A DNA stretch of 64,000 bases from a virus. The notes under the pieces are model-generated. The model saw only the letters and a program-made list of their open reading frames with translations, ran no database searches and had not been told where the DNA came from. Location: the IMG/VR virus record IMGVR_UViG_3300031963_013791, positions 1 through 64,000 of that record; one strand, given 5' to 3'. Below are positions 1 to 64,000 of the stretch, in pieces (position 1 is the stretch's first letter; every line of letters begins with the position of its first letter). Position numbers and translations under genes: made by a program.

Positions 1-1096
1 TTATTGCATCATTTTCATCGTGAAGCTTGATATCAATTAATTCTTTGGGTACTCCAATATTTATTAAATATTCCATGATTTGATTGGAACGTCTCTCAAC
101 AATAATTCTATTGTTTTCTGGGCTTCCTATTGTGTCTGTAAAAGATTCAATTACTAATCTTGTATTTTTTCTATTTATGGCTTCTAAAGATATATTTTGT
201 AATTTGTAATGATATAGAATGGGTAATTTATGTTTATTGAAATCATAATAGATTGTAACTTTTGCATTAGAGAATGTAATTGAATCCATTTTAATGGAAT
301 CATTCATTAAATTAGAGATTGTATTTTGTGATTCTAATTTAGTAGAATCTGTAGTTGGAATTTTTTGCACGATTACGACAGTATCAACTCTATTTGGAAT
401 TCTTGAAGGAGTTGGTCTGGGATCATGCCATTCAAGCTCTCTATGAAAACTCTTTCCAATTGAATAACTAATACCAATTGAAAATCTAGAGTAATTATCA
501 TAGTTAGTCAAACTATTTTCATAACCATCTAATTTATCTCCATTAACACTATTGTAAGAGTATTCTAAATTAGCAGTAAAATCAGGAGCGATATGATATT
601 TTATACCTACTCCAACTGGAATTACTTGATAATTACCTTTGAAGGATGTGTTTAATTCTGGTCGCAATGAATTTTGTGATTGAGATGTGTAATTAAGCAC
701 ACCATATCCTAAATACCCATAAAGTTGAAAGTTTTTTAATTCATCAAAATATCTTACATTGCCAGTTTGAGCAATAAGTAAAATTGAGGGTTGATAGTTT
801 ATTTTACTTTCATAACTCCACTTTCCATCATCTCCAGATAGTTTGGAATTATACAAGTCAAATGCTACTACAAAATTGTTTGAAATAAATTTATTTAATC
901 TTAATCCATATCCTAAATTCATGGATGTTTTAGAATAAAATGGAGTATTTTTTGCAATATCTCCGTTCCCAATATTGGAATTAATGTTTCCTTGAACAGA
1001 CCAAGTTTTAAAATCTTTTAAGGTGAGCTTTCTTGTTTGAGCAATACCTGCTAAACAAAATAAAGTTAGAGCAAGTGTAATAATAGTTTTTTTCAT
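1..1096 (-). CDS. OmpA-family outer-membrane protein, 3' end outside window
   Basis: The reading frame starts at 1096 and runs off the left edge without a stop. It begins with a Sec signal peptide (MKKTIITLALTLFCLAGIAQ), then shows alternating strands typical of an eight-strand outer-membrane barrel, a short linker with a Pro/Arg-rich stretch, and the start of an OmpA-like peptidoglycan-binding domain (IESFTDTIGSPENNRIIVE, then RRSNQIMEYL). In the family this fold anchors the outer membrane to peptidoglycan. It is unusual in a phage. The C-terminal end of the OmpA domain is missing because of the window boundary. The fold is clear; the role here is inference. Confidence 0.85.
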   Translation of the reverse strand, partial: MKKTIITLALTLFCLAGIAQTRKLTLKDFKTWSVQGNINSNIGNGDIAKNTPFYSKTSMNLGYGLRLNKFISNNFVVAFDLYNSKLSGDDGKWSYESKINYQPSILLIAQTGNVRYFDELKNFQLYGYLGYGVLNYTSQSQNSLRPELNTSFKGNYQVIPVGVGIKYHIAPDFTANLEYSYNSVNGDKLDGYENSLTNYDNYSRFSIGISYSIGKSFHRELEWHDPRPTPSRIPNRVDTVVIVQKIPTTDSTKLESQNTISNLMNDSIKMDSITFSNAKVTIYYDFNKHKLPILYHYKLQNISLEAINRKNTRLVIESFTDTIGSPENNRIIVERRSNQIMEYLINIGVPKELIDIKLHDENDAI

Positions 1097-1098
1097 GA

Positions 1099-1506
1099 TT
1101 AAAGTTTTATAAATGCGTATGGTTTGGTTTTATTTTTTAAGCAACTTTCGTTTGTATGTAAACAATTTTCAAGATCTCTAGAATTCTTTTCACAAGCAGG
1201 ACATATAGTCGAAAACTCTAGTTTATCTCTCGAAATTTCCATTTTATTCTCTAATTCTAAATTGACGTTGTAAACCTCAATAATAGGAAAAAAACAGTTT
1301 TCAACTTTTACATCTATAATTTGATTTTTATGAATAACCTTAACAAATTGATTATCACTACTAAAATTATCAACAATTCCCTCTAATATTGTGTTATCAG
1401 AACCATCTTCGAAAAATATTTTATCATCTAAAAATATATTTCTAGAACACAAATAAGGAGTCATATTATCTCCTATAAAATGTTTTATTATTATAAACTT
1501 TTCCAT
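1099..1506 (-). CDS. hypothetical protein with Cys pairs
   Basis: 135 residues, not recognised. The C-terminal third carries CPAC and two further cysteines (ENCLHTNESCLK), a spacing that could bind a metal. The body is predicted beta-rich. It ends two bases before the OmpA-family start and is probably cotranscribed with it. Confidence 0.6.
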   Translation of the reverse strand: MEKFIIIKHFIGDNMTPYLCSRNIFLDDKIFFEDGSDNTILEGIVDNFSSDNQFVKVIHKNQIIDVKVENCFFPIIEVYNVNLELENKMEISRDKLEFSTICPACEKNSRDLENCLHTNESCLKNKTKPYAFIKL

Positions 1507-1568
1507 ATTTTAAAGCAGAAACGAAAATAATAAAAAAAATTAAATTATAAAATTATAATTATTATTTT

Positions 1569-1982
1569 TTATTTTATTAGAAAATAATACATTAAAAACA
1601 ATTGAGCAAAATGGAGTAATTGATCAAATCCAATTACAACAAAAAAATCATGAGTTTTTTCTTCTTGCCATAATTTTTTGGTTAATCGACTTGTAAAATA
1701 ATCTGTAAAAAAATGAAATATAAAAGTTAAAACAAAAACATCAATTGCATTTATTTTACCGGCAGGTATATTAGCAATCAAAGGGAAAGCCAGAACACAA
1801 TCGAATAAAAAAACCCAACAAATTGTTGTAAGAAGAGAGTAGTTAAATACATGTTCTGCAAGATATTTATTACTTGTACTTTTATTTGTTGCTTGATCTT
1901 GTGTTTGCAAGATAAAATCTGAAACAAAATGAACCGAAAGTATTGAAAATATTATTTGAAGATTGAAAATTTGATCATTCAT
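1569..1982 (-). CDS. DUF3307-like membrane protein
   Basis: 137 residues with about four hydrophobic segments. The signature HFVSDFILQTQ near residues 18-28, HFFTDYFTSR near 89-98 and DQLLHFAQL near 119-127 match the DUF3307 family as I know it, which has paired H/D residues in helices. Function of the family is unknown. It overlaps the upstream gene by 8 bases, implying translational coupling. Confidence 0.7.
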   Translation of the reverse strand: MNDQIFNLQIIFSILSVHFVSDFILQTQDQATNKSTSNKYLAEHVFNYSLLTTICWVFLFDCVLAFPLIANIPAGKINAIDVFVLTFIFHFFTDYFTSRLTKKLWQEEKTHDFFVVIGFDQLLHFAQLFLMYYFLIK

Positions 1983-2286
1983 TTTTCGACTCTTTTAAAT
2001 CATTTCCTTTATTAAAATACTTTTCCCAATAGATATCAAAAAAATAATCAAAGCTGTTTCTTAATTCTTTGTATTTCTCTTCGTTTCCTTCTTCAAAAAT
2101 TTTATCTGATATTTTATTAAGTATTGAATGCGAAAGTTTCAATTCCTTAAGGTAAGTTTCACAATAGTGGCCTTCCGGACTTTGTTTACATACTGTTGCA
2201 GAACAACATCCATCTTCGCCACAACCACTACAAACTGGACAATATGGAGAATGTTCTTTTTCTATATTTTGTAAATCTAAATTCAT
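1975..2286 (-). CDS. hypothetical Cys-rich protein
   Basis: 103 residues. Residues 14-45 hold a cluster of cysteines (CPVCSGCGEDGCC, then VCKQSPEGHYC), likely a small zinc-binding module, followed by a charged alpha-helical tail. It overlaps both neighbours by a few bases, as in a tight operon. No function can be assigned. Confidence 0.6.
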   Translation of the reverse strand: MNLDLQNIEKEHSPYCPVCSGCGEDGCCSATVCKQSPEGHYCETYLKELKLSHSILNKISDKIFEEGNEEKYKELRNSFDYFFDIYWEKYFNKGNDLKESKNE

Positions 2287-2534
2287 ACTAATCTATCACA
2301 TATTTTGAGTAAAATATTTTCTTCTTCAACAGTAAGTTGGTGTCTATTAATTTTCAATTTATCTAAAGAATTTTCCCATTCATTATCTTTAGTTGATTTT
2401 TTGTTATCAATAACGTTCTGATCTAAATGTCCATCCTCTCTCAAACATTGTATAATGTAATCAACATCCCTTTTACTGCAATTCGATAAAAACTCATCAA
2501 TATCAATGTCAACATCTAAGGTGATCCAGCTCAT
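2283..2534 (-). CDS. hypothetical acidic helical protein
   Basis: 83 residues, acidic, with DVDIDIDEFL at the N-terminus and mostly helical afterwards. It resembles small phage proteins with a D-x-D-x-D start, but I cannot name a family. It overlaps the next gene by four bases (ATGA) and follows the PurA/PurZ-like gene by 11 bases. Confidence 0.6.
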   Translation of the reverse strand: MSWITLDVDIDIDEFLSNCSKRDVDYIIQCLREDGHLDQNVIDNKKSTKDNEWENSLDKLKINRHQLTVEEENILLKICDRLV

Positions 2535-2545
2535 ATTATTTTTTT

Positions 2546-3544
2546 TTATACTGTTAAGGGACTTTTACTAAACTCTATTTTAATTCCTTCACCTTCTAAT
2601 TCAGAAATTAAATACATACAGAAATCTTCTGAAGAGGCAAATTTTTTCAAACTACCTTTGTAATTTAGTTTAAAGATACCTATTTCCTCTAATATATCTA
2701 ATTTGTTTATTATTAAATGATTTACTCCATTAATTTTCATCCCCATTTTAACAACATCAAGATCCATCCAATTTATTTGTCTTGGTCTTCCGGTTGTTGC
2801 ACCATATTCATTGCCCAATTCTCTAATATTTTCAAATATTTCTTCATCACCTTCAAAGTTTTTGCTTCCAACATATGTTGCATAAACTTTAGCAATTCCT
2901 ATTGTGTTGCGTATGTATTTAGGTGGAACTCCATTTAATATTGCACCTCCAACAGTACAATGAGAACTAGTTACATAAGGATAATCCCCCCAATCAATAT
3001 CTAATTCAAAACCTTGAGCTCCTTCAAAAAGAATTTTTACTTCCTTATCTCCGTAAAATTCTTTATAAGTATCAATCACAAATTCTTGAAGTTCGGGGAT
3101 ATCTCCAGCCCTTGTTCCTTTGCGAGAATACTTATCACGATATGCAGGACCATTTCCTTTTTTGGTGGTTCCTATTTTATTTTCAGATAATTCTTCAAAC
3201 AAATGTTCATCAGTAATTACATGTGTCCTTTTGTCAATACGAAGATATTTTCTTACTTCCAATCCTTTTGATTCTATTTCTTGAATTTCTTTAAATAGGT
3301 CTTTGACATTTACTACACATCCAACCCCTATAACACTTTTTAAACCATATGCAAATCCAATAGGAATATAATGTGTTACAATTTTTTGGCCTTTATGGTA
3401 AACTGTATGTCCAGCATTTCCTCCTCCGTTATATCTAACAACGTGAGTGTATTCATCTTCTTTTGAAGCAAGAAAATGTGCAACTTTTCCTTTACCAGTA
3501 TCACCAGCTTGAAGGTCTACAATAATATCTGCGTATTTTATCAT
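2546..3544 (-). CDS. short adenylosuccinate synthetase (PurA/PurZ-like)
   Basis: 332 residues, about 100 shorter than cellular PurA, which joins IMP and aspartate using GTP. The P-loop region VDLQAGDTGKGK (residues 9-20) keeps the catalytic Asp at 15; His46 in NAGHT, GTTKKGNGPAYRDK (125-138), EGAQG (174-178), TTGRPR (250-255) and NKLD (280-283) are also present, so it should be active. The shortness and the DLQ-x-G-x-TGKG wording resemble PurZ, the phage enzyme acting on dGMP on the way to 2-aminoadenine. From memory, PurZ replaces the Asp retained here. Substrate is therefore open: IMP or dGMP. It lies upstream of two small genes and downstream of a phosphoesterase gene on the same strand. 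Confidence 0.88.
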   Translation of the reverse strand: MIKYADIIVDLQAGDTGKGKVAHFLASKEDEYTHVVRYNGGGNAGHTVYHKGQKIVTHYIPIGFAYGLKSVIGVGCVVNVKDLFKEIQEIESKGLEVRKYLRIDKRTHVITDEHLFEELSENKIGTTKKGNGPAYRDKYSRKGTRAGDIPELQEFVIDTYKEFYGDKEVKILFEGAQGFELDIDWGDYPYVTSSHCTVGGAILNGVPPKYIRNTIGIAKVYATYVGSKNFEGDEEIFENIRELGNEYGATTGRPRQINWMDLDVVKMGMKINGVNHLIINKLDILEEIGIFKLNYKGSLKKFASSEDFCMYLISELEGEGIKIEFSKSPLTV

Positions 3545-3550
3545 ATTTTT

Positions 3551-4249
3551 TTAATTATATTCTTCGTAAAATTCATCTATATCTAGAAGAATGTGTTTAG
3601 TATCGTTTATGTATTCGGTATTAGGAAAATGAAAATGACCATACAAATGTAATTTTATTTTGTTTCCATTTTCATTTAATTGTTTCCACATGAGATCAAC
3701 AAAATTTCGCTCCTTATCTAACTCTTCAATCAACGTATCATCTTTCATAGCATATGAATAAACTAAGCCATTGAAAAAAGTTGGTTTGTTGAAGCTCATG
3801 CATGTATGAGTTACAAGAACATCTATTTCATTTATGTTTTTTAATTTTTCTTCATCATAAATAAAAATTTCATCTTTCCAATAACTTATTCCTTCTTGTC
3901 TGAGTTTCCTATCAATGCTTACGGCACCACCAACAAATAAGTGATTATAACCATTTAGATTCATGGTGGTATAATCCGGTAAGAATTTAATATTATCATA
4001 ATCGTGATTACCATCAAAATAATCTGGATTATCATGATTGCCTCTTATGACTAATATTGTATGATTTTTCTTTTTTAATTTTTTACTTATGTTTTTTAAT
4101 TCATGGTGTTCGTAGTTAGGTTTAAATCCAATTCCAAAATCACCAACTTGAATTATGTTACAATTTTCACGATCTTTATTGTGATGCATCCAACCAATCA
4201 ATTGATTGAAATTGCCATGTATGTCCCCTAAGTAAATTGTATCTTTCAT
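3551..4249 (-). CDS. calcineurin-like metallophosphoesterase
   Basis: 232 residues with the metal-binding signature of the family in order: GDIHGN (residues 8-13), GDFG, RGNHDN, an isolated TH and GHFHF near the C-terminus. These bind two metals and hydrolyse phosphoester bonds; the substrate cannot be read from sequence. It ends 6 bases before the PurA/PurZ-like start, so the two are likely in one operon. Confidence 0.85.
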   Translation of the reverse strand: MKDTIYLGDIHGNFNQLIGWMHHNKDRENCNIIQVGDFGIGFKPNYEHHELKNISKKLKKKNHTILVIRGNHDNPDYFDGNHDYDNIKFLPDYTTMNLNGYNHLFVGGAVSIDRKLRQEGISYWKDEIFIYDEEKLKNINEIDVLVTHTCMSFNKPTFFNGLVYSYAMKDDTLIEELDKERNFVDLMWKQLNENGNKIKLHLYGHFHFPNTEYINDTKHILLDIDEFYEEYN

Positions 4250-4278
4250 AATAAGTTTTTGTAAAAATATAAAAAAAA

Positions 4279-4845
4279 TTATAATATCTCGTCAATTACG
4301 GATAATTTAAGAGCTTCCTCGGCAGTCATAAACCAGTCAATTTTCTTTTCATAAACTTCTTTCAATCTTTCTTTAGATATTTTTGTTTTTTCTAAAGTAA
4401 TTTTTTCAATTAATTTCTGTAATCTTTTTGTTTCTTGGACATCCTCTTCAATACTTTTAATTGTACCCATGGTAATGCTACTGGCTTGATGATAAAGAGG
4501 TGTAGAATATTTATAAGCAAATCTTTTATGTCCGGAAATCAAAATTATAAAACCACAAGACATTGCAGCACCCATACAAATTGTGTGAATTGGAATCTCT
4601 GATTTCTCCATTACAGAAATTAAACTCATACATTGGTAAATACTTCCACCATAAGAATCTATGTATAATTTAATTGGTTGTGGATCGTATTTAAAACCGA
4701 AATATTCAGCTTGTTTAACTAGAAATTGATCGTCCTCATTTATTTCTATAATTTTTTTTGTCAATGAAGAAACTGAAGATTGATCAACCTGTTCTGAAAA
4801 AAATAAATTTCTATCCTTGGGCAATCTTAAAACGCTATTTTCCAT
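4279..4845 (-). CDS. ClpP-like serine protease
   Basis: 188 residues. The Clp-protease fold is recognisable: LYIDSYGGSI oxyanion-strand region, GAAMSCG with nucleophile Ser96, LYHQA with His119, and KIDWFMTAEEAL with Asp170, giving a complete Ser-His-Asp triad. ClpP rings degrade unfolded proteins with an AAA+ partner. Phages use ClpP-like enzymes either this way or as prohead proteases; no AAA+ partner is seen in this window. Downstream lies the phosphoesterase; upstream is a terminator. Confidence 0.85.
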   Translation of the reverse strand: MENSVLRLPKDRNLFFSEQVDQSSVSSLTKKIIEINEDDQFLVKQAEYFGFKYDPQPIKLYIDSYGGSIYQCMSLISVMEKSEIPIHTICMGAAMSCGFIILISGHKRFAYKYSTPLYHQASSITMGTIKSIEEDVQETKRLQKLIEKITLEKTKISKERLKEVYEKKIDWFMTAEEALKLSVIDEIL

Positions 4846-4892
4846 ATATTTTTTTATTTAATTATAAAATTAGAAAAAAAATATGTTAAATC

Positions 4893-4923
4893 AAAAAGGC
4901 CCCAAAAAAATGGAGCCTTTTTA
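4893..4923 (-). terminator. intrinsic terminator
   Basis: On the minus strand AAAGGCTCC and GGGGCCTTT pair (one U-G), with an A/T-rich loop and a T-rich tail. It lies just downstream of the 602-residue gene and separates it from the ClpP-like gene. Confidence 0.75.
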
Positions 4924-4944
4924 TTATAGATTAATCTAAATTAA

Positions 4945-6753
4945 TTAAATTAAATTTCTTTTATGAAGTTGATTAAATAAAACTTTAAAAGCTTCATTTA
5001 GATTTCTATTAAAACCTATTCTATTTCTTTTGTAATCTGTTCCAGTAGTTTCCTCTCCGGGTTTTGCAGTTACTACTTTTTGTTTAGATCCAGTTTGTGC
5101 AGCCATTTCAGGTTCCTTTTTTGCTGTTTTTTTAGATGCAGGTTTCTTCTTAGTTACTTTTGCACCTGTAGAAGTGGCTTTCTTAGCTTTTGTTGGCTCT
5201 GCTTTTGCTGTTTGTTGTGTTGTAGTTGCATCAGCATTTCCAAATGTTGGAACATTTCCTGATACAGTATAACTTGATGTGGATTTATCTGAGCCGGGCT
5301 GAGTGTAATTAATTTGAGTTTCCCCTTTTTTATTTTTAGTTACTTTACTCTTTTTAGTGTCAGCTACTGGTTCTTCTTTTGTTTTAGTTTTTTTGACTGT
5401 TTTTGGAACTGCTAAATCATTCATACTAACCAGTAAATCTTTTAAAGTCTTCATTCTAGAAGATTTTAAACCTTTATATCTAAGACCTTTTACCAAAGCT
5501 CCGGCAGCTACGAGTCCTATTCCTAATGGACCCAAAACACCACCTAAACCTTTAGCAGCTGCATAGCCAGCACCAGTTTTTATAACTGTCATCATAGCAA
5601 TTTTTGGAACCATACTAGTAATTGCTCCTACAATAACACCTCCGGGTTTTGTAACTAAAACATCTCCTATTTCTTTTCCAGTTCCTGCTATTTTACCTTT
5701 AAAAATTTCTCCTAAAGTGTCACCTTGACCATGAGGATTTTTTACAATGTCTGTCAAAGCCATTTTTGCTCCAGCAGCATCAGGAAACAAACCGCCTTTT
5801 TGTGTCAAAAGATCAATACCTTTTTGAGCGTTACCATTTCCAAGTTTTTCTAATCCTTTTATAAAATCTTCTGGTGAAGAAGCAGCAGTTAATTTGCTAC
5901 CTAGAGTAGCATTCAAAGTCTGTGTTAATCCATTTCCCGGTTGAACTGAACCTAATACTTTTGTGGTATCTTGGGACATCCAATCAGTAACTGGAACTTG
6001 GGATTTAGCAGCAAAAAGATTTTTGAACCAATCTGTATTAACTAACCAACTAAATGCACCTAAAGCTGTTCCAATACCTAAAAGAGTTAAAGGTGCTTTA
6101 TTGCTCTTGTATACTTTTTCTGTTTCCGTCTCTTTAGAACCAGTTAATGGACCTGCTACTGCTTTAGCTTCTAGTAAAATGTGTTGATTTTCTTGATAAA
6201 ATTTTTCATCATTCTCATTAAACATTCTATAAACTGAAGCCAAATCATAATCTACAGTCTTTTGAATATACATTCTCAAAGATTTGATTATGTTATTTGC
6301 TTTTTTTGGACTTAAATAACCTTTGGAATCTGGTGGTAATTTTGTTGCTGCTACTACACTCTCATAAACTTGTCCTATGGCTTGAACTCCTGCAATGAAT
6401 TGTTCTTTGTCTTTGACGTTAGGAAAACCCGGAAATTGGGATTTTAAGGTTTTATCTAAATCTCTAATCATTTTGTTGCCTCTTTTACTCATTTCTGAGT
6501 CAATCTGAGTTTGAGCTGCTGCTTTAGCTTTACTTTGACCAAAATATTTTCCCCCTGCAGTTATTGTTCCTAATTTACTTGCACCATATTTAGCTTTTGT
6601 AAATAAATTTGACAAACCTTGTTTTATTTTACTAAAAAGCCCTTCGTTTAACATTTTTTCTGCTTCTTGTTGGTCAGAGGCAATTTTATTATTAATAAGA
6701 TAATTAACAATATTTTGTCTTAATTGTATTTCGCTTAATAATTTATTTTCCAT
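4945..6753 (-). CDS. putative virion or internal protein with hydrophobic segments
   Basis: 602 residues. The N-terminus is helical and amphipathic (EGLFSKIKQGLSNLFTKAK near residue 37). Two Gly/Ala-rich hydrophobic stretches follow, near 225-240 and near 380-430. The C-terminal 150 residues are Lys/Thr/Ala-rich low complexity. Such a layout fits a phage protein packaged in the head and ejected into the cell, or a membrane-active tail component. This is inference from composition; I recognise no domain. It diverges from a second large gene with a leader-like N-terminus. Confidence 0.6.
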   Translation of the reverse strand: MENKLLSEIQLRQNIVNYLINNKIASDQQEAEKMLNEGLFSKIKQGLSNLFTKAKYGASKLGTITAGGKYFGQSKAKAAAQTQIDSEMSKRGNKMIRDLDKTLKSQFPGFPNVKDKEQFIAGVQAIGQVYESVVAATKLPPDSKGYLSPKKANNIIKSLRMYIQKTVDYDLASVYRMFNENDEKFYQENQHILLEAKAVAGPLTGSKETETEKVYKSNKAPLTLLGIGTALGAFSWLVNTDWFKNLFAAKSQVPVTDWMSQDTTKVLGSVQPGNGLTQTLNATLGSKLTAASSPEDFIKGLEKLGNGNAQKGIDLLTQKGGLFPDAAGAKMALTDIVKNPHGQGDTLGEIFKGKIAGTGKEIGDVLVTKPGGVIVGAITSMVPKIAMMTVIKTGAGYAAAKGLGGVLGPLGIGLVAAGALVKGLRYKGLKSSRMKTLKDLLVSMNDLAVPKTVKKTKTKEEPVADTKKSKVTKNKKGETQINYTQPGSDKSTSSYTVSGNVPTFGNADATTTQQTAKAEPTKAKKATSTGAKVTKKKPASKKTAKKEPEMAAQTGSKQKVVTAKPGEETTGTDYKRNRIGFNRNLNEAFKVLFNQLHKRNLI

Positions 6754-6827
6754 TTAAAAGAGTGTATAATATATCAAATAAATAGTATAAAATCTTAAAA
6801 ATTATTCTATTTATTTTAAAAAATAAG

Positions 6828-8321
6828 ATGTTAAGGGATTTAGTAAGAAAAATATTAATTAATGAGGTTTTTGATAGTTTATTACTTGAAGGACCAGAGG
6901 AAATTCAAAAAATAAAGGATACATATTATCCTAATTTGAAAATTAAGGAAGATACTATTAACTCCATATATAATTCACTGAAAGACAATCAAATACTTAA
7001 AAAAAGTTATATTAATTGGATTTTCTTACTTATTAAAAATAGAGTCCCTAGAGTTGTCGAAGACCTTGACACAATAGCAAAAAATTTAAAAATTTTTAAT
7101 TCAAAATCCTCTCAGATTGCAGCTGACGGTATTCCCACAATGCTTTATAAACAGAATGGGGATTTGGTTTATTCTAAACAACAAGATCTTTATGATGTTG
7201 TAGCAAAATATGCTAAAACAGAGGAGGGTGGCGAAAAAAACCTGATAACAAAAGGTGAATATTTAGTTTCTAAAGGTCAAGCAAGAAAAATTTATGAAGA
7301 TTCAAATTATGTAGTCTTTTCACCTGATACATACGATGCTTCAAAGGAATTGGCTTGTCTTTCTCAATGGTGTACAAGATTTCCTGATATGTATAAACAT
7401 TATTCTAGTCAAGGGCCTTTATATATTATTTTAGATAAAAATACATTAGGTACTCAGGATAAGAATAGAATGATTCAATTCCATATCCCTTCAAAACAAT
7501 TTAAGGATGTTAATGATAGGGAAGTTCCAAATAGAAGAGAATTTATGAATAATCTAAAAGGATTATTTAATACGATGTTTCCATCTGCCTTGAAAGAATT
7601 TCAACTAGTTCAAGATGGAAAGAGAGAGATTGATGATTTGACAGATTCAACAAAACAATCAAGGTATATAATGCCTTCAGAATATTGGGATGAATTAGAT
7701 ATACCTTGTGATGAAATACAAGAAAAAGTTGCAAGAGAATTAGGGGTGGACTGTAAAGATGTTGAAGAAGGTGATTATGGATATGTAGTAGATGATAAGG
7801 TTTATAGAGTGGAATCAGTATCAGATGCTACTGATGGTGCAATAGATTCAATGTTAAATTCTGGAATGGAAGATGAATGGTTTATTGATTGGGTATTATC
7901 TGATTATACTTGGGAAAATGTGTATCCAAAAGGAGAAATAGACATATCTAGAGCAGTGGAGAATGAATTTGGTGATGATTGGAAAAATGTTTATAATACT
8001 TTTGAAAATGGTCTCAAAGATCGTGATTTAGAGTACACAGAAGAACAAATAGAAAATGGTGATTTCATTGAAGATATAACCTACAATATGTTCTTAGATG
8101 TCATGGAAGCATATCGTGGAGATAATCCCGTAAAATATTATACCTCTGAGATGGGAATGAAATTAAGTGATTTGAATTTCATTGATCTAGATGAAGATGC
8201 CAAAAGATATTTTGAAAATTGTTATGATGATTGCTTGGCAAGTTGGGTGAGTGGATATGACGGCTCTGCTTATTATTTTGATATAGATGGAGTTGATCAC
8301 ATAATGTACAGAACTGATTAA
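6828..8321 (+). CDS. putative packaged phage protein with WCT motif
   Basis: 497 residues, one of six plus-strand genes. The first 13 residues (MLRDLVRKILINE) look like a capsid-targeting leader ending in I-x-E. Residues about 175-250 carry ACLSQWCTRFPDMY, GPLYIILDK and QFHIPSKQFKDVNDRE, a motif set I know from many large phages (W-C-T, G-x-LY-x-I, Q-F-x-D-x-x-D) without an assigned function. The C-terminal half is very acidic and rich in tyrosine and aspartate. It is divergent from the 602-residue gene and overlaps the next minus-strand gene tail to tail by four bases. Confidence 0.6.
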   Translation: MLRDLVRKILINEVFDSLLLEGPEEIQKIKDTYYPNLKIKEDTINSIYNSLKDNQILKKSYINWIFLLIKNRVPRVVEDLDTIAKNLKIFNSKSSQIAADGIPTMLYKQNGDLVYSKQQDLYDVVAKYAKTEEGGEKNLITKGEYLVSKGQARKIYEDSNYVVFSPDTYDASKELACLSQWCTRFPDMYKHYSSQGPLYIILDKNTLGTQDKNRMIQFHIPSKQFKDVNDREVPNRREFMNNLKGLFNTMFPSALKEFQLVQDGKREIDDLTDSTKQSRYIMPSEYWDELDIPCDEIQEKVARELGVDCKDVEEGDYGYVVDDKVYRVESVSDATDGAIDSMLNSGMEDEWFIDWVLSDYTWENVYPKGEIDISRAVENEFGDDWKNVYNTFENGLKDRDLEYTEEQIENGDFIEDITYNMFLDVMEAYRGDNPVKYYTSEMGMKLSDLNFIDLDEDAKRYFENCYDDCLASWVSGYDGSAYYFDIDGVDHIMYRTD

Positions 8322-8677
8322 AATAAATCATTATCGTTCTCTACATCTTTTAAAAATTCCAACATATATTCTTTTAATTCTTCTAATTGACTTTCTTTAA
8401 GTTTTATGGGTTTTTTCTTTATTTTTTTTTCAGATAGAGACAATTCACCATCTTTTCCAACATAATAATTTGAATTAATAATTATTTCGTGTTCTAAAGA
8501 ATAATGTAGTCTAACCCTGTCAATACAAGAATCAATATCTTCTTTTATTTCTGTATATGTAAATCTTAATCCATCGAAATCGCATATTTCAAAAATTTGA
8601 TCATCTTTATAAACATCTCCAGACTCTGAAGACCAGAATGTATACCAGTAGGAGCTAAACCAACGAGAATAACTCAT
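8318..8677 (-). CDS. hypothetical phage protein
   Basis: 119 residues. The start MSYSRWFSSYWYTFW is tryptophan/tyrosine-rich and resembles a small phage family of unknown function. A Lys-rich helix precedes the acidic C-terminus. Confidence 0.6.
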   Translation of the reverse strand: MSYSRWFSSYWYTFWSSESGDVYKDDQIFEICDFDGLRFTYTEIKEDIDSCIDRVRLHYSLEHEIIINSNYYVGKDGELSLSEKKIKKKPIKLKESQLEELKEYMLEFLKDVENDNDLF

Positions 8678-8680
8678 AAA

Positions 8681-8947
8681 TTATTTTTTTTGGATACCTA
8701 TGATTTTTCTTAAAAAACTTTTTACTTTTTTATCGTCCATTTTTACCCAGATTTGATTACCAATCAATTGAATTCTGTTTGTTATAAACCAATTATAAAC
8801 CGTGGGATTTCTTCCAATAAAAGCTAAATTATCATTTGATACAGAATCTAACATTTCAGTATCCGGCATTTGATTAAAAGGAGTCATAAAATTCTCCTTA
8901 ATTAAATCTCTAATTATTTCTCTTATTTTTTTTCGGTCAGACATCAA
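8681..8947 (-). CDS. hypothetical protein with I-x-E leader
   Basis: 88 residues. The basic amphipathic N-terminus (KKIREIIRDLIKEN) ends in I-K-E at 16-18, like the leaders at 6828 and 22562, and may be a capsid-targeting or scaffold peptide. The rest is predicted helical with a short basic C-terminus. Two start Met codons are adjacent; the first is used here. Confidence 0.6.
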   Translation of the reverse strand: MMSDRKKIREIIRDLIKENFMTPFNQMPDTEMLDSVSNDNLAFIGRNPTVYNWFITNRIQLIGNQIWVKMDDKKVKSFLRKIIGIQKK

Positions 8948-8958
8948 AAGTAAATAGT

Positions 8959-9282
8959 TTACATTTTATCTTTTTTGTCTATGAATTTCAAATACGGAAT
9001 TTTTGAATGAGGTGTAAGCCTACTATATTTTTCATCCTTTTCATAAAATGTTCCTATTTCATTTGGGTGAAATAAGATTATTTTGAGATTTATATTTGGA
9101 ATATCGTTTTCTTCTGAGTCTATAGGTTCTACTAACAATCCAGTCAAAACAACATCTCCTATTTCTATTTTTTGTCCACTAGTGTATTTCTTGTTTCCTA
9201 ATTTTTTATGACGATCATGATCTAATGGTATGGATTTTTTCACCATATCAAATAACCAATCGGGTATCATTTCATTTATCAT
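8959..9282 (-). CDS. hypothetical protein
   Basis: 107 residues, beta-rich in the middle (GQKIEIGDVVLTGLLVEP). Not recognised. It overlaps no neighbour and is spaced 7 bases from the upstream gene, consistent with the same operon. Confidence 0.55.
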   Translation of the reverse strand: MINEMIPDWLFDMVKKSIPLDHDRHKKLGNKKYTSGQKIEIGDVVLTGLLVEPIDSEENDIPNINLKIILFHPNEIGTFYEKDEKYSRLTPHSKIPYLKFIDKKDKM

Positions 9283-9289
9283 GTTTGTT

Positions 9290-9547
9290 CTAAATTATAA
9301 GATCATCAACATTAATGTTTTGGTCATTATATAATTCTGAAATTTGCTCAAAAATAATTTCAAATGCTTCCCAAGGATCAATTTGATCGTCTTTCTCCGT
9401 TTTCGCTTCAATTATATGTTCACACTTTTTCTTTAAGTTAGTTTGTATTTCCCATAAAACAATTGCCATGTCAGTAGATTTAACACATCTAAGATGCTCT
9501 CTTCTGTCATCTGGATCATTAAGATTAAATTCTAATGTTGCTTTCAT
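9290..9547 (-). CDS. conserved hypothetical phage protein (MKATLEF family)
   Basis: 85 residues when started at the internal Met whose N-terminus reads MKATLEFNLNDPDDRREH, the usual start of a small, widespread phage family with a later W-E helix. An in-frame ATG seven codons upstream at 9568 is possible but lacks family support. Function unknown. Confidence 0.65.
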   Translation of the reverse strand: MKATLEFNLNDPDDRREHLRCVKSTDMAIVLWEIQTNLKKKCEHIIEAKTEKDDQIDPWEAFEIIFEQISELYNDQNINVDDLII

Positions 9548-9590
9548 AAAATAAATATTTTTTTTCAAATATAGTTATTTTTTAAAAAAT

Positions 9591-9620
9591 AAAAAAGGGA
9601 AGATATTTCTTCCCTTTTAA
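9591..9620 (-). terminator. intrinsic terminator
   Basis: AAAAGGGAAG pairs with CTTCCCTTTT around an ATATTT loop, with A/T runs on both sides. It lies downstream of the secreted-protein gene ending at 9642 and may work in both directions. Confidence 0.75.
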
Positions 9621-9641
9621 TTTTTTATTTATTTGTTTTTT

Positions 9642-10103
9642 TTATAATCCTTGGTCCAATCTACCAATCATTTCTTGGACAAACAGAATGCCTTTGATTA
9701 TCTCAGATTTATCAGAATAGGGGATAATTTCATTAAGATTTTCATTTACTGTGCTGTTGTAGTTCTCTGCTTTCTCAGACACCCTGTTTCTCTTTGCATT
9801 TGTGTACTTGCTTTTTGGAATATCAATTTGTTTTACTCCGGAAGCTTGACCCTTAATGTTAAATGAAGCATAAGGAAGAATGTTGTTTAATGACTGGACT
9901 TGTTCAAGATAAATTTTTGTCAAATCCAATTTATTCATTTTTGACAAAGAGTCTTGCGAGTAAACTACACGACCATTTTGATTGTTTGCTAGTTTTGAAA
10001 ACGAGCCAAGATTTGAAGTTTGACCAAAACACGCAGAAGATATGGTCAAAATTGCGATGAGTGAAAGGATTTTGTTTTTCATTTTGTTTTTAGGTTTGTT
10101 CAT
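9642..10103 (-). CDS. secreted hypothetical protein
   Basis: 153 residues with a Sec signal peptide ending near SSACFGQ; the sequence could start at either of two Met codons seven residues apart. The mature part is helical, polar and not recognised. Transcription from it would stop at the adjacent terminator. Confidence 0.6.
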   Translation of the reverse strand: MNKPKNKMKNKILSLIAILTISSACFGQTSNLGSFSKLANNQNGRVVYSQDSLSKMNKLDLTKIYLEQVQSLNNILPYASFNIKGQASGVKQIDIPKSKYTNAKRNRVSEKAENYNSTVNENLNEIIPYSDKSEIIKGILFVQEMIGRLDQGL

Positions 10104-10113
10104 TTTTAAAGTT

Positions 10114-10533
10114 TTAATTATTGTTTATTGAATTTAAGTTGTTGTATGTTGCTTTGGGATAAAAATAAAAATTATAGTATCCCTCTTTGAAATCTGATTT
10201 TACAATATTATCGAGACTCTCCCAATTATTATTATTAATTTTCGTAAAATGCTTATCAATTAATTTTTTTAGTGGTTTTACCTTTTTTGGGTTCAGAACA
10301 GTAATTTTATAAAGATAACACACGTTAAATTCAACATACCACCTTTTAATATAATCTTTTTCATTATGGATAAAAACTGTATTGGATTTAACATTATATT
10401 GAACAGTATAATCTATATCATTTTCTTTGAGAGTTTCTTTAAGCTCTTCTAAAGGGCAATAATTACAAATTTGTGCATTAGCCTCAAAATTAAGGCAAAA
10501 CAGCGTAAATATAAGAAATTTAACAATATCCAT
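10114..10533 (-). CDS. secreted hypothetical protein
   Basis: 139 residues with a signal peptide ending EANAQ, a CNYC pair just after it, and a beta/alpha body containing RWYVEFNVCYLYKI. It shares the layout of the exported protein at 26679 (Tyr-rich strand with Cys, LN/LKK helix, then a W-containing segment), so the two may be distant paralogs. Function unknown. Confidence 0.6.
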   Translation of the reverse strand: MDIVKFLIFTLFCLNFEANAQICNYCPLEELKETLKENDIDYTVQYNVKSNTVFIHNEKDYIKRWYVEFNVCYLYKITVLNPKKVKPLKKLIDKHFTKINNNNWESLDNIVKSDFKEGYYNFYFYPKATYNNLNSINNN

Positions 10534-10587
10534 ATCGCTAATTTTCGAATTTAAACGAAATTAATTATAAAAAGTTACAATTTTAAA

Positions 10588-12699
10588 TTAAAAATCGATA
10601 TCCAGTTGCAAAGTAAGCCATCTAATGTTACTTTTCAGTATGGGATAGGTAGGTTTTCCGGCTGCTACAACGTTGCCTAATTCGTCTAAAACCGCTATTT
10701 CTGTTATGTAGGTTGCAGTGTCGATTTCTGGGTCAAAAGTTGGATTGTTTGAGCCATTCAGTTCAGAATCATCTAAATATGCTTGAATCCTTGTTTTATA
10801 AACGACTGCAGCAATTCCAGTTTTGATTGTTCCGTAAACAAAACATTCATCACCAAAATTTAAATAACTCTGATTTGCTGTCAATCCTGAATTTATTGTA
10901 TATGTAGACCCTGTATTAAAATCTTCTTCAGAAATAACAAATTCATATGAATTAAAAACTTTTGGATCGATTGTGTTTAATCCATAATCTGATGCCCTAT
11001 AAACTCCGTTCCCACCAACTGAGGAATCAGATACTCTTTTCCAATCTTGGTAAGGGACATTTCCAATATCATAATTTTTATAACTTAACTGTTTGTTTAC
11101 CAAAAGTTGAACAGTGTTTGCATTCCAACCAGTACCATTATATAAGATATTAAGTAATTCTGAGTCATCTCTCATATATGGAAATGAATTTGAATTTGGA
11201 AATCTAACTTTTAAATATTGTTTGTTTCCATTAGAATCTGTAAAGCCTGTTATTTTTTTTATATATCCACATGGAAGTGCAGGAGCATGTCCCATACTGA
11301 CTGAGCTACTATATGTGCTATTTTCAGCTATATAAGTTACAAAATAATCATAACCATTTTCAACCAAACCATTCGCTGTATATCCAGACATTGTTGTTGC
11401 AGAATAACCATTAGCAGGATATAAACCTATTTGTGGAGTTCTACTTAAACTAACTTCAAAATCAGGCAAAGTGTAGTTCCTGTTAGATTTATAAGTAAGG
11501 GCAGTTAAAAGTTCTTGATCAGTGACCACAATCAATTGTAATTTGTGATATACTCTACCGACAGAAAATGAATTAATACTTCTTCCATCTCTTAATTCTC
11601 TATAAGTAGATTTTACAACTGGATCATAATAAGTATCACCTGCGAAATCAGATAAATATAAACCCCAAGTTTCTCCTGACGAATTAAAAGATGTAAAACT
11701 TGAACTTAAAATATTGTTATAATAAGCATTCAAATTATGATGCCACATGATCCCGGGCAAATTCATTTCAAATGTTTTCTCTACGAATTGTTCTCCGTAG
11801 GTATTTCCAGTCCATTTGTTTGTATAGTGAATCACTCCAAAAATTGGTAAATTATCACTGAAGCCAAAATACTTTTTTGTACCATTGTATTCTATGGAAC
11901 CATAAGTTGTATAGCCAGAAACTTTATTAGGAACACTAAGTTGAGTTCCCATAACAGTTTTTGTTCTGACTATATTCATATTCCAAACACCCGGATCAGA
12001 TGTTTTACCAGAACCATAAAAAGATTCAATCATGTTGTCTCTGAAAAATTGACAAGTTAAAGTGGGAAAAGCACCCGTTGCAAAATTGGGAATTGGTCTA
12101 TCTACTAAATATACTGAACCTGCCGTAACTGCTGAAATTATTTTGTAAAAAGAAAGAACACAAGGATCATTTTGTGGCATTGTTGTGGGATTATAAGAAC
12201 CTGATGAATAATCAGGAGAAACCCAAGGTATTGTAACAACATCATTGACAACAGGCGAATAGCCACCACCAGCAAACGTTATTTTGTTTGTTCCCCAGTT
12301 TGAAGAATTGGAACTATAAGCTAAAGTTTTTGTTCCTTTAACAAAATTTGAAATTGTAGTGCTAGAACTTGATCCAGTTATGGTTATTTTTTCAGTCCCG
12401 ACATTAAAATTGGTAGTTGCATTGTAAATTAAACCATCACCTTGAGGTTGGAAAACAGTGCTTGTTGGAGGAATATTGCCAAAATTTTCACCCGGAACAT
12501 CTGGATAGAATTCAGATAAATCCAATACTCTATTATTGAAAATATTGTAATTTCCATCCCTATCAATCGAATAATCGATTTCTCTATCACTCAAAATTAT
12601 TTTGCTAAAGGTAATTTTACCTTGTGAAGCAGCCCTTCTACCATGATCGGTAAATTTAATATTGAAAAAAGTAAATGGTTCGGGTTGTATAAACGGCAT
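10588..12699 (-). CDS. phage tail fibre or baseplate structural protein
   Basis: 703 residues, Ser/Thr/Asn/Gly-rich and beta-predicted throughout, as in tail fibres. The N-terminus (FTDHGRRAASQGKITFSKI) resembles the attachment segment of phage tail or baseplate proteins, where a strand follows D-x-G-R. The C-terminus (YITEIAVLDELGNVVAAGKP, then a strand ending LQLDIDF) matches the end of many tail-collar or fibre proteins. It may contact or bind the host surface. Exact position in the tail is not determined. Confidence 0.7.
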   Translation of the reverse strand: MPFIQPEPFTFFNIKFTDHGRRAASQGKITFSKIILSDREIDYSIDRDGNYNIFNNRVLDLSEFYPDVPGENFGNIPPTSTVFQPQGDGLIYNATTNFNVGTEKITITGSSSSTTISNFVKGTKTLAYSSNSSNWGTNKITFAGGGYSPVVNDVVTIPWVSPDYSSGSYNPTTMPQNDPCVLSFYKIISAVTAGSVYLVDRPIPNFATGAFPTLTCQFFRDNMIESFYGSGKTSDPGVWNMNIVRTKTVMGTQLSVPNKVSGYTTYGSIEYNGTKKYFGFSDNLPIFGVIHYTNKWTGNTYGEQFVEKTFEMNLPGIMWHHNLNAYYNNILSSSFTSFNSSGETWGLYLSDFAGDTYYDPVVKSTYRELRDGRSINSFSVGRVYHKLQLIVVTDQELLTALTYKSNRNYTLPDFEVSLSRTPQIGLYPANGYSATTMSGYTANGLVENGYDYFVTYIAENSTYSSSVSMGHAPALPCGYIKKITGFTDSNGNKQYLKVRFPNSNSFPYMRDDSELLNILYNGTGWNANTVQLLVNKQLSYKNYDIGNVPYQDWKRVSDSSVGGNGVYRASDYGLNTIDPKVFNSYEFVISEEDFNTGSTYTINSGLTANQSYLNFGDECFVYGTIKTGIAAVVYKTRIQAYLDDSELNGSNNPTFDPEIDTATYITEIAVLDELGNVVAAGKPTYPILKSNIRWLTLQLDIDF

Positions 12700-12758
12700 T
12701 ATATTTATTTATTCTTCTAAATCATAAATATATGACGTTTATTTTTTTTATGAATAAT

Positions 12759-13511
12759 TCAATCCCACCAAGCCTCAATTTTTTGGGTTAATATCAAAAA
12801 TAGTATTTTTATTGCTTTTTGATGTCTCATGGTGGACATCACAACGCAAATTGAACTTCTACTTTCTTCATTTTCTGCATAATCAGAAACATCGCAATTT
12901 CTGTATTTTTTTAAATAATTAATCGCTTTATCTCTGTCTAATGGATATTTATTTATAAAATCTACTCTATTATCAGTGATGTACTCTGTTTCCATTCTGT
13001 AAAGTTTTTTACTTTCAGAATTTGAAATTATTTCATGATAATCAGATTCATTTTCTTCAGTGATTTCTACGAAATCGTGTTTGGAATCTTGGTATTCAAA
13101 ATATTCTACCTCATAATGACTCTTTTGTATTCTCTCGATTAAATTTAAACAAACTGTCATCCAATGATTGTCCTGTGGAATATTTGTGTGTCTATTATTT
13201 CTAACTAGATAATTCCTCTGTTGTAGAATTTTTTGTTTTAAAATTTCAAAAATAAAATAATCATCATAATCTCTGTCTTTCCAAATTATTGGTATCCATA
13301 CATATAATTTCTTAAAAAAACTGAAAAAGTTTATAAGCCAATTTTTTAAGTTAAAGTATGGATCAAAAAAATATTTCTCTAACCATTGGGGATATTCTTT
13401 TTCTTTATCTTTTAAATGATATAGCCATCTAATTGGATCATAATGTTTTTTATCCCATGCATTTTTTTCTGGCATTGGATATTTTTTAAATTCTTTTATC
13501 TCAGACCACAT
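12759..13511 (-). CDS. conserved hypothetical phage protein
   Basis: 250 residues. The segment IPIIWKDRDYDDYFIFEIL near residue 75 belongs to a family I know from large phages, in which a WKDRD-Y/W-D motif precedes a helix. Trp/Tyr/Lys-rich helical protein of unknown function. Confidence 0.65.
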   Translation of the reverse strand: MWSEIKEFKKYPMPEKNAWDKKHYDPIRWLYHLKDKEKEYPQWLEKYFFDPYFNLKNWLINFFSFFKKLYVWIPIIWKDRDYDDYFIFEILKQKILQQRNYLVRNNRHTNIPQDNHWMTVCLNLIERIQKSHYEVEYFEYQDSKHDFVEITEENESDYHEIISNSESKKLYRMETEYITDNRVDFINKYPLDRDKAINYLKKYRNCDVSDYAENEESRSSICVVMSTMRHQKAIKILFLILTQKIEAWWD

Positions 13512-13513
13512 AA

Positions 13514-13876
13514 CTAAATTCCTTTATTACGTAATAATAATTTTTTTATTAATTCATCTTGCTCCTCTTGATCTATTTCGTCTTGGGATTTGACAAGATT
13601 ATTTGCAATTTTGTTTTTATCACTATTTTCTTTCATGAATACTGATATTTTTTGATCGGAAATAATATCCCTAAAGTCTTTGACTTTTAAAATGGGACCT
13701 TCATTCATCTCATCATATTCACTACCATCAGTTGCAACAATTATATCGACATCAAGATTGATGTGATTTTTCAAATCAACAACAACTCTTTTTTTAATGT
13801 GATCTACTCTAGAAATGATTACTTCACCATCTTTTTTTTTCAAAAAGAAGAAATCATCAGGTTCTAATTTTGACAT
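13514..13876 (-). CDS. hypothetical protein
   Basis: 120 residues with a small beta-rich N-terminal half and a charged helical C-terminus (DEIDQEEQDELIKKLL). Not recognised. It ends two bases before the next start and is likely cotranscribed with the WKDRD-family gene. Confidence 0.55.
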   Translation of the reverse strand: MSKLEPDDFFFLKKKDGEVIISRVDHIKKRVVVDLKNHINLDVDIIVATDGSEYDEMNEGPILKVKDFRDIISDQKISVFMKENSDKNKIANNLVKSQDEIDQEEQDELIKKLLLRNKGI

Positions 13877-13894
13877 ATTCTTATTTTTTATTTT

Positions 13895-14128
13895 AAATAA
13901 ACCGAACTCACAGCACTAATCTTAAGTTCAGAAGGTCATCTAGATATTCCACATTAGTATATTACAATTGGTAGAAATTTTACGACATTGTAGTTTCGTG
14001 TTTTATGCTCGGACTTATACACGTTATCAACCATTAAAGAAGCAGGTCTATCGTAAACTCTTACTCAAAGGATGGACTTCTCCGGAGCCTAATCCCCAGT
14101 GGGTTTAACCATGAGCCGGTTTTGAATA
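13895..14128 (-). ncRNA. candidate structured noncoding RNA
   Basis: A gene-free stretch visibly richer in G/C than its surroundings. On the minus strand several short helices can be drawn: AACC/GGTT with a GGCTCAT loop, next to CCC/GGG with an ACTG loop; a CGTGT/ACACG hairpin; and near the 3' end CTGAACT pairing AGTTCGG, where one U-G pair favours minus-strand expression. No known riboswitch or ribozyme consensus was recognised. It lies between the TonB receptor stop and the 120-residue gene, so it could be a 3' element or an independent RNA. Confidence 0.35.
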
Positions 14129-14153
14129 CAAAAATAACTTAAATAATTTAAAA

Positions 14154-16601
14154 TCAAAATTTATACCTTAAGTTAACTGAAAAATCTTGACCCAACCTAT
14201 AGTAGTTTGAAACAACATAACCAGAATCAGAATTTTGAATAAATTCATATTTTGCATTTAATAAATTATTGATTCTCAATGAAATAGAGTACTTATTTTT
14301 TTCAATATTATAGATTAAATTTAAAAAGTTTTGTGGTATTTGATAAATATCACCGAGTCCAAAAACACCTACTGCGTTAAGTTTTTTACCTATGAAATTA
14401 TAAGTTATTCCAATGTTGTTGTTTTCATTAATTGAATAAAATAAATCAGCATTAGATAGTATTGGCGAAGATCCTTGCAATGGTCTTTTTAAATTACTTA
14501 CAACAACTGTAGAATTACCTTCATTAGAAATAATTATTTGAGACCATAAGACGGATAAATTATAGTCTATTATAAACTTATTAATTCTCTTTTTTATTTC
14601 AATTTCTCCACCAAAAACATTTGATCTTTCACTATTTTGAAAAGTTTCCAATCTACCACTTGCGGTAGCGATATTAACTCTTTCTATTGGATTATCTATT
14701 GTTTTACTAAATAAAGCTATTGAATAAATTTGGTTATTAGATGGATAAAACTCATAACCTAAATCAAAATTAATGACTTTAGAAACTGTAAGATTTGGAT
14801 TGCCTTGAATTTTAGAACCTGCAAAAACTTCAGTATATATAAAAGGAACAGTTTCTCTAAATCTTGGTCTTATATTAGTGATTGAAGCGACAAACTTTAA
14901 TTGTTTTTTGTCATTTATTCTATATTTTATTGATAAGAATGGAAGTAAATCTAAATTATCTATTTTATTATTTTTCAAAAATACTGGTGAAAGTTGATCT
15001 CTGTAATTTACTACTTGTTCTACATCTTCAACTCTTAATCCATAACTTAAATCAGTTTTATTACTGTTAAAATTAGATTTAATAAAAAAACCATTAATAT
15101 TTGTGTATCCTTCTGTTTTTGAAGCTGGATTATTAACCCATAATTCTGTAGTTTGATCACTATTAAGATATTGATTTGGATTGGAAGGATCAATGTATCC
15201 ATAAATTGAATTTATTTTTCCTAAATCATAATATTTTTGTTTATAATCAAATAAATTTCTAGAACTTAAATAACTGTATCCAAAATAGTGATCTAATTTT
15301 TTTCCTTTATGAGAAATTGTAAAATTAAAATTTATCGTGTTTTCTCTGTTTGTGTTCCAGAAAATGTGATTGTCGAGTTTATCTATGTTATTAAATGAAT
15401 ATTGACCATCATATAGGTAAACAAACTGTTCTCTTGCACTTTCTCCACTTTCCACTAAAGAAAATCCTCCTATACCATCTATTGTCCAATTTCCTAATCT
15501 ATAATTTGCATTTATTTGATCGGTAAATAAAGAATGTGAAAATGGTGTGTTTCTGGTTGTAAAAATATCTTTACTATAATCAAAATGAGTTCCAAATGTT
15601 TCTCTGTAAAGTGTGTTTTTTTGATTTATATATAATGAGGTATTTTTTATACTAAAATTTTTTGATTCATGGTGTAAAACAAAAATACCAGAGGGAGTAA
15701 ATTGGTTTATCCTGTCTTTAAATTTATAGTCGAGAACATAATTTCCTTGTTTATTTATTAATCTTAGTATTCCATCTAAATTTTGATTATCATTTATTAA
15801 GTTTAAATTGAGATAGTAGCTTAATTTTTTGTTTTCTTTTCCTATCTGAAAATTAAAATTGTAATTAGGGGTGGGTGTCAATGAGTTTAAAGAACCCCTT
15901 AAAGAAACACTTTTTATTGTTTTTATTTCACTAGTTAAAATATCAATTTGAGCACCACAAACATTTCCCCATTGATCTGAAGAATATGTTTTCCTAATCT
16001 TCATATTATCCATAATTCCAACAGGTAAAATATTTAAATCAATATTCTTTTTATCTGCATTGTTGGATGGAATTGGAATTCCATTAAGGGTTACTTGATT
16101 ATATCTATCGTCAAGACCCCTAATATTTAATTTAGAATTTGTAAATGATATGCCCGACACCTTTTTTAACCCATCTTCTGCATTTGAAATCCCTTTTCTG
16201 GTCATTTCTGAAGATCCTATTGAAGACTCAATGCCATTAGCATTTTTTTTATCCATTAAAAGTATAGTTTCTGAAGAATTATTCTTTTTAGCTGATATCT
16301 CAACTTCATTCATAGAAACAGATTTCGATTTTAATATAATATTAAATTGATTGTTGTTTGCATTTATTTTCTGTTCTTCAAACCCAAGACAATAAAAAAC
16401 AATCAAAGATTCATTTGATTTTATTTTCAAATAAAAATTACCATCGAAATCTGTTTGAGTTCCGTTTTGAGTATTTTCTTCAATTATAGAAACAAAAGGT
16501 AGTGGTTGATTTGATTCATCCACTACCTTTCCTTTTATTTCTTGACTAAATGCTTGAGTAAAACTTACAAATAAGTAAATTAATATGATTATTGCTCTCA
16601 T
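14154..16601 (-). CDS. TonB-dependent outer-membrane receptor
   Basis: 815 residues from the chosen start. Order: Sec signal peptide (MRAIIILIYLFVSFTQAFSQ), a carboxypeptidase-D regulatory-like domain (KGKVVDESNQPLPFVSI, TDFDGNFYL), a plug domain (GISNAEDGLKKVSGI, LNIRGLDDRYN, TLNGIPIP), then a long beta-barrel ending in the aromatic LRYKF. The start at 16601 avoids overlap with the lipoprotein stop; an upstream ATG at 16619 gives six unlikely extra residues. Such receptors import siderophores, vitamins, glycans or other ligands using TonB energy. It is paired with a surface lipoprotein, as is common in Bacteroidetes chromosomes but surprising in a phage. Confidence 0.9.
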   Translation of the reverse strand: MRAIIILIYLFVSFTQAFSQEIKGKVVDESNQPLPFVSIIEENTQNGTQTDFDGNFYLKIKSNESLIVFYCLGFEEQKINANNNQFNIILKSKSVSMNEVEISAKKNNSSETILLMDKKNANGIESSIGSSEMTRKGISNAEDGLKKVSGISFTNSKLNIRGLDDRYNQVTLNGIPIPSNNADKKNIDLNILPVGIMDNMKIRKTYSSDQWGNVCGAQIDILTSEIKTIKSVSLRGSLNSLTPTPNYNFNFQIGKENKKLSYYLNLNLINDNQNLDGILRLINKQGNYVLDYKFKDRINQFTPSGIFVLHHESKNFSIKNTSLYINQKNTLYRETFGTHFDYSKDIFTTRNTPFSHSLFTDQINANYRLGNWTIDGIGGFSLVESGESAREQFVYLYDGQYSFNNIDKLDNHIFWNTNRENTINFNFTISHKGKKLDHYFGYSYLSSRNLFDYKQKYYDLGKINSIYGYIDPSNPNQYLNSDQTTELWVNNPASKTEGYTNINGFFIKSNFNSNKTDLSYGLRVEDVEQVVNYRDQLSPVFLKNNKIDNLDLLPFLSIKYRINDKKQLKFVASITNIRPRFRETVPFIYTEVFAGSKIQGNPNLTVSKVINFDLGYEFYPSNNQIYSIALFSKTIDNPIERVNIATASGRLETFQNSERSNVFGGEIEIKKRINKFIIDYNLSVLWSQIIISNEGNSTVVVSNLKRPLQGSSPILSNADLFYSINENNNIGITYNFIGKKLNAVGVFGLGDIYQIPQNFLNLIYNIEKNKYSISLRINNLLNAKYEFIQNSDSGYVVSNYYRLGQDFSVNLRYKF

Positions 16602-16602
16602 T

Positions 16603-17754
16603 CTATTTCGTCCAACCATTCATCCAAGCATTACCTGATCCAACATTTGAATCTTGAATGAACCAAGAATCGTTTAAAGTGGCTGTTAAACCAGCAAAAG
16701 AATTACAATCTTTAAAATCAGTACCATTTCCTGATATGATAGAATTTGCAACAAATAATTCACCAGTTGTAATGTGATTAAGGGTTGTTTGCTCGCTAAC
16801 TCTTACTCCATATTTAGCAAAACCAGTAACATTTGCATAAAATATTTTACCCTTTGTTCCTTCTCTTAGTCTAATTCCTTCATTTAATCCATCTCCATCA
16901 TTAACACCATTTAATGTTATATTTGATAATGTTGGTTCTGAATAAGGAGAAGCTGTATTATCATCTCCATTATTATCCGCTTCAATACCTCTATCACCAC
17001 CATCTATACCTTGTTGCACAAACCAATATTGACCTTTTCCTCTCCATCCATGAGTCCAATCAAAAGAATCATCTTGATTCTCCGTTGAAACTGCATATCT
17101 TATATTTAATGTTCCTCCAAACAATTCGATTCCATCATCAGAACCCCTATATGCCTGTATGTATTCAACAATTGTACTTGATCCAACCCCATTAAAAGAA
17201 AATCCATTTAATTCATTATCTGTTCCAAGTATTTTACCAGCATATTCGACTCTTATATATTTTAAAATTCCGGAATTGTCTTGATCGTTACTTCCTCCAT
17301 AAACACCTGTACCCCCTTCGCCTTCTGCAGTTAGACCAGTGTTTATGTCAGCATATCCATTGACAATTATTCCTCCCCAATCACCATAGGTAGGATTGCT
17401 TTTTAATGGTGTGAAAATTATAGGATTAGTACTAGAACCTTCTGCGAAAATTTTTGCACCTTGTTTTATTGATAAAAAGGTTGTTACAGATGGATCAGCG
17501 TATATTGTTTGTCCACCATTTATATAAAGTGAATAACCCTCTTCAATAAATACACCACCAGAAAGAAGCCATTTTTTAGACGAATCCAAAGTAAAATTTT
17601 CATTTATGACACCCTCTATTTTTTGAAATAAATCTCCATTTATATTTACTTCTGTAACTATAAATGATTTATTTTCTGGAATTTGATTATCGTCTTTTTT
17701 GCAAGACGTAACAAGTACAGCGAATGCTGTAATAATAAATAATAGTTTTTTCAT
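16603..17754 (-). CDS. surface lipoprotein, right-handed beta-helix type
   Basis: 383 residues. A lipoprotein signal ends at VTSC and is followed directly by KKDD, which fits the Bacteroidetes lipoprotein surface-export signal. The body has repeated short strands with Gly/Asn turns (NPIIFTPL, WGGIIVNGYAD, GILKYIRVEYAG, GIELFGGT), typical of a parallel beta-helix family found beside TonB receptors. It probably captures the ligand passed to the receptor encoded immediately downstream. The ligand is unknown; phosphate-related use is one possibility I recall for this pair, unverified. Confidence 0.8.
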   Translation of the reverse strand: MKKLLFIITAFAVLVTSCKKDDNQIPENKSFIVTEVNINGDLFQKIEGVINENFTLDSSKKWLLSGGVFIEEGYSLYINGGQTIYADPSVTTFLSIKQGAKIFAEGSSTNPIIFTPLKSNPTYGDWGGIIVNGYADINTGLTAEGEGGTGVYGGSNDQDNSGILKYIRVEYAGKILGTDNELNGFSFNGVGSSTIVEYIQAYRGSDDGIELFGGTLNIRYAVSTENQDDSFDWTHGWRGKGQYWFVQQGIDGGDRGIEADNNGDDNTASPYSEPTLSNITLNGVNDGDGLNEGIRLREGTKGKIFYANVTGFAKYGVRVSEQTTLNHITTGELFVANSIISGNGTDFKDCNSFAGLTATLNDSWFIQDSNVGSGNAWMNGWTK

Positions 17755-17797
17755 CTTATTGTTTTTGCCAATAATTAGAAGTCAAAAAAGACAAAAA

Positions 17798-17835
17798 CAA
17801 AAATTAACTATTTGTTACTAAAAAGTTAACAAAAA
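17798..17835 (-). promoter_or_regulatory. possible Bacteroidetes-type promoter
   Basis: Upstream of the lipoprotein/receptor pair the minus strand shows TTTTTG, a 22-base spacer and TTAATTTTTG, close to the flavobacterial TTTG / TAnnTTTG pair. In so A/T-rich a region this could be chance. Confidence 0.3.
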
Positions 17836-17873
17836 CATAATAACTTAAATTTAAAGCTATTTTAAATAAAAAT

Positions 17874-18017
17874 GGGATCGGGACGGGATTCGAACCCGCA
17901 TACCAACACTTGTTATGATACTGGAATTTTCATCTTCCGTTGGGGGGGAATCCCGATACAAGTATAAGGGACCCCATTGCCGACGATGAGAGCCTACCAA
18001 TTCAGCCACACCGATCC
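17874..18017 (-). tRNA. oversized tRNA-like gene (144 nt), anticodon unresolved
   Basis: The ends form a full acceptor stem (GGATCGG with CCGATCC), with a T-arm (GCGGG, TTCGAAT, CCCGT) and a D-loop containing GAATTGGTAGG. Between D-arm and T-arm lie about 95 bases instead of the usual 25-40. They fold into a strong GGGG/CCCC hairpin with an inner CCC/GGG and ATAC/GTAT stem, a GGAA/TTCC hairpin, and an ATAACA/TGTTGGTAT variable arm. One extra C separates T-stem and acceptor. It may be an interrupted Ser- or Leu-type tRNA or a tRNA mimic. Confidence 0.55.
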
Positions 18018-18050
18018 TTAATAATAAATATATAATATTTTAACGAAATA

Positions 18051-18320
18051 TCAACCAACAAAATCAGTACGATAAACAATAAATCTTTCTATGTATTTAT
18101 TGCCATCATCAGTTGTTATCTCATAATTATATGAGCCCAAAAGTTCTTCTGATTGTTCTAGTGTATTTGGTTGAAAACCTATGAATTCGACTAATTCATC
18201 TTCTTCGTACAAACCAGTCAAATCGTCTAACATACTTTTTAGTGTTTCTAGATCAGTTGAAGATGCCACTGGTTTATGTTCCAATTCACTAACTGCTATA
18301 TTTATTGAGCTGTAAATCAT
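18051..18320 (-). CDS. hypothetical acidic protein
   Basis: 89 residues, acidic, beta-rich C-terminus (YNYEITTDDGNKYIERF). Not recognised. It lies just downstream of the small membrane protein gene and upstream of the tRNA-like gene. Confidence 0.55.
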   Translation of the reverse strand: MIYSSINIAVSELEHKPVASSTDLETLKSMLDDLTGLYEEDELVEFIGFQPNTLEQSEELLGSYNYEITTDDGNKYIERFIVYRTDFVG

Positions 18321-18324
18321 TTTT

Positions 18325-18576
18325 TTAATTTGACAATTCTTTTATATGATTTAGATAATTTTCTTTTATGAATTTTCCAAGATAACAAATTGCCACGTAT
18401 GCAACTGGTCCAATAATAAGCCAGATCCCAAATACTTTCCATAGCCAAATCCCAAGACCAATTGCAGCAATGATCATTGAACCAACAAATATGTTGTTGA
18501 GATTCGTGATTGTTGATTTGAATTCTTCTTTGTTGAGGTTGTATTTCATGTTTTGTTTTTTTTCTGGATTTATCAT
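18325..18576 (-). CDS. small membrane protein
   Basis: 83 residues, or 74 if translation starts at the internal Met at 18549. Two hydrophobic segments (IFVGSMIIAAIGLGIWLW and IWLIIGPVAYVAICYL) indicate a helical-hairpin membrane protein. It sits 6 bases after the SPFH lipoprotein gene, which suggests a joint role in the membrane. Confidence 0.6.
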   Translation of the reverse strand: MINPEKKQNMKYNLNKEEFKSTITNLNNIFVGSMIIAAIGLGIWLWKVFGIWLIIGPVAYVAICYLGKFIKENYLNHIKELSN

Positions 18577-18582
18577 TTTTTT

Positions 18583-19395
18583 TTATTTTATGGACTTCAT
18601 GAGAGTTACCGGAACCTGATTACCATAAAGAGCAGTTTTTCCATCCCACTTATCAATGAACTGTTTTGTTAGAATTTGCTCAGTGAGTCCTTCAGAAATA
18701 ATTTTATTGTATTCAGTTTGTAGACGTGCCAATTCATTCTTTTTCTTTTGCTCGATTATTTGTTGATCAAGAACAGAAACGTTTGTGTTGACTTCATTTC
18801 TTGTATCAATTTTCTGTTTTACTTTGTCTGAGAAATCTAGGTTTGCACTAAATGTAAGAAGCTCAAGTCCTTTTTCTTCGAATGCTTTCCTTACGAGTTG
18901 CTCTATTGTCTTCTCAAATTTAAGTGAACCACCAGATGCCATGAGAGTATCAGTAATATATTTTCTTGATTCTTCTTTGATCAAATCATAAATGTGAGGT
19001 TCAAGAACATTGTCTTCCAATGCAGTCATGAAATTATCAGCATTTCCCAAACGAGCATTTTGAAATACAAGATCTACAACACGGTTTTCGATTGCTTTAT
19101 AAGAATAAAGTGGCTTTGCTGTGAACTCAGTGTTATCTGCAGCCTTGAGGTGTAAAACTTGTTCACCAAAATTTGCTCTTTGTTCATACAACGGAACTTG
19201 AAACAATTCTGTTCCCGGACCCATTGTGTTTACTCTACCTTGAACACGAGAATAATCGGATTTACCGTCTTTTCCATAATTTTCCATCAATACTCCAGCA
19301 AAATTAGGTGCAACCCTTTCACATGAAGTCATTGTGGTCATTGTTGTAATAATTGCAAGTGCTGCAATCAAATACGATAATTTGTTTTTTTTCAT
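18583..19395 (-). CDS. SPFH/prohibitin-domain lipoprotein
   Basis: 270 residues. A lipoprotein signal ends in MTSC (about residue 25). The body matches the SPFH/band-7 pattern: N-terminal strands around GVLMENYGKDGK and MGPGTELFQVPLYEQR, then a helical region with FEEKGLELLTFSANLDFSDK and a coiled coil rich in EQKKKNELARLQ. SPFH proteins form membrane-bound rings or scaffolds. In phages they are occasional; a role in protecting or reshaping the host envelope is inference. Confidence 0.8.
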   Translation of the reverse strand: MKKNKLSYLIAALAIITTMTTMTSCERVAPNFAGVLMENYGKDGKSDYSRVQGRVNTMGPGTELFQVPLYEQRANFGEQVLHLKAADNTEFTAKPLYSYKAIENRVVDLVFQNARLGNADNFMTALEDNVLEPHIYDLIKEESRKYITDTLMASGGSLKFEKTIEQLVRKAFEEKGLELLTFSANLDFSDKVKQKIDTRNEVNTNVSVLDQQIIEQKKKNELARLQTEYNKIISEGLTEQILTKQFIDKWDGKTALYGNQVPVTLMKSIK

Positions 19396-19407
19396 TTTTT
19401 TTGATTT

Positions 19408-19569
19408 TTATTTTTTATAGATTTTTTCAATTATAACTAGACTAAAATAACCAATCATGAAAGTTGCAAATATTGCAATCCAAGGATTTATGTGGTTAAA
19501 TGTCCAAATACATCCGTATATCAAAACGGAATATATTAGAATGTAAATTAAAATTTTAGATGGTTTCAT
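19408..19569 (-). CDS. small two-helix membrane protein
   Basis: 53 residues read from the gap upstream of the SPFH gene. Starts MKPSKILIYILIYSVLIYG and has a second hydrophobic helix (WIAIFATFMIGYFSLVII) before a basic end. Correct start and stop, codon use like neighbours, and position in the operon support it. Function unknown. Confidence 0.6.
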   Translation of the reverse strand: MKPSKILIYILIYSVLIYGCIWTFNHINPWIAIFATFMIGYFSLVIIEKIYKK

Positions 19570-19580
19570 TTTATAATTTA

Positions 19581-20156
19581 TTAAGGTATGTACAGAATTG
19601 TAGGATTGTTTTTATGTATATCAATTTCAGGAAATTTAAATTCCCTGAGGTCGAATGGTAAAGATATTAAATGATAACCATTTTTCGTAGGAATTTGACA
19701 AATTATTTTCATTCCTTCTGGTGGACAGTTATTAATATTACGTTCAACATCTTCAATGAATTCTTCATCGATTGTATCAATATCAATAACCCAAGATTTA
19801 TTTTTTCCTGCACCAAACTCTCCACAAACAGAATCATAAGCTGACATTACGGATTTGAAATCTCTGTTCATTATTATATCAGATATTTTCTTCATTGTAT
19901 GAAATGCAGTTTTCTCAAAAGATCTTACATTTAAATTTATACAAGCCCTTGCATTGTGAAAATTACAAATAGCAATTATCTCCGGCATCAAGAACTCTAA
20001 TTGATCTTGTGAACGAATGTAATACGTTTTAATAACTATTGAATTGCTACCTACTTCTGGATTATCTTTTTTTCTTTTTATAATTTGAAGAAAATAAAAA
20101 TCATCTGTAGAATCAAATTTTAAAATTGGATTAATTGCGTAAATGTTATTTATCAT
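19581..20156 (-). CDS. conserved hypothetical phage protein, possible primase-like fold
   Basis: 191 residues. SWVIDIDTIDEEF near residue 120 and IPTKNGYHLISLPFD near 155-169 recall a family of phage proteins with a D-x-D strand and a later x-G-x-H-L strand, as in archaeo-eukaryotic primase folds. Only these two motifs support it, so catalytic activity is unproven. It overlaps the next gene by 11 bases. Confidence 0.55.
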   Translation of the reverse strand: MINNIYAINPILKFDSTDDFYFLQIIKRKKDNPEVGSNSIVIKTYYIRSQDQLEFLMPEIIAICNFHNARACINLNVRSFEKTAFHTMKKISDIIMNRDFKSVMSAYDSVCGEFGAGKNKSWVIDIDTIDEEFIEDVERNINNCPPEGMKIICQIPTKNGYHLISLPFDLREFKFPEIDIHKNNPTILYIP

Positions 20157-20499
20157 TTTGTTTTTTTTCTAAATCGTCAAGTTCTTCTTTTAATCTTCTC
20201 AAGAAACTTTCTTCTCCGTCATCCCCCGACACAAGCCAATCAATGCGTTGGGCATATATCTCTGCTTTGCGAAGAATTACAATTGCTTCTTTGAATTTTT
20301 CTATTACTTCATCAGGATACTTGTGATGATGTAACTCTTCCGGAAACCTTTCATACCAATCATTGCCGTACCAACGCATGTTTTCCTTCATTAGCTCCTC
20401 AGATATTTTCTGCCCGTTTTTTTCAACGAGCTTTTCTATCTGGTCTGCTATTTGACCGATTTTGTATTGATTGTAATCAAAAAATCCTCCACTACACAT
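20146..20499 (-). CDS. conserved hypothetical phage protein (RIDWL family)
   Basis: 117 residues, helical. The N-terminal MCSGGFFDYNQYKIGQIADQ and C-terminal YAQRIDWLVSGDDGEESFL belong to a family I know from many phages. Function unknown. A C-terminal coiled coil is likely. Confidence 0.7.
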   Translation of the reverse strand: MCSGGFFDYNQYKIGQIADQIEKLVEKNGQKISEELMKENMRWYGNDWYERFPEELHHHKYPDEVIEKFKEAIVILRKAEIYAQRIDWLVSGDDGEESFLRRLKEELDDLEKKQNDK

Positions 20500-20508
20500 A
20501 ATTTTTTT

Positions 20509-21219
20509 TTATTTTTTAGTTTTTATATAATTATCATCATTAATGATTCTACAAATATGAGATTGATGGACATTGAAAATTTTTGCAATTTCTGATTTTG
20601 ATAAACCTGAATTATGTAATTCTTTTATTTTATCATAATCTGAAATCTCTAATTTTACATATAATTTTTGGCTTTTACTGAGATTAATATCCTTTCCTAT
20701 TGAACTATAAGTTTTACCTATATTAATGTTGTTGATTATTTTTCTTGATACACCATATAAATCACCAATTTGTTTTTGAGTTAATTCGTTTTCAATTAAT
20801 AAATTTTTTATTTCTACAACTTCTTTTATGGTCAATTTTTTTAATTTTGATTCATAAAAATTGTGTTTTTTTCCTATATTTTTAATTTTATTGCTTTCTC
20901 CAATTTTTCTTTTTGTTTCCTCTGACATATAAATATAGTGTTCACCTGATTTTGGCAATCTACAATTTAATCCCTTTTTTTTGTCTAAAACTTCAAATAA
21001 AATGCCATAATATAGTTCTCTTTCAAGTAAAATTTTTACATCACACTCTTCAATGATTTCAAATTTATGTTCTTCAAATCCATATTTTTTTAATGAGTTG
21101 AATAATTTGGATTGGTTTTCGCATTTTAAATTTTTATATTTACAAAAACGATTTTCGATGTCATTTGAAGAACCAATGTAGATTTTACCATTAGGTGAAG
21201 TTATTTTGTATATGCCAAT
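20509..21219 (-). CDS. GIY-YIG homing endonuclease with NUMOD and HTH segments
   Basis: 236 residues from the chosen Met, at which the domain begins MIGIYKITSPNGKIYIGSS; an in-frame ATG at 21246 adds nine residues. The GIY-YIG nuclease occupies residues 1-90, followed by a NUMOD3-like stretch (MSEETKRKIGESNK) and two helix-turn-helix-like segments (LTQKQIGDLYGVSRKIINNI; LSKSEIAKIFNVHQSHICRI) for DNA recognition. It is a free-standing mobile gene between two conserved small phage genes. Confidence 0.88.
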   Translation of the reverse strand: MGIYKITSPNGKIYIGSSNDIENRFCKYKNLKCENQSKLFNSLKKYGFEEHKFEIIEECDVKILLERELYYGILFEVLDKKKGLNCRLPKSGEHYIYMSEETKRKIGESNKIKNIGKKHNFYESKLKKLTIKEVVEIKNLLIENELTQKQIGDLYGVSRKIINNINIGKTYSSIGKDINLSKSQKLYVKLEISDYDKIKELHNSGLSKSEIAKIFNVHQSHICRIINDDNYIKTKK

Positions 21220-21261
21220 CATACATATAAATATGTAGATTTTCATTAAAATGTCCTCCGC

Positions 21262-21639
21262 TCATATTTTATTTTTATTTTTTACAAATTCGATCAATTT
21301 TTTAATACAAGCAAGTTCTGCTTCTTCGTAGGTATTATATCCTTGTTTAAAATGTCTTTCTTCATACACTCCATATTCATGTAATATATCCCATCTGTAT
21401 GAATAGCCACCATCAGCTACTCCATGTCTGCATACACTACCATCGCATAATTTCTTTTCTCTAAACCAACGGAATGCTTGTTGGTTTAGAATGGCAGGTA
21501 TTGTTTTGCCTTCTTTGATTGAATCATTATCATAAACTCTGGTTTGATCATATTCAGAATAAACTGCATAACATGGTTCGTTAAAACCCAATTCCTCACA
21601 AAGGATAAAAGATTCTTGATATGGTAAAAAATCGCTCAT
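21262..21639 (-). CDS. conserved hypothetical phage protein
   Basis: 125 residues. Motifs ELGFNEPC, ILNQQAFRWFREK and YEEAELACIKKLIE mark a small family frequent in phages. No function known to me. It and the next gene flank the homing endonuclease insertion. Confidence 0.7.
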   Translation of the reverse strand: MSDFLPYQESFILCEELGFNEPCYAVYSEYDQTRVYDNDSIKEGKTIPAILNQQAFRWFREKKLCDGSVCRHGVADGGYSYRWDILHEYGVYEERHFKQGYNTYEEAELACIKKLIEFVKNKNKI

Positions 21640-21642
21640 ATT

Positions 21643-21885
21643 TTATTTGTTATTAAACTCTTCAAAAAATGGATTTTCTAATTCTTTAAAACCTTCTTCT
21701 CTGTTATCGTACATATAAGCCAAGGTTACAATGCACTGACGCATAACTTCCATATTACCTTCAATATCGTAAGTTTCAACCGTTGTAGTGGTTTTATCTT
21801 CTGACAATCCTTTATTAAGTTTTCTGGTGAGTGCATTATAATTACTTAATAGTTGCAATCTCAAGCCATCCATCGATACTTTCAT
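21643..21885 (-). CDS. conserved hypothetical phage protein
   Basis: 80 residues. The start MKVSMDGLRLQLLSNYNAL matches a small phage family. Mostly helical; function unknown. A second in-frame Met four residues in could be the true start. Confidence 0.6.
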   Translation of the reverse strand: MKVSMDGLRLQLLSNYNALTRKLNKGLSEDKTTTTVETYDIEGNMEVMRQCIVTLAYMYDNREEGFKELENPFFEEFNNK

Positions 21886-21976
21886 ATTTGGTTTTTTGTA
21901 TTTAAACGTAAAATTCCACTTTTAAGTTACATATTTATTTAAAAGAACAATTTCTAATATAAAGAAAATCAAAAAA

Positions 21977-22531
21977 TTGACACAAGGGCTTGAAAATAAT
22001 GAAAAAAGTCATAAAAATTTAGAAATCAATGACTTAAATGAGCAAATCTGGGTTAAAAGACTAGATATGGTTTTTGATTTGTCTAATTTTAAAGGACTAA
22101 AATTAAATGAAAAAGAAATTTCTGAATATGTCAATTTTAATAAAAAATATCTGGATAAAATAGAAAAATTGTTAGATAACGTAAAAAAACTAGGTTACTT
22201 ATTTGTTTGCGAACCTCAACAAATTGTTTTTGAAAGTGAAAGTTTTTATGAAGAAAAAACTTTTAAATCTGATATTATTTTGACCAAATTAAATAAAATA
22301 GATTTTCTTGATGTAAACATCTTAAATTATGGATACGGTGATCCAAATAAAATTCATGACATTTACGAATTAGAGTTAACCTCTAATAAAGGAAAAGTTT
22401 ATAACTATGAATTTACTGGCACTGACATGGTGAGATTCTATCATCAAGGTTCAATTATTGATAAGAATGGAGACATAATTGCAATCAATGTTCAAAAAGT
22501 CATGGATGCGTTGAATAAATATTATTCATGA
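21977..22531 (+). CDS. hypothetical protein
   Basis: 184 residues, likely starting at a TTG codon; no upstream in-frame ATG exists and the first internal Met is at 22067. Not recognised. The C-terminal half is beta-rich (VYNYEFTGTDMVRFYHQGSI). It lies in a short plus-strand pair with the next gene. Confidence 0.5.
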   Translation: MTQGLENNEKSHKNLEINDLNEQIWVKRLDMVFDLSNFKGLKLNEKEISEYVNFNKKYLDKIEKLLDNVKKLGYLFVCEPQQIVFESESFYEEKTFKSDIILTKLNKIDFLDVNILNYGYGDPNKIHDIYELELTSNKGKVYNYEFTGTDMVRFYHQGSIIDKNGDIIAINVQKVMDALNKYYS

Positions 22532-22561
22532 AAATTTTCATATTTATATACAAAAACTAAA

Positions 22562-22873
22562 ATGGCAAAAAATAAACTAAACATCAACGAATTAAGAAAT
22601 CTTGTAAATAAAATCATAAATGAAAATGATATGTTTGTTCGTCCAAAGCGTTTAGATATTTATTCTTTACTTGAGGATCATCTTAAGAATAAAGGTGGAG
22701 AATTTGCAATTGTATATCAAATCCTTACTACAAGTGACGGTTGGAAAGAGTATAGGAATTTGACTGAAGAACAATATCAAGAAATATTAAACGAGTTAAG
22801 GGAAGATCATCGAAAAAATCATGATGTTGATATTGTAAGAAAAGAGGGATCCGAGATTGTTTTAGGTTTTTAA
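22562..22873 (+). CDS. hypothetical protein with I-x-E leader
   Basis: 103 residues. The N-terminus (NELRNLVNKIINEN) ends in I-N-E at 19-21, matching leaders at 6828 and 8681. The remainder is charged and helical, ending KEGSEIVLGF. Possibly a small packaged protein; function otherwise unknown. Confidence 0.55.
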   Translation: MAKNKLNINELRNLVNKIINENDMFVRPKRLDIYSLLEDHLKNKGGEFAIVYQILTTSDGWKEYRNLTEEQYQEILNELREDHRKNHDVDIVRKEGSEIVLGF

Positions 22874-22901
22874 TTACCCTATAACTTTTTTTATATCATT
22901 T

Positions 22902-22922
22902 TAGTCAGGTTGAAGCTGACTA
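22902..22922. terminator. hairpin between convergent genes
   Basis: TAGTCAG and CTGACTA pair perfectly around a 7-base loop. There is no clear T-run, so it may end the tRNA-Ile transcript or the plus-strand gene weakly. Confidence 0.35.
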
Positions 22923-22946
22923 CTTAACTATAAAACATAGTTTTTG

Positions 22947-23023
22947 TACTCCCAAAGGGAATCGAACCCTTATGTGACCAATTACCCTTTCTACTGTGTA
23001 TAAGACAGAGGGGATATGGGAGC
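22947..23023 (-). tRNA. tRNA-Ile(UAU), D-arm replaced
   Basis: Acceptor GCTCCCA pairs TGGGAGT and the T-arm (AAGGG, TTCGATT, CCCTT) is normal. The hairpin CTGT-CTTATAC-ACAG gives anticodon UAU for AUA codons. It starts only 8 bases after the acceptor, where the D-arm should be. D-loop-like TAATTGGT lies after the anticodon arm, and CCC before it can pair with GGG after it. The same layout occurs in the tRNA-Ile at 24049. Confidence 0.65.
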
Positions 23024-23677
23024 AATTATGTTTTCAATTAATTTATCATCAAAATTTTTACCTCTTATAAAAATCAAATTTATTTTATTTTGAGATGTGA
23101 CTAAGTTCAATTTTATTTTATCTTCATCGCTAAAATATCCTTTAATTTCTAAATATCTGTTAAAATCCGGTAAATAAAAATCAGGAGTATAAGTCTTTTT
23201 AACCCCGTTATTATCAACATAAGAAATATATATTTTTCTTTTCCAAATTATTTTATTCTCATTTAAAATATTTGCTACTTTCAATTCCCACGTACCCCTA
23301 ACAATAAATTTTTCATTATTTATATTGCTAACTTTATACCATTTTATATTTTTAAATCCACCTACACCTAATTCTTCCAAGTTTTTAGACCTAGCCAAAG
23401 AAAGTTTTTCTTTTTGTTCATTGGAAATTTTTTTACCCTTATGCTTTAATCCTATTTTTTTCTTAATTTCATCAGTTAAAATATAATCGACTCCTTTTTT
23501 TCTTGTTTTATCCCATTGGTTTACTGGTTTTTTTATTATTCCATCTTTTACTTTTTGATTATAAATTTCAAAATTACTTTTACGAATTACTCTATTTGGG
23601 TTTAATTTACATGTTTTTTGGTGTGAAATTAAAGAACCTTTATTCGTTATTTCTCTATCACAAAAAATACAATTCAT
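22991..23677 (-). CDS. homing endonuclease (zinc finger, NUMOD3, PD-(D/E)XK)
   Basis: 228 residues. An N-terminal zinc finger (CIFCDREITNKGSLISHQKTC) is followed by a NUMOD3-like repeat (GLKHKGKKISNEQKEKLSLA) and a restriction-like nuclease core: RGTWELKVANIL, then YTPDFYLPDFNRYLEIKGY, giving E, D and E-x-K. Free-standing mobile gene. Its last eleven codons and stop lie inside the 5' half of the adjacent tRNA-Ile(UAU) on the same strand, an uncommon overlap. Confidence 0.82.
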   Translation of the reverse strand: MNCIFCDREITNKGSLISHQKTCKLNPNRVIRKSNFEIYNQKVKDGIIKKPVNQWDKTRKKGVDYILTDEIKKKIGLKHKGKKISNEQKEKLSLARSKNLEELGVGGFKNIKWYKVSNINNEKFIVRGTWELKVANILNENKIIWKRKIYISYVDNNGVKKTYTPDFYLPDFNRYLEIKGYFSDEDKIKLNLVTSQNKINLIFIRGKNFDDKLIENIIAPISPLSYTQ

Positions 23678-23715
23678 CTTTTTTAATTATAAATATTTTA
23701 TATAATTAAATTTTG

Positions 23716-23795
23716 AGCCGATGGAGGGACTCGAACCCCCGGTGTTTGTGTTCCAGTTTACAAAACTGGTGCTGTCGCCACTGAGCCACATCGGC
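23716..23795 (-). tRNA. tRNA-Thr(UGU)
   Basis: Acceptor GCCGATG with CATCGGC, anticodon stem CCAGT/ACTGG with loop TTTGTAA, T-arm GGGGG-TTCGAGT-CCCTC. The variable region is somewhat long (12 bases). Last gene of the array; no CCA encoded. Confidence 0.88.
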
Positions 23796-23804
23796 AATAA
23801 TAAG

Positions 23805-23876
23805 TTCATCCAGAGGAAGTCGAATTCCCATCTTCTGGTTCGTAGCCAGATATTCTCTCCGTTAAACTACAGGTGA
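23805..23876 (-). tRNA. tRNA-Arg(ACG)
   Basis: Anticodon stem TCTGG/CCAGA with loop CTACGAA. The acceptor stem has one A-C mismatch and two G-U pairs and the T-stem one A-C mismatch, so the fold is weaker than usual. Confidence 0.8.
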
Positions 23877-23882
23877 ATTTTT

Positions 23883-23958
23883 GTACCCCCAGTGGAAGTC
23901 GAATCCACAAACACCAGATCCTAAGTCTAGCCGCTTTGCCAGTTTGCGTACAGGGGCA
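23883..23958 (-). tRNA. tRNA-Leu(UAG) with short variable loop
   Basis: Anticodon stem CTAGA/TCTGG with loop CTTAGGA, T-arm GTGGA-TTCGACT-TCCAC. The variable region is only about 5 bases, whereas bacterial tRNA-Leu normally has a long arm. Confidence 0.78.
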
Positions 23959-23963
23959 TTTTA

Positions 23964-24037
23964 TGGAGGTAGGAGATGGGATCAAACCATCGTAGAAGGT
24001 TTTGCAGACCTCCACCTAGTCACTCGGTCATCCTACC
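23964..24037 (-). tRNA. tRNA-Cys(GCA)
   Basis: Acceptor GGTAGGA with TCCTACC, anticodon stem GAGGT/ACCTT with loop CTGCAAA, T-arm GATGG-TTTGATC-CCATC. Discriminator U and an encoded CCA end, apparently the only complete CCA in the array. Confidence 0.88.
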
Positions 24038-24048
24038 TTACATTATTG

Positions 24049-24125
24049 TTGGGATGGAGGGGATCGAACCCACATGTCACCAATTACTCTTTCAACACGT
24101 TATCAGCGTGAGGAGATACAACCCA
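24049..24125 (-). tRNA. tRNA-Ile(GAU), D-arm replaced
   Basis: Acceptor TGGGTTG pairs CATCCCA with one U-U mismatch; T-arm GTGGG-TTCGATC-CCCTC has one mismatch. The hairpin CACG-CTGATAA-CGTG gives anticodon GAU but begins 9 bases after the acceptor, so no D-arm precedes it. CTC before and GAG after the hairpin can pair, and TAATTGGTGACAT follows, as in the tRNA-Ile at 22947. Confidence 0.65.
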
Positions 24126-24140
24126 ATAAAGAAATATTTT

Positions 24141-24171
24141 GCGTAAAGTATCAGAAATTAATACTTTCTGC
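24141..24171. other. spacer hairpin in tRNA array
   Basis: AAAGTAT and ATACTTT pair with an outer GC/GC clamp between tRNA-Ile and tRNA-Gln. Possibly a processing signal or tRNA remnant; no T-run. Confidence 0.3.
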
Positions 24172-24186
24172 AAAAAATTTATTTTG

Positions 24187-24259
24187 ATGTCCCAGCTGGA
24201 ATCGAACCAACATCATCAGAGTCAAATTCTGATATAATTAACCGTTATACTATAGGACA
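24187..24259 (-). tRNA. tRNA-Gln(UUG)
   Basis: Acceptor TGTCCTA with TGGGACA, D-arm containing GTATAACGGTTAATTATA, anticodon stem TCAGA/TCTGA with loop ATTTGAC, T-loop TTCGATT. Canonical cloverleaf. Confidence 0.88.
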
Positions 24260-24272
24260 ATATAATATTAGA

Positions 24273-24344
24273 GTGGGATAGGAAGTAATCGAAACTTCGC
24301 ACCTATGATTTACAGTCATTGTGAACTCCCCGGTCTCTATCCCA
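24273..24344 (-). tRNA. tRNA-Tyr(GUA) with short variable loop
   Basis: Acceptor TGGGATA with TATCCCA, anticodon loop CTGTAAA, T-arm GAAGT-TTCGATT-ACTTC. Bacterial tRNA-Tyr usually has a long variable arm; here it is about 5 bases. Confidence 0.82.
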
Positions 24345-24352
24345 GATATTTG

Positions 24353-24427
24353 TACTCCCGACGGGACTCGAACCCGCAATGACCACCTTGAAAGGGTGGT
24401 GACTTAAACCAATTTGTCCACAGGAGC
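24353..24427 (-). tRNA. tRNA-Glu(UUC)
   Basis: Anticodon stem CCACC/GGTGG with loop CTTTCAA, T-arm GCGGG-TTCGAGT-CCCGT, acceptor GCTCCTG with CGGGAGT. Confidence 0.88.
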
Positions 24428-24433
24428 ATTAAG

Positions 24434-24514
24434 AGCGAGTAGAGAGAATCGAACTCTCATCTCTGGTTTGGAAGACCAGCATAATTTACTTTCGTTCCAC
24501 TATACGATACTCGC
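24434..24514 (-). tRNA. tRNA-Gly(UCC) with enlarged D-loop
   Basis: Acceptor GCGAGTA with TACTCGC, anticodon stem CTGGT/ACCAG with loop CTTCCAA, T-loop TTCGATT. The D-arm (TATAGTGGAACGAAAGTAA) is about 9 bases longer than a usual tRNA-Gly D-loop. Confidence 0.82.
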
Positions 24515-24522
24515 AATTGTGC

Positions 24523-24558
24523 CAACATGTCAAAGAACAACAACAGATACTCATGTTG
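24523..24558. other. spacer hairpin in tRNA array
   Basis: CAACATG and CATGTTG form a seven-base stem around a 22-base loop between tRNA-Gly and tRNA-Met. Role unknown; perhaps a processing element. Confidence 0.3.
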
Positions 24559-24566
24559 TTTTATTG

Positions 24567-24641
24567 TTGCGGGAATGGGAATCGAACCCATGTGATTCAG
24601 CTTATGAGACTGAGCTGGAACCATCTCCAGTCCATCCCGCA
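24567..24641 (-). tRNA. tRNA-Met(CAU)
   Basis: Acceptor TGCGGGA with TCCCGCA, anticodon stem TCAGT/GCTGA with loop CTCATAA, T-arm ATGGG-TTCGATT-CCCAT. Lacks the three G-C pairs of an initiator, so elongator Met is likely; a lysidine-type Ile cannot be excluded. Confidence 0.83.
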
Positions 24642-24650
24642 ATTTTTAGG

Positions 24651-24723
24651 AGGAGCTACCGAGCTTTGAACTCGGGACTTAACATTGCAAATGTTATGTG
24701 TTCGCCATCTATACCATAGCCCC
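24651..24723 (-). tRNA. tRNA-Ala(UGC)
   Basis: Acceptor GGGGCTA with TAGCTCC (with the G-U pair expected near the end), anticodon stem TAACA/TGTTA with loop TTTGCAA, T-arm CCGAG-TTCAAAG-CTCGG. Confidence 0.88.
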
Positions 24724-24727
24724 ATTG

Positions 24728-24803
24728 TCTGGTAAGCCGGACTCGAACCGACATCAGCTCCTACTTCCAAGGTAGGCGAGGCAACCAATTCCTCCATTAC
24801 CAG
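24728..24803 (-). tRNA. tRNA-Pro(UGG)
   Basis: Acceptor CTGGTAA with TTACCAG, anticodon stem CCTAC/GTAGG with loop CTTGGAA, T-loop TTCGAGT. Confidence 0.88.
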
Positions 24804-24808
24804 TTTAG

Positions 24809-24881
24809 CGGTCTATGAGAGAATCGAACTCTCACCACCCGATAGACAGTCGGGTATCCTTAGCCGTTGGACCAATAGACC
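24809..24881 (-). tRNA. tRNA-Asp(GUC)
   Basis: Acceptor GGTCTAT with ATAGACC, anticodon stem CCCGA/TCGGG with loop CTGTCTA, T-arm GAGAG-TTCGATT-CTCTC, discriminator G. Confidence 0.88.
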
Positions 24882-24892
24882 TTTTTTACTTT

Positions 24893-24969
24893 GTGTACCC
24901 GGAGAGATTCGAACTCTCGACTCCTGCATTAAAAGTGCAGTACTCTAATCCAGCTGAGTTACGGATACA
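24893..24969 (-). tRNA. tRNA-Lys(UUU)
   Basis: Acceptor TGTATCC with GGGTACA, D-arm AACTCAGCTGGATTAGAG, anticodon stem CTGCA/TGCAG with loop CTTTTAA, T-arm GAGAG-TTCGAAT-CTCTC. Confidence 0.9.
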
Positions 24970-25052
24970 TTTTGAATGCACCCGTAGGCACATTCAGTTA
25001 TTTACGTTTTCGTTTTAATTTATTTTTTGTTTTCATTTCATTTCCAGTTTTC

Positions 25053-25090
25053 TGGGGACTGAGCCCAGCAGGTATTTGACTCAGCCCCCA
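25053..25090. other. strong GC-rich hairpin in tRNA spacer
   Basis: GGGG-A-CTGAG pairs with CTCAG-CCCC around a 16-base loop inside the 139-base gap between tRNA-Lys and tRNA-Asn. A second small hairpin (GAATG/CATTC) lies near 24974-24995. No gene is seen in this gap. Could be a processing element or terminator. Confidence 0.5.
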
Positions 25091-25108
25091 ACATCATCAT
25101 TTTTTTTG

Positions 25109-25181
25109 CGGGGAATGTGGGCAACGATCCCACACCCTTCTGCTTAACAGGCAGTTGCTCTTCCACTTGAGCTTCTTCCCC
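25109..25181 (-). tRNA. tRNA-Asn(GUU)
   Basis: D-arm GCTCAAGTGGAAGAGC, anticodon stem CTGC/GCAG with loop CTGTTAA, discriminator G. The T-loop reads ATCGTTG rather than the usual TTCRANN, and the last acceptor pair is G-A. Confidence 0.82.
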
Positions 25182-25187
25182 CCTTTG

Positions 25188-25260
25188 TGGAACCGGAGGC
25201 TTTCGAGTCCTCGACCTTTGGATTTTCAGTCCAACGCTCTTCCATCTGAGCTACGGTTCC
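25188..25260 (-). tRNA. tRNA-Phe(GAA)
   Basis: Acceptor GGAACCG with CGGTTCC, D-arm GCTCAGATGGAAGAGC, anticodon stem TTGGA/TCCAA with loop CTGAAAA. The T-loop (CTCGAAA) has C for the first T. First gene of the array, starting only a dozen bases after a terminator. Confidence 0.87.
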
Positions 25261-25261
25261 A

Positions 25262-25296
25262 AAACAAAAAACCCCTGAACTTTTTGGGTTCAGGGG
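25262..25296 (-). terminator. strong intrinsic terminator before tRNA array
   Basis: CCCCTGAAC pairs GTTCAGGGG (9 base pairs) and is followed on the minus strand by TTTTTTGTTTT. It ends the small gene at 25326 and leaves almost no room for a promoter before tRNA-Phe. The plus strand is also T-rich, so it may be bidirectional. Confidence 0.8.
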
Positions 25297-25325
25297 CTTC
25301 CTTTATTTTTTTGGTTTTGTGTTTT

Positions 25326-25505
25326 TTACATCACCTTATTTTTAAAGTTATTTGTTCCCCTGAACCCGGTTGGTTTCTCGCTTTGTGTATTATACCCAAA
25401 ATCAAATGAACGAGAATCCACTACGGGTAGACATATTGACGCAATAGGCGTACTTATGGCTGCCTGCCAGTTATTCTTGTTAATATGATTATGAAGCGTG
25501 TTCAT
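25326..25505 (-). CDS. 59-residue hypothetical protein
   Basis: Read from the gap upstream of the tRNA array. Starts MNTLHNHINKNNWQAA and ends RGTNNFKNKVM; residue usage and higher G/C third positions look coding. A strong terminator follows 30 bases after its stop, as expected for a single-gene transcript. About 160 bases upstream hold only A/T-rich sequence that could contain its promoter. Not recognised. Confidence 0.55.
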   Translation of the reverse strand: MNTLHNHINKNNWQAAISTPIASICLPVVDSRSFDFGYNTQSEKPTGFRGTNNFKNKVM

Positions 25506-25663
25506 TTTTGAAGACTTTATAACTTTTTTTATTCTTGTTTATTAAATAGTAAGAAATTTTATTTTTTCTTGAATGCAAATTTAGTCATTATTTATTTAAA
25601 AACAAATTTCTATATTAATAAATTCATAAGTAATTGAAAATCAATTTAAAAAATTATATATAA

Positions 25664-26113
25664 TTAGAAAAATTGATTATTACTTTTTGCCAAAAATATA
25701 TTAGAGTATTTTTTTTGGCCTGTAATTTCTTCTCCGCAGTAATCAGGAATATCATTTAAAAATTCATCAAACTCTATTTCAACAATACTTAGACCAGAAG
25801 GATAAATGTCAATATCCACTTTATGATTATTAAAGACAGTAACAAAACGATTTTTTTCGAGTTTGAATTCTGAAAGATCATATAATTTAAACCCTTCTTC
25901 TTTTGGTATTAAGTATTCGAATTCATATTTAGAATAATTATTAATTTTCTGTTTATAACAAATGTGGCAATAAAAATTATTAGTAATTCTAATTCTTAAT
26001 TGTTTCTTCTTATCAAGAATTAAATATCCCTGCTTGATCAATTTTGGTTCATTAAAATATGAGCCTAGATCCGGCATATATTTTAAAAGAAATTTTCTTT
26101 CTTTTTCAATCAT
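25664..26113 (-). CDS. CYTH-domain phosphohydrolase
   Basis: 149 residues with the CYTH pattern: IEKERKF at the start (E-x-E-x-K type), QGYLIL, LRIRI, KYEFEYLIP, KNRFV, DIDIYP, IVEIEFDEF and GEEITGQKKYSN. These acidic and basic residues line a tunnel that binds triphosphates with metal; family members include RNA triphosphatase, thiamine triphosphatase and class IV adenylate cyclase. The exact substrate is unknown. It overlaps its upstream neighbour by four bases. Confidence 0.85.
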   Translation of the reverse strand: MIEKERKFLLKYMPDLGSYFNEPKLIKQGYLILDKKKQLRIRITNNFYCHICYKQKINNYSKYEFEYLIPKEEGFKLYDLSEFKLEKNRFVTVFNNHKVDIDIYPSGLSIVEIEFDEFLNDIPDYCGEEITGQKKYSNIFLAKSNNQFF

Positions 26114-26358
26114 GTTAAATAATCAAACTTTTCTCCTAAGGAATTAAATTTTTCGTGTATCTCTAAATTTTTATCAATATTTGAAATCAGGAATTTGAGA
26201 GTAAAATTTTTCCCTGTTTCTTTACTTTCAAAATATAATTCTTCATGTAGAAGTGGTATCTGTCCTTGGTATTTTCTAAGAACAATTATATCACCTTTTT
26301 TTAAATTATCATTGTGTTTTTTTACAATGAATGATTTGATTAATTTAATGTTGTCCAT
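26110..26358 (-). CDS. hypothetical protein
   Basis: 82 residues, beta-rich (KKGDIIVLRKYQGQIP), coupled to the CYTH gene by an ATGA overlap and so possibly functionally linked. Not recognised. Confidence 0.55.
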   Translation of the reverse strand: MDNIKLIKSFIVKKHNDNLKKGDIIVLRKYQGQIPLLHEELYFESKETGKNFTLKFLISNIDKNLEIHEKFNSLGEKFDYLT

Positions 26359-26417
26359 TTTAATTAATTTTATTTATTGATTGTTTATGACAAATCTATA
26401 AAAAAAAATAATAACTA

Positions 26418-26675
26418 TCAATCAAAAAATCTTTTATAAAGTATATATGGTAAGACTAAAGGCCAAAAAATACATGCAAACATGCTCAATAATAAATAAA
26501 CTAATTGTAAATTATCAGTGTTGAAATTACCTAAAACTTCGTGAAGTTCATCGATTGAATTTTTGGTTCCATCATCTAATTTATTATAAACACTCTCTTC
26601 GAAAACTAGAAATGCTAAAATTCCCCACCATATTATCATTAAAATCAGACCAATTAAATATATATAATATAGCAT
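26418..26675 (-). CDS. small membrane protein
   Basis: 85 residues with hydrophobic helices at both ends (YIYLIGLILMIIWWGILAFL; LVYLLLSMFACIFWPLVLPY) and a polar middle. Function unknown. Confidence 0.6.
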   Translation of the reverse strand: MLYYIYLIGLILMIIWWGILAFLVFEESVYNKLDDGTKNSIDELHEVLGNFNTDNLQLVYLLLSMFACIFWPLVLPYILYKRFFD

Positions 26676-26678
26676 AAT

Positions 26679-27068
26679 TTATAGATTAAAAACAAAAGTA
26701 GGAGTGCCATTTATTTCTACAAGTGAAATATAAATTATACCTCCATTACCTGTATAATATTTCCATTTAGTATCATCAATAACAACATATTGTTTATTGA
26801 ATATTTCTACCATATAATTTAGGGTGCCACTATTTAGTGGAGTTGCAGAGCATAAATTACATACACCCTTTGAATCGAAGAAATACATTGAAATGATTCT
26901 TTCGTCTTTAAAATAAATGTATTTTGCTCCTTGTTCAGTTTTTCCAGTGTAGAAATATTCTTTTGAAAAATCTTTTCTTATTTCGTACTCCGTGTAACCT
27001 AATCTAGATTGACTAAAACCACATAAAGAAAATAAGATAAATAATAGAGATAATATTGTTTTTTTCAT
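26679..27068 (-). CDS. secreted hypothetical protein
   Basis: 129 residues with a signal peptide ending GFSQ. The body YFFDSKGVCNLCSATPLNSG, FNKQYVVIDDTKW and GGIIYISL recalls a family of exported Bacteroidetes proteins and resembles the protein at 10114. Function unknown. Confidence 0.6.
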   Translation of the reverse strand: MKKTILSLLFILFSLCGFSQSRLGYTEYEIRKDFSKEYFYTGKTEQGAKYIYFKDERIISMYFFDSKGVCNLCSATPLNSGTLNYMVEIFNKQYVVIDDTKWKYYTGNGGIIYISLVEINGTPTFVFNL

Positions 27069-27111
27069 TCTATTAAATTAGAAAAATAAAATGAAAAAGA
27101 AAAGTATAATT

Positions 27112-27426
27112 TTATTTATCGTCTATCAATTCGGCATTGAAAATGAAATTTTCTACATATAATTCCATAGTATCGCATCCTCTGGAATAAACAATGTTAC
27201 CATCATCTTTTATGTCAATGACTTTTACATAATATTCTACAGAAACTTCTGGCTCAGGATGATTATTATCAAACGGAATAACGTTTTGTCTAATGATCCA
27301 CGTTTGTCCAATATGAACCGGAAAGGGTTTTCTAGAAGAATTAAATGAATAGATTAAAATTACAAGTAAAATGAAACCTATTATTATAAAATATTTTTTT
27401 CTTTTTGAATCTTTGATGTTGATCAT
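27112..27426 (-). CDS. membrane-anchored hypothetical protein
   Basis: 104 residues: a single N-terminal transmembrane helix (YFIIIGFILLVILIYSF) then a beta-rich extracytoplasmic part. Coupled to the next gene by an ATGA overlap. Not recognised. Confidence 0.55.
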   Translation of the reverse strand: MINIKDSKRKKYFIIIGFILLVILIYSFNSSRKPFPVHIGQTWIIRQNVIPFDNNHPEPEVSVEYYVKVIDIKDDGNIVYSRGCDTMELYVENFIFNAELIDDK

Positions 27427-27677
27427 GATTTCAAAGAATTAATAAATTCAAGAACAAATTTTTCTTTTTCATACGAAGTTGTGAGATCCCTACTTAAATT
27501 TATCAAAAGAGATTGAATTTTATCTGCGTCACTTTTTACGTCAAGTTTTTCAATATCCTCTATTGTGTTTTTTCTCTTTTCATTTCGAGAAACCTCTTCT
27601 TCTTGAACAAGTTTTGCTAAGCACTCATTCATGTGTTCATAGGATGAAGCACCTATCAATCTATAAAAATATTTCAT
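27423..27677 (-). CDS. hypothetical helical protein
   Basis: 84 residues, charged, helical, with no recognised motif. Shares an ATGA junction with the membrane-anchored gene downstream. Confidence 0.55.
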   Translation of the reverse strand: MKYFYRLIGASSYEHMNECLAKLVQEEEVSRNEKRKNTIEDIEKLDVKSDADKIQSLLINLSRDLTTSYEKEKFVLEFINSLKS

Positions 27678-27684
27678 ATGTAAA

Positions 27685-28029
27685 TTATTTAAGTGTATAT
27701 ACAGTTTGAATTTCTTTTTTCATTAGTCCTTTTTCAACCCAATATTCTGCCCAATAAGATTCCGGACTTTCGAAAGGAGTTCTGTTTTTGTAGTTCACAT
27801 ACCACTCAAAAGCAATTAATGATAGATCGTGAAAACTCTCTATTTCATCAACTGTTTCATATCTTGTTTCACAAATTATTTTCCCTTTGCTGATATATAA
27901 TGTGGCAATACCAGATTTAGAGAAACCGCTAACTTCATAACAAATCTTACCTGAACTATCTTTTGTTATAGAAACAGGAATGTTGTGTTTGACACAATCT
28001 TCAATGATTTGATCGATTATTTTTTTCAT
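27685..28029 (-). CDS. hypothetical protein
   Basis: 114 residues with mixed alpha/beta content (CYEVSGFSKSGIATLYISKG; SPESYWAEYWVEKGL). Not recognised. Confidence 0.55.
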   Translation of the reverse strand: MKKIIDQIIEDCVKHNIPVSITKDSSGKICYEVSGFSKSGIATLYISKGKIICETRYETVDEIESFHDLSLIAFEWYVNYKNRTPFESPESYWAEYWVEKGLMKKEIQTVYTLK

Positions 28030-28094
28030 GATTGCTAAATTTCAGCAATTATAACGAAAAAAAATAATAAAAGTTACAATTTTAAATTTAAAAA

Positions 28095-28373
28095 TTAATT
28101 AACGGGGGTTTCTATCAAATCTTTTACAAAGTGATTCCACTTATCCTCAGCGAATTGCTGAGCAGAATCTATGGACAAAAAAGTACCCAAATTTTTAGAA
28201 TTTGTTGAATTATTGAAGGTTTCATTTCTGAATGCCCAACTTTGTAGGATCCATTGACCTGAATTTTTTCCAACAGGTTTTATTGTAAAAACTTCTTGAC
28301 CCTCAAAAACTCCTTGTATCTCAGTAGGAAATTCGGAGTGGTTTTTCCAAAGTATGTTTTTTATTTTATACAT
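28095..28373 (-). CDS. hypothetical protein
   Basis: 92 residues, aromatic-rich (NSGQWILQSWAFRNETF). Not recognised; it follows the 44-residue gene by four bases. Confidence 0.55.
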   Translation of the reverse strand: MYKIKNILWKNHSEFPTEIQGVFEGQEVFTIKPVGKNSGQWILQSWAFRNETFNNSTNSKNLGTFLSIDSAQQFAEDKWNHFVKDLIETPVN

Positions 28374-28377
28374 TTTT

Positions 28378-28512
28378 TTATATTATTTTAGACACTAAGT
28401 ACACTATTAATTTATTCAATAAAGAAAAAAAAGTTGCCATTAAACTAAATGCTATAAAAAGCATTAGCGTAAAATTGAAACAATAATTAAATTTTTCTTT
28501 AATCTTATTCAT
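28378..28512 (-). CDS. 44-residue membrane protein
   Basis: Read from the gap; its ATG overlaps the upstream stop as ATGA, strong evidence of coupling. One long hydrophobic stretch (FNFTLMLFIAFSLMATFFSL) predicts a transmembrane helix. Function unknown. Confidence 0.6.
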   Translation of the reverse strand: MNKIKEKFNYCFNFTLMLFIAFSLMATFFSLLNKLIVYLVSKII

Positions 28513-29237
28513 TTTCTAAACCACCAAATTTTACCATCATTAAGTGCATCACCCCAATTAATCATATCATTATCGTAATACTCTTTAGTGTTTTCTTGGA
28601 ACAATTCATAATCAGCTTCATATTCTTCTTGATCTAACTCATCCTCAAATTCTTCAAAACTTTTCTCTTCATGATTCGAGTTGAAAAAATCATATCTCTT
28701 CCACCATAATTCTTTGCTAATAGATGAATAATCCGGTTCAATTTTGATTTCACCAACTTCATAGCCTCTATGTACAAAAGCAGGTAAGCCACAAAAAAAT
28801 ATTTTTCTCCCATCATCTTTTTCCGGTTCAAGTAGATTGTATGGATGAGATATTATTTCACCAACTAATGTTTGAACACGAGCCATTGCGTACATAAGAT
28901 CTGATGTGTGAAATTTATATACATCCCTTCCATTTGCTTTTAAATTACAAACACCAGAATCCCTTATATCAGCTTCATCCCACTTATATTTAATTCTATT
29001 CGTTTGTTTGTAATTTATTTCCCAGCAAATCCTATGAACACCCCTATCAATATATGGTATAAGATTAGGATTTTCATCCATTTCATTGAGAAATTTTATT
29101 GAACTGGTATCTTCTTCATAATGCAACCACCAATTTGCAGGACATCCATTGTTAATACCTAAACTGTGTTCCTTACCTTCTATACTATAGACAGTATATG
29201 GTTTATCGTTGATTAAAATATCAAATACCTTTCTCAT
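28509..29237 (-). CDS. hypothetical protein
   Basis: 242 residues, very acidic C-terminal third (EEFEDELDQEEYEADYE) and a Trp-rich middle. Not recognised. It is two bases from the upstream 67-residue gene. Confidence 0.6.
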   Translation of the reverse strand: MRKVFDILINDKPYTVYSIEGKEHSLGINNGCPANWWLHYEEDTSSIKFLNEMDENPNLIPYIDRGVHRICWEINYKQTNRIKYKWDEADIRDSGVCNLKANGRDVYKFHTSDLMYAMARVQTLVGEIISHPYNLLEPEKDDGRKIFFCGLPAFVHRGYEVGEIKIEPDYSSISKELWWKRYDFFNSNHEEKSFEEFEDELDQEEYEADYELFQENTKEYYDNDMINWGDALNDGKIWWFRK

Positions 29238-29239
29238 TT

Positions 29240-29443
29240 TTAAATAATCGATAATACAGTATTCTCAACAGGAAAAAAAACTTGTTTAATTTTTAATTTA
29301 TGATGTTCATCAATATCGAAAACATATCTATTTTCAACAATTGAAAACATTTTAACTTTAAAAGTAACTCTATCGATTATTGTAGTCAAATTGTCTCGAT
29401 AATGAAGTTCTTTTTTTTCTCTATCAAATGTTATAAATTCCAT
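29240..29443 (-). CDS. hypothetical protein
   Basis: 67 residues, predicted all-beta. Not recognised. The 75-base region upstream is a divergent promoter region shared with the kinase-like gene. Confidence 0.55.
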   Translation of the reverse strand: MEFITFDREKKELHYRDNLTTIIDRVTFKVKMFSIVENRYVFDIDEHHKLKIKQVFFPVENTVLSII

Positions 29444-29518
29444 AAATTAAATATTTATTACTATTCTCTATAAATTTAATAAATTAAAATTATATTTACA
29501 AACATATTAAGAATAAAA

Positions 29519-30139
29519 ATGAAAGAAGAGGAACTGCTTTTTGAATTAAATAAATTAGAGAATTTCACAAAAAAAATAAATTTTTTGAATGATCATTTGA
29601 AAAGATTGTCTTATGGATCAGCTAGGATTGTATATATTCTAGATAATTCAAGAGTTTTAAAACTAGCAAAAAATAAAAAAGGTTTGGTCCAAAATAGAAA
29701 AGAATATGATTTATACGATAATGGTAACGAAATTCTAGCTAAAATACTAAGGAGTGATGAAAAATATTTTTGGATTATAGTGGAAAAAGCTGATGTAATA
29801 AATGAATCTGAATTTGAAAAAATAACTGGATTGAATTACGAATGTTATTGTGATTATTTGACTTACATTAGGAGAAAAATTGATCCAAGAAAATATATGA
29901 ACTTAGGTAATAAATTAGATGAAATAATTATTACTCAGATGATAAATCATACTTTTGTGAGTAAGCTCGTTGATTTTATTAAAGTCAGTGATATTGATAT
30001 AAAAGACTTATACAAAGTAAGTTCATATGGTTTAACATATAGAGAAAATGAAGAAAAAATAGTATTAATAGATTATGGAATTACTAATGAAATATATTTT
30101 AAATACTATAAAAACTATGAAAAAAGATTATTAAGATGA
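29519..30139 (+). CDS. protein-kinase-like fold protein
   Basis: 206 residues. SYGSARIVYILDNSRVLKLA near residue 31 looks like a glycine-rich loop followed by the ATP-binding Lys, then QNRKEYDLY (a helix-C-like Glu), and VLIDYGIT near 187 in the place of the metal-binding D-x-G. I know similar truncated kinase-like proteins in large phages. The catalytic-loop H-x-D is not obvious, so it may be inactive or act on a small molecule. Its end overlaps the DUF4326 gene tail to tail by 25 bases. Confidence 0.65.
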   Translation: MKEEELLFELNKLENFTKKINFLNDHLKRLSYGSARIVYILDNSRVLKLAKNKKGLVQNRKEYDLYDNGNEILAKILRSDEKYFWIIVEKADVINESEFEKITGLNYECYCDYLTYIRRKIDPRKYMNLGNKLDEIIITQMINHTFVSKLVDFIKVSDIDIKDLYKVSSYGLTYRENEEKIVLIDYGITNEIYFKYYKNYEKRLLR

Positions 30140-30465
30140 TTTAATTTTTCATCTAAAATTCTTTTTATTATATCTCCGTGACAACTTTTTGGTTTGCAAA
30201 AACAAACTAGATTTATATCTTGTTTAAGTGCTAAATAAAAAATTCTATTTAATTCTTTGCAAATTTCTTGATCTTTATTTTCTATTTTAGAAATTATATA
30301 TTTTTCATAAGAAAATATGGATTCTTCTCTTGAAGAACAATGGAATTCTGCTTTTGTTTTATCTATTTCCAAATGAGTAAACGGATTTCCTAAAACAGAC
30401 CCTCTACCGATATATATATCGTTTTTTTCTGGTTTTGATTTGCGTTTGTTTTTTACTCTAATCAT
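30115..30465 (-). CDS. DUF4326-family protein
   Basis: 116 residues. YIGRGSVLGNPF near 18-29, a mid helix with an S-Y-E-K-Y-I-I-like pattern and LVCFCKPKSCHGDIIKRIL near the C-terminus match DUF4326, whose members bind or process nucleotide-like ligands with a Cys/His motif. Molecular activity is not established. Coupled to a 47-residue gene upstream. Confidence 0.82.
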   Translation of the reverse strand: MIRVKNKRKSKPEKNDIYIGRGSVLGNPFTHLEIDKTKAEFHCSSREESIFSYEKYIISKIENKDQEICKELNRIFYLALKQDINLVCFCKPKSCHGDIIKRILDEKLNHLNNLFS

Positions 30466-30601
30466 TTTTTAAAGCAAACATTATCATATTAGCTTTATAT
30501 AAACTGTCATAATCCGCAACATTGATCCATTTAAAAAATAGAAATCTTCTTTGCACGAAATACTTATTTTTTGATTTTTTGATTCTGTATTTTGTAAACA
30601 T
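30458..30601 (-). CDS. 47-residue hypothetical protein
   Basis: Read from the gap between two genes. Starts MFTKYRIKKSKNKYFVQRR and continues with a W-I-N-V-A-D strand, the layout of small phage proteins with a basic start. Its stop overlaps the DUF4326 start. Function unknown. Confidence 0.55.
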   Translation of the reverse strand: MFTKYRIKKSKNKYFVQRRFLFFKWINVADYDSLYKANMIMFALKND

Positions 30602-30606
30602 ATCTT

Positions 30607-31032
30607 TTAGTAATGTAGGTCAAGATATAGGTTTTTATCTCCTTCATAAACTACAGGACACCATATTGGATGATATTGTTCTTTTGAATTTTCCATTTCT
30701 TCCTCACTTATTTTATTTAAAAAAGGTTCATCTCCTTTTATTTTAGGATATTGTTCTTTGTTCAAATAATGACCATCTTCTATTTTATTATTATGGTTTA
30801 AACAATAGTGATAATGCTCACCTTCTTTTTTAACAACACCCCATCCATTTTTTTCAAAATAAACATCTTCTATCCTTTGGGATAAGACCAAAGAATCATG
30901 AGTCAATTCACCGGAGGCAATTTTTGTTTGAATGTACTCTAGTAATTGACCAACAGTATAATAGCCATTAAAAGCGTATCTTTTTAAATCTTCCTGATTT
31001 ATTTCTTCCGGTTTATTTTTTAAGATATCCAT
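30607..31032 (-). CDS. hypothetical protein
   Basis: 141 residues with mixed structure. YTVGQLLEYIQTKIASGEL and LVLSQRIEDVYFEKNGWGVV resemble phage proteins of unknown role. Located six bases from the 47-residue gene. Confidence 0.6.
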   Translation of the reverse strand: MDILKNKPEEINQEDLKRYAFNGYYTVGQLLEYIQTKIASGELTHDSLVLSQRIEDVYFEKNGWGVVKKEGEHYHYCLNHNNKIEDGHYLNKEQYPKIKGDEPFLNKISEEEMENSKEQYHPIWCPVVYEGDKNLYLDLHY

Positions 31033-31033
31033 A

Positions 31034-31321
31034 TTATTTTTTATTATTATATCTTGATGAACCGAATAAAATACCTGAACCTAAAACAAATCCAAAGTCA
31101 TACCAGCCACCATTGTTATTTAATGCATACATTGCAATATCATCCCATATAAGACTCCCAATAAAGGACCAAGGAGAAATAAACCCATGCCATAAACCAC
31201 CCCAAAAACCATATGGTTCATCTTTTATACATTCGTTTACGATTGTTACATCTGCACAAGACGATAATGCAAATATAATAATAAATAAAATAAATAATTT
31301 TATGTTCATTGCTTTTTTCAT
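31034..31321 (-). CDS. conserved lipoprotein
   Basis: 95 residues. A lipoprotein signal ends at LSSC. The mature part YGFWGGLWHGFISPWSFIGS and NNGGWYDFGFVLGSGILFG matches a small conserved lipoprotein family found in many bacteria, of unknown function. The true start may be the Met at residue 5. It overlaps the aminotransferase stop by four bases. Confidence 0.7.
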   Translation of the reverse strand: MKKAMNIKLFILFIIIFALSSCADVTIVNECIKDEPYGFWGGLWHGFISPWSFIGSLIWDDIAMYALNNNGGWYDFGFVLGSGILFGSSRYNNKK

Positions 31322-32427
31322 ATTTTATCTAAGAATTTTGTAAATTTTTCATAGGGTACAGATACACATATTCTAGAGTAAGAAGACCATATATCTTTAT
31401 CGTGATAAACAAATTTATCTAAACCGACAGCACCAATTTTATTTTGAAATAGAAAATCTTCCGATTTGTTTATAACAGCAAATATTCCTAAAGGCTTTTC
31501 AATCTCTCCATAAATTTCTTTAACCAACAAGCCTCTATCATATAAATAATTAATATTCATTTCTATGTGTTTTGTTGTTTCATTTCTGAAATCATCCAAA
31601 ACTTGTCTTCCTCCTTTAGTTTCTAATATTCTTTCAATAATCAATTGGGGTGGAGATGAAACAGCATTAAATTCATAAAGCAATCTAATGTTTAATTCAG
31701 CATTAAAATCTTTATTGTTACAAAAAATGAAACCCATTCTAAGTCCGGATAATCCTATCCATTTTGAAAAAGATTCAGTTATAATTACATTATCTAAACT
31801 TGACAATATATTAAACATTCTATCATCAGAAAAAAGTTTTCTATACGGACTATCAAATATAATTATCGCACCTGTTGAGTTTATTTTATAGATACTCTCA
31901 TAAAGAAAATCATCTTCTAATTTTATTCCTGTAGGATTATTTGGATCGCAAATAAAAATACAGGACGATTCATTTAATTTTGAAATATCTAAATCATTTA
32001 AAGAGTCATAGAATGAAAATTTTTTATTTCTTATAGTGGCCATTTTTGAGTAAGAACCCCAATAGAATTTTGGAAAATAAATATTTTCTACATTTAAAAT
32101 TTGAATTGCTAAGTCTATTGCTGGCATTCCACCGGGAGTAATAGCAATTTTATTTAAAATATCTTCTTCCCTGTATCTGGTAGGAAAATATTCTTTTGCT
32201 ATGGCCTGTCTAAAAGATTCAATTCCTAAATTAGGTGCATACACTTGAAATTCTTTTGAATTATAATTTATTGTAGGATATATACATGATAAATTAATTT
32301 CTGTTACTGCATTAACACCACGATTAAGCTCCAAATATTCTTTCCCTGAATCCTTAGATGCTTTTTTAACTTTTTGACCAATACCCACTATTGAAGAAAA
32401 TGTAGCATTTGAGATGTTAATTTTCAT
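31318..32427 (-). CDS. PLP-dependent aminotransferase, class I/II
   Basis: 369 residues of the fold-type I family. CDPNNPTG (about 160) carries the Asn/Pro of the cofactor pocket, IIIFDSPY (about 195) has the Asp/Tyr, SFSKWIGLSGLRMGF (about 218-232) holds the Schiff-base Lys, and SRICVSVPYEKF near the end holds the substrate-carboxylate Arg. All key residues are present. The amino-acid substrate cannot be inferred. An unusual metabolic gene for a phage; neighbours are a lipoprotein and a divergent secreted protein. Confidence 0.85.
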   Translation of the reverse strand: MKINISNATFSSIVGIGQKVKKASKDSGKEYLELNRGVNAVTEINLSCIYPTINYNSKEFQVYAPNLGIESFRQAIAKEYFPTRYREEDILNKIAITPGGMPAIDLAIQILNVENIYFPKFYWGSYSKMATIRNKKFSFYDSLNDLDISKLNESSCIFICDPNNPTGIKLEDDFLYESIYKINSTGAIIIFDSPYRKLFSDDRMFNILSSLDNVIITESFSKWIGLSGLRMGFIFCNNKDFNAELNIRLLYEFNAVSSPPQLIIERILETKGGRQVLDDFRNETTKHIEMNINYLYDRGLLVKEIYGEIEKPLGIFAVINKSEDFLFQNKIGAVGLDKFVYHDKDIWSSYSRICVSVPYEKFTKFLDKI

Positions 32428-32541
32428 AATTTTATGAAATCATATGTTAATGAAACAAAGATATAAAAATATTTTAAAATTTAAAAAATTAAATTTATAA
32501 AAAGTGTGCTATATTTATACAAAATTTAAAAATTTATAAAA

Positions 32542-33588
32542 ATGAAAAAAATTTTTTCTACTATCTTACTCGTCTTTATTATGAGTATTAATTTATTGGC
32601 TCAAAACCATAACAATGTAAAAATTTTACCAAAACAAGATACGGTTTGTTTTGGGACTACAGCAAGTCTTTGGACTGCCGGAAACAGTTTTATCCCCATC
32701 AGTTATTTTTGGAGTAATGGAGAAACTACACCTACTATTTCAATTAATTCTAGTGGTACATATACTTTAACGGTTACAGGTTATTTAGGTCAGTCAAATC
32801 AACAAGTAATTATTAATAAATCAAAAAATTTTATAGTTCTAGATAAACCTAAAATAAACCCTTTGACACCTATTTGGGTTTGTAAATTTGATACTGTTAA
32901 ACTTGAAGCAGATGCAGGATATAATAATTACTTATGGATGAATGGAACAACAAATCAAATATTCAGTAGACAAATGACTGGATCTGGTGGTGGTCCTATA
33001 TTAGATACAGTTTCAGTTTGGTATACTGCATCTATTAACAATCTTTGTCAAGTAAATTCTGATACTGTTGTCATAAGAGGAATTAGATTGCCAAATGGTG
33101 TTGGTGTAAATTATGAAGGAAGAACAAATTTAAATTTGAGTGATTCTGTTCCAGCTGGTTTGGTATTAACTTACATATATCCTCCCCAGTATGAAATGGA
33201 ATTTACAAAAGTAAATGATCCTAATTACGTTGTGACTTGGATTACCCCAACAACCTCGAGAAAGGCACCTTTAAATATTTTGGATCCGGGTAACAATTAC
33301 TATGTTAGAACTAGACCAATAATTAATGGTATAACATATTGCTGGGGTAGTAATTCTTTAATTGGTATTTTACCTAGTCCATCCAATAGAATTTCATTAG
33401 ATAATGTTGATAACGATAATTCAATAAAAAACTTTCAATTTTATGATTTAAGTGGAAGGCTGATTTTTGAAAAACAAGATTTTCAATTTAATGATCAATG
33501 GTTAAATGATTATCCTAATCAAACTTTTATTGTAATTGATAAAAACAATATTCAAGGAGGATATAAATTAAAAATGAATTTAAGATAA
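32542..33588 (+). CDS. secreted protein with Ig/PKD-like repeats and type IX-like end
   Basis: 348 residues. Signal peptide MKKIFSTILLVFIMSINLLA. The repeats (SYFWSNGETTPTISINSSGT, then TYTLTV; NNYLWMNGTTNQIF) resemble the Ig/PKD-like domains of Bacteroidetes adhesins. The C-terminus (NFQFYDLSGRLIFEKQDFQF, later GGYKLKMNL) recalls a type IX secretion C-terminal domain with D-x-x-G-R, though short. It probably ends up at the cell surface or is released. Why a phage would encode it is unknown. Confidence 0.65.
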   Translation: MKKIFSTILLVFIMSINLLAQNHNNVKILPKQDTVCFGTTASLWTAGNSFIPISYFWSNGETTPTISINSSGTYTLTVTGYLGQSNQQVIINKSKNFIVLDKPKINPLTPIWVCKFDTVKLEADAGYNNYLWMNGTTNQIFSRQMTGSGGGPILDTVSVWYTASINNLCQVNSDTVVIRGIRLPNGVGVNYEGRTNLNLSDSVPAGLVLTYIYPPQYEMEFTKVNDPNYVVTWITPTTSRKAPLNILDPGNNYYVRTRPIINGITYCWGSNSLIGILPSPSNRISLDNVDNDNSIKNFQFYDLSGRLIFEKQDFQFNDQWLNDYPNQTFIVIDKNNIQGGYKLKMNLR

Positions 33589-33609
33589 AAAAAATTATTA
33601 TTAATGTAG

Positions 33610-33632
33610 AAAGGCATCTTAATGATGCCTTT
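33610..33632. terminator. bidirectional terminator
   Basis: AAAGGCATC pairs GATGCCTTT around a TTAAT loop, with A and T runs on both sides, between the convergent secreted-protein and ATPase genes. Confidence 0.8.
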
Positions 33633-34271
33633 TTAATTTTTAATAAATTCTCCTTTTAATTCAGTTAATTCTCTTTCTATGTCTGGAAAATAACTTACAT
33701 TTTCTAAATTAAATATTCTTTCGTTATAGAAAAATTTATCATGAATAATTTTAGTTTCAGGATCAGTCAAATAATTATAGTAAAGATCCCAAATTTCATT
33801 GTGTAATTGAGCTGATGTTTTTATTTTTAAATCATTTATCTCAATTAATAATTGATTTTTAGACATATACTCTTCAACTATTAAAATCCTTTTATCTTTC
33901 TTTACTTGAGTAACAAAGTCTAAAACATTTTTATCATATAGTTTACTGGGTGTTGAAAAACAATAAATTTTCTCCACATTAGCTGCATGTATATTAATAT
34001 CTATTTCACTTCTAAATTCAGTATTTGTTAGAAGATAATCATCGAAAATCACTATTTTGAAACTTCTACCCATTATTTTTGAGCTAAAATTTTCATAGTG
34101 AAAAATCCTATCCAAAAACTTATCAGGAATTACCTTTTTATCTAAAATATTTTTTATTTGTTTATTATCATAAACAATTAAGAGGCTATTATCTGGATCT
34201 TTCATAAACTCATAAATTGCCAAATGAGTTTTTCCAGATTGTCTATTGCTTATAAAAAAATATTTTTTCAT
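33633..34271 (-). CDS. P-loop ATPase-like protein
   Basis: 212 residues. Walker A-like NRQSGKTHLA near the N-terminus and Walker B-like KIVIFDDY near residue 74 indicate an ATPase domain. The layout (short ATPase with no helicase motifs seen) fits a phage terminase-like or helicase-like ATPase or a small NTP hydrolase. No finer call is possible. Confidence 0.65.
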   Translation of the reverse strand: MKKYFFISNRQSGKTHLAIYEFMKDPDNSLLIVYDNKQIKNILDKKVIPDKFLDRIFHYENFSSKIMGRSFKIVIFDDYLLTNTEFRSEIDINIHAANVEKIYCFSTPSKLYDKNVLDFVTQVKKDKRILIVEEYMSKNQLLIEINDLKIKTSAQLHNEIWDLYYNYLTDPETKIIHDKFFYNERIFNLENVSYFPDIERELTELKGEFIKN

Positions 34272-34275
34272 TTTT

Positions 34276-34836
34276 TTAATTACGTGTCAAAAAATCAATT
34301 ATTTTATTCTTGATACTGCATTGTTTTATGCCTTCATTGTATTTTGAAGTCCAAACAAAATTTTCTAAACCCCAATCTCTTACTTCGATTATTTCAGATT
34401 TTTTATTAGATAAGAACTTTCTTAAATCCATATCATCAACTGCAACCCAATTCTTAATTATTGGATTAGAATTTAAATATTGAATTATTTCAAGACTTCT
34501 TGTTTGTTCGGACTCAAATTTTGATTGCCAATTAAAATTATCTGGTATTTCTAATCCGTCGATGGTTGTGTAATCAAAAGGTAATTTTAAAATGCCTCTT
34601 TTTAAGTACAATTCTTGCATGAGATCTATTTTGCAATGAAATCTCCAGTCTGAACTAATTACAATCTCACAATTTGTTTTCTCTATTATTTCATTTAAAA
34701 TTTTAATTGATTTTTTATCGAATTTATCAAAATATTTATCAATTTCTAATGAACCTTCACTTCTTCTACCCCATTGATCGGGAAGACAAATTACTCCATC
34801 ATGATCTAAAAATAGTACATTTATCTTTTCACCCAT
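34276..34836 (-). CDS. HAD-family phosphatase, RNA-repair type
   Basis: 186 residues from the internal Met that gives MGEKINVLFLDHDGVI; the ATG at 34866 would overlap the upstream gene more deeply. HAD motif I is FLDHDGV, motif II IVISSDWR, motif IV VAVDDMDL. This set resembles the HAD domains of the Swiss-army-knife RNA-repair type, which remove phosphate from nucleic-acid ends. Overlaps the zincin gene by 16 bases. Confidence 0.75.
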   Translation of the reverse strand: MGEKINVLFLDHDGVICLPDQWGRRSEGSLEIDKYFDKFDKKSIKILNEIIEKTNCEIVISSDWRFHCKIDLMQELYLKRGILKLPFDYTTIDGLEIPDNFNWQSKFESEQTRSLEIIQYLNSNPIIKNWVAVDDMDLRKFLSNKKSEIIEVRDWGLENFVWTSKYNEGIKQCSIKNKIIDFLTRN

Positions 34837-35240
34837 TTTAATTCTTTTTTTAGATCGTTGTAACAATCTTTTTTTCTTTCCTGTGCTATTCTTTCAGCTT
34901 CAGCCTCATATGGGTGGTCATAATAATTTCTATGTCTAGGTAATTTTATTTCTATCTCTTCATATTTTGAAAAATCTTGTTGAAAATGTATATATTCATG
35001 AATTATAGTAACAACCAAATCAAGATGATTCTTGATCTTATTTGGATTTATAAAAATGCAATTTTTTTCTATATCAAAAACACCAACAAAATAATTTAAG
35101 TTGGATTGAAATCTTATTTGAAGACTCCTTATTGAAAAGTACTTTGACCTTCCTATGTTTTTTTTACACCAGCCAAGAATTGCGATTAAATCTTTTCTTG
35201 TTATTTGCTTTCCATTTTCCAGACTATATTTTTTTGACAT
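34821..35240 (-). CDS. zincin-type metalloprotease (HExxH)
   Basis: 139 residues. IIHEYIHFQQD has H-E-x-x-H at about 80-84, and DHPYEAEAERIA about 25 residues later supplies a Glu as possible third zinc ligand. Small phage zincins of this layout are common; substrate unknown. Confidence 0.7.
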   Translation of the reverse strand: MSKKYSLENGKQITRKDLIAILGWCKKNIGRSKYFSIRSLQIRFQSNLNYFVGVFDIEKNCIFINPNKIKNHLDLVVTIIHEYIHFQQDFSKYEEIEIKLPRHRNYYDHPYEAEAERIAQERKKDCYNDLKKELKWVKR

Positions 35241-35251
35241 TTTAATTAAAA

Positions 35252-35494
35252 TTATTTACTGTTGTTTTCGAGTATAATACTCTCGATTATTTTTTTAATA
35301 AATAATAATCCATTTTTTTCTTTCTCAACAATTTTACAAAATTCTAATAAATTAATCAAATTATTGTTATAATCTCTTTTTATTTCATTAATGATAGAAC
35401 TCCTTAATTGTTCTTTGAGTGGAGTTGAATTGAGGCCAAATGTTTTAAAATTATCATCTAATAATTTTTCAATTTTAAATTCTAAATTTTTCAT
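35252..35494 (-). CDS. hypothetical helical protein
   Basis: 80 residues, helical and charged. Overlaps the small lipoprotein gene by four bases. Not recognised. Confidence 0.55.
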   Translation of the reverse strand: MKNLEFKIEKLLDDNFKTFGLNSTPLKEQLRSSIINEIKRDYNNNLINLLEFCKIVEKEKNGLLFIKKIIESIILENNSK

Positions 35495-35709
35495 CTTAAT
35501 TTATTACAACGACAGTGTCCTGCGTGGGTTAAACTGATATTATTTTTACTTTTAAGTATTATATAAGTATGGTTTTTGTAAACCCATTCATAAGTAGATA
35601 TCTTTTCATAATAGCCATCAATGTTTATTTCCTGATTTATACTTTTAACATTGGGCTCTTTACACCCGAAACAACTAAGGATAAAAATAAAAGATAATAT
35701 TTTTTTCAT
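35491..35709 (-). CDS. small lipoprotein
   Basis: 72 residues. A lipoprotein signal ends CFGCKEPNV, and the C-terminus (ISLTHAGHCRCN) resembles THKGNCKNH in the lipoprotein at 57497. These appear to be paralogs of a small phage lipoprotein family with a conserved H-x-G-x-C. Role unknown. Confidence 0.65.
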   Translation of the reverse strand: MKKILSFIFILSCFGCKEPNVKSINQEINIDGYYEKISTYEWVYKNHTYIILKSKNNISLTHAGHCRCNKLR

Positions 35710-35737
35710 TTTTTAAAAGTGAATTGAAGAAATATAA

Positions 35738-35763
35738 AAACCGGTTTTATAAAAAACCGGTTT
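35738..35763 (-). terminator. intrinsic terminator
   Basis: AAACCGG and CCGGTTT pair around an A/T loop with A/T tails on both sides, following the Cys-rich gene at 35802. Confidence 0.75.
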
Positions 35764-35801
35764 GTGAATTTTGTTTTTTAAATTAATATTACAAAATAAC
35801 G

Positions 35802-36002
35802 TTAACAAGTTCCATCACACTTTCCAGATTCTCTACAGTATTCAGAACAATGACCTGTTATATCACCTCTAGTGTTTATGTATTCAGAACATTTACAACA
35901 AACATTATTGTAAATCCTGTTAAACTTTTTAGAAACTTTATCAGCAGGAAATTTTTGTTCGCAACACTCACATTTAACAGAGTTAATCTCTTTGTTTTCC
36001 AT
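35802..36002 (-). CDS. Cys-rich zinc-binding-like protein
   Basis: 66 residues with ten cysteines in pairs (CECC, CCKC, HCSEYCRESGKCDGTC). Probably binds two zinc ions. Ends just before a terminator. Function unknown. The 151 bases upstream hold no gene and are A/T-rich, probably its promoter. Confidence 0.65.
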   Translation of the reverse strand: MENKEINSVKCECCEQKFPADKVSKKFNRIYNNVCCKCSEYINTRGDITGHCSEYCRESGKCDGTC

Positions 36003-36153
36003 TTTTAGATTTAATTAATTTTATTAGTTCTGATTTTAGTTTTTTTTATAATGATAATATGTTTACAAAACGAAAATATTGAAAAAAAATAGTTATTGAT
36101 ATCAAACCAAGATCAAATTTATTAACAATCAAATGTTAATTAATTTAAGAAGA

Positions 36154-36396
36154 CTAAAGATTTTGTTTTGATCTTTGAGCATTCTCAATAATTTCTTGTT
36201 TTTTATCTTCCATCTCTTGTTTGATTTTATCAACTTCAGGAAATAAACTTTCTTCAATTTTGAAAGCTAAGTTAGCTAATTCGTCTAATTGCTCATCAGT
36301 TAAGTTATCAACATTATCCTCTAAAAATTTTATTCTATCATCTATCCTTTTTTGTAATTCGATAGCATTTTTTAATTTTTCTTCAAGATTATCCAT
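36154..36396 (-). CDS. coiled-coil protein
   Basis: 80 residues, almost all helix with regular charged heptads (ELQKRIDDRIKFLEDNVDNL). Not recognised. Confidence 0.55.
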   Translation of the reverse strand: MDNLEEKLKNAIELQKRIDDRIKFLEDNVDNLTDEQLDELANLAFKIEESLFPEVDKIKQEMEDKKQEIIENAQRSKQNL

Positions 36397-36400
36397 AATG

Positions 36401-36949
36401 TTATTTTTTTATATTAAAGTGAAATTTAAAATTATTTTTATTATTTAGAAATTTAAAGAGTTTTTCATAACCATAAAACAACATGTAAACTTTAAATTGA
36501 TTAATTAATTTGCTAGGCTTACTTTTTTTATTTCCACCTAATATATTAAACCAATAATTTAGAAACATTCTAAGATTTCTTTTTGAAATCATCCCGGATT
36601 CAGCCAAGATGATAAATTCAGTTAACTTATCAAAATATTCATCAAATGAATTTCTTAAGAAAATTTCAGTTTTATCAAATTTGTGCTTTATATCATGTGT
36701 TTGTAATGCTTCAAATAAAATATCATCATCTATTAAATAATTTTCTTGACCGTCATTTATTTTTATTTTATTCCAATCAAGAACTAATTGAATGTTCTTG
36801 GTATTTGTATCATTAAAAAAAACCTCAAGTCTGTCAATCAAAAATTTATTTTTTTCCCAATTTAATTTATTTGAGTATTCATAAACCCATTTAATGCTAG
36901 TGATGATAGCTGTTATGTATAAAAAATTATCTTTAATAAATTCTATCAT
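36401..36949 (-). CDS. membrane-anchored hypothetical protein
   Basis: 182 residues. N-terminal hydrophobic helix (NFLYITAIITSIKWVYEY), then a helical cytoplasmic part ending in a basic tail. Not recognised. Overlaps the next gene by four bases. Confidence 0.55.
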   Translation of the reverse strand: MIEFIKDNFLYITAIITSIKWVYEYSNKLNWEKNKFLIDRLEVFFNDTNTKNIQLVLDWNKIKINDGQENYLIDDDILFEALQTHDIKHKFDKTEIFLRNSFDEYFDKLTEFIILAESGMISKRNLRMFLNYWFNILGGNKKSKPSKLINQFKVYMLFYGYEKLFKFLNNKNNFKFHFNIKK

Positions 36950-37161
36950 TTAAATGGTGATTTGGATTTTGTTTCTTCACCTCTTTGTCTTTTTTTTCTT
37001 GCAGCACAATGTGCTTTCTGGGAAAAACCTTTTGGATTTGAACAATTTATTGTTTTCTTATAATTTTTAGACCATTTTTCATCTAAAATATCTTCTTCAT
37101 TTTTAAAAACAATAGATATTTGATCTCTCACTATTTGCAATAAATCTAAATTATTTTCCAT
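36946..37161 (-). CDS. conserved phage protein with NPKGFSQKAHC motif
   Basis: 71 residues. The motif INCSNPKGFSQKAHCAARKK is a conserved block I know from many marine and environmental phages, often at the end of structural genes, with no known function. The two cysteines suggest a metal site or disulfide. Confidence 0.65.
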   Translation of the reverse strand: MENNLDLLQIVRDQISIVFKNEEDILDEKWSKNYKKTINCSNPKGFSQKAHCAARKKRQRGEETKSKSPFK

Positions 37162-37186
37162 GATAATAAATATATCTATAAAAACA

Positions 37187-37894
37187 TTAATTTTCTAAAG
37201 CTTTTATCAAATTTTCAGTGTTGTCGACATTTATTATTTCATCAAAACCTTCATCAGATGTTACTTCACGATAAGAAGCAAACATTTTATCAAATACTTC
37301 TGGACCTATTGTTTTTGATTTTCCCTCTGATTTAGCAATTTCAGCTCTCTTAGCAGCAACTCTTTTAATTAATTCTTCTATACCTTCAAAATTAAAAACA
37401 ACTGCTATTTTTTTATATTCGCTCTCTCTTCCAGAAATTGCATCAAGAGCTCTCTTTCTAGAATTTGCATTCATGTTAGTCATGTCAACTACAATATTAT
37501 CTTGACCCTTTGCTTTTTGAACCCTACTACTAAATATATTTTGAACTTTATTATTAGCTTCTAGAACTTTTGAATATGAAAGTGGTTGCCACGTCATAAA
37601 TGACGGTGATTTTACTACTTCGCCATATTTTGAATTAAAATCACCTAGTGAAGAACCTACGGGCGGTGACATAAACATATCGTCATAAGTCCAACCATAT
37701 TGAGATGCAACACTTTCAGCGATGTCATCTCTATTTATGATAAAAGGACTAACATCACTAAAAAAATTATTAATCCAAGTGGATTTACCGACAGAAGGGG
37801 GACCTATAAGTACAAATATTTTTTTTGTTTTAATGGTTTCATCGTCGTTTGACAAACCAGCAAGTTCTTTCATTCTTTTTAATTCTTCTTTCAT
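37187..37894 (-). CDS. P-loop kinase, polynucleotide-kinase/zeta-toxin-like
   Basis: 235 residues. Walker A IGPPSVGKST (near 29-38), FIINRDDIAE with the lid/nucleotide Asp pair, and VVDMTNMNANSRK (near 134-146) in Walker B position fit the AAA-type P-loop kinases of the polynucleotide kinase and zeta-toxin group. The former phosphorylates RNA or DNA 5' ends. The N-terminus (KEELKRMKELAGL) resembles short leaders of phage virion proteins. Which substrate is used is unproven. Confidence 0.75.
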   Translation of the reverse strand: MKEELKRMKELAGLSNDDETIKTKKIFVLIGPPSVGKSTWINNFFSDVSPFIINRDDIAESVASQYGWTYDDMFMSPPVGSSLGDFNSKYGEVVKSPSFMTWQPLSYSKVLEANNKVQNIFSSRVQKAKGQDNIVVDMTNMNANSRKRALDAISGRESEYKKIAVVFNFEGIEELIKRVAAKRAEIAKSEGKSKTIGPEVFDKMFASYREVTSDEGFDEIINVDNTENLIKALEN

Positions 37895-37918
37895 AATTAT
37901 ATTTTATAATAAATAGTT

Positions 37919-38116
37919 TCATTTACTTTCAGGCTTCCAATTTAAAGACCATTTTGCTGAAGTGCTAAAAACATAATCATATTTTTCTTTTTCCAGATCT
38001 TTTATAATTGATTCTGCCCTTCCAAGAATCTGTTGAAGAGTGTCTATTACGACTAGCATTTCTGTTCTCTCTGTACTGAGATTTTTAATTTCTTTTCTTA
38101 ATTCTTTTTCTTCCAT
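37919..38116 (-). CDS. hypothetical coiled-coil protein
   Basis: 65 residues, helical N-terminal two thirds (ELRKEIKNLSTERTEMLVVI) then a tail ending WSLNWKPESK. Not recognised. Confidence 0.5.
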   Translation of the reverse strand: MEEKELRKEIKNLSTERTEMLVVIDTLQQILGRAESIIKDLEKEKYDYVFSTSAKWSLNWKPESK

Positions 38117-38213
38117 TTTATAATTTTTTATAAAATTAACTAAAATTAACTTAATTTATAGTTTTTTTAAAAAAGATTCATTAAATTTGGATTTAATATG
38201 AATAATTATATGT

Positions 38214-38609
38214 ATGGTCAACTATAACTCTATAGATTATTATGAAAATTTTGATAAAAATATCAGAGTTTCTGACTGTGAATCAATATTATTAAAAAGA
38301 TTACCTGACAACACGGTTATGATTTCCTATTTAGACGCACTTGTAGGATCAACCACCAAACTAGCATTCTACAATTCTGGAAGATGGTCTGGGTATAATT
38401 CTGTAAACTTCAATAAGTTATTTGTGCTATTCAGAAGACACAAAAACCTGAAACCTAATTTAATTAGATTTCTTACACCAAACGATCATTTGCCCGAAAT
38501 AAAAAGATTCGAGAGAGTGATAGTTTGTTTCAGAAAAAGATTCCATATTACAATTAGAAAAACAAAGAAAAATTTAGATAATCTAGATATCCTTAATAAG
38601 TTTACCTAG
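38214..38609 (+). CDS. hypothetical basic protein
   Basis: 131 residues, basic C-terminal half. Not recognised. It runs opposite to its neighbours and has its own A/T-rich upstream region. Confidence 0.55.
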   Translation: MVNYNSIDYYENFDKNIRVSDCESILLKRLPDNTVMISYLDALVGSTTKLAFYNSGRWSGYNSVNFNKLFVLFRRHKNLKPNLIRFLTPNDHLPEIKRFERVIVCFRKRFHITIRKTKKNLDNLDILNKFT

Positions 38610-38630
38610 CTGCTTTTTTATAGATGTGTA

Positions 38631-39197
38631 TTAAAAAGGATAAATCATTACTTTTCCACTCTTTAATATAACTTTTGTTTTTCCTTCACCCCATGCTACA
38701 TTTTGATATTCTTCAGGATTTGTGAACTCATCTTTACACAGAACATAACAGTCACCTTTACTAGATAATATTTTGTTTAAGAAAAAATGTCTATCATCAT
38801 CAAAAATATCAAAACACTTTTTTTGCTCAACTTTATAATTCAAATGAGAATCTTTTTCTGTTAGTGCTATTTGATCCGGTGTGGCTACTATCATTTTTAC
38901 ATTTTCAATTTCATGGCCAAGTAAATCATCAAAATTTGCAGCAACAGGCTCACTACCGTTGTTGAAATCGAACAGAAATAAACTGTCTACTTCAGATTCA
39001 AAATTATCATACTCATCAACTAGGTACGGTAAAACAGGTTGGTGTTGATTGGATTTATTTGAAAGGTCTAAAGCTTCTGTCAACCTATAATAGTCAGTTG
39101 GATTTTCCCCATCTCTATTAGGATAACAAATCATTCCCGGTAATAATTTCTCAGGATGGTCTTTTACAAAAACCAATTTAACTTTTTTTAAAATCAT
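38631..39197 (-). CDS. hypothetical protein
   Basis: 188 residues, mostly beta-predicted with scattered acidic residues. Not recognised. It ends 22 bases from the convergent plus-strand gene and sits two bases from the next gene upstream. Confidence 0.55.
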   Translation of the reverse strand: MILKKVKLVFVKDHPEKLLPGMICYPNRDGENPTDYYRLTEALDLSNKSNQHQPVLPYLVDEYDNFESEVDSLFLFDFNNGSEPVAANFDDLLGHEIENVKMIVATPDQIALTEKDSHLNYKVEQKKCFDIFDDDRHFFLNKILSSKGDCYVLCKDEFTNPEEYQNVAWGEGKTKVILKSGKVMIYPF

Positions 39198-39199
39198 AA

Positions 39200-39481
39200 T
39201 TACATTTCTTTCATAAATTCTTCGTTGAAATAATCATCAAAATTGTTATAAGTCAATGTTTCGTTATTGAAAATATCGTCCCATACTTTACTAGCTGTTA
39301 AGTATCTTTCCTGACCAATCAAAAAATCAAACATTAAATCAATTGTTCCAACTTCATTAAGCAATACTTCTGTAGTATCGCCATCTAAATTGAGATATTT
39401 TAATTTCTCAACTATCTCTTCAAATATTTTTGCTTTTTCTTCACAGTCTAATTGCGGTGATAAGTTAAGGTATTTGCTCAT
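39200..39481 (-). CDS. hypothetical protein
   Basis: 93 residues from the Met giving MSKYLNLSPQLDCEEK; a longer open frame from 39562 overlaps another gene heavily. Acidic, helical, ending DYFNEEFMKEM. Not recognised. Confidence 0.55.
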   Translation of the reverse strand: MSKYLNLSPQLDCEEKAKIFEEIVEKLKYLNLDGDTTEVLLNEVGTIDLMFDFLIGQERYLTASKVWDDIFNNETLTYNNFDDYFNEEFMKEM

Positions 39482-39488
39482 AATATAT

Positions 39489-39803
39489 TTATATTTTATA
39501 TTCTCTAATTTTTTTGCCACAATCATTGCATTTATCGCTGTAAAAATCATAATGAGAGTCATTTCCAGTTAAAATGTCTTCAGTTATTGATGTGTGTTCG
39601 CAATGAACGTATTTTTCTAATTCATAAATTTCTTGAACCAGAACATCTTTGATTAGTCTAGCTTTACTAGACAACTGATAGAGATCAAAATCATCAATGT
39701 GGAATTCCTGATCACATATATCCATTATTTGATCCAGTTTATTAATTTTGACCTTATACTGTAATTTTTTAATAGATAATAATTCTAAATCTTCCTTTGC
39801 CAT
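39489..39803 (-). CDS. hypothetical Cys-containing protein
   Basis: 104 residues. A long helical part precedes a C-terminal module with VHCEHT and KCNDCGKK, likely one zinc site. Not recognised. Confidence 0.55.
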   Translation of the reverse strand: MAKEDLELLSIKKLQYKVKINKLDQIMDICDQEFHIDDFDLYQLSSKARLIKDVLVQEIYELEKYVHCEHTSITEDILTGNDSHYDFYSDKCNDCGKKIREYKI

Positions 39804-39805
39804 AT

Positions 39806-40051
39806 TTATAAAGTATAATATTTAATTGAAGGATATTCCTTTATCATAACAGCATCTAAACTTAGTCCATAATGTTGTTTTACAACATCCTCCAATAATA
39901 TTTTTTTGTCCTTATTAAAATAATTGTTTTTTTGAATTTGACCTTGAATCTCAAATGTCATTTGAATGTATTCCCATCCAAACATGGTTTTTGTCTGAAT
40001 ATAGAAACCACCAGATCTTTCAATAAATCTAATTTTGATTAACTTACTCAT
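39806..40051 (-). CDS. hypothetical protein
   Basis: 81 residues, basic, beta-rich. Overlaps the next gene by eight bases. Not recognised. Confidence 0.5.
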   Translation of the reverse strand: MSKLIKIRFIERSGGFYIQTKTMFGWEYIQMTFEIQGQIQKNNYFNKDKKILLEDVVKQHYGLSLDAVMIKEYPSIKYYTL

Positions 40052-40235
40052 TTTTACTTATTGAAATTATTGAAGTCATGTTGGCAGGGAATCCACAAAT
40101 CAATTCACCTTCTGAGTCATAAAAGAATAGATAGTTGCTGGTTAAATTAAAACTAGCTGCAACTATTGATGTGTTTATATTCCCGTTCGATGAGAATATT
40201 GTGAGACTGTATTTTTTCATATTTTTTATATCCAA
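40044..40235 (-). CDS. hypothetical beta-rich protein
   Basis: 63 residues, predicted all-beta (YSLTIFSSNGNINTSIVAAS). Overlaps neighbours on both sides by about ten bases. Not recognised. Confidence 0.5.
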   Translation of the reverse strand: MDIKNMKKYSLTIFSSNGNINTSIVAASFNLTSNYLFFYDSEGELICGFPANMTSIISISKNE

Positions 40236-40444
40236 TCTGGAGGATCTGAGTCAAAGTATGCGTATAAGTATAAAATTATTATTAATAGAATAGTTATTCC
40301 CAATGTAATCCAAGAACCAAAAGATAATAACAAGCAGATTACTACCCAAAACCAAGAATTACTATATACTTTATTTCTTATATAGATCAATAGAATAGAA
40401 CTTAAAACAACACCAATAAAATAAATTATAATTTTAGAGATCAT
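40226..40444 (-). CDS. small membrane protein
   Basis: 72 residues with two or three hydrophobic helices (ISKIIIYFIGVVLSSILLIY; SWITLGITILLIIILYLYAY). Function unknown. Confidence 0.6.
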   Translation of the reverse strand: MISKIIIYFIGVVLSSILLIYIRNKVYSNSWFWVVICLLLSFGSWITLGITILLIIILYLYAYFDSDPPDWI

Positions 40445-40619
40445 AATTAATTAATAAACTATCTAAAGAATCATTTTCATGTTTTATTTCCTCCTCCAAT
40501 ATTTTAATTTTTTTATCTATTGAATCTAATATTTTTTTCTCATCTTCTAATTGCTTATACTCTTCATTTAGACAAGAACAAAATATCAATAAAAATAAAA
40601 AAAAATAATTCTTTTTCAC
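40434..40619 (-). CDS. small coiled-coil lipoprotein
   Basis: 61 residues. A lipoprotein signal ends IFCSC, then a coiled coil (ILDSIDKKIKILEEEIKHEN). The layout of a signal plus one long helix is like phage lysis spanin outer subunits, but no inner partner was identified. Confidence 0.6.
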   Translation of the reverse strand: MKKNYFFLFLLIFCSCLNEEYKQLEDEKKILDSIDKKIKILEEEIKHENDSLDSLLINYDL

Positions 40620-40645
40620 AAAAACAAATATAATAAAAATTTTAA

Positions 40646-41014
40646 TTATTGTGTAAAAGAAATAAAAATAATTGAAACTGATAGACTTATTGATAAAATG
40701 ACATTTTTTAACTTTAATTTTTTAGTTTCCTTTTTTCTTTTGTCCTCTATGTAATTAAATTTATCCAACATAGAATAAACTATACTATCTCGTAATATTT
40801 GACTGTTTTTTCTATACATTTTCAGCTCTACATTCTTGAGACTGTCAATCTTGAATTGACTAACTATAAACCTGTCTTTCATTTCATTAAGGGATTTATA
40901 GAAGTTCAAATCCCTTTCATAAGATTTATCTAAAGATATAGAATCATTATCCAGAGAATACACCATTAATGGCAATGTATTAATTACGATGAATAAAAAC
41001 ATAATTTTTCTCAT
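40646..41014 (-). CDS. hypothetical exported or membrane protein
   Basis: 122 residues with a signal-like N-terminus (MRKIMFLFIVINTLPLMVYS), a charged helix and a C-terminal hydrophobic helix. It may pair with the adjacent coiled-coil lipoprotein as an envelope-spanning pair; inference only. Confidence 0.55.
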   Translation of the reverse strand: MRKIMFLFIVINTLPLMVYSLDNDSISLDKSYERDLNFYKSLNEMKDRFIVSQFKIDSLKNVELKMYRKNSQILRDSIVYSMLDKFNYIEDKRKKETKKLKLKNVILSISLSVSIIFISFTQ

Positions 41015-41051
41015 GCTATAAATTTAAAATAAAAATCAATAAAAAACAAAA

Positions 41052-41077
41052 ACCACCCCCTGAATACAGAAGGTGGT
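41052..41077 (-). terminator. intrinsic terminator
   Basis: On the minus strand ACCACC and GGTGGT pair and are followed by TTTTTGTTTTTT. It ends the 41097 gene. Confidence 0.75.
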
Positions 41078-41096
41078 CTTTTACATGAGATATTAT

Positions 41097-41834
41097 TTAT
41101 AAGCTTAAATCTCTGTTATTTTTATAGATGAATTTGAATATCTTTTTCAGATCTCTGGAAAAGGTTGTTTTGTTCACTTTGGAATCATGGTCGATATCAC
41201 ACGAATCCATTATATGATAAATAAAATTTGATATGTGTTCATAAAAAATGTCAAAATCCATCTCTGAATCTGGATCAATTATTTCCTGAAGATACATAGA
41301 CCCTCCAATGAAACTCAATGCGTCTATGTTGGACATTATCCAGTCCTTGTAAACCGCTAATTTTTTTCCTTGGTGAATTGCAGGATTGTACTTGTAAAAA
41401 TTTGAGAACTCTTTACTGAACACATCAATGTCAAGGGAATGAAAATGCATCCCTGACAATCCGTCCAAACTACAAGCTAACTCATCCCTAAGTGATAGGA
41501 CGGCATCCATCTCGTTATATATGCCGTCACAAGCAATGAAGTTAAAAATGTCTTCTGGATCAGGTGAAAATTTTATACTATCTGAAGCACAATCCATAAA
41601 TTCATTGAATTCGCTCATAATAATTTCTGTAATTTCACCCATTGGTATTTTTTCGCTAATGGGCTTACCTTCGTATTTTACTCTCAAATAAAATGCATTT
41701 GCATAAATAAATCTTGTTACCTCATCATCCGTAGAGAAAGCCTCCACGAAATCTTTAATAAATTTTTTGTTTTTGTAGAATTTGTAAAGTCTTCTACTGC
41801 TCCAAGCCGTCGATGTTTCTACTATAATTTCCAT
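41097..41834 (-). CDS. hypothetical protein
   Basis: 245 residues from the Met giving MEIIVETSTAWSSRRLYKF. The longer open frame to 41915 would run through the terminator at 41872, so the downstream start is preferred. Acidic, helical, no recognised domain. It stands between two terminators as a single transcription unit. Confidence 0.6.
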   Translation of the reverse strand: MEIIVETSTAWSSRRLYKFYKNKKFIKDFVEAFSTDDEVTRFIYANAFYLRVKYEGKPISEKIPMGEITEIIMSEFNEFMDCASDSIKFSPDPEDIFNFIACDGIYNEMDAVLSLRDELACSLDGLSGMHFHSLDIDVFSKEFSNFYKYNPAIHQGKKLAVYKDWIMSNIDALSFIGGSMYLQEIIDPDSEMDFDIFYEHISNFIYHIMDSCDIDHDSKVNKTTFSRDLKKIFKFIYKNNRDLSL

Positions 41835-41871
41835 ATTTACAAATTTAAAGAATGAATCATATAAAACGTAA

Positions 41872-41899
41872 AAACCCGCGTTCAAGTTACACGGGCTTT
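41872..41899 (-). terminator. intrinsic terminator
   Basis: On the minus strand CCCGTGT pairs ACGCGGG (one U-G) with TTTTTACG following. It ends the operon whose last gene is at 41919 and helps fix the start of the next gene. Confidence 0.75.
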
Positions 41900-41918
41900 T
41901 CAACATACTGTTCAAATG

Positions 41919-42101
41919 TTAGTATCTTAATATATTATAATGAACGGTAAGTATCCATCCATTATTGTTAGCAACCATGTGTGAGTTAATAATGTCTATA
42001 CTATTGTTACCGAAACTTTTTTTCCAATCTTCGATCTGTTGATTTAATTCATTTGCAGCATTTTCAGCTACAACTGAAGAGGAGCCAAATATTTTAATCA
42101 T
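41919..42101 (-). CDS. hypothetical protein
   Basis: 60 residues with an alpha segment (ENAANELNQQIEDWKKSFG) and a C-terminal strand. Resembles small phage proteins; function unknown. Confidence 0.55.
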   Translation of the reverse strand: MIKIFGSSSVVAENAANELNQQIEDWKKSFGNNSIDIINSHMVANNNGWILTVHYNILRY

Positions 42102-42106
42102 ATTTT

Positions 42107-42493
42107 TTATTTGAATAAATTAATAATGTTCTGTGTTCCAGCAGGATTCATCGAATGTACAAACATTTGTGGATAATCAATATGATTTGTATCATAAAGT
42201 TGTTTCATAAACTTGGCAGCATCATAACCTGTCTTTGAGGATCCTTCTATAGCGTTGTAGTATGCTTCAATGGACTCATACATTTCTCCAACATAATGTT
42301 CTTCAGCAAGATCGTGGTCATAAGAAATGTGGGTAATTTGTTTAATGTTTTTTTCTAAAACTTCAACAAATTGTTCGTAATTCCTTACAACAATCCATTC
42401 CTTCAAATATATTTCCTGTAAGTTACCTATTCTGGCAAACATATATCCAAAACAATCTTTTGGTTCTCTAACATCATCTAAAAATAACTTCAT
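42107..42493 (-). CDS. cyclic-phosphate processing receiver-like domain protein
   Basis: 128 residues. MKLFLDDVREP at the start, SYDHDLAEEH near 59-68, TGYDAAKFMKQL and FVHSMNPAGTQNI near the end match the receiver-like domain family annotated as cyclic-phosphate processing, which keeps Asp/His residues for phosphate chemistry. It may process RNA ends with cyclic phosphate. Overlaps the next gene by four bases. Confidence 0.75.
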   Translation of the reverse strand: MKLFLDDVREPKDCFGYMFARIGNLQEIYLKEWIVVRNYEQFVEVLEKNIKQITHISYDHDLAEEHYVGEMYESIEAYYNAIEGSSKTGYDAAKFMKQLYDTNHIDYPQMFVHSMNPAGTQNIINLFK

Positions 42494-42843
42494 AATTTTT
42501 TGCTTCTTTTTGTTTTGGGGTCAATTATATTACCCACATGAGCAGGGTAGTGTCCAATAAGTTTAAGATTATCTGTAAACAAAACAAAATGTTCTGCCTC
42601 CTCTCTTTTGTCTGTATAATAAATTACAGTGTCAGCATTAGAAATATGATCCACAAAGTACCAGTGATGCGGTTCACTTCTTTTTTGGTAATCATTTGTT
42701 TTCTTTATGACCCAATCTGCTTCACTAAAATATCGCACTTTATAAACTAAAAAATGAGCGTATTTTTTATTGTCAGCGACAAATATTTTTTGTCCTAATC
42801 CCAAACTAGGAATCAGTAACAAAATAAAAAATATCTTATTCAT
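42490..42843 (-). CDS. secreted protein, DUF6150-like
   Basis: 117 residues with signal peptide (FFILLLIPSLGLGQ) and repeated strands of the type KVRYFSEADWVIKK, WYFVDHISNADTVIYYTDKR and EAEHFVLFTD, which resembles the DUF6150 repeat. Function unknown. It is coupled on both sides by ATGA overlaps. Confidence 0.6.
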   Translation of the reverse strand: MNKIFFILLLIPSLGLGQKIFVADNKKYAHFLVYKVRYFSEADWVIKKTNDYQKRSEPHHWYFVDHISNADTVIYYTDKREEAEHFVLFTDNLKLIGHYPAHVGNIIDPKTKRSKKL

Positions 42844-43019
42844 TTTTTTGTTTTCTTAGAAGCTTTGAAATTATCTAAAATTTCTTTTACTGTCCACGGA
42901 TGAGCTAAATAATCGTTTTTGAAAGGTATCAAATTAAAATTTTTTTTAATTAAAAAACTTCTTAACTCCTCCTCCTTCAATGAATTTTGTCTGGCAACAG
43001 TTTTAATACTCCTGAGCAT
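42840..43019 (-). CDS. 59-residue hypothetical protein
   Basis: Read from the gap. Starts MLRSIKTVARQNSLKEEELR and ends KASKKTKK. Its stop overlaps the downstream start as ATGA, strong support. Basic; possibly nucleic-acid binding. Not recognised. Confidence 0.6.
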   Translation of the reverse strand: MLRSIKTVARQNSLKEEELRSFLIKKNFNLIPFKNDYLAHPWTVKEILDNFKASKKTKK

Positions 43020-43021
43020 TT

Positions 43022-43183
43022 TTATTTTTTAGGTTTCATTTGCTTGGTAGGCTTTTTTCTAACACGGTGACTGGTGTTTTTTGGATTGGTATCGAAATTC
43101 TCCTCGACCCATTCATCTTTACCCAACTTTTTGTTCGGTCTTGATCCAAGCGAATCTTTTTCTGAGTGAATGTTATTTGACAT
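43022..43183 (-). CDS. 53-residue hypothetical protein
   Basis: Read from the gap two bases before the 59-residue gene. Starts MSNNIHSEKDSLGSRPNKK; very basic, polar, probably disordered. Not recognised. Confidence 0.55.
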   Translation of the reverse strand: MSNNIHSEKDSLGSRPNKKLGKDEWVEENFDTNPKNTSHRVRKKPTKQMKPKK

Positions 43184-43192
43184 TTTTTTAAT

Positions 43193-43558
43193 TTAAAATC
43201 TATAATTAAATATTTTACAAAACTTATTTAGATTGGTTAGATCCGGAAAAGTCACGTTTCCTATACTATTATCATCAATATGTGATATGTGAAGTTCAGT
43301 AAACATATGACAGTATTTTTCATAGGTTTTTTTGCCACCAATACACCAATCAACATCAGTAATAAATTCACCTCTGATGTCCTGAATAAGCTGTCTGCCT
43401 TTTAACGTAGGTAGACTTTGAAAAGTTACATATCCGGCCAGTAATCTGCTATTGTAAGTTAAATTCTTAAAATGTTTTAGGTCTTCACTGTTATGCCATA
43501 ACAATTTATCATCAATTCCGATGAATCCTAAATTATTAATCGCTAGGATGGCTTTCAT
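43193..43558 (-). CDS. dihydrofolate reductase, short
   Basis: 121 residues, about 40 shorter than bacterial enzymes. MKAILAINNLGFIGIDDKL and WHNSEDLKHFKNL contain the acidic pair (E25/D26) near the folate site, RLLAGYVTFQSL stands where the enzyme has its V-M-G-R-x-T-W strand, and CIGGKKTYEKYCHMFTELH the NADPH-binding Gly-Gly. It reduces dihydrofolate for thymidylate synthesis. Shortened, so activity is likely but not certain. Confidence 0.78.
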   Translation of the reverse strand: MKAILAINNLGFIGIDDKLLWHNSEDLKHFKNLTYNSRLLAGYVTFQSLPTLKGRQLIQDIRGEFITDVDWCIGGKKTYEKYCHMFTELHISHIDDNSIGNVTFPDLTNLNKFCKIFNYRF

Positions 43559-43950
43559 ACTATTTCTATACAGATTTTTTTTTCTTCGGTTAAATTTAAT
43601 TTAGGTCTAAAATCATCAAGAACCATGACAATTAATGCATCACGAAAATCTGGTTCCATATCTTTCCAATACAAACAATGTTGAGTTCTGTAAAATACTA
43701 TTCTTTTTTCAGATAATTTTAAGTCAAGAATTTCTGCACAGTCTTTAATCGTACAAATATCAAAAAACTCTTTATTAAACATTTTTTTAAGAGAATTTAT
43801 TACACCCTCTATTTTTAAATTTGGAGGTATGTTTCCCTCAGATATCATGAATTTTTCAATTAGGATATCTACTTCCTCATAAAGAGTTTTGAACTCTTTA
43901 TTTTTATTTGAACCTCCTAAGTGTTTTAGAAAAATATTTAATAATGACAT
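43555..43950 (-). CDS. hypothetical protein
   Basis: 131 residues, helical with an acidic C-terminus. Coupled to the DHFR gene by an ATGA overlap. Not recognised. Confidence 0.55.
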   Translation of the reverse strand: MSLLNIFLKHLGGSNKNKEFKTLYEEVDILIEKFMISEGNIPPNLKIEGVINSLKKMFNKEFFDICTIKDCAEILDLKLSEKRIVFYRTQHCLYWKDMEPDFRDALIVMVLDDFRPKLNLTEEKKICIEIV

Positions 43951-43956
43951 ATATAA

Positions 43957-44514
43957 TTAAATTATTTTTTTTAATTGTTCTATGTTGTTGAAATGTATCA
44001 AATGCTCAAAACCATAGAATCCTGTTTTGGTTCCTCTTTCTCTTAGTTTAGGATCCATGATCAAATCATCTGATTGATACTTATTTAATATTTCTTTTTT
44101 TGCTAAACCACACACATAAACATATCTACTCTGCCATCTTATCATAATTATTTCATGATTGTAACTCTTCTTGAATATTACTGGAAACTGCCCATATCTC
44201 ACGGTTTTTATTCCAACATTTAAACCTATTTTCTTCAAATCAGATTTATGAAAATCTTTAGAATCTCCAACATCCCAATTAACTATTCCCTCTACTCCAA
44301 GAAACTTCTCTAAAGCCAATTCACCCAAAGTGCCGGTGAAAAATCTTTGATATAAAGATGAATTATCTATCTTGTGATTATTTTCTGATGGTTTAACTCG
44401 CTTGATTTCTTTTATAAAACGGTCTATTTTTTTTATGTCTTCCAAATCAATTTTAATTAATTTAAAATTTGAAGAATAAGGTTTTATAAAATTATCATAA
44501 TTAATTTCAATCAT
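43957..44514 (-). CDS. possible PD-(D/E)XK nuclease-like protein
   Basis: 185 residues. GTLGELALEKFLG near 80 and the later NVGIKTVRY have the Glu and I-K-T-type Lys of restriction-like folds, with an Asp between. Alone this is weak evidence. Not otherwise recognised. Confidence 0.5.
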   Translation of the reverse strand: MIEINYDNFIKPYSSNFKLIKIDLEDIKKIDRFIKEIKRVKPSENNHKIDNSSLYQRFFTGTLGELALEKFLGVEGIVNWDVGDSKDFHKSDLKKIGLNVGIKTVRYGQFPVIFKKSYNHEIIMIRWQSRYVYVCGLAKKEILNKYQSDDLIMDPKLRERGTKTGFYGFEHLIHFNNIEQLKKII

Positions 44515-44525
44515 ATAAAATACTA

Positions 44526-44738
44526 TTAATCTATTAATTCGTAAAAAGAATTTTTTGTTTCTGCTAATTTAGTTTCAAAATCAATTCTAATTATTCTTGA
44601 AGTTATCAACACTTCACCTTCATAAAAACCCTCTCTTTTTCCAATTAGTTTTCCCATTAAACAATAACTTGTTCCAATGTCATTTAATTTCCAATCAACC
44701 AATTGATATTTTGGTTTATTAATTATTTCATCTATCAT
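44526..44738 (-). CDS. hypothetical protein
   Basis: 70 residues, predicted beta-rich. Lies 13 bases downstream of the next gene in what appears to be the operon headed by PEP synthase. Not recognised. Confidence 0.5.
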   Translation of the reverse strand: MIDEIINKPKYQLVDWKLNDIGTSYCLMGKLIGKREGFYEGEVLITSRIIRIDFETKLAETKNSFYELID

Positions 44739-44751
44739 TTTTTTAAAACTA

Positions 44752-45513
44752 TTAATAATTATTTTTGTATATGTGTATAGAGTTAAAGATATTAAAAATA
44801 GTAAATTCTATTTTGAATGATGGTGTATGTTCTGAAACAAATCTATCCCAGTTTATATCGAAATTAAAAAATGTAATTCCATCCTTGAAGCTTCTTACTA
44901 TTGCGAATAATTGAATTTCCCAAAAAATTCTTTTTTTATTAGAAATTGCACCATTTCTGCAAAGTCCCAATCTTAAATTTAATTCATTTCCACCTGTCTC
45001 TTCAAAATCAAATTCTGGCATTGAAAGGTTCTCTATATTTTCATAATCATAGAGGTCTGTAAAATAAACAAAAACAACTTGTTCTTCGACACCTTGGTCT
45101 TCTACTACCTCAGAATAAACTATTTTACCGATCAATTGACTTCCGTCATCTTGATCTGATTCTTCCCAAGAAATTCTCTTGGAGGAATTGTTGTATTTAT
45201 CACAGGCTCCAAAATAATTATCTGTAGCTTTTAATAAATTTGTAATATTAGAAGCAGATACAATTGGATTGTTTTCCCATACTGAAACATAAACTACCTT
45301 ATTTTTATTCATTTTTATTTTTTTTATTTCTTTAAAATTATTATCATTATAAATGTTGTAAAGTTTCTCTGTAATTTTTGACATTTGTTCAAGAAAAAAC
45401 TTTTGCTGTTCCTTCTCATCAAAAATTTCTATAATAAGTCCCTTGTCTGAATTTTTTTTGTGCTTTTCAAACAAAGAATCTATTTTATAATAATTATCTC
45501 TTATTGTGCTCAT
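44752..45513 (-). CDS. hypothetical protein
   Basis: 253 residues from the Met giving MSTIRDNYYKIDSLFEK; seven extra codons upstream overlap a small gene. Helical start then beta-rich body (YVSVWENNPIVSASNI; LRLGLCRNGAIS). Not recognised. Confidence 0.55.
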   Translation of the reverse strand: MSTIRDNYYKIDSLFEKHKKNSDKGLIIEIFDEKEQQKFFLEQMSKITEKLYNIYNDNNFKEIKKIKMNKNKVVYVSVWENNPIVSASNITNLLKATDNYFGACDKYNNSSKRISWEESDQDDGSQLIGKIVYSEVVEDQGVEEQVVFVYFTDLYDYENIENLSMPEFDFEETGGNELNLRLGLCRNGAISNKKRIFWEIQLFAIVRSFKDGITFFNFDINWDRFVSEHTPSFKIEFTIFNIFNSIHIYKNNY

Positions 45514-45646
45514 TCCTTTTAAATAAAAACACAATAAAATCTACAGTGAAAAGAAATATATATATAAAAACAGAGGACACAAGAGCACATATTACAAATA
45601 TTACAATAAACAAAAAATATAGAGATGATTTTATTTTTTCTAACAT
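45494..45646 (-). CDS. 50-residue membrane protein
   Basis: Read from the gap. Starts MLEKIKSSLYFLFIVIFVIC and has one or two hydrophobic helices; it overlaps the next gene by 20 bases and lies 3 bases from the gene upstream. Function unknown. Confidence 0.6.
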   Translation of the reverse strand: MLEKIKSSLYFLFIVIFVICALVSSVFIYIFLFTVDFIVFLFKRNEHNKR

Positions 45647-45649
45647 ATT

Positions 45650-45856
45650 CTATTGCCATTTAAAAGGATTTCTTTTTCCTCTGATATCCATTTCATCTGA
45701 TAATCCACGTATCCCGTAATACAAAAGACCTGAAATAAATGCTAATAACAAATATAGATAACTTAATGGATTATACGGATTTATCCTATGTCTTAAAAAT
45801 CCGTTTTCATTTTTCTTTTCTTGAAGTATGTAAATTTTTGTCAGAATTTTTCTCAT
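45650..45856 (-). CDS. small membrane protein
   Basis: 68 residues with one central hydrophobic helix (SYLYLLLAFISGLLYYGI) and a basic tail. It sits three bases after the PEP synthase stop, so is likely cotranscribed with it. Confidence 0.6.
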   Translation of the reverse strand: MRKILTKIYILQEKKNENGFLRHRINPYNPLSYLYLLLAFISGLLYYGIRGLSDEMDIRGKRNPFKWQ

Positions 45857-45859
45857 ATT

Positions 45860-48259
45860 TTATTTACTTAATATTTTTAAAACTTTTAATATTGAATCTG
45901 GTGTCACAGAAATACTATCTATACCCTCTTCAACCAGAAACTTTGCAAATTCAGGAAAATCAGATGGTGCTTGACCGCAAATTCCAACTTTAGTGCCGGT
46001 TTTTTTACCAACTTTTATAAGATGAGATATAGCTCTTTTTACTGCAATATTCCTTTCATCATAAATGTGAGCGACTAATGCAGAATCCCTATCCAACCCT
46101 AAAATTAATTGAGTTAAATCATTAGACCCTATTGAAAAACCATCTATATGTTCGGCAAATTCCTCAGCCATAAATATATTAGATGGAAGTTCAGCCATTA
46201 AATAAATCTCTAGACCCCTTTCACCTCTTTTAAGCCCATACGATTCCATTACCTTATAAACTTTTAGTAATTCCTCTACTGTTCTACAAAATGGGATCAT
46301 AATTACAACATTGGTTAAACCCATTTTTTCCCTTACTCTTTTTAGGGCTTTTAATTCCATACCAAATGCCTCTTTGTATTCAGTGGAATAGTATCTTGAA
46401 GCACCTCTCCAACCTATCATAGGGTTTTCTTCTTTCGGCTCAAAATAAGTACCTCCTAATAAGTTTTCATATTCATTGGATTTAAAATCTGATAATCTTA
46501 CAATTACTTTATTCGGATAAAATGCTGTAGCAATTTTTGCTATACCATAAGATAATCTTTTAACAAAAAAAGTTTCTTCATCATCATACCCCCTTATTGT
46601 TTTTTCAATTTCATTTGTAAGATTTTCATCACCAATTTGCTTATGTTTTAGAAGAGCAAGTGGATGTACCTTTATATAATTATTAATTATAAATTCTTCT
46701 CTGGCAAGTCCTACACCTGAATTTGGTAGATGTGAAAATTTAAAAGCTATATCCGGAGATGCAACATTTAGCATTATGGGTGTCTTAACCTTGGGCAGAT
46801 CATCAAGGTTTGTTTCTATTTTTTCATAATCTAAAAACCCTTCGTAAACAAATCCAGTATCACCCTCACTACATGATACAGTGACCTTTTGATTATTTTT
46901 AATTATATCTGTGGCATTTCTACACCCTACTATTGCAGGTAAACCTAACTCTCTGGCAACTATTGCAGCATGACAAGTTCTACCACCTTTGTTAGTAATG
47001 ATTGCAGAAGCTTTTTTCATAATTGGCTCCCAATCAGGATCTGTCATATCTGTTACCAAAACTGAACCCTCAACAAATTCAGAAGCATCAAAAGAACCAT
47101 CTCTACCATCTAATGAGAACATAATTGTTGCTTCTCCAGAGGCAACCCCGTCTCCAACTGCTATGCCTTTTATTAATGGATTTTGACCTTCTGAATTAAT
47201 ATTATATTCTACTAAAGTTCTATTTCTTTTTTGAGAATGAATTGTCTCTGGTCTTGCCTGAACTATATAAAGTTCCCCCGTTAATCCATCTATAGCCCAT
47301 TCAACATCAACAGGACACCATTTATTTTTCAATTTTGAATAGTATCTTTCTATTGAACTAACCCACTTTGCTATCTCTAATACTTGTTTATCAGTTATGC
47401 AAAAATTGTTTTTTTGATCATCGCTTACTTGTATTGTTTTTGTAAGTTTACCATGATCTTCACCATAAATCATTTTTTTATCCTTAAATCCAAGTTTCTT
47501 TTCTATGATTGAAGAATATCCCTTTTCCAACAAAGGTTTAAAAACAATAAATTCATCAGGTGATATTGCACCTTGAACAACCATTTCACCTAGACCATAT
47601 GAACCATTAATTAGTATCACATCTTTAAAACCACTTTCTGTATCTAATGAAAATGCAACACCAGATGAAGCTAAATCTGAACGAACCATTTTTTGTACAC
47701 AAACAGAAAGACCTACATTAAAATGATCATATCCAAAAGTGTTTCTGTAAGATATTGCTCTATCTGTGAATAAAGATGCAAAACAATTTCTTACAGCCTC
47801 TATTATTGATTCTATTCCTCTAACATTTAAAAATGTTTCTTGTTGACCCGCAAAAGAAGCATCGGGTAAATCCTCAGCTGTTGCGGATGATCTGACTGCA
47901 ACATCTGTCATTTCTTGATCATATTGCTTTGACAACTCTAAATATTTTTCTTTTATTTCATTTTTTAATTCCTCCGGAAATTCTCCATTTCTTATTATTT
48001 GTCTAACCTGAGATCCAACTTTTCTTAACTCTATTATATCTGAGTCATTTAAATTTGAAACTAAATCTTTTATCTTTTTATCCAGTTTATTATGTGTAAT
48101 ATAATCAAAATAACCTTTAACATTAATTGCAAAACCATTAGGTACTTTTATATTCATAGAATTAAGGTTTTGCAACATCTCTCCTAAAGAAGCATTTTTG
48201 CCACCAACTAAATTAATGTCGCCTAATGAAACTTTGTTCAAATCAATAGTGTATTTCAT
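45860..48259 (-). CDS. ppsA: phosphoenolpyruvate synthase
   Basis: 799 residues, the usual length of PpsA, which makes PEP from pyruvate and ATP. Domains in order: ATP-binding PPDK N-domain (NLVGGKNASLGEM, ADVAVRSSATAEDLPDASF-like block), central phospho-His domain (GGRTCHAAIVARELG with His near residue 430) and the C-terminal PEP/pyruvate barrel with a Cys near 766 (GICGQAPSD). All catalytic residues appear intact. It is the first gene of an operon after a terminator, with its own A/T-rich promoter region. A full carbon-metabolism enzyme in a phage is unusual. Confidence 0.92.
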   Translation of the reverse strand: MKYTIDLNKVSLGDINLVGGKNASLGEMLQNLNSMNIKVPNGFAINVKGYFDYITHNKLDKKIKDLVSNLNDSDIIELRKVGSQVRQIIRNGEFPEELKNEIKEKYLELSKQYDQEMTDVAVRSSATAEDLPDASFAGQQETFLNVRGIESIIEAVRNCFASLFTDRAISYRNTFGYDHFNVGLSVCVQKMVRSDLASSGVAFSLDTESGFKDVILINGSYGLGEMVVQGAISPDEFIVFKPLLEKGYSSIIEKKLGFKDKKMIYGEDHGKLTKTIQVSDDQKNNFCITDKQVLEIAKWVSSIERYYSKLKNKWCPVDVEWAIDGLTGELYIVQARPETIHSQKRNRTLVEYNINSEGQNPLIKGIAVGDGVASGEATIMFSLDGRDGSFDASEFVEGSVLVTDMTDPDWEPIMKKASAIITNKGGRTCHAAIVARELGLPAIVGCRNATDIIKNNQKVTVSCSEGDTGFVYEGFLDYEKIETNLDDLPKVKTPIMLNVASPDIAFKFSHLPNSGVGLAREEFIINNYIKVHPLALLKHKQIGDENLTNEIEKTIRGYDDEETFFVKRLSYGIAKIATAFYPNKVIVRLSDFKSNEYENLLGGTYFEPKEENPMIGWRGASRYYSTEYKEAFGMELKALKRVREKMGLTNVVIMIPFCRTVEELLKVYKVMESYGLKRGERGLEIYLMAELPSNIFMAEEFAEHIDGFSIGSNDLTQLILGLDRDSALVAHIYDERNIAVKRAISHLIKVGKKTGTKVGICGQAPSDFPEFAKFLVEEGIDSISVTPDSILKVLKILSK

Positions 48260-48308
48260 TTTATAAAATTTTATGGAATAAAAATAAACTTAAAAATTAT
48301 AGAAAACA

Positions 48309-48340
48309 AAAATCCCGACCATTTATTTGATCGGGATTTT
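48309..48340 (-). terminator. intrinsic terminator
   Basis: AAAATCCCGA pairs TCGGGATTTT around an A/T loop. It ends the 48360 gene and isolates the PEP synthase operon. Confidence 0.8.
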
Positions 48341-48359
48341 ATGAAATGATTTAAATTTA

Positions 48360-48920
48360 TTAATTATCTATTTGAACTTTGATATTACTGTTTTTTGAAT
48401 TAATGTGAACAGATGAATCAACTGTAATGGAAGACCTGTTAGGGTTTGCCTTCCAGAATTCATGCCTGATAACTTGAACTAAATCGTAAGCATCTCTAGC
48501 ACTTTGATCAACTTTTGGATTATAAATTCCCATGTTTCCATGTGTTCCAAAATTTTCACCAGAAACTATTTTCTTTAATTCATTACATTTTTTTCTGAAT
48601 TCATCTCTATCAAAATGTACAGAATTCCAATCTGGAGACAATTTGACATTTTCAACATCAGTCCAAGTTTTAATTTCTTCTCCTTTGCCCCAAGATCCTT
48701 TTGTTTTAATTTTTTTCTTGGTCATTTCAACTATTTCACCCCTCATAGTTTTGTCTCCAATTTCTAAATCTTTCTTAGTTGTATTACGATTAATTATAAG
48801 ATCTTCAATTGTTGGATGTTCTAATATCATATCAAATTGAAGTATTCCTATTCTAGAATAAAGATCTAAAGCTTTCTGAATTAATCTTAACTGTTCATTA
48901 TTAAGTTCTAGTGTTGCCAT
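48360..48920 (-). CDS. conserved hypothetical phage protein
   Basis: 186 residues. LQFDMILEHPTIEDL, MRGEIVEMTKK, KTKGSWGKGEEIKTWTDVEN and QVIRHEFWKANPNRSSITVD are conserved blocks I know from many phages. Function unknown. Confidence 0.72.
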   Translation of the reverse strand: MATLELNNEQLRLIQKALDLYSRIGILQFDMILEHPTIEDLIINRNTTKKDLEIGDKTMRGEIVEMTKKKIKTKGSWGKGEEIKTWTDVENVKLSPDWNSVHFDRDEFRKKCNELKKIVSGENFGTHGNMGIYNPKVDQSARDAYDLVQVIRHEFWKANPNRSSITVDSSVHINSKNSNIKVQIDN

Positions 48921-48924
48921 GTTT

Positions 48925-49341
48925 TTAATTTATTTTAACCCATTTATTAGATGAATTCAACCTTACAGTAAAAATAAATTCTTTTTTCCATTGACTTGGT
49001 TCGATTAAAGATAAAAAATAATTTTCATCTTCTTTTTTATATAAATGATAAGTGTGACCAACAACTGGTATAAAATTATACTCTACTTTAGAATAAATGA
49101 ATTGATTTAAATCATATTCTAAAATTAATTTTTCGTACTCAGCCTTTATCTCATTAAACTTGGATTCGAAAACGTGATTTGCGTTAACTACCTCTCTTTG
49201 TCTCCAACCCTTAACATCATCAACTTTTATTGCTGGTGCTCCAAGGTCTGATGCATAAGGAAGATTTTTTGCGTAATATCCCTTTTCCTCATCCCAAACT
49301 ACGATGTCAGGTTTTTTTTCTTTCTCCATTTTGTTTATCAA
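48925..49341 (-). CDS. DUF2452-like phage protein
   Basis: 138 residues, or 134 from the Met at 49329. KKPDIVVWDEEKGYYAKNLPY, then GAPAIKVDDVKGW, YHLYKKEDENYFLSLIEPSQ and SSNKWV match the DUF2452 family. Function unknown. Confidence 0.75.
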   Translation of the reverse strand: MINKMEKEKKPDIVVWDEEKGYYAKNLPYASDLGAPAIKVDDVKGWRQREVVNANHVFESKFNEIKAEYEKLILEYDLNQFIYSKVEYNFIPVVGHTYHLYKKEDENYFLSLIEPSQWKKEFIFTVRLNSSNKWVKIN

Positions 49342-49344
49342 GTT

Positions 49345-49830
49345 TTAACAGAAAATCATTTCACTAGCTTTTAAATTCGCCATAATCTGATCAAACTTAA
49401 TTTTAAATTTTTTATCTACTTCGAGCCAATTATTTACAGTTTTGCAATGATAAATTACTGTAGCATGATTTTTAGACATCAATCTTCCTATAAAAGAAAC
49501 AGAAAAATTTAATTTTTTACACATAATATAAGAAGTCACTCTTCTCATTTGACAATATCTTCCATTTCTGCTTTGGATAAAAATTTCATCAGAAAGATCT
49601 TCTCCATTATAAACTAAAGAAACAACCCGAGCAATGTCTTTCATTAGTTTTAAAACATCTTTATTTTGACCTACCATTATATCACTAATCTCATCAAAAG
49701 TAATTTCGGGCTTGTGATTAAAATTAATAATATAAGCTTTTATAAACCACTTCTTAAAAAGAACAGGATCATTTATAATTTCTTTGCTTAAATCTTCGAA
49801 AGAAACTATTTTTTTTTCTGAATTTATCAT
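49345..49830 (-). CDS. DnaA domain IV-like DNA-binding protein
   Basis: 161 residues. The C-terminal half carries MRRVTSYIMCKKLNFSVSFI and GRLMSKNHATVIYHCKTVNN, the helix-turn-helix DNA-binding signature of DnaA domain IV that recognises DnaA boxes. The ATPase part is absent. It may recruit the host replisome or repress transcription. Phage DnaA-like domain IV proteins are known to me but uncommon. Confidence 0.75.
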   Translation of the reverse strand: MINSEKKIVSFEDLSKEIINDPVLFKKWFIKAYIINFNHKPEITFDEISDIMVGQNKDVLKLMKDIARVVSLVYNGEDLSDEIFIQSRNGRYCQMRRVTSYIMCKKLNFSVSFIGRLMSKNHATVIYHCKTVNNWLEVDKKFKIKFDQIMANLKASEMIFC

Positions 49831-49833
49831 TTG

Positions 49834-49950
49834 CTATGAATTACCAAACAGTGAATATATTAACAAACAAGTTCCAATCCAAACAAGAATAAAAAAATAA
49901 CCTGCCAAATTTTGTTTATTTGATTTTAATTTTAAAAATATTTGTTTCAT
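49834..49950 (-). CDS. 38-residue membrane protein
   Basis: Read from the gap; MKQIFLKLKSNKQNLAGYFF leads into a hydrophobic helix (FILVWIGTCLLIYSLFG). Located three bases from neighbours on each side. Small; the call rests on spacing and composition. Confidence 0.5.
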   Translation of the reverse strand: MKQIFLKLKSNKQNLAGYFFILVWIGTCLLIYSLFGNS

Positions 49951-49953
49951 ATT

Positions 49954-50268
49954 TTAATTCTCTAAAAAAAATTTTAAATCTTTTTCTAATGCAACTATTT
50001 TTCTTGTTGGTATCTTGAGTTTATTAAGTAAAATTTTCATGTTTCTTGTACCCATGAAAATGAGAGTAGCTATCCTCTCTTCTTTGTCTGGATAGGCAAT
50101 CTGAAGTCTCTCGTCTAATCCCAAAGGTTTAGTCAATTTTTTTCCATATGATCTATTAAAATTAGAATCAATTCTTAATTTATTGAGAAACTCTTCCCTG
50201 CTTATTGGTATTTCATTTTCAGATAAATCAGTAAGATATTCTCTGTATCTTGATTCTAATCTAGCCAT
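49954..50268 (-). CDS. hypothetical basic protein
   Basis: 104 residues, basic and helical. Adjacent to the DnaA-like gene. The C-terminal segment (RKIVALEKDLKFFLEN) is helical. Not recognised. Confidence 0.55.
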   Translation of the reverse strand: MARLESRYREYLTDLSENEIPISREEFLNKLRIDSNFNRSYGKKLTKPLGLDERLQIAYPDKEERIATLIFMGTRNMKILLNKLKIPTRKIVALEKDLKFFLEN

Positions 50269-50269
50269 T

Positions 50270-50524
50270 TTATTTTTTTCTTAAAGATGCTTTTATAGAG
50301 TCGTATTTCATTCCCCAGTAAGAAACCTCGTCTTCCCTGAGCTGAAGTTCATTTTCTAGAATATTAACTTGATCATCCAAGTTTTTTACCTGTTCAACCA
50401 GTTCCGCTTTTTCTGCCTTTAAGGATTTATTTTTTTTAATAAAATTATAATTGATAAATCCTGAGAAAATAACGTAAAATAATAATGTTATTATTACCAG
50501 TTTATAAATCGTTTCATTTTTCAT
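50270..50524 (-). CDS. membrane-anchored coiled-coil protein
   Basis: 84 residues: N-terminal hydrophobic helix (YKLVIITLLFYVIFSGFINY) then a coiled coil (LVEQVKNLDDQVNILENELQ). The layout is like a spanin or a small scaffold; role unknown. Confidence 0.55.
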   Translation of the reverse strand: MKNETIYKLVIITLLFYVIFSGFINYNFIKKNKSLKAEKAELVEQVKNLDDQVNILENELQLREDEVSYWGMKYDSIKASLRKK

Positions 50525-50624
50525 ATGATAAAATTATTTCACAAAAATATACAAAATAAATCTAATAAATTAAAAATTTAATGCAATTATTTTAACAATA
50601 AAATGTTTAAATCTTTTTTTAAAT

Positions 50625-50852
50625 TTAAACTATATTCCCAAACAACTCAACCTGTATCTTTTCGCCTCTTTTTAAGGGAGTTTCTATGTTTAAAACCTTG
50701 AGAATCAAATCGCAAAAATTTCTCATTCCTACGGGTTCTCCGGGTACAATATAAGCATCTTCAAAATCACGACCATCAACCTTTGTGAAGATTGGTTCTT
50801 TGACGGTGAGCATATATAACCCATTCCGTTGCCTTGTTAACCATAATTTCAT
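50625..50852 (-). CDS. conserved small phage protein
   Basis: 75 residues starting MKLWLTRQRNGLYMLTVKEP, the usual start of a small phage family of beta-rich proteins. Function unknown. The 100-base gap downstream and the 120-base gap upstream are A/T-rich and hold no gene I can see. Confidence 0.6.
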   Translation of the reverse strand: MKLWLTRQRNGLYMLTVKEPIFTKVDGRDFEDAYIVPGEPVGMRNFCDLILKVLNIETPLKRGEKIQVELFGNIV

Positions 50853-50972
50853 TTATTTATGTTTTTATAAGTGATAAATACTTTTCTTTATTATTATCTA
50901 AAATAATTTATTTTTTTATAAAAACCAAAAAAAATTCATATTTCAAACAATTATTCATTTAGTATCCATTTT

Positions 50973-51218
50973 TTATTGATTGTTTTCGTAAATTGGATTA
51001 AATGTATCTGGATCGTAACCTATTATCTTATTGCTGATTATCAATCCATCAAAAGGTTCTGGCTTTTTTTCTTCTTCTCTTTTACTTCTAATATATTCTT
51101 TAATACTTTCAGGTGTGTTGGGATCAACCAACAAAGAAGAATCAAACTCCTCAGCTTTTCTTAACAACTCATCACCTTTTTCTTTTAATTCTCTTAACTT
51201 TTGTTCTAAATTTTCCAT
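50973..51218 (-). CDS. hypothetical coiled-coil protein
   Basis: 81 residues with an N-terminal charged helix (LEQKLRELKE KGDELLRKAEE) and a polar tail. The start is preceded closely by an ATATTTATT box. Not recognised. Confidence 0.55.
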   Translation of the reverse strand: MENLEQKLRELKEKGDELLRKAEEFDSSLLVDPNTPESIKEYIRSKREEEKKPEPFDGLIISNKIIGYDPDTFNPIYENNQ

Positions 51219-51223
51219 TATGT

Positions 51224-51544
51224 TTAATAAATATATTTTTTTAAAAAAACCTCAATTGAATTTATTACTTTCTTTTTTCTTTTTAGAATTGCCTCTGGAC
51301 TTGTTCCTTCACCTTTCAAACATTTGAAACAATGCCAAGGTAAATATAAAAAATTACCATTTTTTTTTATGGCGAACTTATACATATTTACATAATAAAC
51401 CTTATAACAACCTTCCCGACTATGAAGATGAATATAATCTCCGGGTAAACAAGGTTTTTTCTTCTTGATTAACTCATAATAATAATAATAGTACCAAGGA
51501 TTGTATCCAAGTTTATTATGCTCATCAGGATAAAATGTTTCCAT
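51224..51544 (-). CDS. hypothetical protein
   Basis: 106 residues from the Met giving METFYPDEHNKLGYN. The open frame extends to 51607 but that part lies inside a tRNA gene, so the internal start is chosen. It is Tyr-rich with a CFKC pair. Not recognised. Confidence 0.55.
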   Translation of the reverse strand: METFYPDEHNKLGYNPWYYYYYYELIKKKKPCLPGDYIHLHSREGCYKVYYVNMYKFAIKKNGNFLYLPWHCFKCLKGEGTSPEAILKRKKKVINSIEVFLKKYIY

Positions 51545-51558
51545 AATAATTTGTTTTG

Positions 51559-51666
51559 TAGTCAGGACAGGATTCGAACCTGTATGATATCCGCAGATAT
51601 CTTTCACTTGCGTTCACTACCTCATCAGGTTTCCGTGATTAGCGTCTACCATTCCGCCACCTGACC
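51559..51666 (-). tRNA. Leu-like tRNA with expanded anticodon region (108 nt)
   Basis: Acceptor GGTCAGG with CCTGACT, Leu-like D-arm (GGCGGAATGGTAGACGC), T-arm ACAGG-TTCGAAT-CCTGT and a GATATC/GATATC variable arm. Between the TCAC/GTGA stem there are about 27 bases instead of 7, so the anticodon cannot be assigned. Same acceptor and T-arm as the gene at 55856. Confidence 0.6.
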
Positions 51667-51676
51667 GTTATTAATT

Positions 51677-52405
51677 TTATTTTATATCATAGTAATTCCA
51701 AATCTCTTCCAACTGTTTAGGATCAACAATAAAAGATTCCCAATCATCTTTGGCAACCTCCACGTCCCTAACGTCAACATAAAAAGTCTTAGGTGTAAAT
51801 GGAAATGATTTTATATATCCTTTTTTGCCGACCATTTTACTTCTATCTCCATTCTTATAATCTTCTTCGCTTAACCAAGCAAATCCACTCCAACATACAT
51901 TATTTTGATCCCTTTTAATTATTGCATCTATATAATAAGGTTTACCATCTTTTCCATCTTTAAATAACGCTGAACACCTTTTGTTTTGATACCATGAATT
52001 ACCATCACCAAATTCTCTTACATCACCCCATTCATCATCCATACCAGTTATAGGTGCAATAGGATGAAACAATAGTAGATTATTAATCGACTCAATCAAA
52101 TGATCAAAATCATTAATTGATTTTGTCTTAATCACTTCAACTATTGAATTGATTTCCTCTGTGAATTCATAAGTTAAAGAATCCGGATCTTTAGCTATTT
52201 CTAAAACTATATTACTAGAAATTTTATTTTTTATTTCATGAATTATGGAACCAGCAGTATATGGTGCTGAACCACCACTTTGTCCTGAATCTCTAAATTT
52301 TTTGCAGAGATTTAATATTTCATTTTTGATTGATAAAATATCAAAATCTGGATTTATTTTAGATATAATATCTAATTCTATTTCAGCAAAAGTCCTATTA
52401 TTCAT
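51677..52405 (-). CDS. conserved hypothetical phage protein
   Basis: 242 residues. SGQSGGSAPYTA, PIAPITGMDDEWGDV and NKRCSALFKDGKDG are conserved blocks of a family common in phages. Function unknown. It overlaps the next gene by eight bases. Confidence 0.7.
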   Translation of the reverse strand: MNNRTFAEIELDIISKINPDFDILSIKNEILNLCKKFRDSGQSGGSAPYTAGSIIHEIKNKISSNIVLEIAKDPDSLTYEFTEEINSIVEVIKTKSINDFDHLIESINNLLLFHPIAPITGMDDEWGDVREFGDGNSWYQNKRCSALFKDGKDGKPYYIDAIIKRDQNNVCWSGFAWLSEEDYKNGDRSKMVGKKGYIKSFPFTPKTFYVDVRDVEVAKDDWESFIVDPKQLEEIWNYYDIK

Positions 52406-52670
52406 AATTGTTAATATTAATTTTAAATATTTCCTCTTTAACCTGATTCCAATAAGTCAAATACATAGGGTGTGGTGTATAATATACCGATGAAGTTGAA
52501 TTCAAAGTATCATCAAATCGACTATCATCTTTCCTACTTTCTATAATCTGATCACAAACATATTCAGCAGCATTTTTTGCAGTTGCTACATTTTTATGAT
52601 GAGACAGCTCATAGCACCAACGCATCATTGCATCCCTGTATAGTTGTTCTGCTTTTTCCTTGGGTGTCAT
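52398..52670 (-). CDS. MTPKEKAEEL-family small phage protein
   Basis: 90 residues. The start MTPKEKAEQLYRDAMMRW and the W-x-Q-V-K-E-E-I tail are shared with genes at 55597 and 56808. A paralogous family of Bacteroidetes phages without known function. Confidence 0.65.
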   Translation of the reverse strand: MTPKEKAEQLYRDAMMRWCYELSHHKNVATAKNAAEYVCDQIIESRKDDSRFDDTLNSTSSVYYTPHPMYLTYWNQVKEEIFKININNYE

Positions 52671-52683
52671 TTCATGAATTATT

Positions 52684-52956
52684 TTATTTTTTATTTATGA
52701 ATTCAATACTATCGTCAAATGATTGTGACATACCTTCTTTTAGTTTTTTTAAATCATCAATTGCATCAGATTGTACACGAATGATAAAAAAGGGATTTGA
52801 CATCAGAATTTCAACGTTCATATTATAGAAGTTTCCAAAAACATTTTGCTCTGGATAATCTTCTTTTAATTTGTACCAAAGCTGTTTATATATTTCTAAG
52901 CGTTCAGATTCTGTGTTGCTATATCTCCTTAAAAGGAACATAAATAATTTTTTCAT
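52684..52956 (-). CDS. conserved hypothetical phage protein
   Basis: 90 residues starting MKKLFMFLLRRYSNTESERLEI, a family I know from phages of this group, with FGNFYNMNVEIL. Function unknown. Confidence 0.6.
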   Translation of the reverse strand: MKKLFMFLLRRYSNTESERLEIYKQLWYKLKEDYPEQNVFGNFYNMNVEILMSNPFFIIRVQSDAIDDLKKLKEGMSQSFDDSIEFINKK

Positions 52957-52993
52957 ATCTGTTATTCAAATAATAATTTTTTTAGATTAAAAT

Positions 52994-53212
52994 TTAAGAA
53001 ACATCTCCATAAATTTCGTTATAATATTTTTTACAACTGTTTCCATGTACAGGAACATCTTGACCCCCATCCCAATAAGCTTCCTCAACTTGCTCTTGGA
53101 ACAATTCTTTTGCCTTGATTAAAGTATCACTATATCCGTTGTTAATAGAATTTCTTAATCTCTCCGGCAAATTTTCCATAAACCAATCAATTGCAGTTTT
53201 TTTATTTTCCAT
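52994..53212 (-). CDS. MExKQTA-family small phage protein
   Basis: 72 residues. Start MENKKTAIDWFMENLPER and end KKYYNEIYGDVS match the paralogs at 56320 and 57007. Function unknown. Confidence 0.6.
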   Translation of the reverse strand: MENKKTAIDWFMENLPERLRNSINNGYSDTLIKAKELFQEQVEEAYWDGGQDVPVHGNSCKKYYNEIYGDVS

Positions 53213-53247
53213 ATTAGATATTTACAATATTAATCACAACAAAAATT

Positions 53248-53688
53248 TTAACCTCTCATGTCAACACAATTATCCCTGCCCCATGAAAGTATTTTTTCGT
53301 ATGCTTTTTTCATATCAGGTGTTGCCTCATCATAAACTTCTGCATTCTCGTAGCAACTACGACTCAATCCGCAGAGTATACGATAAAGACCCTCTGCAGT
53401 CTCTTTATCAAATTTCAATTTTTCATTCCTGTCACTTGAAAGTAAATCAGAATCCGGTTGATTAGGTAAAGGAAAATTGATAATTGCATCAATTCTTTGA
53501 TTTACGATTTTTATTCTTTCATGATCTGAATCTTTTTGAAATTCATTAAATCTTTGATTGAATTTATTTATATCATCCCAACCACGCATTCCATTGACCC
53601 ATTGTTCTTTCTGAAGTAATTTTCCCTCTAATTTGGATTTGAGTAAAATCAAATCTGATAAGGACATTTTATCTAAAATTGAGTTCAT
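53248..53688 (-). CDS. hypothetical helical protein
   Basis: 146 residues with a coiled coil and a C-terminal Cys/Trp part. Not recognised. Coupled to its neighbour by ATGA. Confidence 0.55.
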   Translation of the reverse strand: MNSILDKMSLSDLILLKSKLEGKLLQKEQWVNGMRGWDDINKFNQRFNEFQKDSDHERIKIVNQRIDAIINFPLPNQPDSDLLSSDRNEKLKFDKETAEGLYRILCGLSRSCYENAEVYDEATPDMKKAYEKILSWGRDNCVDMRG

Positions 53689-53930
53689 ATGTTATTTTTT
53701 TTAAAATTAAAACTCTCTAATAACTCTTGTTTGAGTTGCTCGAATTCAGTTTCATCATGAGGTGAATTTAAACACTGAAATTCTAATTCATCTCTTCTGT
53801 TATCCATAAGATACAATACATGATAATCAGTTAATTGTTCAGAAATTCTATCGCCAGATTCTTTCATTTCTAATATCTGCGATTGAGATTCGGTGTGTGG
53901 AAATTTTATTATTAATATTGGCTTGCTCAT
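53685..53930 (-). CDS. hypothetical protein
   Basis: 81 residues with a beta start (KPILIIKFP) and an acidic helical end. Shares ATGA with the next gene. Not recognised. Confidence 0.55.
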   Translation of the reverse strand: MSKPILIIKFPHTESQSQILEMKESGDRISEQLTDYHVLYLMDNRRDELEFQCLNSPHDETEFEQLKQELLESFNFKKNNI

Positions 53931-53933
53931 TTT

Positions 53934-54347
53934 TTATTTTATTAATTCTCTCAAAAAACCAACTCGGTCTTTTTTGAATTCTTTATACTGAGATTCACTG
54001 AAAACATCACTCTTATCATTATTGCAGAAATAACAAGTCAATTCACAGTTTTCTCTTGAATAAATTCCTTTAGGATTCTTCTTGTCCACTTCTAGCCAAT
54101 ATCCACGATTAACTCCGGCTCTAGTTTCTCCATGAATGGGAAATCTATTAGAAGTTAATAATCCCCTATGAACAATCATTTGACTTTCCTTCTCCGTCAA
54201 ACCACAGTAGTGACAAAACTTGGGTTTGTTATCATACCAATCACGGAAATCCTCATAACTCAAGAATCCGGATTTCTTTTCTCTGACCTTTGACTTGTAC
54301 CAATCAGATAATTGTTTATCCGTTTTTGGTTTATAGATCCATTCCAT
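53934..54347 (-). CDS. HNH-type zinc-binding nuclease-like protein
   Basis: 137 residues. CHYCGLTEKESQM and YWLEVDKKNPKGIY then NCELTCYFCNNDKSDVFSE hold two Cys pairs and an H/N-type centre typical of HNH nucleases. DNA cleavage activity or packaging role is likely; the exact His cannot be pinned. Confidence 0.65.
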   Translation of the reverse strand: MEWIYKPKTDKQLSDWYKSKVREKKSGFLSYEDFRDWYDNKPKFCHYCGLTEKESQMIVHRGLLTSNRFPIHGETRAGVNRGYWLEVDKKNPKGIYSRENCELTCYFCNNDKSDVFSESQYKEFKKDRVGFLRELIK

Positions 54348-54352
54348 GGTTT

Positions 54353-54646
54353 TTATTTTTTTGTTTTATCAACACCTAATTCAAGAGTTGGTCCACTGAT
54401 ATCAACCCACATTTTACAAACAATTAAATTTAAACCCAACATATATCCCCTTACGTGGTTATCATCGCTAAAAATAAATTTTAAAGTGCCTTTGGCATTA
54501 CCAACAGCCTTATATGTTTTTAACCACAAACCGAGTTCGTAGTTGTTTCTCATTCTGAATGATTCATAATGCTCAAGTTTTTTCTCCCAGCGGTGCCGGA
54601 AAACAAATCTTAACTTGAACCATTTTGTTCTAAAGTTTAATATCAT
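54353..54646 (-). CDS. conserved hypothetical phage protein
   Basis: 97 residues. WEKKLEHYESFRMRNNYELG and LGLNLIVCKMWVDISG match a small phage family of unknown role. Confidence 0.6.
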   Translation of the reverse strand: MILNFRTKWFKLRFVFRHRWEKKLEHYESFRMRNNYELGLWLKTYKAVGNAKGTLKFIFSDDNHVRGYMLGLNLIVCKMWVDISGPTLELGVDKTKK

Positions 54647-54654
54647 TATTTTAT

Positions 54655-54900
54655 TTATTTTAATTTTGCGTAAGCCTGAACTTGGTTTGTGTGAGAATCA
54701 ATATATTCTTTTATAATTTCAAACTCAACATCTTTACCTTCCCAATCAACGGAATAATCACCGTAATCATTACAGGTTTTAACATCTGTTGGATGTAATG
54801 GTAAAGATAATTTTTCTTCTTTATAATTCAAAGGGGGAAAATTATAGTGAATGTAATTCACAAACCAACCACGATCTGTTTTATTTAAAGTTCCTTTCAT
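54655..54900 (-). CDS. MKGTL-family small phage protein
   Basis: 81 residues. MKGTLNKTDRGWFVNY, LPLHPTDV, KDVEFEIIKEY and AYAKL are shared with genes at 58630 and 59261. Beta-rich; function unknown. Confidence 0.6.
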   Translation of the reverse strand: MKGTLNKTDRGWFVNYIHYNFPPLNYKEEKLSLPLHPTDVKTCNDYGDYSVDWEGKDVEFEIIKEYIDSHTNQVQAYAKLK

Positions 54901-54903
54901 AAA

Positions 54904-55155
54904 TTAACAAAAATTATAAGAGTATTTTTTGTAAATATACAAATTTCCCAACACTTGCATCTCGCCATGTCCTGTGTATTTATTTATTAAATATTTTTCT
55001 GCTTCTTCTTGGGTTGCAAAAGATATTCTCTCTGAAGATATTTCTTTTCTCCGTATTTCTTCCCATTTTAAAAATATTTTTTTTTCAATTATAAATTCTG
55101 TTTTGCAATTTTTACCTGCAACATCGTGAATTATTTTTTTTATTCTAAATTTCAT
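54904..55155 (-). CDS. hypothetical basic protein
   Basis: 83 residues, basic, with a possible strand-helix-strand fold. Not recognised. Confidence 0.5.
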   Translation of the reverse strand: MKFRIKKIIHDVAGKNCKTEFIIEKKIFLKWEEIRRKEISSERISFATQEEAEKYLINKYTGHGEMQVLGNLYIYKKYSYNFC

Positions 55156-55166
55156 TTGATCTTTTT

Positions 55167-55514
55167 TTAATATAAATCTTCACTGAATAAACCTATCATG
55201 GGATTTGACAAGAAATTTCTATAAACCTGCCCAGCTTTTATTGCTATTTCCATCGCTTCTAATCTATTAACAAATCTGTTCTGTGATGTCATAAACCCCT
55301 GCTCAGTTTCTCCAACACCATCTGGTGAAAATCTAACAGTTCTTAATTCAGAAAGGGATTTGACTATATCTATGCAATTTGCATGTCTATGACCACAAAC
55401 CACAATACCCTTATCAATATTTTTCGGTGGATAAACTTGATTGGGTAAATCCTTATACCATATTGCAGCACAGGTTATGTACTCCTCAGGCTTAAATGGT
55501 TTGTTGGGATTCAT
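55167..55514 (-). CDS. conserved phage protein
   Basis: 115 residues. YITCAAIWYKDL, VVCGHRHANCI and QGFMTSQNRFVNRLEAMEIA are conserved blocks of a family common in phages. Conserved His/Cys suggest metal binding. Function unknown. Confidence 0.68.
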   Translation of the reverse strand: MNPNKPFKPEEYITCAAIWYKDLPNQVYPPKNIDKGIVVCGHRHANCIDIVKSLSELRTVRFSPDGVGETEQGFMTSQNRFVNRLEAMEIAIKAGQVYRNFLSNPMIGLFSEDLY

Positions 55515-55600
55515 TGACAGTGGTGAAATAATTTAAATATTAAATATAAAAATAATACACCTACTACAAATCCTTTAAAAAAATCTCCGGGCCTTTTCAT
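55511..55600 (-). CDS. 29-residue membrane peptide
   Basis: Read from the gap: its start overlaps the upstream stop (ATGA) and its stop overlaps the downstream start (ATGA). Sequence begins MKRPGDFFKGFVVGVLFLYL, a single hydrophobic helix with basic ends. The double overlap makes it credible despite its size. Confidence 0.55.
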   Translation of the reverse strand: MKRPGDFFKGFVVGVLFLYLIFKLFHHCQ

Positions 55601-55833
55601 AACTTTTCTATTTCTTGTTTGACTTGTTTCCAATATTCTCTTGTATCACAATCTTCATAAGACCATTCATCATTACAATCAAACACATCTAATTTGATTA
55701 TCTCATCCACAGCTATCAATGCACATTCTTCAGCTAGTTCTTCAATTACAAATCCATCAATGCGATACTTTCCCCTTAGTATTTCTCTTTTATATCTGCT
55801 TACTAACTCTTCAGCTTTTTCTTTTGGTGTCAT
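55597..55833 (-). CDS. MTPKEKAEEL-family small phage protein
   Basis: 78 residues starting MTPKEKAEELVSRYK and ending YWKQVKQEIEKL; paralog of genes at 52398 and 56808. Function unknown. Confidence 0.65.
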   Translation of the reverse strand: MTPKEKAEELVSRYKREILRGKYRIDGFVIEELAEECALIAVDEIIKLDVFDCNDEWSYEDCDTREYWKQVKQEIEKL

Positions 55834-55855
55834 AGTGTGTCTGATTTAATGTTTG

Positions 55856-55956
55856 TAGTCAGGACAGGATTCGAACCTGTACGCCTTTCATCCTGAATAC
55901 CGCGACAATACGCTGAAAGACCTCGGATAGTGCGTCTACCATTCCGCCACCTGACT
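55856..55956 (-). tRNA. Leu-like tRNA with expanded anticodon region (101 nt)
   Basis: Acceptor AGTCAGG with CCTGACT, the same D-arm and T-arm as the gene at 51559. The stem TATCC/GGATG encloses about 31 bases instead of a 7-base anticodon loop. Anticodon not assignable. Confidence 0.6.
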
Positions 55957-55959
55957 ATT

Positions 55960-56103
55960 TTATTTATAATTTTTATTACACCGGGAACATTTTGCTTTAG
56001 AAGATATTCTGCCGTTTTCAGGAACAGCTCCGAATTCATCTATGTAATCTTGTAATGAAGCAACCCATTTATGCCAGCCAAAAAAACATAATATCTTTTT
56101 CAT
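55960..56103 (-). CDS. DUF1660-like zinc-binding protein
   Basis: 47 residues from the Met giving MKKILCFFGWHKWVASLQDY. With CSRCNKNYK at the end it resembles DUF1660, small phage proteins with a W-x-W start and a Cys pair. The longer open frame upstream is a shadow of the adjacent membrane-protein gene. Confidence 0.6.
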   Translation of the reverse strand: MKKILCFFGWHKWVASLQDYIDEFGAVPENGRISSKAKCSRCNKNYK

Positions 56104-56108
56104 TTTTC

Positions 56109-56330
56109 TTATTTGGTAGAGTTGAAATAATAAAATAGTCCCCAAAGAATCGCAGCGATCAAAACATGCCAAGTCGTTTTGTTGAGCTGTAATTGATTGC
56201 GGTTCATTATTCCAGTGATGGTGTTCGTCACTGCTATAAACGAGATATATAAAGCAAAAATTAACAAAATGCTTGTAAATATTGGCAAGACAAAATGCAT
56301 CATGTTGAATGTTGAGCAATTATTTTCCAT
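56109..56330 (-). CDS. small membrane protein
   Basis: 73 residues from the Met giving MENNCSTFNMMHFVLPIF; two hydrophobic helices (FTSILLIFALYISFIAV; TWHVLIAAILWGLFYYF). Overlaps the next gene. Function unknown. Confidence 0.55.
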   Translation of the reverse strand: MENNCSTFNMMHFVLPIFTSILLIFALYISFIAVTNTITGIMNRNQLQLNKTTWHVLIAAILWGLFYYFNSTK

Positions 56331-56562
56331 AGATTTCGTTATAATATTCTTCATCTGTTAAATATGTAGTAACTCTACCCCTGCAATCTCCAAATGATAC
56401 TGCTTCCATTATCTGCTCCTTCTCCATTTCTTTGGCTTTATATTTATATTCAGTAGCTCTAATACCATAGAGTGCTGCCGATATATTGCCTTCAGTAAAA
56501 TCAATTAATAAGTCATTTGTCTTTTCAAATAGCCATTCAACTGCGGTCTGTTTTTTTTCCAT
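56320..56562 (-). CDS. MExKQTA-family small phage protein
   Basis: 80 residues. MEKKQTAVEWLFEKTNDL, KAKEMEKEQIMEA and YYNEIYGK are family blocks shared with 52994 and 57007. Function unknown. Confidence 0.62.
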   Translation of the reverse strand: MEKKQTAVEWLFEKTNDLLIDFTEGNISAALYGIRATEYKYKAKEMEKEQIMEAVSFGDCRGRVTTYLTDEEYYNEIYGK

Positions 56563-56565
56563 AGG

Positions 56566-56811
56566 TTATTTTTTTAGTTGTTTTTGCATCCATTTAGCAC
56601 CTCTGAAGTAAGCATCTATTTCTGCATCACAGCCACTACCATACATTTCTTCCATTGCTAAGATAGATTGGTTGAATAGTTCCTCATCAGTTGGTAGTTC
56701 AATGGCGGTTACATATTCATCAATATAATTGATAATATGTTTAGCATCTATCATTGATACTTCGCATTTTTCTGCTGCAATTAAAAACATTTCTTTAGTA
56801 TATAGTTTCAT
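56566..56811 (-). CDS. hypothetical protein
   Basis: 81 residues from the Met giving MKLYTKEMFLIAAEKCEVSM; ATGA overlap with the previous gene supports this start over the ATG at 56844. Helical, ending GAKWMQKQLKK. Not recognised. Confidence 0.58.
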   Translation of the reverse strand: MKLYTKEMFLIAAEKCEVSMIDAKHIINYIDEYVTAIELPTDEELFNQSILAMEEMYGSGCDAEIDAYFRGAKWMQKQLKK

Positions 56812-57029
56812 AACTTTTCTATTTCTTCTTTTACTTTTATCCAATAGTCATGTTTAGATTCATCAGTATTATTCCTGAATATCTCATCTACTGCTATTAA
56901 GGCACATTTTTTACCTCCTTCATATCCTATTTCACAAGTTTTATAATTTGCACCCGCATACTCTTGATATTTATAAGTCTGTATGCTCATTTTATCAAGC
57001 AACTCTTCAGCTTTTTCTTTTGGTGTCAT
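56808..57029 (-). CDS. MTPKEKAEEL-family small phage protein
   Basis: 73 residues starting MTPKEKAEELLDKMSIQTYK and ending YWIKVKEEIEKL. An open frame extends upstream and reads MEKKQTAM, which is the start of the other paralog family, so it appears fused from two gene copies. Confidence 0.6.
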   Translation of the reverse strand: MTPKEKAEELLDKMSIQTYKYQEYAGANYKTCEIGYEGGKKCALIAVDEIFRNNTDESKHDYWIKVKEEIEKL

Positions 57030-57270
57030 AGCGGTCTGTTTCTTTTCCATACGTTTCGTTGTAGTATTGTTCAAATTCTTCTTTGTGGAACTTCAGTGAA
57101 TGTTCTCCATTAACATAATTCTTTTTAATGTAGTCAAACATCTGCTCCTTCTCCATCTGCTTGGCTTGGTCAATTACTTGCATCCATTCACTTGCGGATA
57201 ATGCTTTTTGTTTTTGGTCACTTTTAATTTGCTCTGTGAGCCAATTAACTGCGGTTTGTTTGGTTTCCAT
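57007..57270 (-). CDS. MExKQTA-family small phage protein, extended end
   Basis: 87 residues. METKQTAVNWLTEQ to QYYNETYGK is the family; the last eleven residues (ETDRYDTKRKS) continue past the usual stop into the start of the following gene, overlapping it by 23 bases. Confidence 0.58.
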   Translation of the reverse strand: METKQTAVNWLTEQIKSDQKQKALSASEWMQVIDQAKQMEKEQMFDYIKKNYVNGEHSLKFHKEEFEQYYNETYGKETDRYDTKRKS

Positions 57271-57308
57271 AGGTTATTTAAATGTTACGTTAATAATGTT
57301 TTTAGTCA

Positions 57309-57488
57309 CTATACTATTACCATCTTTGTAAATGGTATCACCTTTTCCAGTTCTATTGTTCTCTTTCGAAGTTCAATAATTTCGTCTTTTTCCTTTAATT
57401 CCGCTTCCTGTATTTTGACAATATTATTGAGCAAGTCGATAACTTCTTTCTGTAAGTCAAATAACTTTTGGAATTCCTCTTGTTCCAT
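57309..57488 (-). CDS. coiled-coil protein, apparent frameshift near end
   Basis: 59 residues reading MEQEEFQKLFDLQKEVIDL and a coiled coil to ELEK. After an A-run (57343-57348) a second frame continues with GDTIYKDGNSIVTKNIINVT and stops at 57274, four bases before the next start. The intact gene would therefore be about 71 residues and stop at 57274. The break is a single-base change, a sequencing error, or a programmed slip. Confidence 0.5.
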   Translation of the reverse strand: MEQEEFQKLFDLQKEVIDLLNNIVKIQEAELKEKDEIIELRKRTIELEKVIPFTKMVIV

Positions 57489-57496
57489 TTAAAATC

Positions 57497-57709
57497 CTAT
57501 TTTGTATGATTTTTACAATTTCCCTTATGTGTCAATACCGTTGCATTTCCCCAAGGACCATACAAGTACTCACAACTATCTATGATCACTATCTCGACAT
57601 GATTACCACCTTCTAAAATATATTTTGTTTTTTGAACCGGAACATTAGGTTCACTACACGAAATGAAACAGATCAATAGTAGACTTATTGCAATAAATAT
57701 TTTTTTCAT
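57497..57709 (-). CDS. small lipoprotein
   Basis: 70 residues from the Met giving MKKIFIAISLLLICFISC; lipoprotein signal ends ISC. SEPNV and THKGNCKNH match the lipoprotein at 35491. Overlaps the next gene by four bases (ATGA). Confidence 0.65.
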   Translation of the reverse strand: MKKIFIAISLLLICFISCSEPNVPVQKTKYILEGGNHVEIVIIDSCEYLYGPWGNATVLTHKGNCKNHTK

Positions 57710-57921
57710 ATTTCTTCTTTTTTGAATATTAATATTGCCAACGAAATAAAAATATGTAAAATCAAAGAAAAAGCTCCGGAAATAATTAAAAGCCACCAAG
57801 TTTTGTAAGGTGTACTTCCGAAGTTTGATAATAAAAAATAAAATAGCCACGCTAAAACAATACTTCTTTTGTGTGAAAGTAAAATTTCCTTGAATAATTT
57901 GAATGTTATTTTCTTTTTCAT
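57706..57921 (-). CDS. small membrane protein
   Basis: 71 residues with two hydrophobic helices (SIVLAWLFYFLLSNFG; WWLLIISGAFSLILHIFISL). Coupled to the lipoprotein gene. Function unknown. Confidence 0.58.
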   Translation of the reverse strand: MKKKITFKLFKEILLSHKRSIVLAWLFYFLLSNFGSTPYKTWWLLIISGAFSLILHIFISLAILIFKKEEI

Positions 57922-57945
57922 GATTATAATAATTTATTTTTTATT

Positions 57946-58626
57946 TTATATTTCTAAAATATTTCCATGAGATGTAATACCCTTATCAAATTTTCCATCC
58001 TCCACACAAGTTCCATTGGAAAATATTGTCCTGCATCCGTACACTTGTTTTGTACCAGCATTCGTAATTACTCCACAATTATGAATGTGACCGAACAAAC
58101 ATAATTTAGGTTGTAATTCCAACATCTTCTTCTTCATGTTTGAACAACCACACAAATCATAATTATTATTCCTATCAATTGTCAAATCCAAAATTCCTTT
58201 TGGTGGTCCGTGAGAAATTACAATATCAGTATCGTCCGGAATTGAATCCCAAACCTTGAACATCTTTTCACGTTTCCTATTCCATGCCCAACCTACACCA
58301 AATTCAGGTGTGCATGGTGTGCCCCAAATGTTTATTCCCCCAATCTGTGTTGAAGAGTTTTCTAAATAGATAATTCCTTTAGCGTGTATTTGGCCCGGAG
58401 TTACCAACCTCTTTTCGATGCTGGTATCGTGATTTCCGGCAACAAATATTTTATATTTGATATCTAAACTAGAAAACCATTCCAAAAAATTTAATACCTC
58501 CGGTTCATTCAAATAGGGACTTGATGGATTTGAAACATCACCGGAATGAATAATCATATCAATACCATCAGGAATTTTGAGAAACCCATGTAAAGTGTGG
58601 GTATCACTGATATGCCATATTTTCAT
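57946..58626 (-). CDS. calcineurin-like metallophosphoesterase
   Basis: 226 residues. DTHT near residue 8, HSGDVSNPS near 27, GNHDTS, SHGPPKG and GHIHN near the end form the metal-binding set. Second phosphoesterase in the window and of a different subgroup (with an N-terminal W-H-I-S-D strand). Substrate unknown. Confidence 0.85.
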   Translation of the reverse strand: MKIWHISDTHTLHGFLKIPDGIDMIIHSGDVSNPSSPYLNEPEVLNFLEWFSSLDIKYKIFVAGNHDTSIEKRLVTPGQIHAKGIIYLENSSTQIGGINIWGTPCTPEFGVGWAWNRKREKMFKVWDSIPDDTDIVISHGPPKGILDLTIDRNNNYDLCGCSNMKKKMLELQPKLCLFGHIHNCGVITNAGTKQVYGCRTIFSNGTCVEDGKFDKGITSHGNILEI

Positions 58627-58629
58627 AAA

Positions 58630-58902
58630 TTAAAAGTTATGTACTTTTGCACATAATGTTTTTGTTGTTTCAGATTTATCATTATTCTCATCAGAAATCT
58701 CTACTAAGTCGAATTTGACTTTGGGGTTTGACATTATCCTGCTTTCAATGTGGTCGAACACCCTATCGTATATTTTTAGCTGTTCTAGATTATCCGGATG
58801 CAAGGGTATTTCACGGTTCACAATCTCCGTTAAACCCCAACCTCCGTAATCTTCATATTGGACGAACCAAACATCGCCCCTTTTGATCATTTCTCCTTCC
58901 AT
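58630..58902 (-). CDS. MKGTL-family small phage protein
   Basis: 90 residues. MEGEMIKRGDVWFVQYEDYG, PLHPDNLEQL and KVKFDLVEI link it to genes at 54655 and 59261. Function unknown. Confidence 0.6.
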   Translation of the reverse strand: MEGEMIKRGDVWFVQYEDYGGWGLTEIVNREIPLHPDNLEQLKIYDRVFDHIESRIMSNPKVKFDLVEISDENNDKSETTKTLCAKVHNF

Positions 58903-58950
58903 GATAAATTTATTTTATCTACCATTGATAAGTTATCAATAACAACTACT

Positions 58951-59193
58951 TTATTTGTTTTTTTCATTATATGATTTATTATGAATTTTTTTTTCAGTCT
59001 TAATTGATTTGTAATTTAGATAATCTATTATGTCAAATATTATCCCGCCATTTGGTTCACAATCAAAATTTTCAAAAACCATCTGGATGCCTAATGCAAC
59101 TTTAGCACTATCCTCCGGACTTATTTTTTCTAATTCTGAAGATAGTTTTCCCAAACCATTATAGGTTAATTTCTTTTTCAAAAATCTGTTCAT
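58951..59193 (-). CDS. hypothetical protein
   Basis: 80 residues, helical, basic end. Not recognised. Confidence 0.52.
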   Translation of the reverse strand: MNRFLKKKLTYNGLGKLSSELEKISPEDSAKVALGIQMVFENFDCEPNGGIIFDIIDYLNYKSIKTEKKIHNKSYNEKNK

Positions 59194-59260
59194 GAATTTT
59201 TTTTTTAATTATCAACTATTCATATGGTTTTCAAAGTGTTCGATTATTTTATTTCTCCTT

Positions 59261-59836
59261 TCATGACATATTCACTTTTTCAATTATATTATCAACTTCG
59301 TTCAGGTTAAATTCGCAATCTCTCTTATATTTTTCCAATTTATCCAATATGTAAACCTGAGTCGCCTTATCTTTTACCATATTTTCATCTGTTGTCGGAT
59401 AATCGTTATGCAGCGTCCAATTGTCCTTGTGGATGTAGAACGGTTTCTGTTTCATACCACGGTTGAACAACATCATCGTTCCACCATCACGTATTGTTGA
59501 AATTTCATCTATTGAAAATAAAATATTTCCTTTAATAACGTATTCTTTGATCCATTCTTCTTTTTGGAATTCGTAAACATCCGGAAATATTAGTTTAGCA
59601 TACCTAAATGGCGTAAAATTTTTTTCATCATACCCACTCGTTACCATTTCAAATTCAACTTTTTCACCTTCCTCTAAAGTTTTATATCTTATTTCACCAT
59701 CTTTGATAAAATGTATTGAATTAGAATCAGGTGATAATTCCGTAAACATCCAATGCGTTCCGTGTCCAAAAGAATGCAGGTCGGACCACTTTACCATCCA
59801 GACACCTTCACTATTTCTTGTCAATGCTCCTTTCAT
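59261..59836 (-). CDS. MKGTL-family phage protein, long form
   Basis: 191 residues. The first 85 (MKGALTRNSEGVWMVKW, GEKVEFEMVTSGYDEKNF and RYAKLIF) resemble the family; the second half is extra. Function unknown. It overlaps its upstream neighbour by 26 bases. Confidence 0.6.
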   Translation of the reverse strand: MKGALTRNSEGVWMVKWSDLHSFGHGTHWMFTELSPDSNSIHFIKDGEIRYKTLEEGEKVEFEMVTSGYDEKNFTPFRYAKLIFPDVYEFQKEEWIKEYVIKGNILFSIDEISTIRDGGTMMLFNRGMKQKPFYIHKDNWTLHNDYPTTDENMVKDKATQVYILDKLEKYKRDCEFNLNEVDNIIEKVNMS

Positions 59837-60113
59837 AACTTTCTATTGTTTTGTTGTTGTAATTAACCCCTATTTTAATATTTCCATCTTCAACTACAGT
59901 GTATATAGTAACACCCCATTGTTTGGCAAAGTCTGGATTGGTTTTTATTTTGTTGATGAATTCTTCTTTCTTTTCAAAAAATGGTGTTAAACATAATGTT
60001 AACCAACCACCCTTTGCAATCATTTCGCGTTCTTGTTTTTTTGTTTCTCTAATACAAGAATAATAATAATTCAAATACGCTTCATCCAATAATTCTTGTT
60101 GTTCTTTATTCAT
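59811..60113 (-). CDS. MNKEQ-family phage protein, copy 1
   Basis: 100 residues. MNKEQQELLDEAYLNYYYS, KEEFINKIKTNPDFAKQWGV and a strand ending NNKTIESYE are shared with two genes immediately upstream. Function unknown. Confidence 0.6.
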   Translation of the reverse strand: MNKEQQELLDEAYLNYYYSCIRETKKQEREMIAKGGWLTLCLTPFFEKKEEFINKIKTNPDFAKQWGVTIYTVVEDGNIKIGVNYNNKTIESYERSIDKK

Positions 60114-60453
60114 AACTTTCCACTGTTTCGTTGTTGTATGTTATTTTGATTAGTTTGGTTGGGATGTTGGAACCATCTAATATTTGATGGGTATATGGTG
60201 CAAAAGTTCGAGCAATACCATCTCTTTTCTTTTTATAATCTACTCTTTCTTCCAAACTCAACTCTCTTTCCTCAATCTTCAATCCCCATTTTTCAGAGAA
60301 CCAATCAAGATTTTTAATTTTTTCAACAAACATAACTTTAGTCATTGGATTTGTATCAAAAGAATATCTTTCTATTTCAGATTGGTTCTCAAATGATTTA
60401 CAATAAAAATCATATACTTCATCAATAATCTGGTTATATTTTTCTTTATTCAT
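60106..60453 (-). CDS. MNKEQ-family phage protein, copy 2
   Basis: 115 residues. MNKEKYNQIIDEVYDFY, KWGLKIEERELSLEERVD and PTKLIKITYNNETVESYE repeat the pattern of copies 1 and 3. Overlaps neighbours by eight bases. Confidence 0.62.
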   Translation of the reverse strand: MNKEKYNQIIDEVYDFYCKSFENQSEIERYSFDTNPMTKVMFVEKIKNLDWFSEKWGLKIEERELSLEERVDYKKKRDGIARTFAPYTHQILDGSNIPTKLIKITYNNETVESYE

Positions 60454-60793
60454 AAATTTCTATTTTTTCATCTTTGTATGTTAGTGTGATTAGTTTTGTT
60501 GGGATATTCCATTCATTCGTCAAATGCCATTCCATTTCTTCAAAGCTCCAATATGGCCAATTCCAGTAGGTACGCCGTTTTTCTCGGGATAAGTCCATTC
60601 TTTCTTCCAAACTCAACTCTCGTTCTTCAATCTTTAGTCCCCATTTTTCAGAGAATTCGGAATCGGTTTTACATTTATCGATGAATTCTTCTTTTGATAA
60701 TATTAAACCACTAATTCCAAATGACCCTCTTTCAACACTTTTTTTAATGAAGTAATTATTATAAACCTCATCAATAATCTGTTCTTTATTCAT
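60446..60793 (-). CDS. MNKEQ-family phage protein, copy 3
   Basis: 115 residues. MNKEQIIDEVYNNYFIK, KWGLKIEERELSLEERMD and PTKLITLTYKDEKIEIYE; the middle is nearly identical to copy 2, indicating recent duplication. Coupled by ATGA to a 39-residue gene. Confidence 0.62.
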   Translation of the reverse strand: MNKEQIIDEVYNNYFIKKSVERGSFGISGLILSKEEFIDKCKTDSEFSEKWGLKIEERELSLEERMDLSREKRRTYWNWPYWSFEEMEWHLTNEWNIPTKLITLTYKDEKIEIYE

Positions 60794-60909
60794 AACTTTT
60801 CTACTGTAATTTTAACTTTACCTGATGACACTAATTCAATTACCTTCATACACTCATTCCAGTTTTTACAACCGCTTAAATCAACTTTAATTATGTTTTT
60901 CTTTTTCAT
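60790..60909 (-). CDS. 39-residue hypothetical protein
   Basis: Read from the gap; MKKKNIIKVDLSGCKNWNEC then a helix and strand ending KITVEKL. Its stop overlaps the next start as ATGA. A short alpha/beta motif, possibly a paralog relic. Confidence 0.55.
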   Translation of the reverse strand: MKKKNIIKVDLSGCKNWNECMKVIELVSSGKVKITVEKL

Positions 60910-60943
60910 GATGTGTTTTATTTATTTTAAATAAATTATACTT

Positions 60944-61252
60944 TTAATTTCCCCCAGTTCTTTGACGACGAATTTCGCTTTTTTTAATTTTTCGTGTTTC
61001 TTTTGTTACTGCTGGATGATACAATTCACCTCTTTTGCCCGGACGAACATATTTTGGACCATTTTTACCCTTATTCGGACGATAATTCTTTTTCTTAGAG
61101 AATTTTACCACATTCTTGGATTGATATGTAGATAACCCAGATTGCGGAGTAAAACAGGAGGTAATTAATAAAAACCCCAATAACAATAAACAAAAACATT
61201 TAATGTTATACCATAAAAAAGATTCTTCTTTTTGTTTAAATAAAATTTTCAT
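60944..61252 (-). CDS. small lipoprotein, basic
   Basis: 102 residues. A hydrophobic stretch ending ITSC (about residue 33) suggests a lipoprotein with a long basic n-region; the mature part is Lys/Arg/Gly-rich with no fold. Not recognised. Confidence 0.52.
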   Translation of the reverse strand: MKILFKQKEESFLWYNIKCFCLLLLGFLLITSCFTPQSGLSTYQSKNVVKFSKKKNYRPNKGKNGPKYVRPGKRGELYHPAVTKETRKIKKSEIRRQRTGGN

Positions 61253-61278
61253 GCAATTAAAATTTAATTTGATTTTCT

Positions 61279-61881
61279 TTAATTTATTACATTATCCGAA
61301 CGATTTATAATTTTTTTTATAATTTTTGTTGGAGCATTTTCCGGATTTAACTTATCAATTATTTCAAAATGGTCAATTAAGGAACCTACGAATGGTTTTA
61401 ATGTTCCTTTTGACATTTTTTCTTCCAGTTGTGAATTTCTGTATCCACCTTCATGTGTAGGTGTTAATATCCCCTTTTTGAAATGCTCTTCTAATTGAAC
61501 GGACACCACCTCCACCACCCCCACTTCCATCACAGGTGGTGTCAATACCCCCTTTTTGAAATGCTCTTCTATTCCGTGCAGTGGCTTGAAACTGAAATGA
61601 AAAGGTGTCAATACCTCATTTTTTAAATGCTCTTCTAGTAAATCTGAGATCATATCGTTGATTTGCATGTTGTTATATCCAAACTCTAATTCAAATAAAG
61701 ACCATACCTTTGTATATTTACAATATAAATAATTGTTTTTCCAATCCTGCTCGAATAAAACCTCTCCTTCTGAAACCATAAATATAGATTCAGGATAACG
61801 ATCCCATGTCATCCATTCACACGAGTTCCATAATTTTAAAAACTCGTATTCAGCATCAGTTCTTATTTCAGTTAACAACAT
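61279..61881 (-). CDS. protein with tandem EEHFKKG repeat
   Basis: 200 residues. An alpha/beta N-terminal half is followed by four imperfect copies of L/I-E-E-H-F-K-K-G-V/I-L-T-P (from about residue 82 to 165), two of them almost identical in DNA near 61480 and 61550. Shares ATGA-like junctions with the DUF550 gene. Function unknown; repeats could bind protein partners. Confidence 0.6.
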   Translation of the reverse strand: MLLTEIRTDAEYEFLKLWNSCEWMTWDRYPESIFMVSEGEVLFEQDWKNNYLYCKYTKVWSLFELEFGYNNMQINDMISDLLEEHLKNEVLTPFHFSFKPLHGIEEHFKKGVLTPPVMEVGVVEVVSVQLEEHFKKGILTPTHEGGYRNSQLEEKMSKGTLKPFVGSLIDHFEIIDKLNPENAPTKIIKKIINRSDNVIN

Positions 61882-62189
61882 TATTGTTTTAAATGATTAA
61901 CAACACCATCAGAATCAGGTTTACCCCAATTCCTCTGATAATTTATTTTCATCTTTTCATCTATGCAATCACAAATATCTTCGTAACTCATTCCGTCAGC
62001 AGCTGCTGCACCAAATAACAATAAAAAACAATCAGCGAACTCCAAACTCCTGTTTTCAGACCTATCCTTTAAATCAGAAATTAATTCCTCTAATTCCTGC
62101 TTTAAATGTGAGATCTTTGACAAAGAAGTCGATTTACTGAAAGTTTTTTTCTGCCATTCAGTTATTTCTATAAACTGATCTTTCCTCAT
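61881..62189 (-). CDS. MazG-like/DUF550 nucleotide pyrophosphohydrolase
   Basis: 102 residues. E32-L-E-E35 and E50-F-A-D53 form the E-x-x-E / E-x-x-D metal site of MazG-type enzymes, and RNWGKPDSDGVVNHLK near the end matches DUF550, the group that includes phage MazZ acting on dGTP and dATP. It would cleave a deoxynucleoside triphosphate to its monophosphate. Consistent with a role beside the PurA/PurZ-like enzyme, but no HD-type dATPase is seen in this window. Confidence 0.75.
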   Translation of the reverse strand: MRKDQFIEITEWQKKTFSKSTSLSKISHLKQELEELISDLKDRSENRSLEFADCFLLLFGAAAADGMSYEDICDCIDEKMKINYQRNWGKPDSDGVVNHLKQ

Positions 62190-62195
62190 ATTGTA

Positions 62196-62513
62196 TCATA
62201 AACCATCTAATTTTGTTTTGAATTTCTTGTCCCCGAATGTTACAGATTTGAAACCTCCTCGTGGACCTCTTTCTATTTCTGTAATTGGACCATATAAGTG
62301 TATCGCCTCTTCAGCAGTTAAGTTTCTGGTTATTAAAAACCAATTTGGATAAACACATTTTAAACCACCAAATTTTGATAATGAAGAAAATCGCTCCTCT
62401 CCAATATGGCTTGTGATTCTAAATCCCCAACTTATAGTTTCTCCACTATAAGAATCATAAATCATTGGTCCAAATGAAGATAAACAATCTTCAAATCCTT
62501 CAGGTTTGTTCAT
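62196..62513 (-). CDS. conserved hypothetical phage protein
   Basis: 105 residues. WGFRITSHIGEERFSSLSKF and YPNWFLITRNLTAEEAIHLY belong to a phage family of unknown function. It lies 6 bases upstream of the DUF550 gene, so the two are likely cotranscribed. Confidence 0.62.
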   Translation of the reverse strand: MNKPEGFEDCLSSFGPMIYDSYSGETISWGFRITSHIGEERFSSLSKFGGLKCVYPNWFLITRNLTAEEAIHLYGPITEIERGPRGGFKSVTFGDKKFKTKLDGL

Positions 62514-62524
62514 GGTTTTTTCTT

Positions 62525-63115
62525 TTATTTTATGAATATATCCGTTTCAGAAGATTTTCCTCTAGTATCAGTATAGTCGAAATTCTTCTCTAATTTTTCT
62601 CCTTTGAAATATATTTCCTCAAGAATATCTATTTCTCCTTCCGGAGTATTTATGTAATTGTCTAGATAATCAAAATCCTCGATTTTGGGAACTTCATCTG
62701 ATTCAAATTCACAACCATATATTTGACCCTTGTTACTGTCAGAGGCAAACAAAATATAATCGTGACCACAAGTTTCAGGATCAGCATCATACTCTTCCCT
62801 TTCAACTTCCTCAAATTTCTCAGAATCGTGATTTATATCACACAATTTAAATGATAAGACTTCAACATCATTCTCATCCAAAACACTGAAATAAGTGTCG
62901 TTTTCATATAAAAACGCACAGGAAATAGTAAAATGGTTAGTATCCCATCGGAAATAATCCTCTAAGATATATTCAAGCTCATCCATCATATCATGGAAAC
63001 TTTCAAAATCATTTTCTTCTTTGGAAGAAATTATTTCGTCATACTCATCCTGAGTTAAAGAATGTGCAGAAGCCTCAAGTTCCCAACCAGATAAAATCAA
63101 TTTATATTTTGCCAT
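62525..63115 (-). CDS. hypothetical acidic protein
   Basis: 196 residues, very acidic with alternating beta segments. Some blocks (EEYDADPETCGHDYILFAS) are phage-like. Not recognised. Confidence 0.58.
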   Translation of the reverse strand: MAKYKLILSGWELEASAHSLTQDEYDEIISSKEENDFESFHDMMDELEYILEDYFRWDTNHFTISCAFLYENDTYFSVLDENDVEVLSFKLCDINHDSEKFEEVEREEYDADPETCGHDYILFASDSNKGQIYGCEFESDEVPKIEDFDYLDNYINTPEGEIDILEEIYFKGEKLEKNFDYTDTRGKSSETDIFIK

Positions 63116-63146
63116 TTTTTTGTAGTTTTTTTATTTATAAATTATT

Positions 63147-63482
63147 TTAATCTTCATCTTCTTCATCATCCTCATCTTCCTCTCTGTTATTTTGCACCAA
63201 ATCCTCTTCAGTCAATTCCTCAATAACAGTTTGACTGGATTCGTTGTAATATCTATTCCATTCTTCCTCCGCATACATCACCTCATCCTCTAAATTAGCA
63301 GAGTATTCTGAATTAACCGCTTTCATTTTAGAAATATTCTCTTCTACATATTTTTTCATCTCCTCTATATTCATACCTTTTAATTCTGGATGCGTATCCT
63401 CATTAACAATTACCGCATATTTTTGCGTAAAATGAGTTTCTGTTTCCGTAAAATAAACTTTTAATGAAGGTTTCTTTTCCAT
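63147..63482 (-). CDS. hypothetical protein with acidic tail
   Basis: 111 residues ending in a run of Glu/Asp (EEDEDDEEDED). Possibly a DNA mimic or charge-balancing protein. Not recognised. Confidence 0.55.
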   Translation of the reverse strand: MEKKPSLKVYFTETETHFTQKYAVIVNEDTHPELKGMNIEEMKKYVEENISKMKAVNSEYSANLEDEVMYAEEEWNRYYNESSQTVIEELTEEDLVQNNREEDEDDEEDED

Positions 63483-63503
63483 GTATTTGACTTTTTGTTT
63501 GTT

Positions 63504-63680
63504 TTATTTTTTAATTTCATAAGTAGGGCCACCACCAACATCTCTGGTCCAATGATCATCATTGTCGTCTATTTCACCATCCATAACGATTTGTAAAGCC
63601 TCTTCCTCAGATTCTGCCTCTACTGTGTAAGTAACATACTCAATTAATTGAGTTTTTCCGATAATAGTGTAAGTTTTCAT
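63504..63680 (-). CDS. 58-residue hypothetical protein
   Basis: Read from the gap. Starts MKTYTIIGKTQLIEYVTYTV and has an A-E-S-E-E-E-A-L helix and an acidic end; the layout (strand, Y-T-V-E-A-E-S-E-E-E-A) is typical of small phage proteins. The neighbours' spacing of about 20 bases supports it. Confidence 0.62.
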   Translation of the reverse strand: MKTYTIIGKTQLIEYVTYTVEAESEEEALQIVMDGEIDDNDDHWTRDVGGGPTYEIKK

Positions 63681-63697
63681 TTTATAAAATTATTTTT

Positions 63698-63985
63698 TTA
63701 TAATGGTTTAAAATTTCCTTTAGCATATTCAATTTTTAACATAGAGGAATTCAATTCCCCCCAACACATAATTTCTAACCTCTCCTTGTCTTTATTGTCT
63801 TCATAATTATTAATTATCATATCTATCGCTTCCATAACTTCATATTCACTTAAATCATTGTTTTTTACCATTTCGTCAAAATCAAAATGAGAAAGCCAAA
63901 AAATCTTCTTTTCGTTATCAATCTGAAAATAACAATGCTCACCCCAAAATAGAAAAACACTATCTGGGTAATATTCATTTGCCAT
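63698..63985 (-). CDS. hypothetical protein
   Basis: 95 residues, acidic, with aromatic-rich start (SVFLFWGEHCYFQI). Not recognised. Last complete gene before the right edge. Confidence 0.55.
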   Translation of the reverse strand: MANEYYPDSVFLFWGEHCYFQIDNEKKIFWLSHFDFDEMVKNNDLSEYEVMEAIDMIINNYEDNKDKERLEIMCWGELNSSMLKIEYAKGNFKPL

Positions 63986-64000
63986 CTTCTTGCATCCAGA

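Follow-up and report, generated by a model that had tools for sequence, protein, structure and literature searches.

A probable second class of natural tRNA in phages, with the anticodon arm nested inside the D-stem

For isoleucine and arginine, phages probably use a second natural class of tRNA, which some bacterial tRNA arrays also carry: a functional adaptor with a strand-swapped D-stem around which the D-loop and the anticodon arm stand in reversed order. As judged from their sequences, these tRNAs appear to be exchangeable in place with canonical ones, and their three hinge types indicate that the class was possibly reached more than once. To our knowledge, the order acceptor-D-anticodon-variable-T has so far passed as universal. 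No prior description of the nested topology was found among the matches listed in a search of open PMC titles and the starts of abstracts, a scope that places preprints and most subscription papers outside it.

Two tRNA-Ile genes with a nested anticodon arm

The window, a stretch of 64,000 nucleotides from a virus record of 108,663 bases, contains a tRNA cluster on the minus strand (22947-25260) in which two unusual genes lie amid canonical tRNAs, 13 of them predicted by ARAGORN and another, at 25188-25260, by Rfam. The two are tRNA-Ile(UAU) (22947-23023, discriminator A at 22947) and tRNA-Ile(GAU) (24049-24125, discriminator A at 24049). An earlier note on this DNA had read two tRNA-Ile genes with these anticodons here, and the reading held for both, each of which is 77 nt long and lies on the minus strand. 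The 7-bp acceptor and the 5-bp T-arm (nt 53-69; 22955-22971 in the UAU gene, 24057-24073 in the GAU gene) stand at their usual positions, so the description of these arms as normal was borne out, with one U.U mismatch in the acceptor and one in the T-arm of the GAU gene.

The anticodon hairpin follows closely behind the acceptor, as had been claimed. Its stem starts at nt 16 in both genes, and by sequence and alignment the arm spans nt 16-30 (22994-23008 with the anticodon at 23000-23002 in the UAU gene; 24096-24110 with the anticodon at 24102-24104 in the GAU gene). Two complementary triplets enclose this arm. Nucleotides 11-13 read CCC (23011-23013) and nt 37-39 read GGG (22985-22987) in the UAU gene, and the corresponding triplets are CTC (24113-24115) and GAG (24087-24089) in the GAU gene; complementarity and covariation assign them to the 5' and 3' strands of the D-stem. 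After this inner stem both genes carry TAATTGGT, the D-loop sequence that had been placed 3' of the anticodon arm. The displaced D-loop occupies nt 41-52 (22972-22983, AATTGGTCACAT, in the UAU gene; 24074-24085, AATTGGTGACAT, in the GAU gene) and was assigned from the sequence, from base 20 and from covariation like that of the 15-48 pair.

With up to three mismatches allowed, the shared core motif occurs twice in the window, both times exactly, against 0.08 occurrences expected. A model built from 135 relatives (R1) gives 91.7 bits for the UAU gene, 87.9 bits for the GAU gene and at most 16.4 bits in the rest of the window; the two genes match R1 by construction because both are rows of its alignment.

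Pairing, isotypes and identity bases in the family

A first motif scan of viral contigs (at least 119 stretches) gave at least 123 hits, including both window genes, and each hit was inspected. At least 83 were tRNA-like at a fixed 77-nt geometry, at least 54 of them distinct, and at least 40 others resembled coding or other sequence by eye. Mutual information was strongest in the acceptor, T and anticodon stems and in the pair 12:38. A D-loop-pattern scan, also of at least 119 stretches, was used solely to add loci. In four additional scans neither strand of the inner stem was constrained: two of viral contigs, for the GAU anticodon (74 stretches) and for anticodons in which position 35 is not A (77 stretches), a third for A at position 35 and a base other than T at position 36 (1 stretch), and a fourth of a bacterial and archaeal genome collection for Ile-type anticodons (21 contigs). 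The scans keep the core motif, which other isotypes might have lost.

Nucleotides 11-13 were fully complementary to nt 37-39, G-U pairs allowed, in all 142 distinct complete instances from these free-strand scans (52 of 52, 69 of 69, 1 of 1 and 20 of 20, in the order given), one additional instance of the GAU scan having been dropped because a contig end truncates it. After shuffling, the mean number of paired instances was 14.3 of 52, 16.4 of 69 and 5.7 of 20, a comparison that is not meaningful for the single-instance scan. A TTCRA T-loop lay near the right place in 52, 60, 1 and 19 of the instances, respectively. The paired triplets include CTC/GAG, ACC/GGT, CGC/GCG, TCC/GGA, AAC/GTT, CCA/TGG, CCT/AGG, AGA/TCT, GCC/GGC and CGG/CCG, and the stem that the earlier note had proposed around the hairpin from CCC/GGG against CTC/GAG is thereby upheld.

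Compensatory change was examined in an alignment of 135 representatives, which includes both window genes and has rows prefiltered for pairing. Over all stems in these prefiltered rows, 98.5% of cells were paired, with 1023 double changes, against 37-41% for slid partners; the acceptor and T-arm, prefiltered at six or more of 7 and four or more of 5 pairs, reached 97.6% and 98.1%. In the same rows the inner stem was paired in 405 of 405 cells, with 132 double changes (slid controls at most 46.9%). RNAalifold returned the same 19 pairs with none supplied. The covariation among homologues that had been proposed as a check is present at all three pairs of the stem. A search for homologues without the complementarity turned up none of the main type, and one shortened copy with a broken stem (L332:5159-5231).

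These results support a nested topology in which the anticodon arm lies inside a 3-bp D-stem and the D-loop comes afterwards; the stem strands enclose the anticodon arm, and there is no D-arm hairpin between it and the acceptor. As shown by comparison, the chain order is acceptor 5' strand, U8 A9 U10, nt 11-13, anticodon arm, GAAA hinge, nt 37-39, D-loop, T-arm and acceptor 3' strand. Compared with the cloverleaf, the D-loop and the anticodon arm are swapped around the inner D-stem strand.

Single-sequence folding fails for the nested tRNAs; it was discarded as proof and counts against the structure. With acceptor and T-arm enforced, nearest-neighbour folding produced the inner stem together with the anticodon stem in 9 of 135 nested tRNAs, with a median gap of 3.5 kcal/mol to the nested target, whereas the same procedure produced D-stem and anticodon stem in 291 of 537 canonical tRNAs. 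Free folding gave the nested form in 6 of 135, and neither window gene folded into the full nested form (the input for the GAU gene was one base short). The covariation shows that the predicted pairs matter in a functional state; the molecule must owe its stability to tertiary contacts, modification or proteins.

A structural descriptor was searched over 325 sequences (2.87 Mb, some overlapping), with a filter of at least 6 of 7 acceptor pairs and 4 of 5 T-arm pairs. In this set, filtered for pairing, there were 267 hits, 193 of them distinct, against none in reversed and block-shuffled controls. By anticodon the 193 divide into Ile UAU (61), Ile GAU (61), CAU (10), Val UAC (2) and the Arg anticodons ACG (29), CCU (13), UCU (12), UCG (4) and GCG (1). 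A looser descriptor gave 290 hits (203 distinct; reversed control 0), of which L153 (Leu) and L244 (Gly) were judged false and were excluded from the counts of base 20, co-occurrence and CCA given below. L248, an Arg hit in a shifted register, was kept separate as Ser in the base-20 counts and inside Arg in the CCA counts.

All 80 raw hits of the scan for anticodons without A at position 35 carried Arg anticodons (L248 in its shifted register), which rules out a lineage restricted to isoleucine. The earlier suggestion of an Ile lineage was therefore too narrow, as the same shape occurs with five Arg anticodons, with CAU and twice with Val. The CAU forms could be Ile2 or Met tRNAs. In the sections of PMC9976931 drawn on here, Ile, Arg and Val are treated under synthetase subclass Ia. 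The restriction to few isotypes may reflect recognition or history.

The main type has a 4-bp anticodon stem and the GAAA hinge. A second hinge type, brought in by the looser descriptor, comprises Ile(GAU) tRNAs with a 5-bp anticodon stem (L056, L121, L131, L312, and later L354 and L359); the same descriptor also yielded Arg forms with a 5-bp anticodon stem (L099, L196, L219). The third hinge type, Arg(UCU), in which the stem is read with a bulged G, comes from Streptomyces phages and L301. A scan for the second hinge (15 stretches) gave 11 distinct hits, four of them tRNA-like and all four with the stem, and seven chance matches with one of three positions paired in each; a scan for the third (7 stretches) gave six distinct hits, four of them tRNA-like. 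Small as these numbers are, the variants suggest repeated solutions of one topology.

After the inner stem the sequence runs U A R ... GG ... Y and then enters the T-stem. Alignment columns 42 (R) and 56 (Y), the positional counterparts of the 15-48 pair, hold A-U in 108 of the 135 rows, G-C in 18, G-U or U-G in 2 and unpaired bases in 7, and none of 500 shuffles reached the observed paired percentage or score. At the base after GG, equivalent to position 20, all 63 nested Arg tRNAs have A, whereas 120 of 127 nested Ile tRNAs and 7 of 9 CAU forms have U; among canonical tRNAs of the same loci, 138 of 148 for Arg have A and 64 of 79 for Ile have U. As far as the consulted parts of PMC9976931 go, A20 is the main determinant for E. 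coli ArgRS, and the D-loop bases G16, D20 and D21 are relevant to isoleucylation and editing. The discriminator is A in 127 of 127 nested Ile tRNAs, and G (31), A (26), U (5) or C (1) in nested Arg tRNAs, A or G thus accounting for 57 of 63. Exceptions to the expected base 20 or discriminator number 7 among the 127 Ile genes and 6 among the 63 Arg genes. By base 20 and discriminator, then, the synthetase identity elements agree with the anticodon for each isotype, as they should in an adaptor. Directly after the discriminator, 36 of the 64 nested Arg genes encode CCA, as do 17 of the 127 nested Ile genes; a looser measure gives 40 of 155 canonical Arg and 43 of 87 canonical Ile genes. We also considered an 8-bp acceptor, with U at -1 opposite A73. 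Although U is frequent there, this was rejected as a general feature because L026 and L030 have A at -1.

Canonical partners and distribution

Two Streptomyces phages of the genus Samistivirus, Jay2Jay and Mildred21, carry the two topologies at the same place. Within a 2.1-kb block of 79% identity, Arg(ACG) is canonical in Jay2Jay (96823-96896) and nested in Mildred21 (94857-94933), where it is unannotated and where the flanks closely resemble those of Jay2Jay up to both gene ends. Beside tRNA-Lys(UUU), Jay2Jay has a canonical Arg(UCG) (93002-93075) and Mildred21 a nested one behind an HNH gene (91367-91442), which its record labels tRNA-Phe(gaa). After tRNA-Gly(GCC) and past an unaligned stretch, Jay2Jay has a canonical Arg(UCU) (88366-88439); at the corresponding place Mildred21 has a nested variant (86379-86453, 40.3 bits) annotated as tRNA-OTHER. 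Between 66000 and 112000 of Mildred21, Arg(CCU) is the sole canonical Arg tRNA by ARAGORN. Both phages also carry a nested Ile(GAU) (75237 in Jay2Jay, 73703 in Mildred21) alongside a canonical Ile(GAU), and this coexistence is contrary to a strict rule of replacement.

Co-occurrence was counted in viral loci with at least eight canonical tRNAs. In these loci, which are genome pieces in which absences are unproven, a canonical tRNA with the same anticodon was present in 6 of 58 nested-Ile and 0 of 32 nested-Arg loci; 20 of the 58 and 19 of the 32 had some canonical tRNA for that amino acid. Canonical tRNAs for other amino acids were present in 20 to 37 of the 58 and 7 to 23 of the 32, and canonical Ile was no rarer than Tyr in the nested-Ile loci (both 20 of 58). 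In the crAss-like phage tikkala, whose cluster includes a canonical Ile(UAU), a nested Ile(GAU) lies in the gap that separates the Trp and Met genes. ARAGORN found no canonical Ile tRNA in the window; over the record, scanned without bases 102001-108663, it gave a doubtful Ile(UAU) at 74478-74553.

When the GAU gene was used as query, 78 of 366 matching phage records were covered over at least 80% of its length. The 60 of these records among the matches listed are tikkala and Streptomyces phages; 58 have no feature at the gene, and two, both of phage EGole, call it tRNA-Leu. R1 confirmed nested tRNAs in bajarodcaudo virus 1, crAssphage cr130_1, Microbacterium phage A3Wally and the large phage LR756500, with a weaker match (59.4 bits) in Rhodococcus phage Trina, where the record says tRNA-OTHER. 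Nested genes sit in tRNA clusters, as in the window.

Among bacteria, nested tRNAs are rare; 14 genomes were examined out of the 21 contigs, and each has one or two of them. In the family of Chryseolinea lacunae they occur in 5 of 148 genomes, three of them already known, and a phylum-wide sample around this species, with stricter filters and E-value, gave 1 of 395, the centre genome itself; a bacterial housekeeping role is not supported by these frequencies. Each of the Chryseolinea loci L303, L320 and L322 is a tRNA array, L303 with a relaxase and L320 with an RNA ligase and an AAA_33/HD protein. RNA ligase genes occur near nested-tRNA arrays, accompanied by a polynucleotide kinase or an AAA_33/HD protein in three of four cases.

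Function, alternatives and relation to known tRNAs

Very likely the products of the nested genes are functional tRNAs whose D-arm is rethreaded and which are charged by the IleRS and ArgRS of the host. In such a molecule nt 1-13 would run as in the cloverleaf, followed by the anticodon arm, the inner strand and the D-loop. The inner stem, its two strands having traded places, would stack on the anticodon helix, so that nt 11-13 would occupy the place of canonical nt 22-24 and nt 37-39 that of canonical nt 11-13. Three nucleotides (8-10) would span the distance from acceptor to inner stem, and from the top of the stem the chain would pass into the D-loop, as a canonical chain does behind nt 13, to end at nt 48 beside the T-stem. 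Given this strand placement, an L-shape with normal elbow contacts seems possible, in which the D-loop would meet the T-loop (G18 and G19 with U55 and C56, the 15-48 pair, U8-A14). The substrates of host IleRS would be the forms with U20, A73 and an NAU anticodon, and those of host ArgRS the forms with A20, A or G at 73 and an Arg anticodon; the products would decode Ile and Arg codons during infection, often in place of the canonical tRNA with the same anticodon.

Why the shape persists is less certain. It may have been selected because it evades tRNA-targeting nucleases or toxins, of the host or of rivals, that read the canonical core, and so escapes enzymes that recognise or cut canonical tRNAs, a tentative idea that we hold to be somewhat improbable. 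Phages rich in tRNAs are the main carriers of the nested form, several have RNA repair genes close by, and PMC10264068 already proposes evasion by phage tRNAs, there through changes in the anticodon loop and not through topology. The nested tRNAs resemble those tRNAs in being phage-borne and in a possible conflict over tRNA cleavage. However, no enzyme is known here whose targets would match a limitation to Ile and Arg, and neutral exchange fits equally well; the terms Ile, Arg and D-arm are absent from the PMC10264068 text.

It is unlikely that the genes instead yield untranslated tRNA-like RNAs, which would only mimic tRNA ends and serve as decoys against host enzymes that cut tRNAs, as regulators or as recombination sites. 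The RNA ligase and accompanying genes near the arrays and the weak computed folding of the nested core would suit such RNAs, but anticodon, base 20 and discriminator are concordant by isotype, CCA is encoded in more than half of the nested Arg genes, and a nested gene occupies a canonical Arg(ACG) slot. A decoy is disfavoured because it needs no matched synthetase determinants.

The behaviour of standard tRNA finders bears on whether the genes are ordinary cloverleaves with an odd D-arm that programs misalign. The general tRNA model RF00005 (gathering score 29) gives 31.4 bits for the UAU gene, in narrow searches only and not in the search of the whole window, and 22.8 bits for the GAU gene. 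Each alignment passes over the D-arm, setting 15 model positions against 4 bases, and places an insertion of 18 nt behind the anticodon arm, so the covariance-model check proposed in the earlier note recovered no standard cloverleaf. At neither gene did another Rfam family score as high as its gathering threshold. Neither nested gene is among the 13 tRNAs that ARAGORN found in the window, and its bacterial mode recovered 0 of the 193 distinct nested instances; the same command re-finds its 13 window tRNAs and misses the Rfam tRNA at 25188-25260. A Tyr-like stretch at 24271-24346 is likewise missed by ARAGORN and absent from the Rfam gathering list. For misalignment speak the gathering-level RF00005 score of one window gene, Rfam hits at gathering score for two of the six main-type genes that six loci contain, and the 20 or 135 predictions, as raw counts, that relaxed ARAGORN settings give on the 193. 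The skipped D-arm with its insertion, the 0 of 193 and the pairing of the nested stem in every free-strand instance contradict a cloverleaf with a hidden D-arm, which is ruled out as very improbable. Standard tools mostly overlook or misname nested tRNAs.

Decaying pseudogenes or chance matches, for which the U.U mismatches of the GAU gene and the shortened copy might be cited, are contradicted by 193 distinct instances against none in controls, by strong compensatory change and by the broad spread over named phages, and have next to no likelihood.

In circularly permuted tRNA genes the order of parts is altered in the gene, with the 3' half upstream of the 5' half, and the mature tRNA is canonical. 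The nested genes resemble permuted genes, which are named in the consulted part of PMC13092985, in that their order of parts differs from the cloverleaf, as if the transcript were cut and rejoined to a canonical tRNA. This is exceedingly improbable, as the acceptor strands already form the two ends (in 193 of 193 the 5' strand opens the gene and the 3' strand closes it, an order that the descriptor required) and the nested stem itself is kept by covariation, which would be needless in a spliced precursor.

The nested tRNAs share with the RF00005 cloverleaf the 7-bp acceptor, U8 A9, a 7-nt anticodon loop with U33, the T-arm, a length of about 77 nt, G18 G19, the 15-48-like pair, A or G at 73 and the identity base 20. 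They differ in the anticodon arm nested between the D-stem strands, the D-loop after the stem, the 4-bp anticodon stem of the main type and the lack of a variable loop of the usual kind. tRNA-Sec, allo-tRNA and tRNA-Pyl retain the order acceptor-D-anticodon-variable-T, and the hallmark of tRNA-Sec and allo-tRNA is a lengthened acceptor/T stack with a long variable arm. Like these, the nested tRNAs are natural tRNAs with unusual cores or arm lengths (PMC7609411, as consulted in part), but their alignment has a 7/5 stack and no variable arm. That review covers tRNA-Sec, tRNA-Sec-like, allo-, Pyl and mitochondrial tRNAs, and the words permut, swap, rearrang and virus are absent from it. As in D-armless mitochondrial tRNAs and an engineered E. 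coli mini HisT (PMC11551756, in the part consulted), the usual place of the D-arm is empty; unlike D-armless tRNAs, the nested tRNAs keep conserved D-stem strands and a D-loop, rethreaded, with its GG, an isotype-matched base 20 and 15-48-like covariation. According to the same part of PMC11551756, E. coli HisRS, EF-Tu and the ribosome accept the engineered D-armless tRNA, a precedent for an altered core.

If the nested genes are indeed adaptors, the cloverleaf order would be unnecessary for translation in bacteria, which would need the L-shape and its contacts rather than a particular threading. Nested tRNAs allow tests of how the tRNA core is read by IleRS, ArgRS, EF-Tu, RNase P and modification enzymes, and they offer a natural scaffold for orthogonal tRNAs. 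They also expose gaps and some wrong labels in the tRNA inventories of phages, with an Arg tRNA recorded as Phe and an Ile tRNA as Leu.

Nested tRNA genes under other names

Nested tRNAs, in which the anticodon arm lies inside the D-stem, carry wrong names in public records (NC_042008, 91367-91442 and 86379-86453; MK494112, 75265-75341; NC_042040, 104372-104450). A nested Arg(UCG) is labelled tRNA-Phe(gaa) and a nested Ile(GAU) is labelled tRNA-Leu, while the remaining misnamed genes are labelled tRNA-OTHER. Among the scanned loci, a 7.2-kb contig holds two intact nested tRNA-Ile copies and, beside them, a third that is shortened and only in part base-paired (L332:5159-5231). Nested tRNAs with a CAU anticodon, whose isotype could be Ile2 or Met, were found on MAG contigs of Prevotellaceae, Muribaculaceae and Erysipelotrichaceae (L317, L318 and L313), where canonical tRNAs are also numerous.

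Surroundings within the virus record

A predicted endonuclease ORF (phrog_15137; window 22991-23677, minus strand) lies between tRNA-Thr and the nested tRNA-Ile(UAU), its final 33 bases being shared with the 5' portion of the tRNA-Ile(UAU) gene. Four scattered tRNA-like units, all on the minus strand (window 51559-51666 and 55856-55956; record 74289-74388 and 74478-74553), share one T-arm and a similar acceptor, GTCAGG/CCTGAC or close to it. Three of the four are 100-108 nt long and have the same kind of D-arm, without a clear anticodon arm. This single phage record also combines, on the minus strand of the window, genes for a PurZ-like adenylosuccinate synthetase (2546-3544), a SusC-like TonB receptor plug protein (14154-16619), a pyruvate phosphate dikinase-like enzyme (45860-48259) and a Tad3-like Thoeris inhibitor (51677-52405).

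RNA ligase genes and duplicated isotypes

RNA ligase genes are found near the tRNA clusters with nested members in Streptomyces phage Jay2Jay (66000-110000; L335), loci L347 and L344, and a Chryseolinea tRNA array (L320); in three of these four, the ligase gene is accompanied by a polynucleotide kinase or by an AAA_33/HD protein. The Jay2Jay region carries duplicate annotations with the same anticodon for Pro, Asp, Leu, Asn, Tyr, His, Met, Lys and Ala, as if two tRNA sets had been retained.
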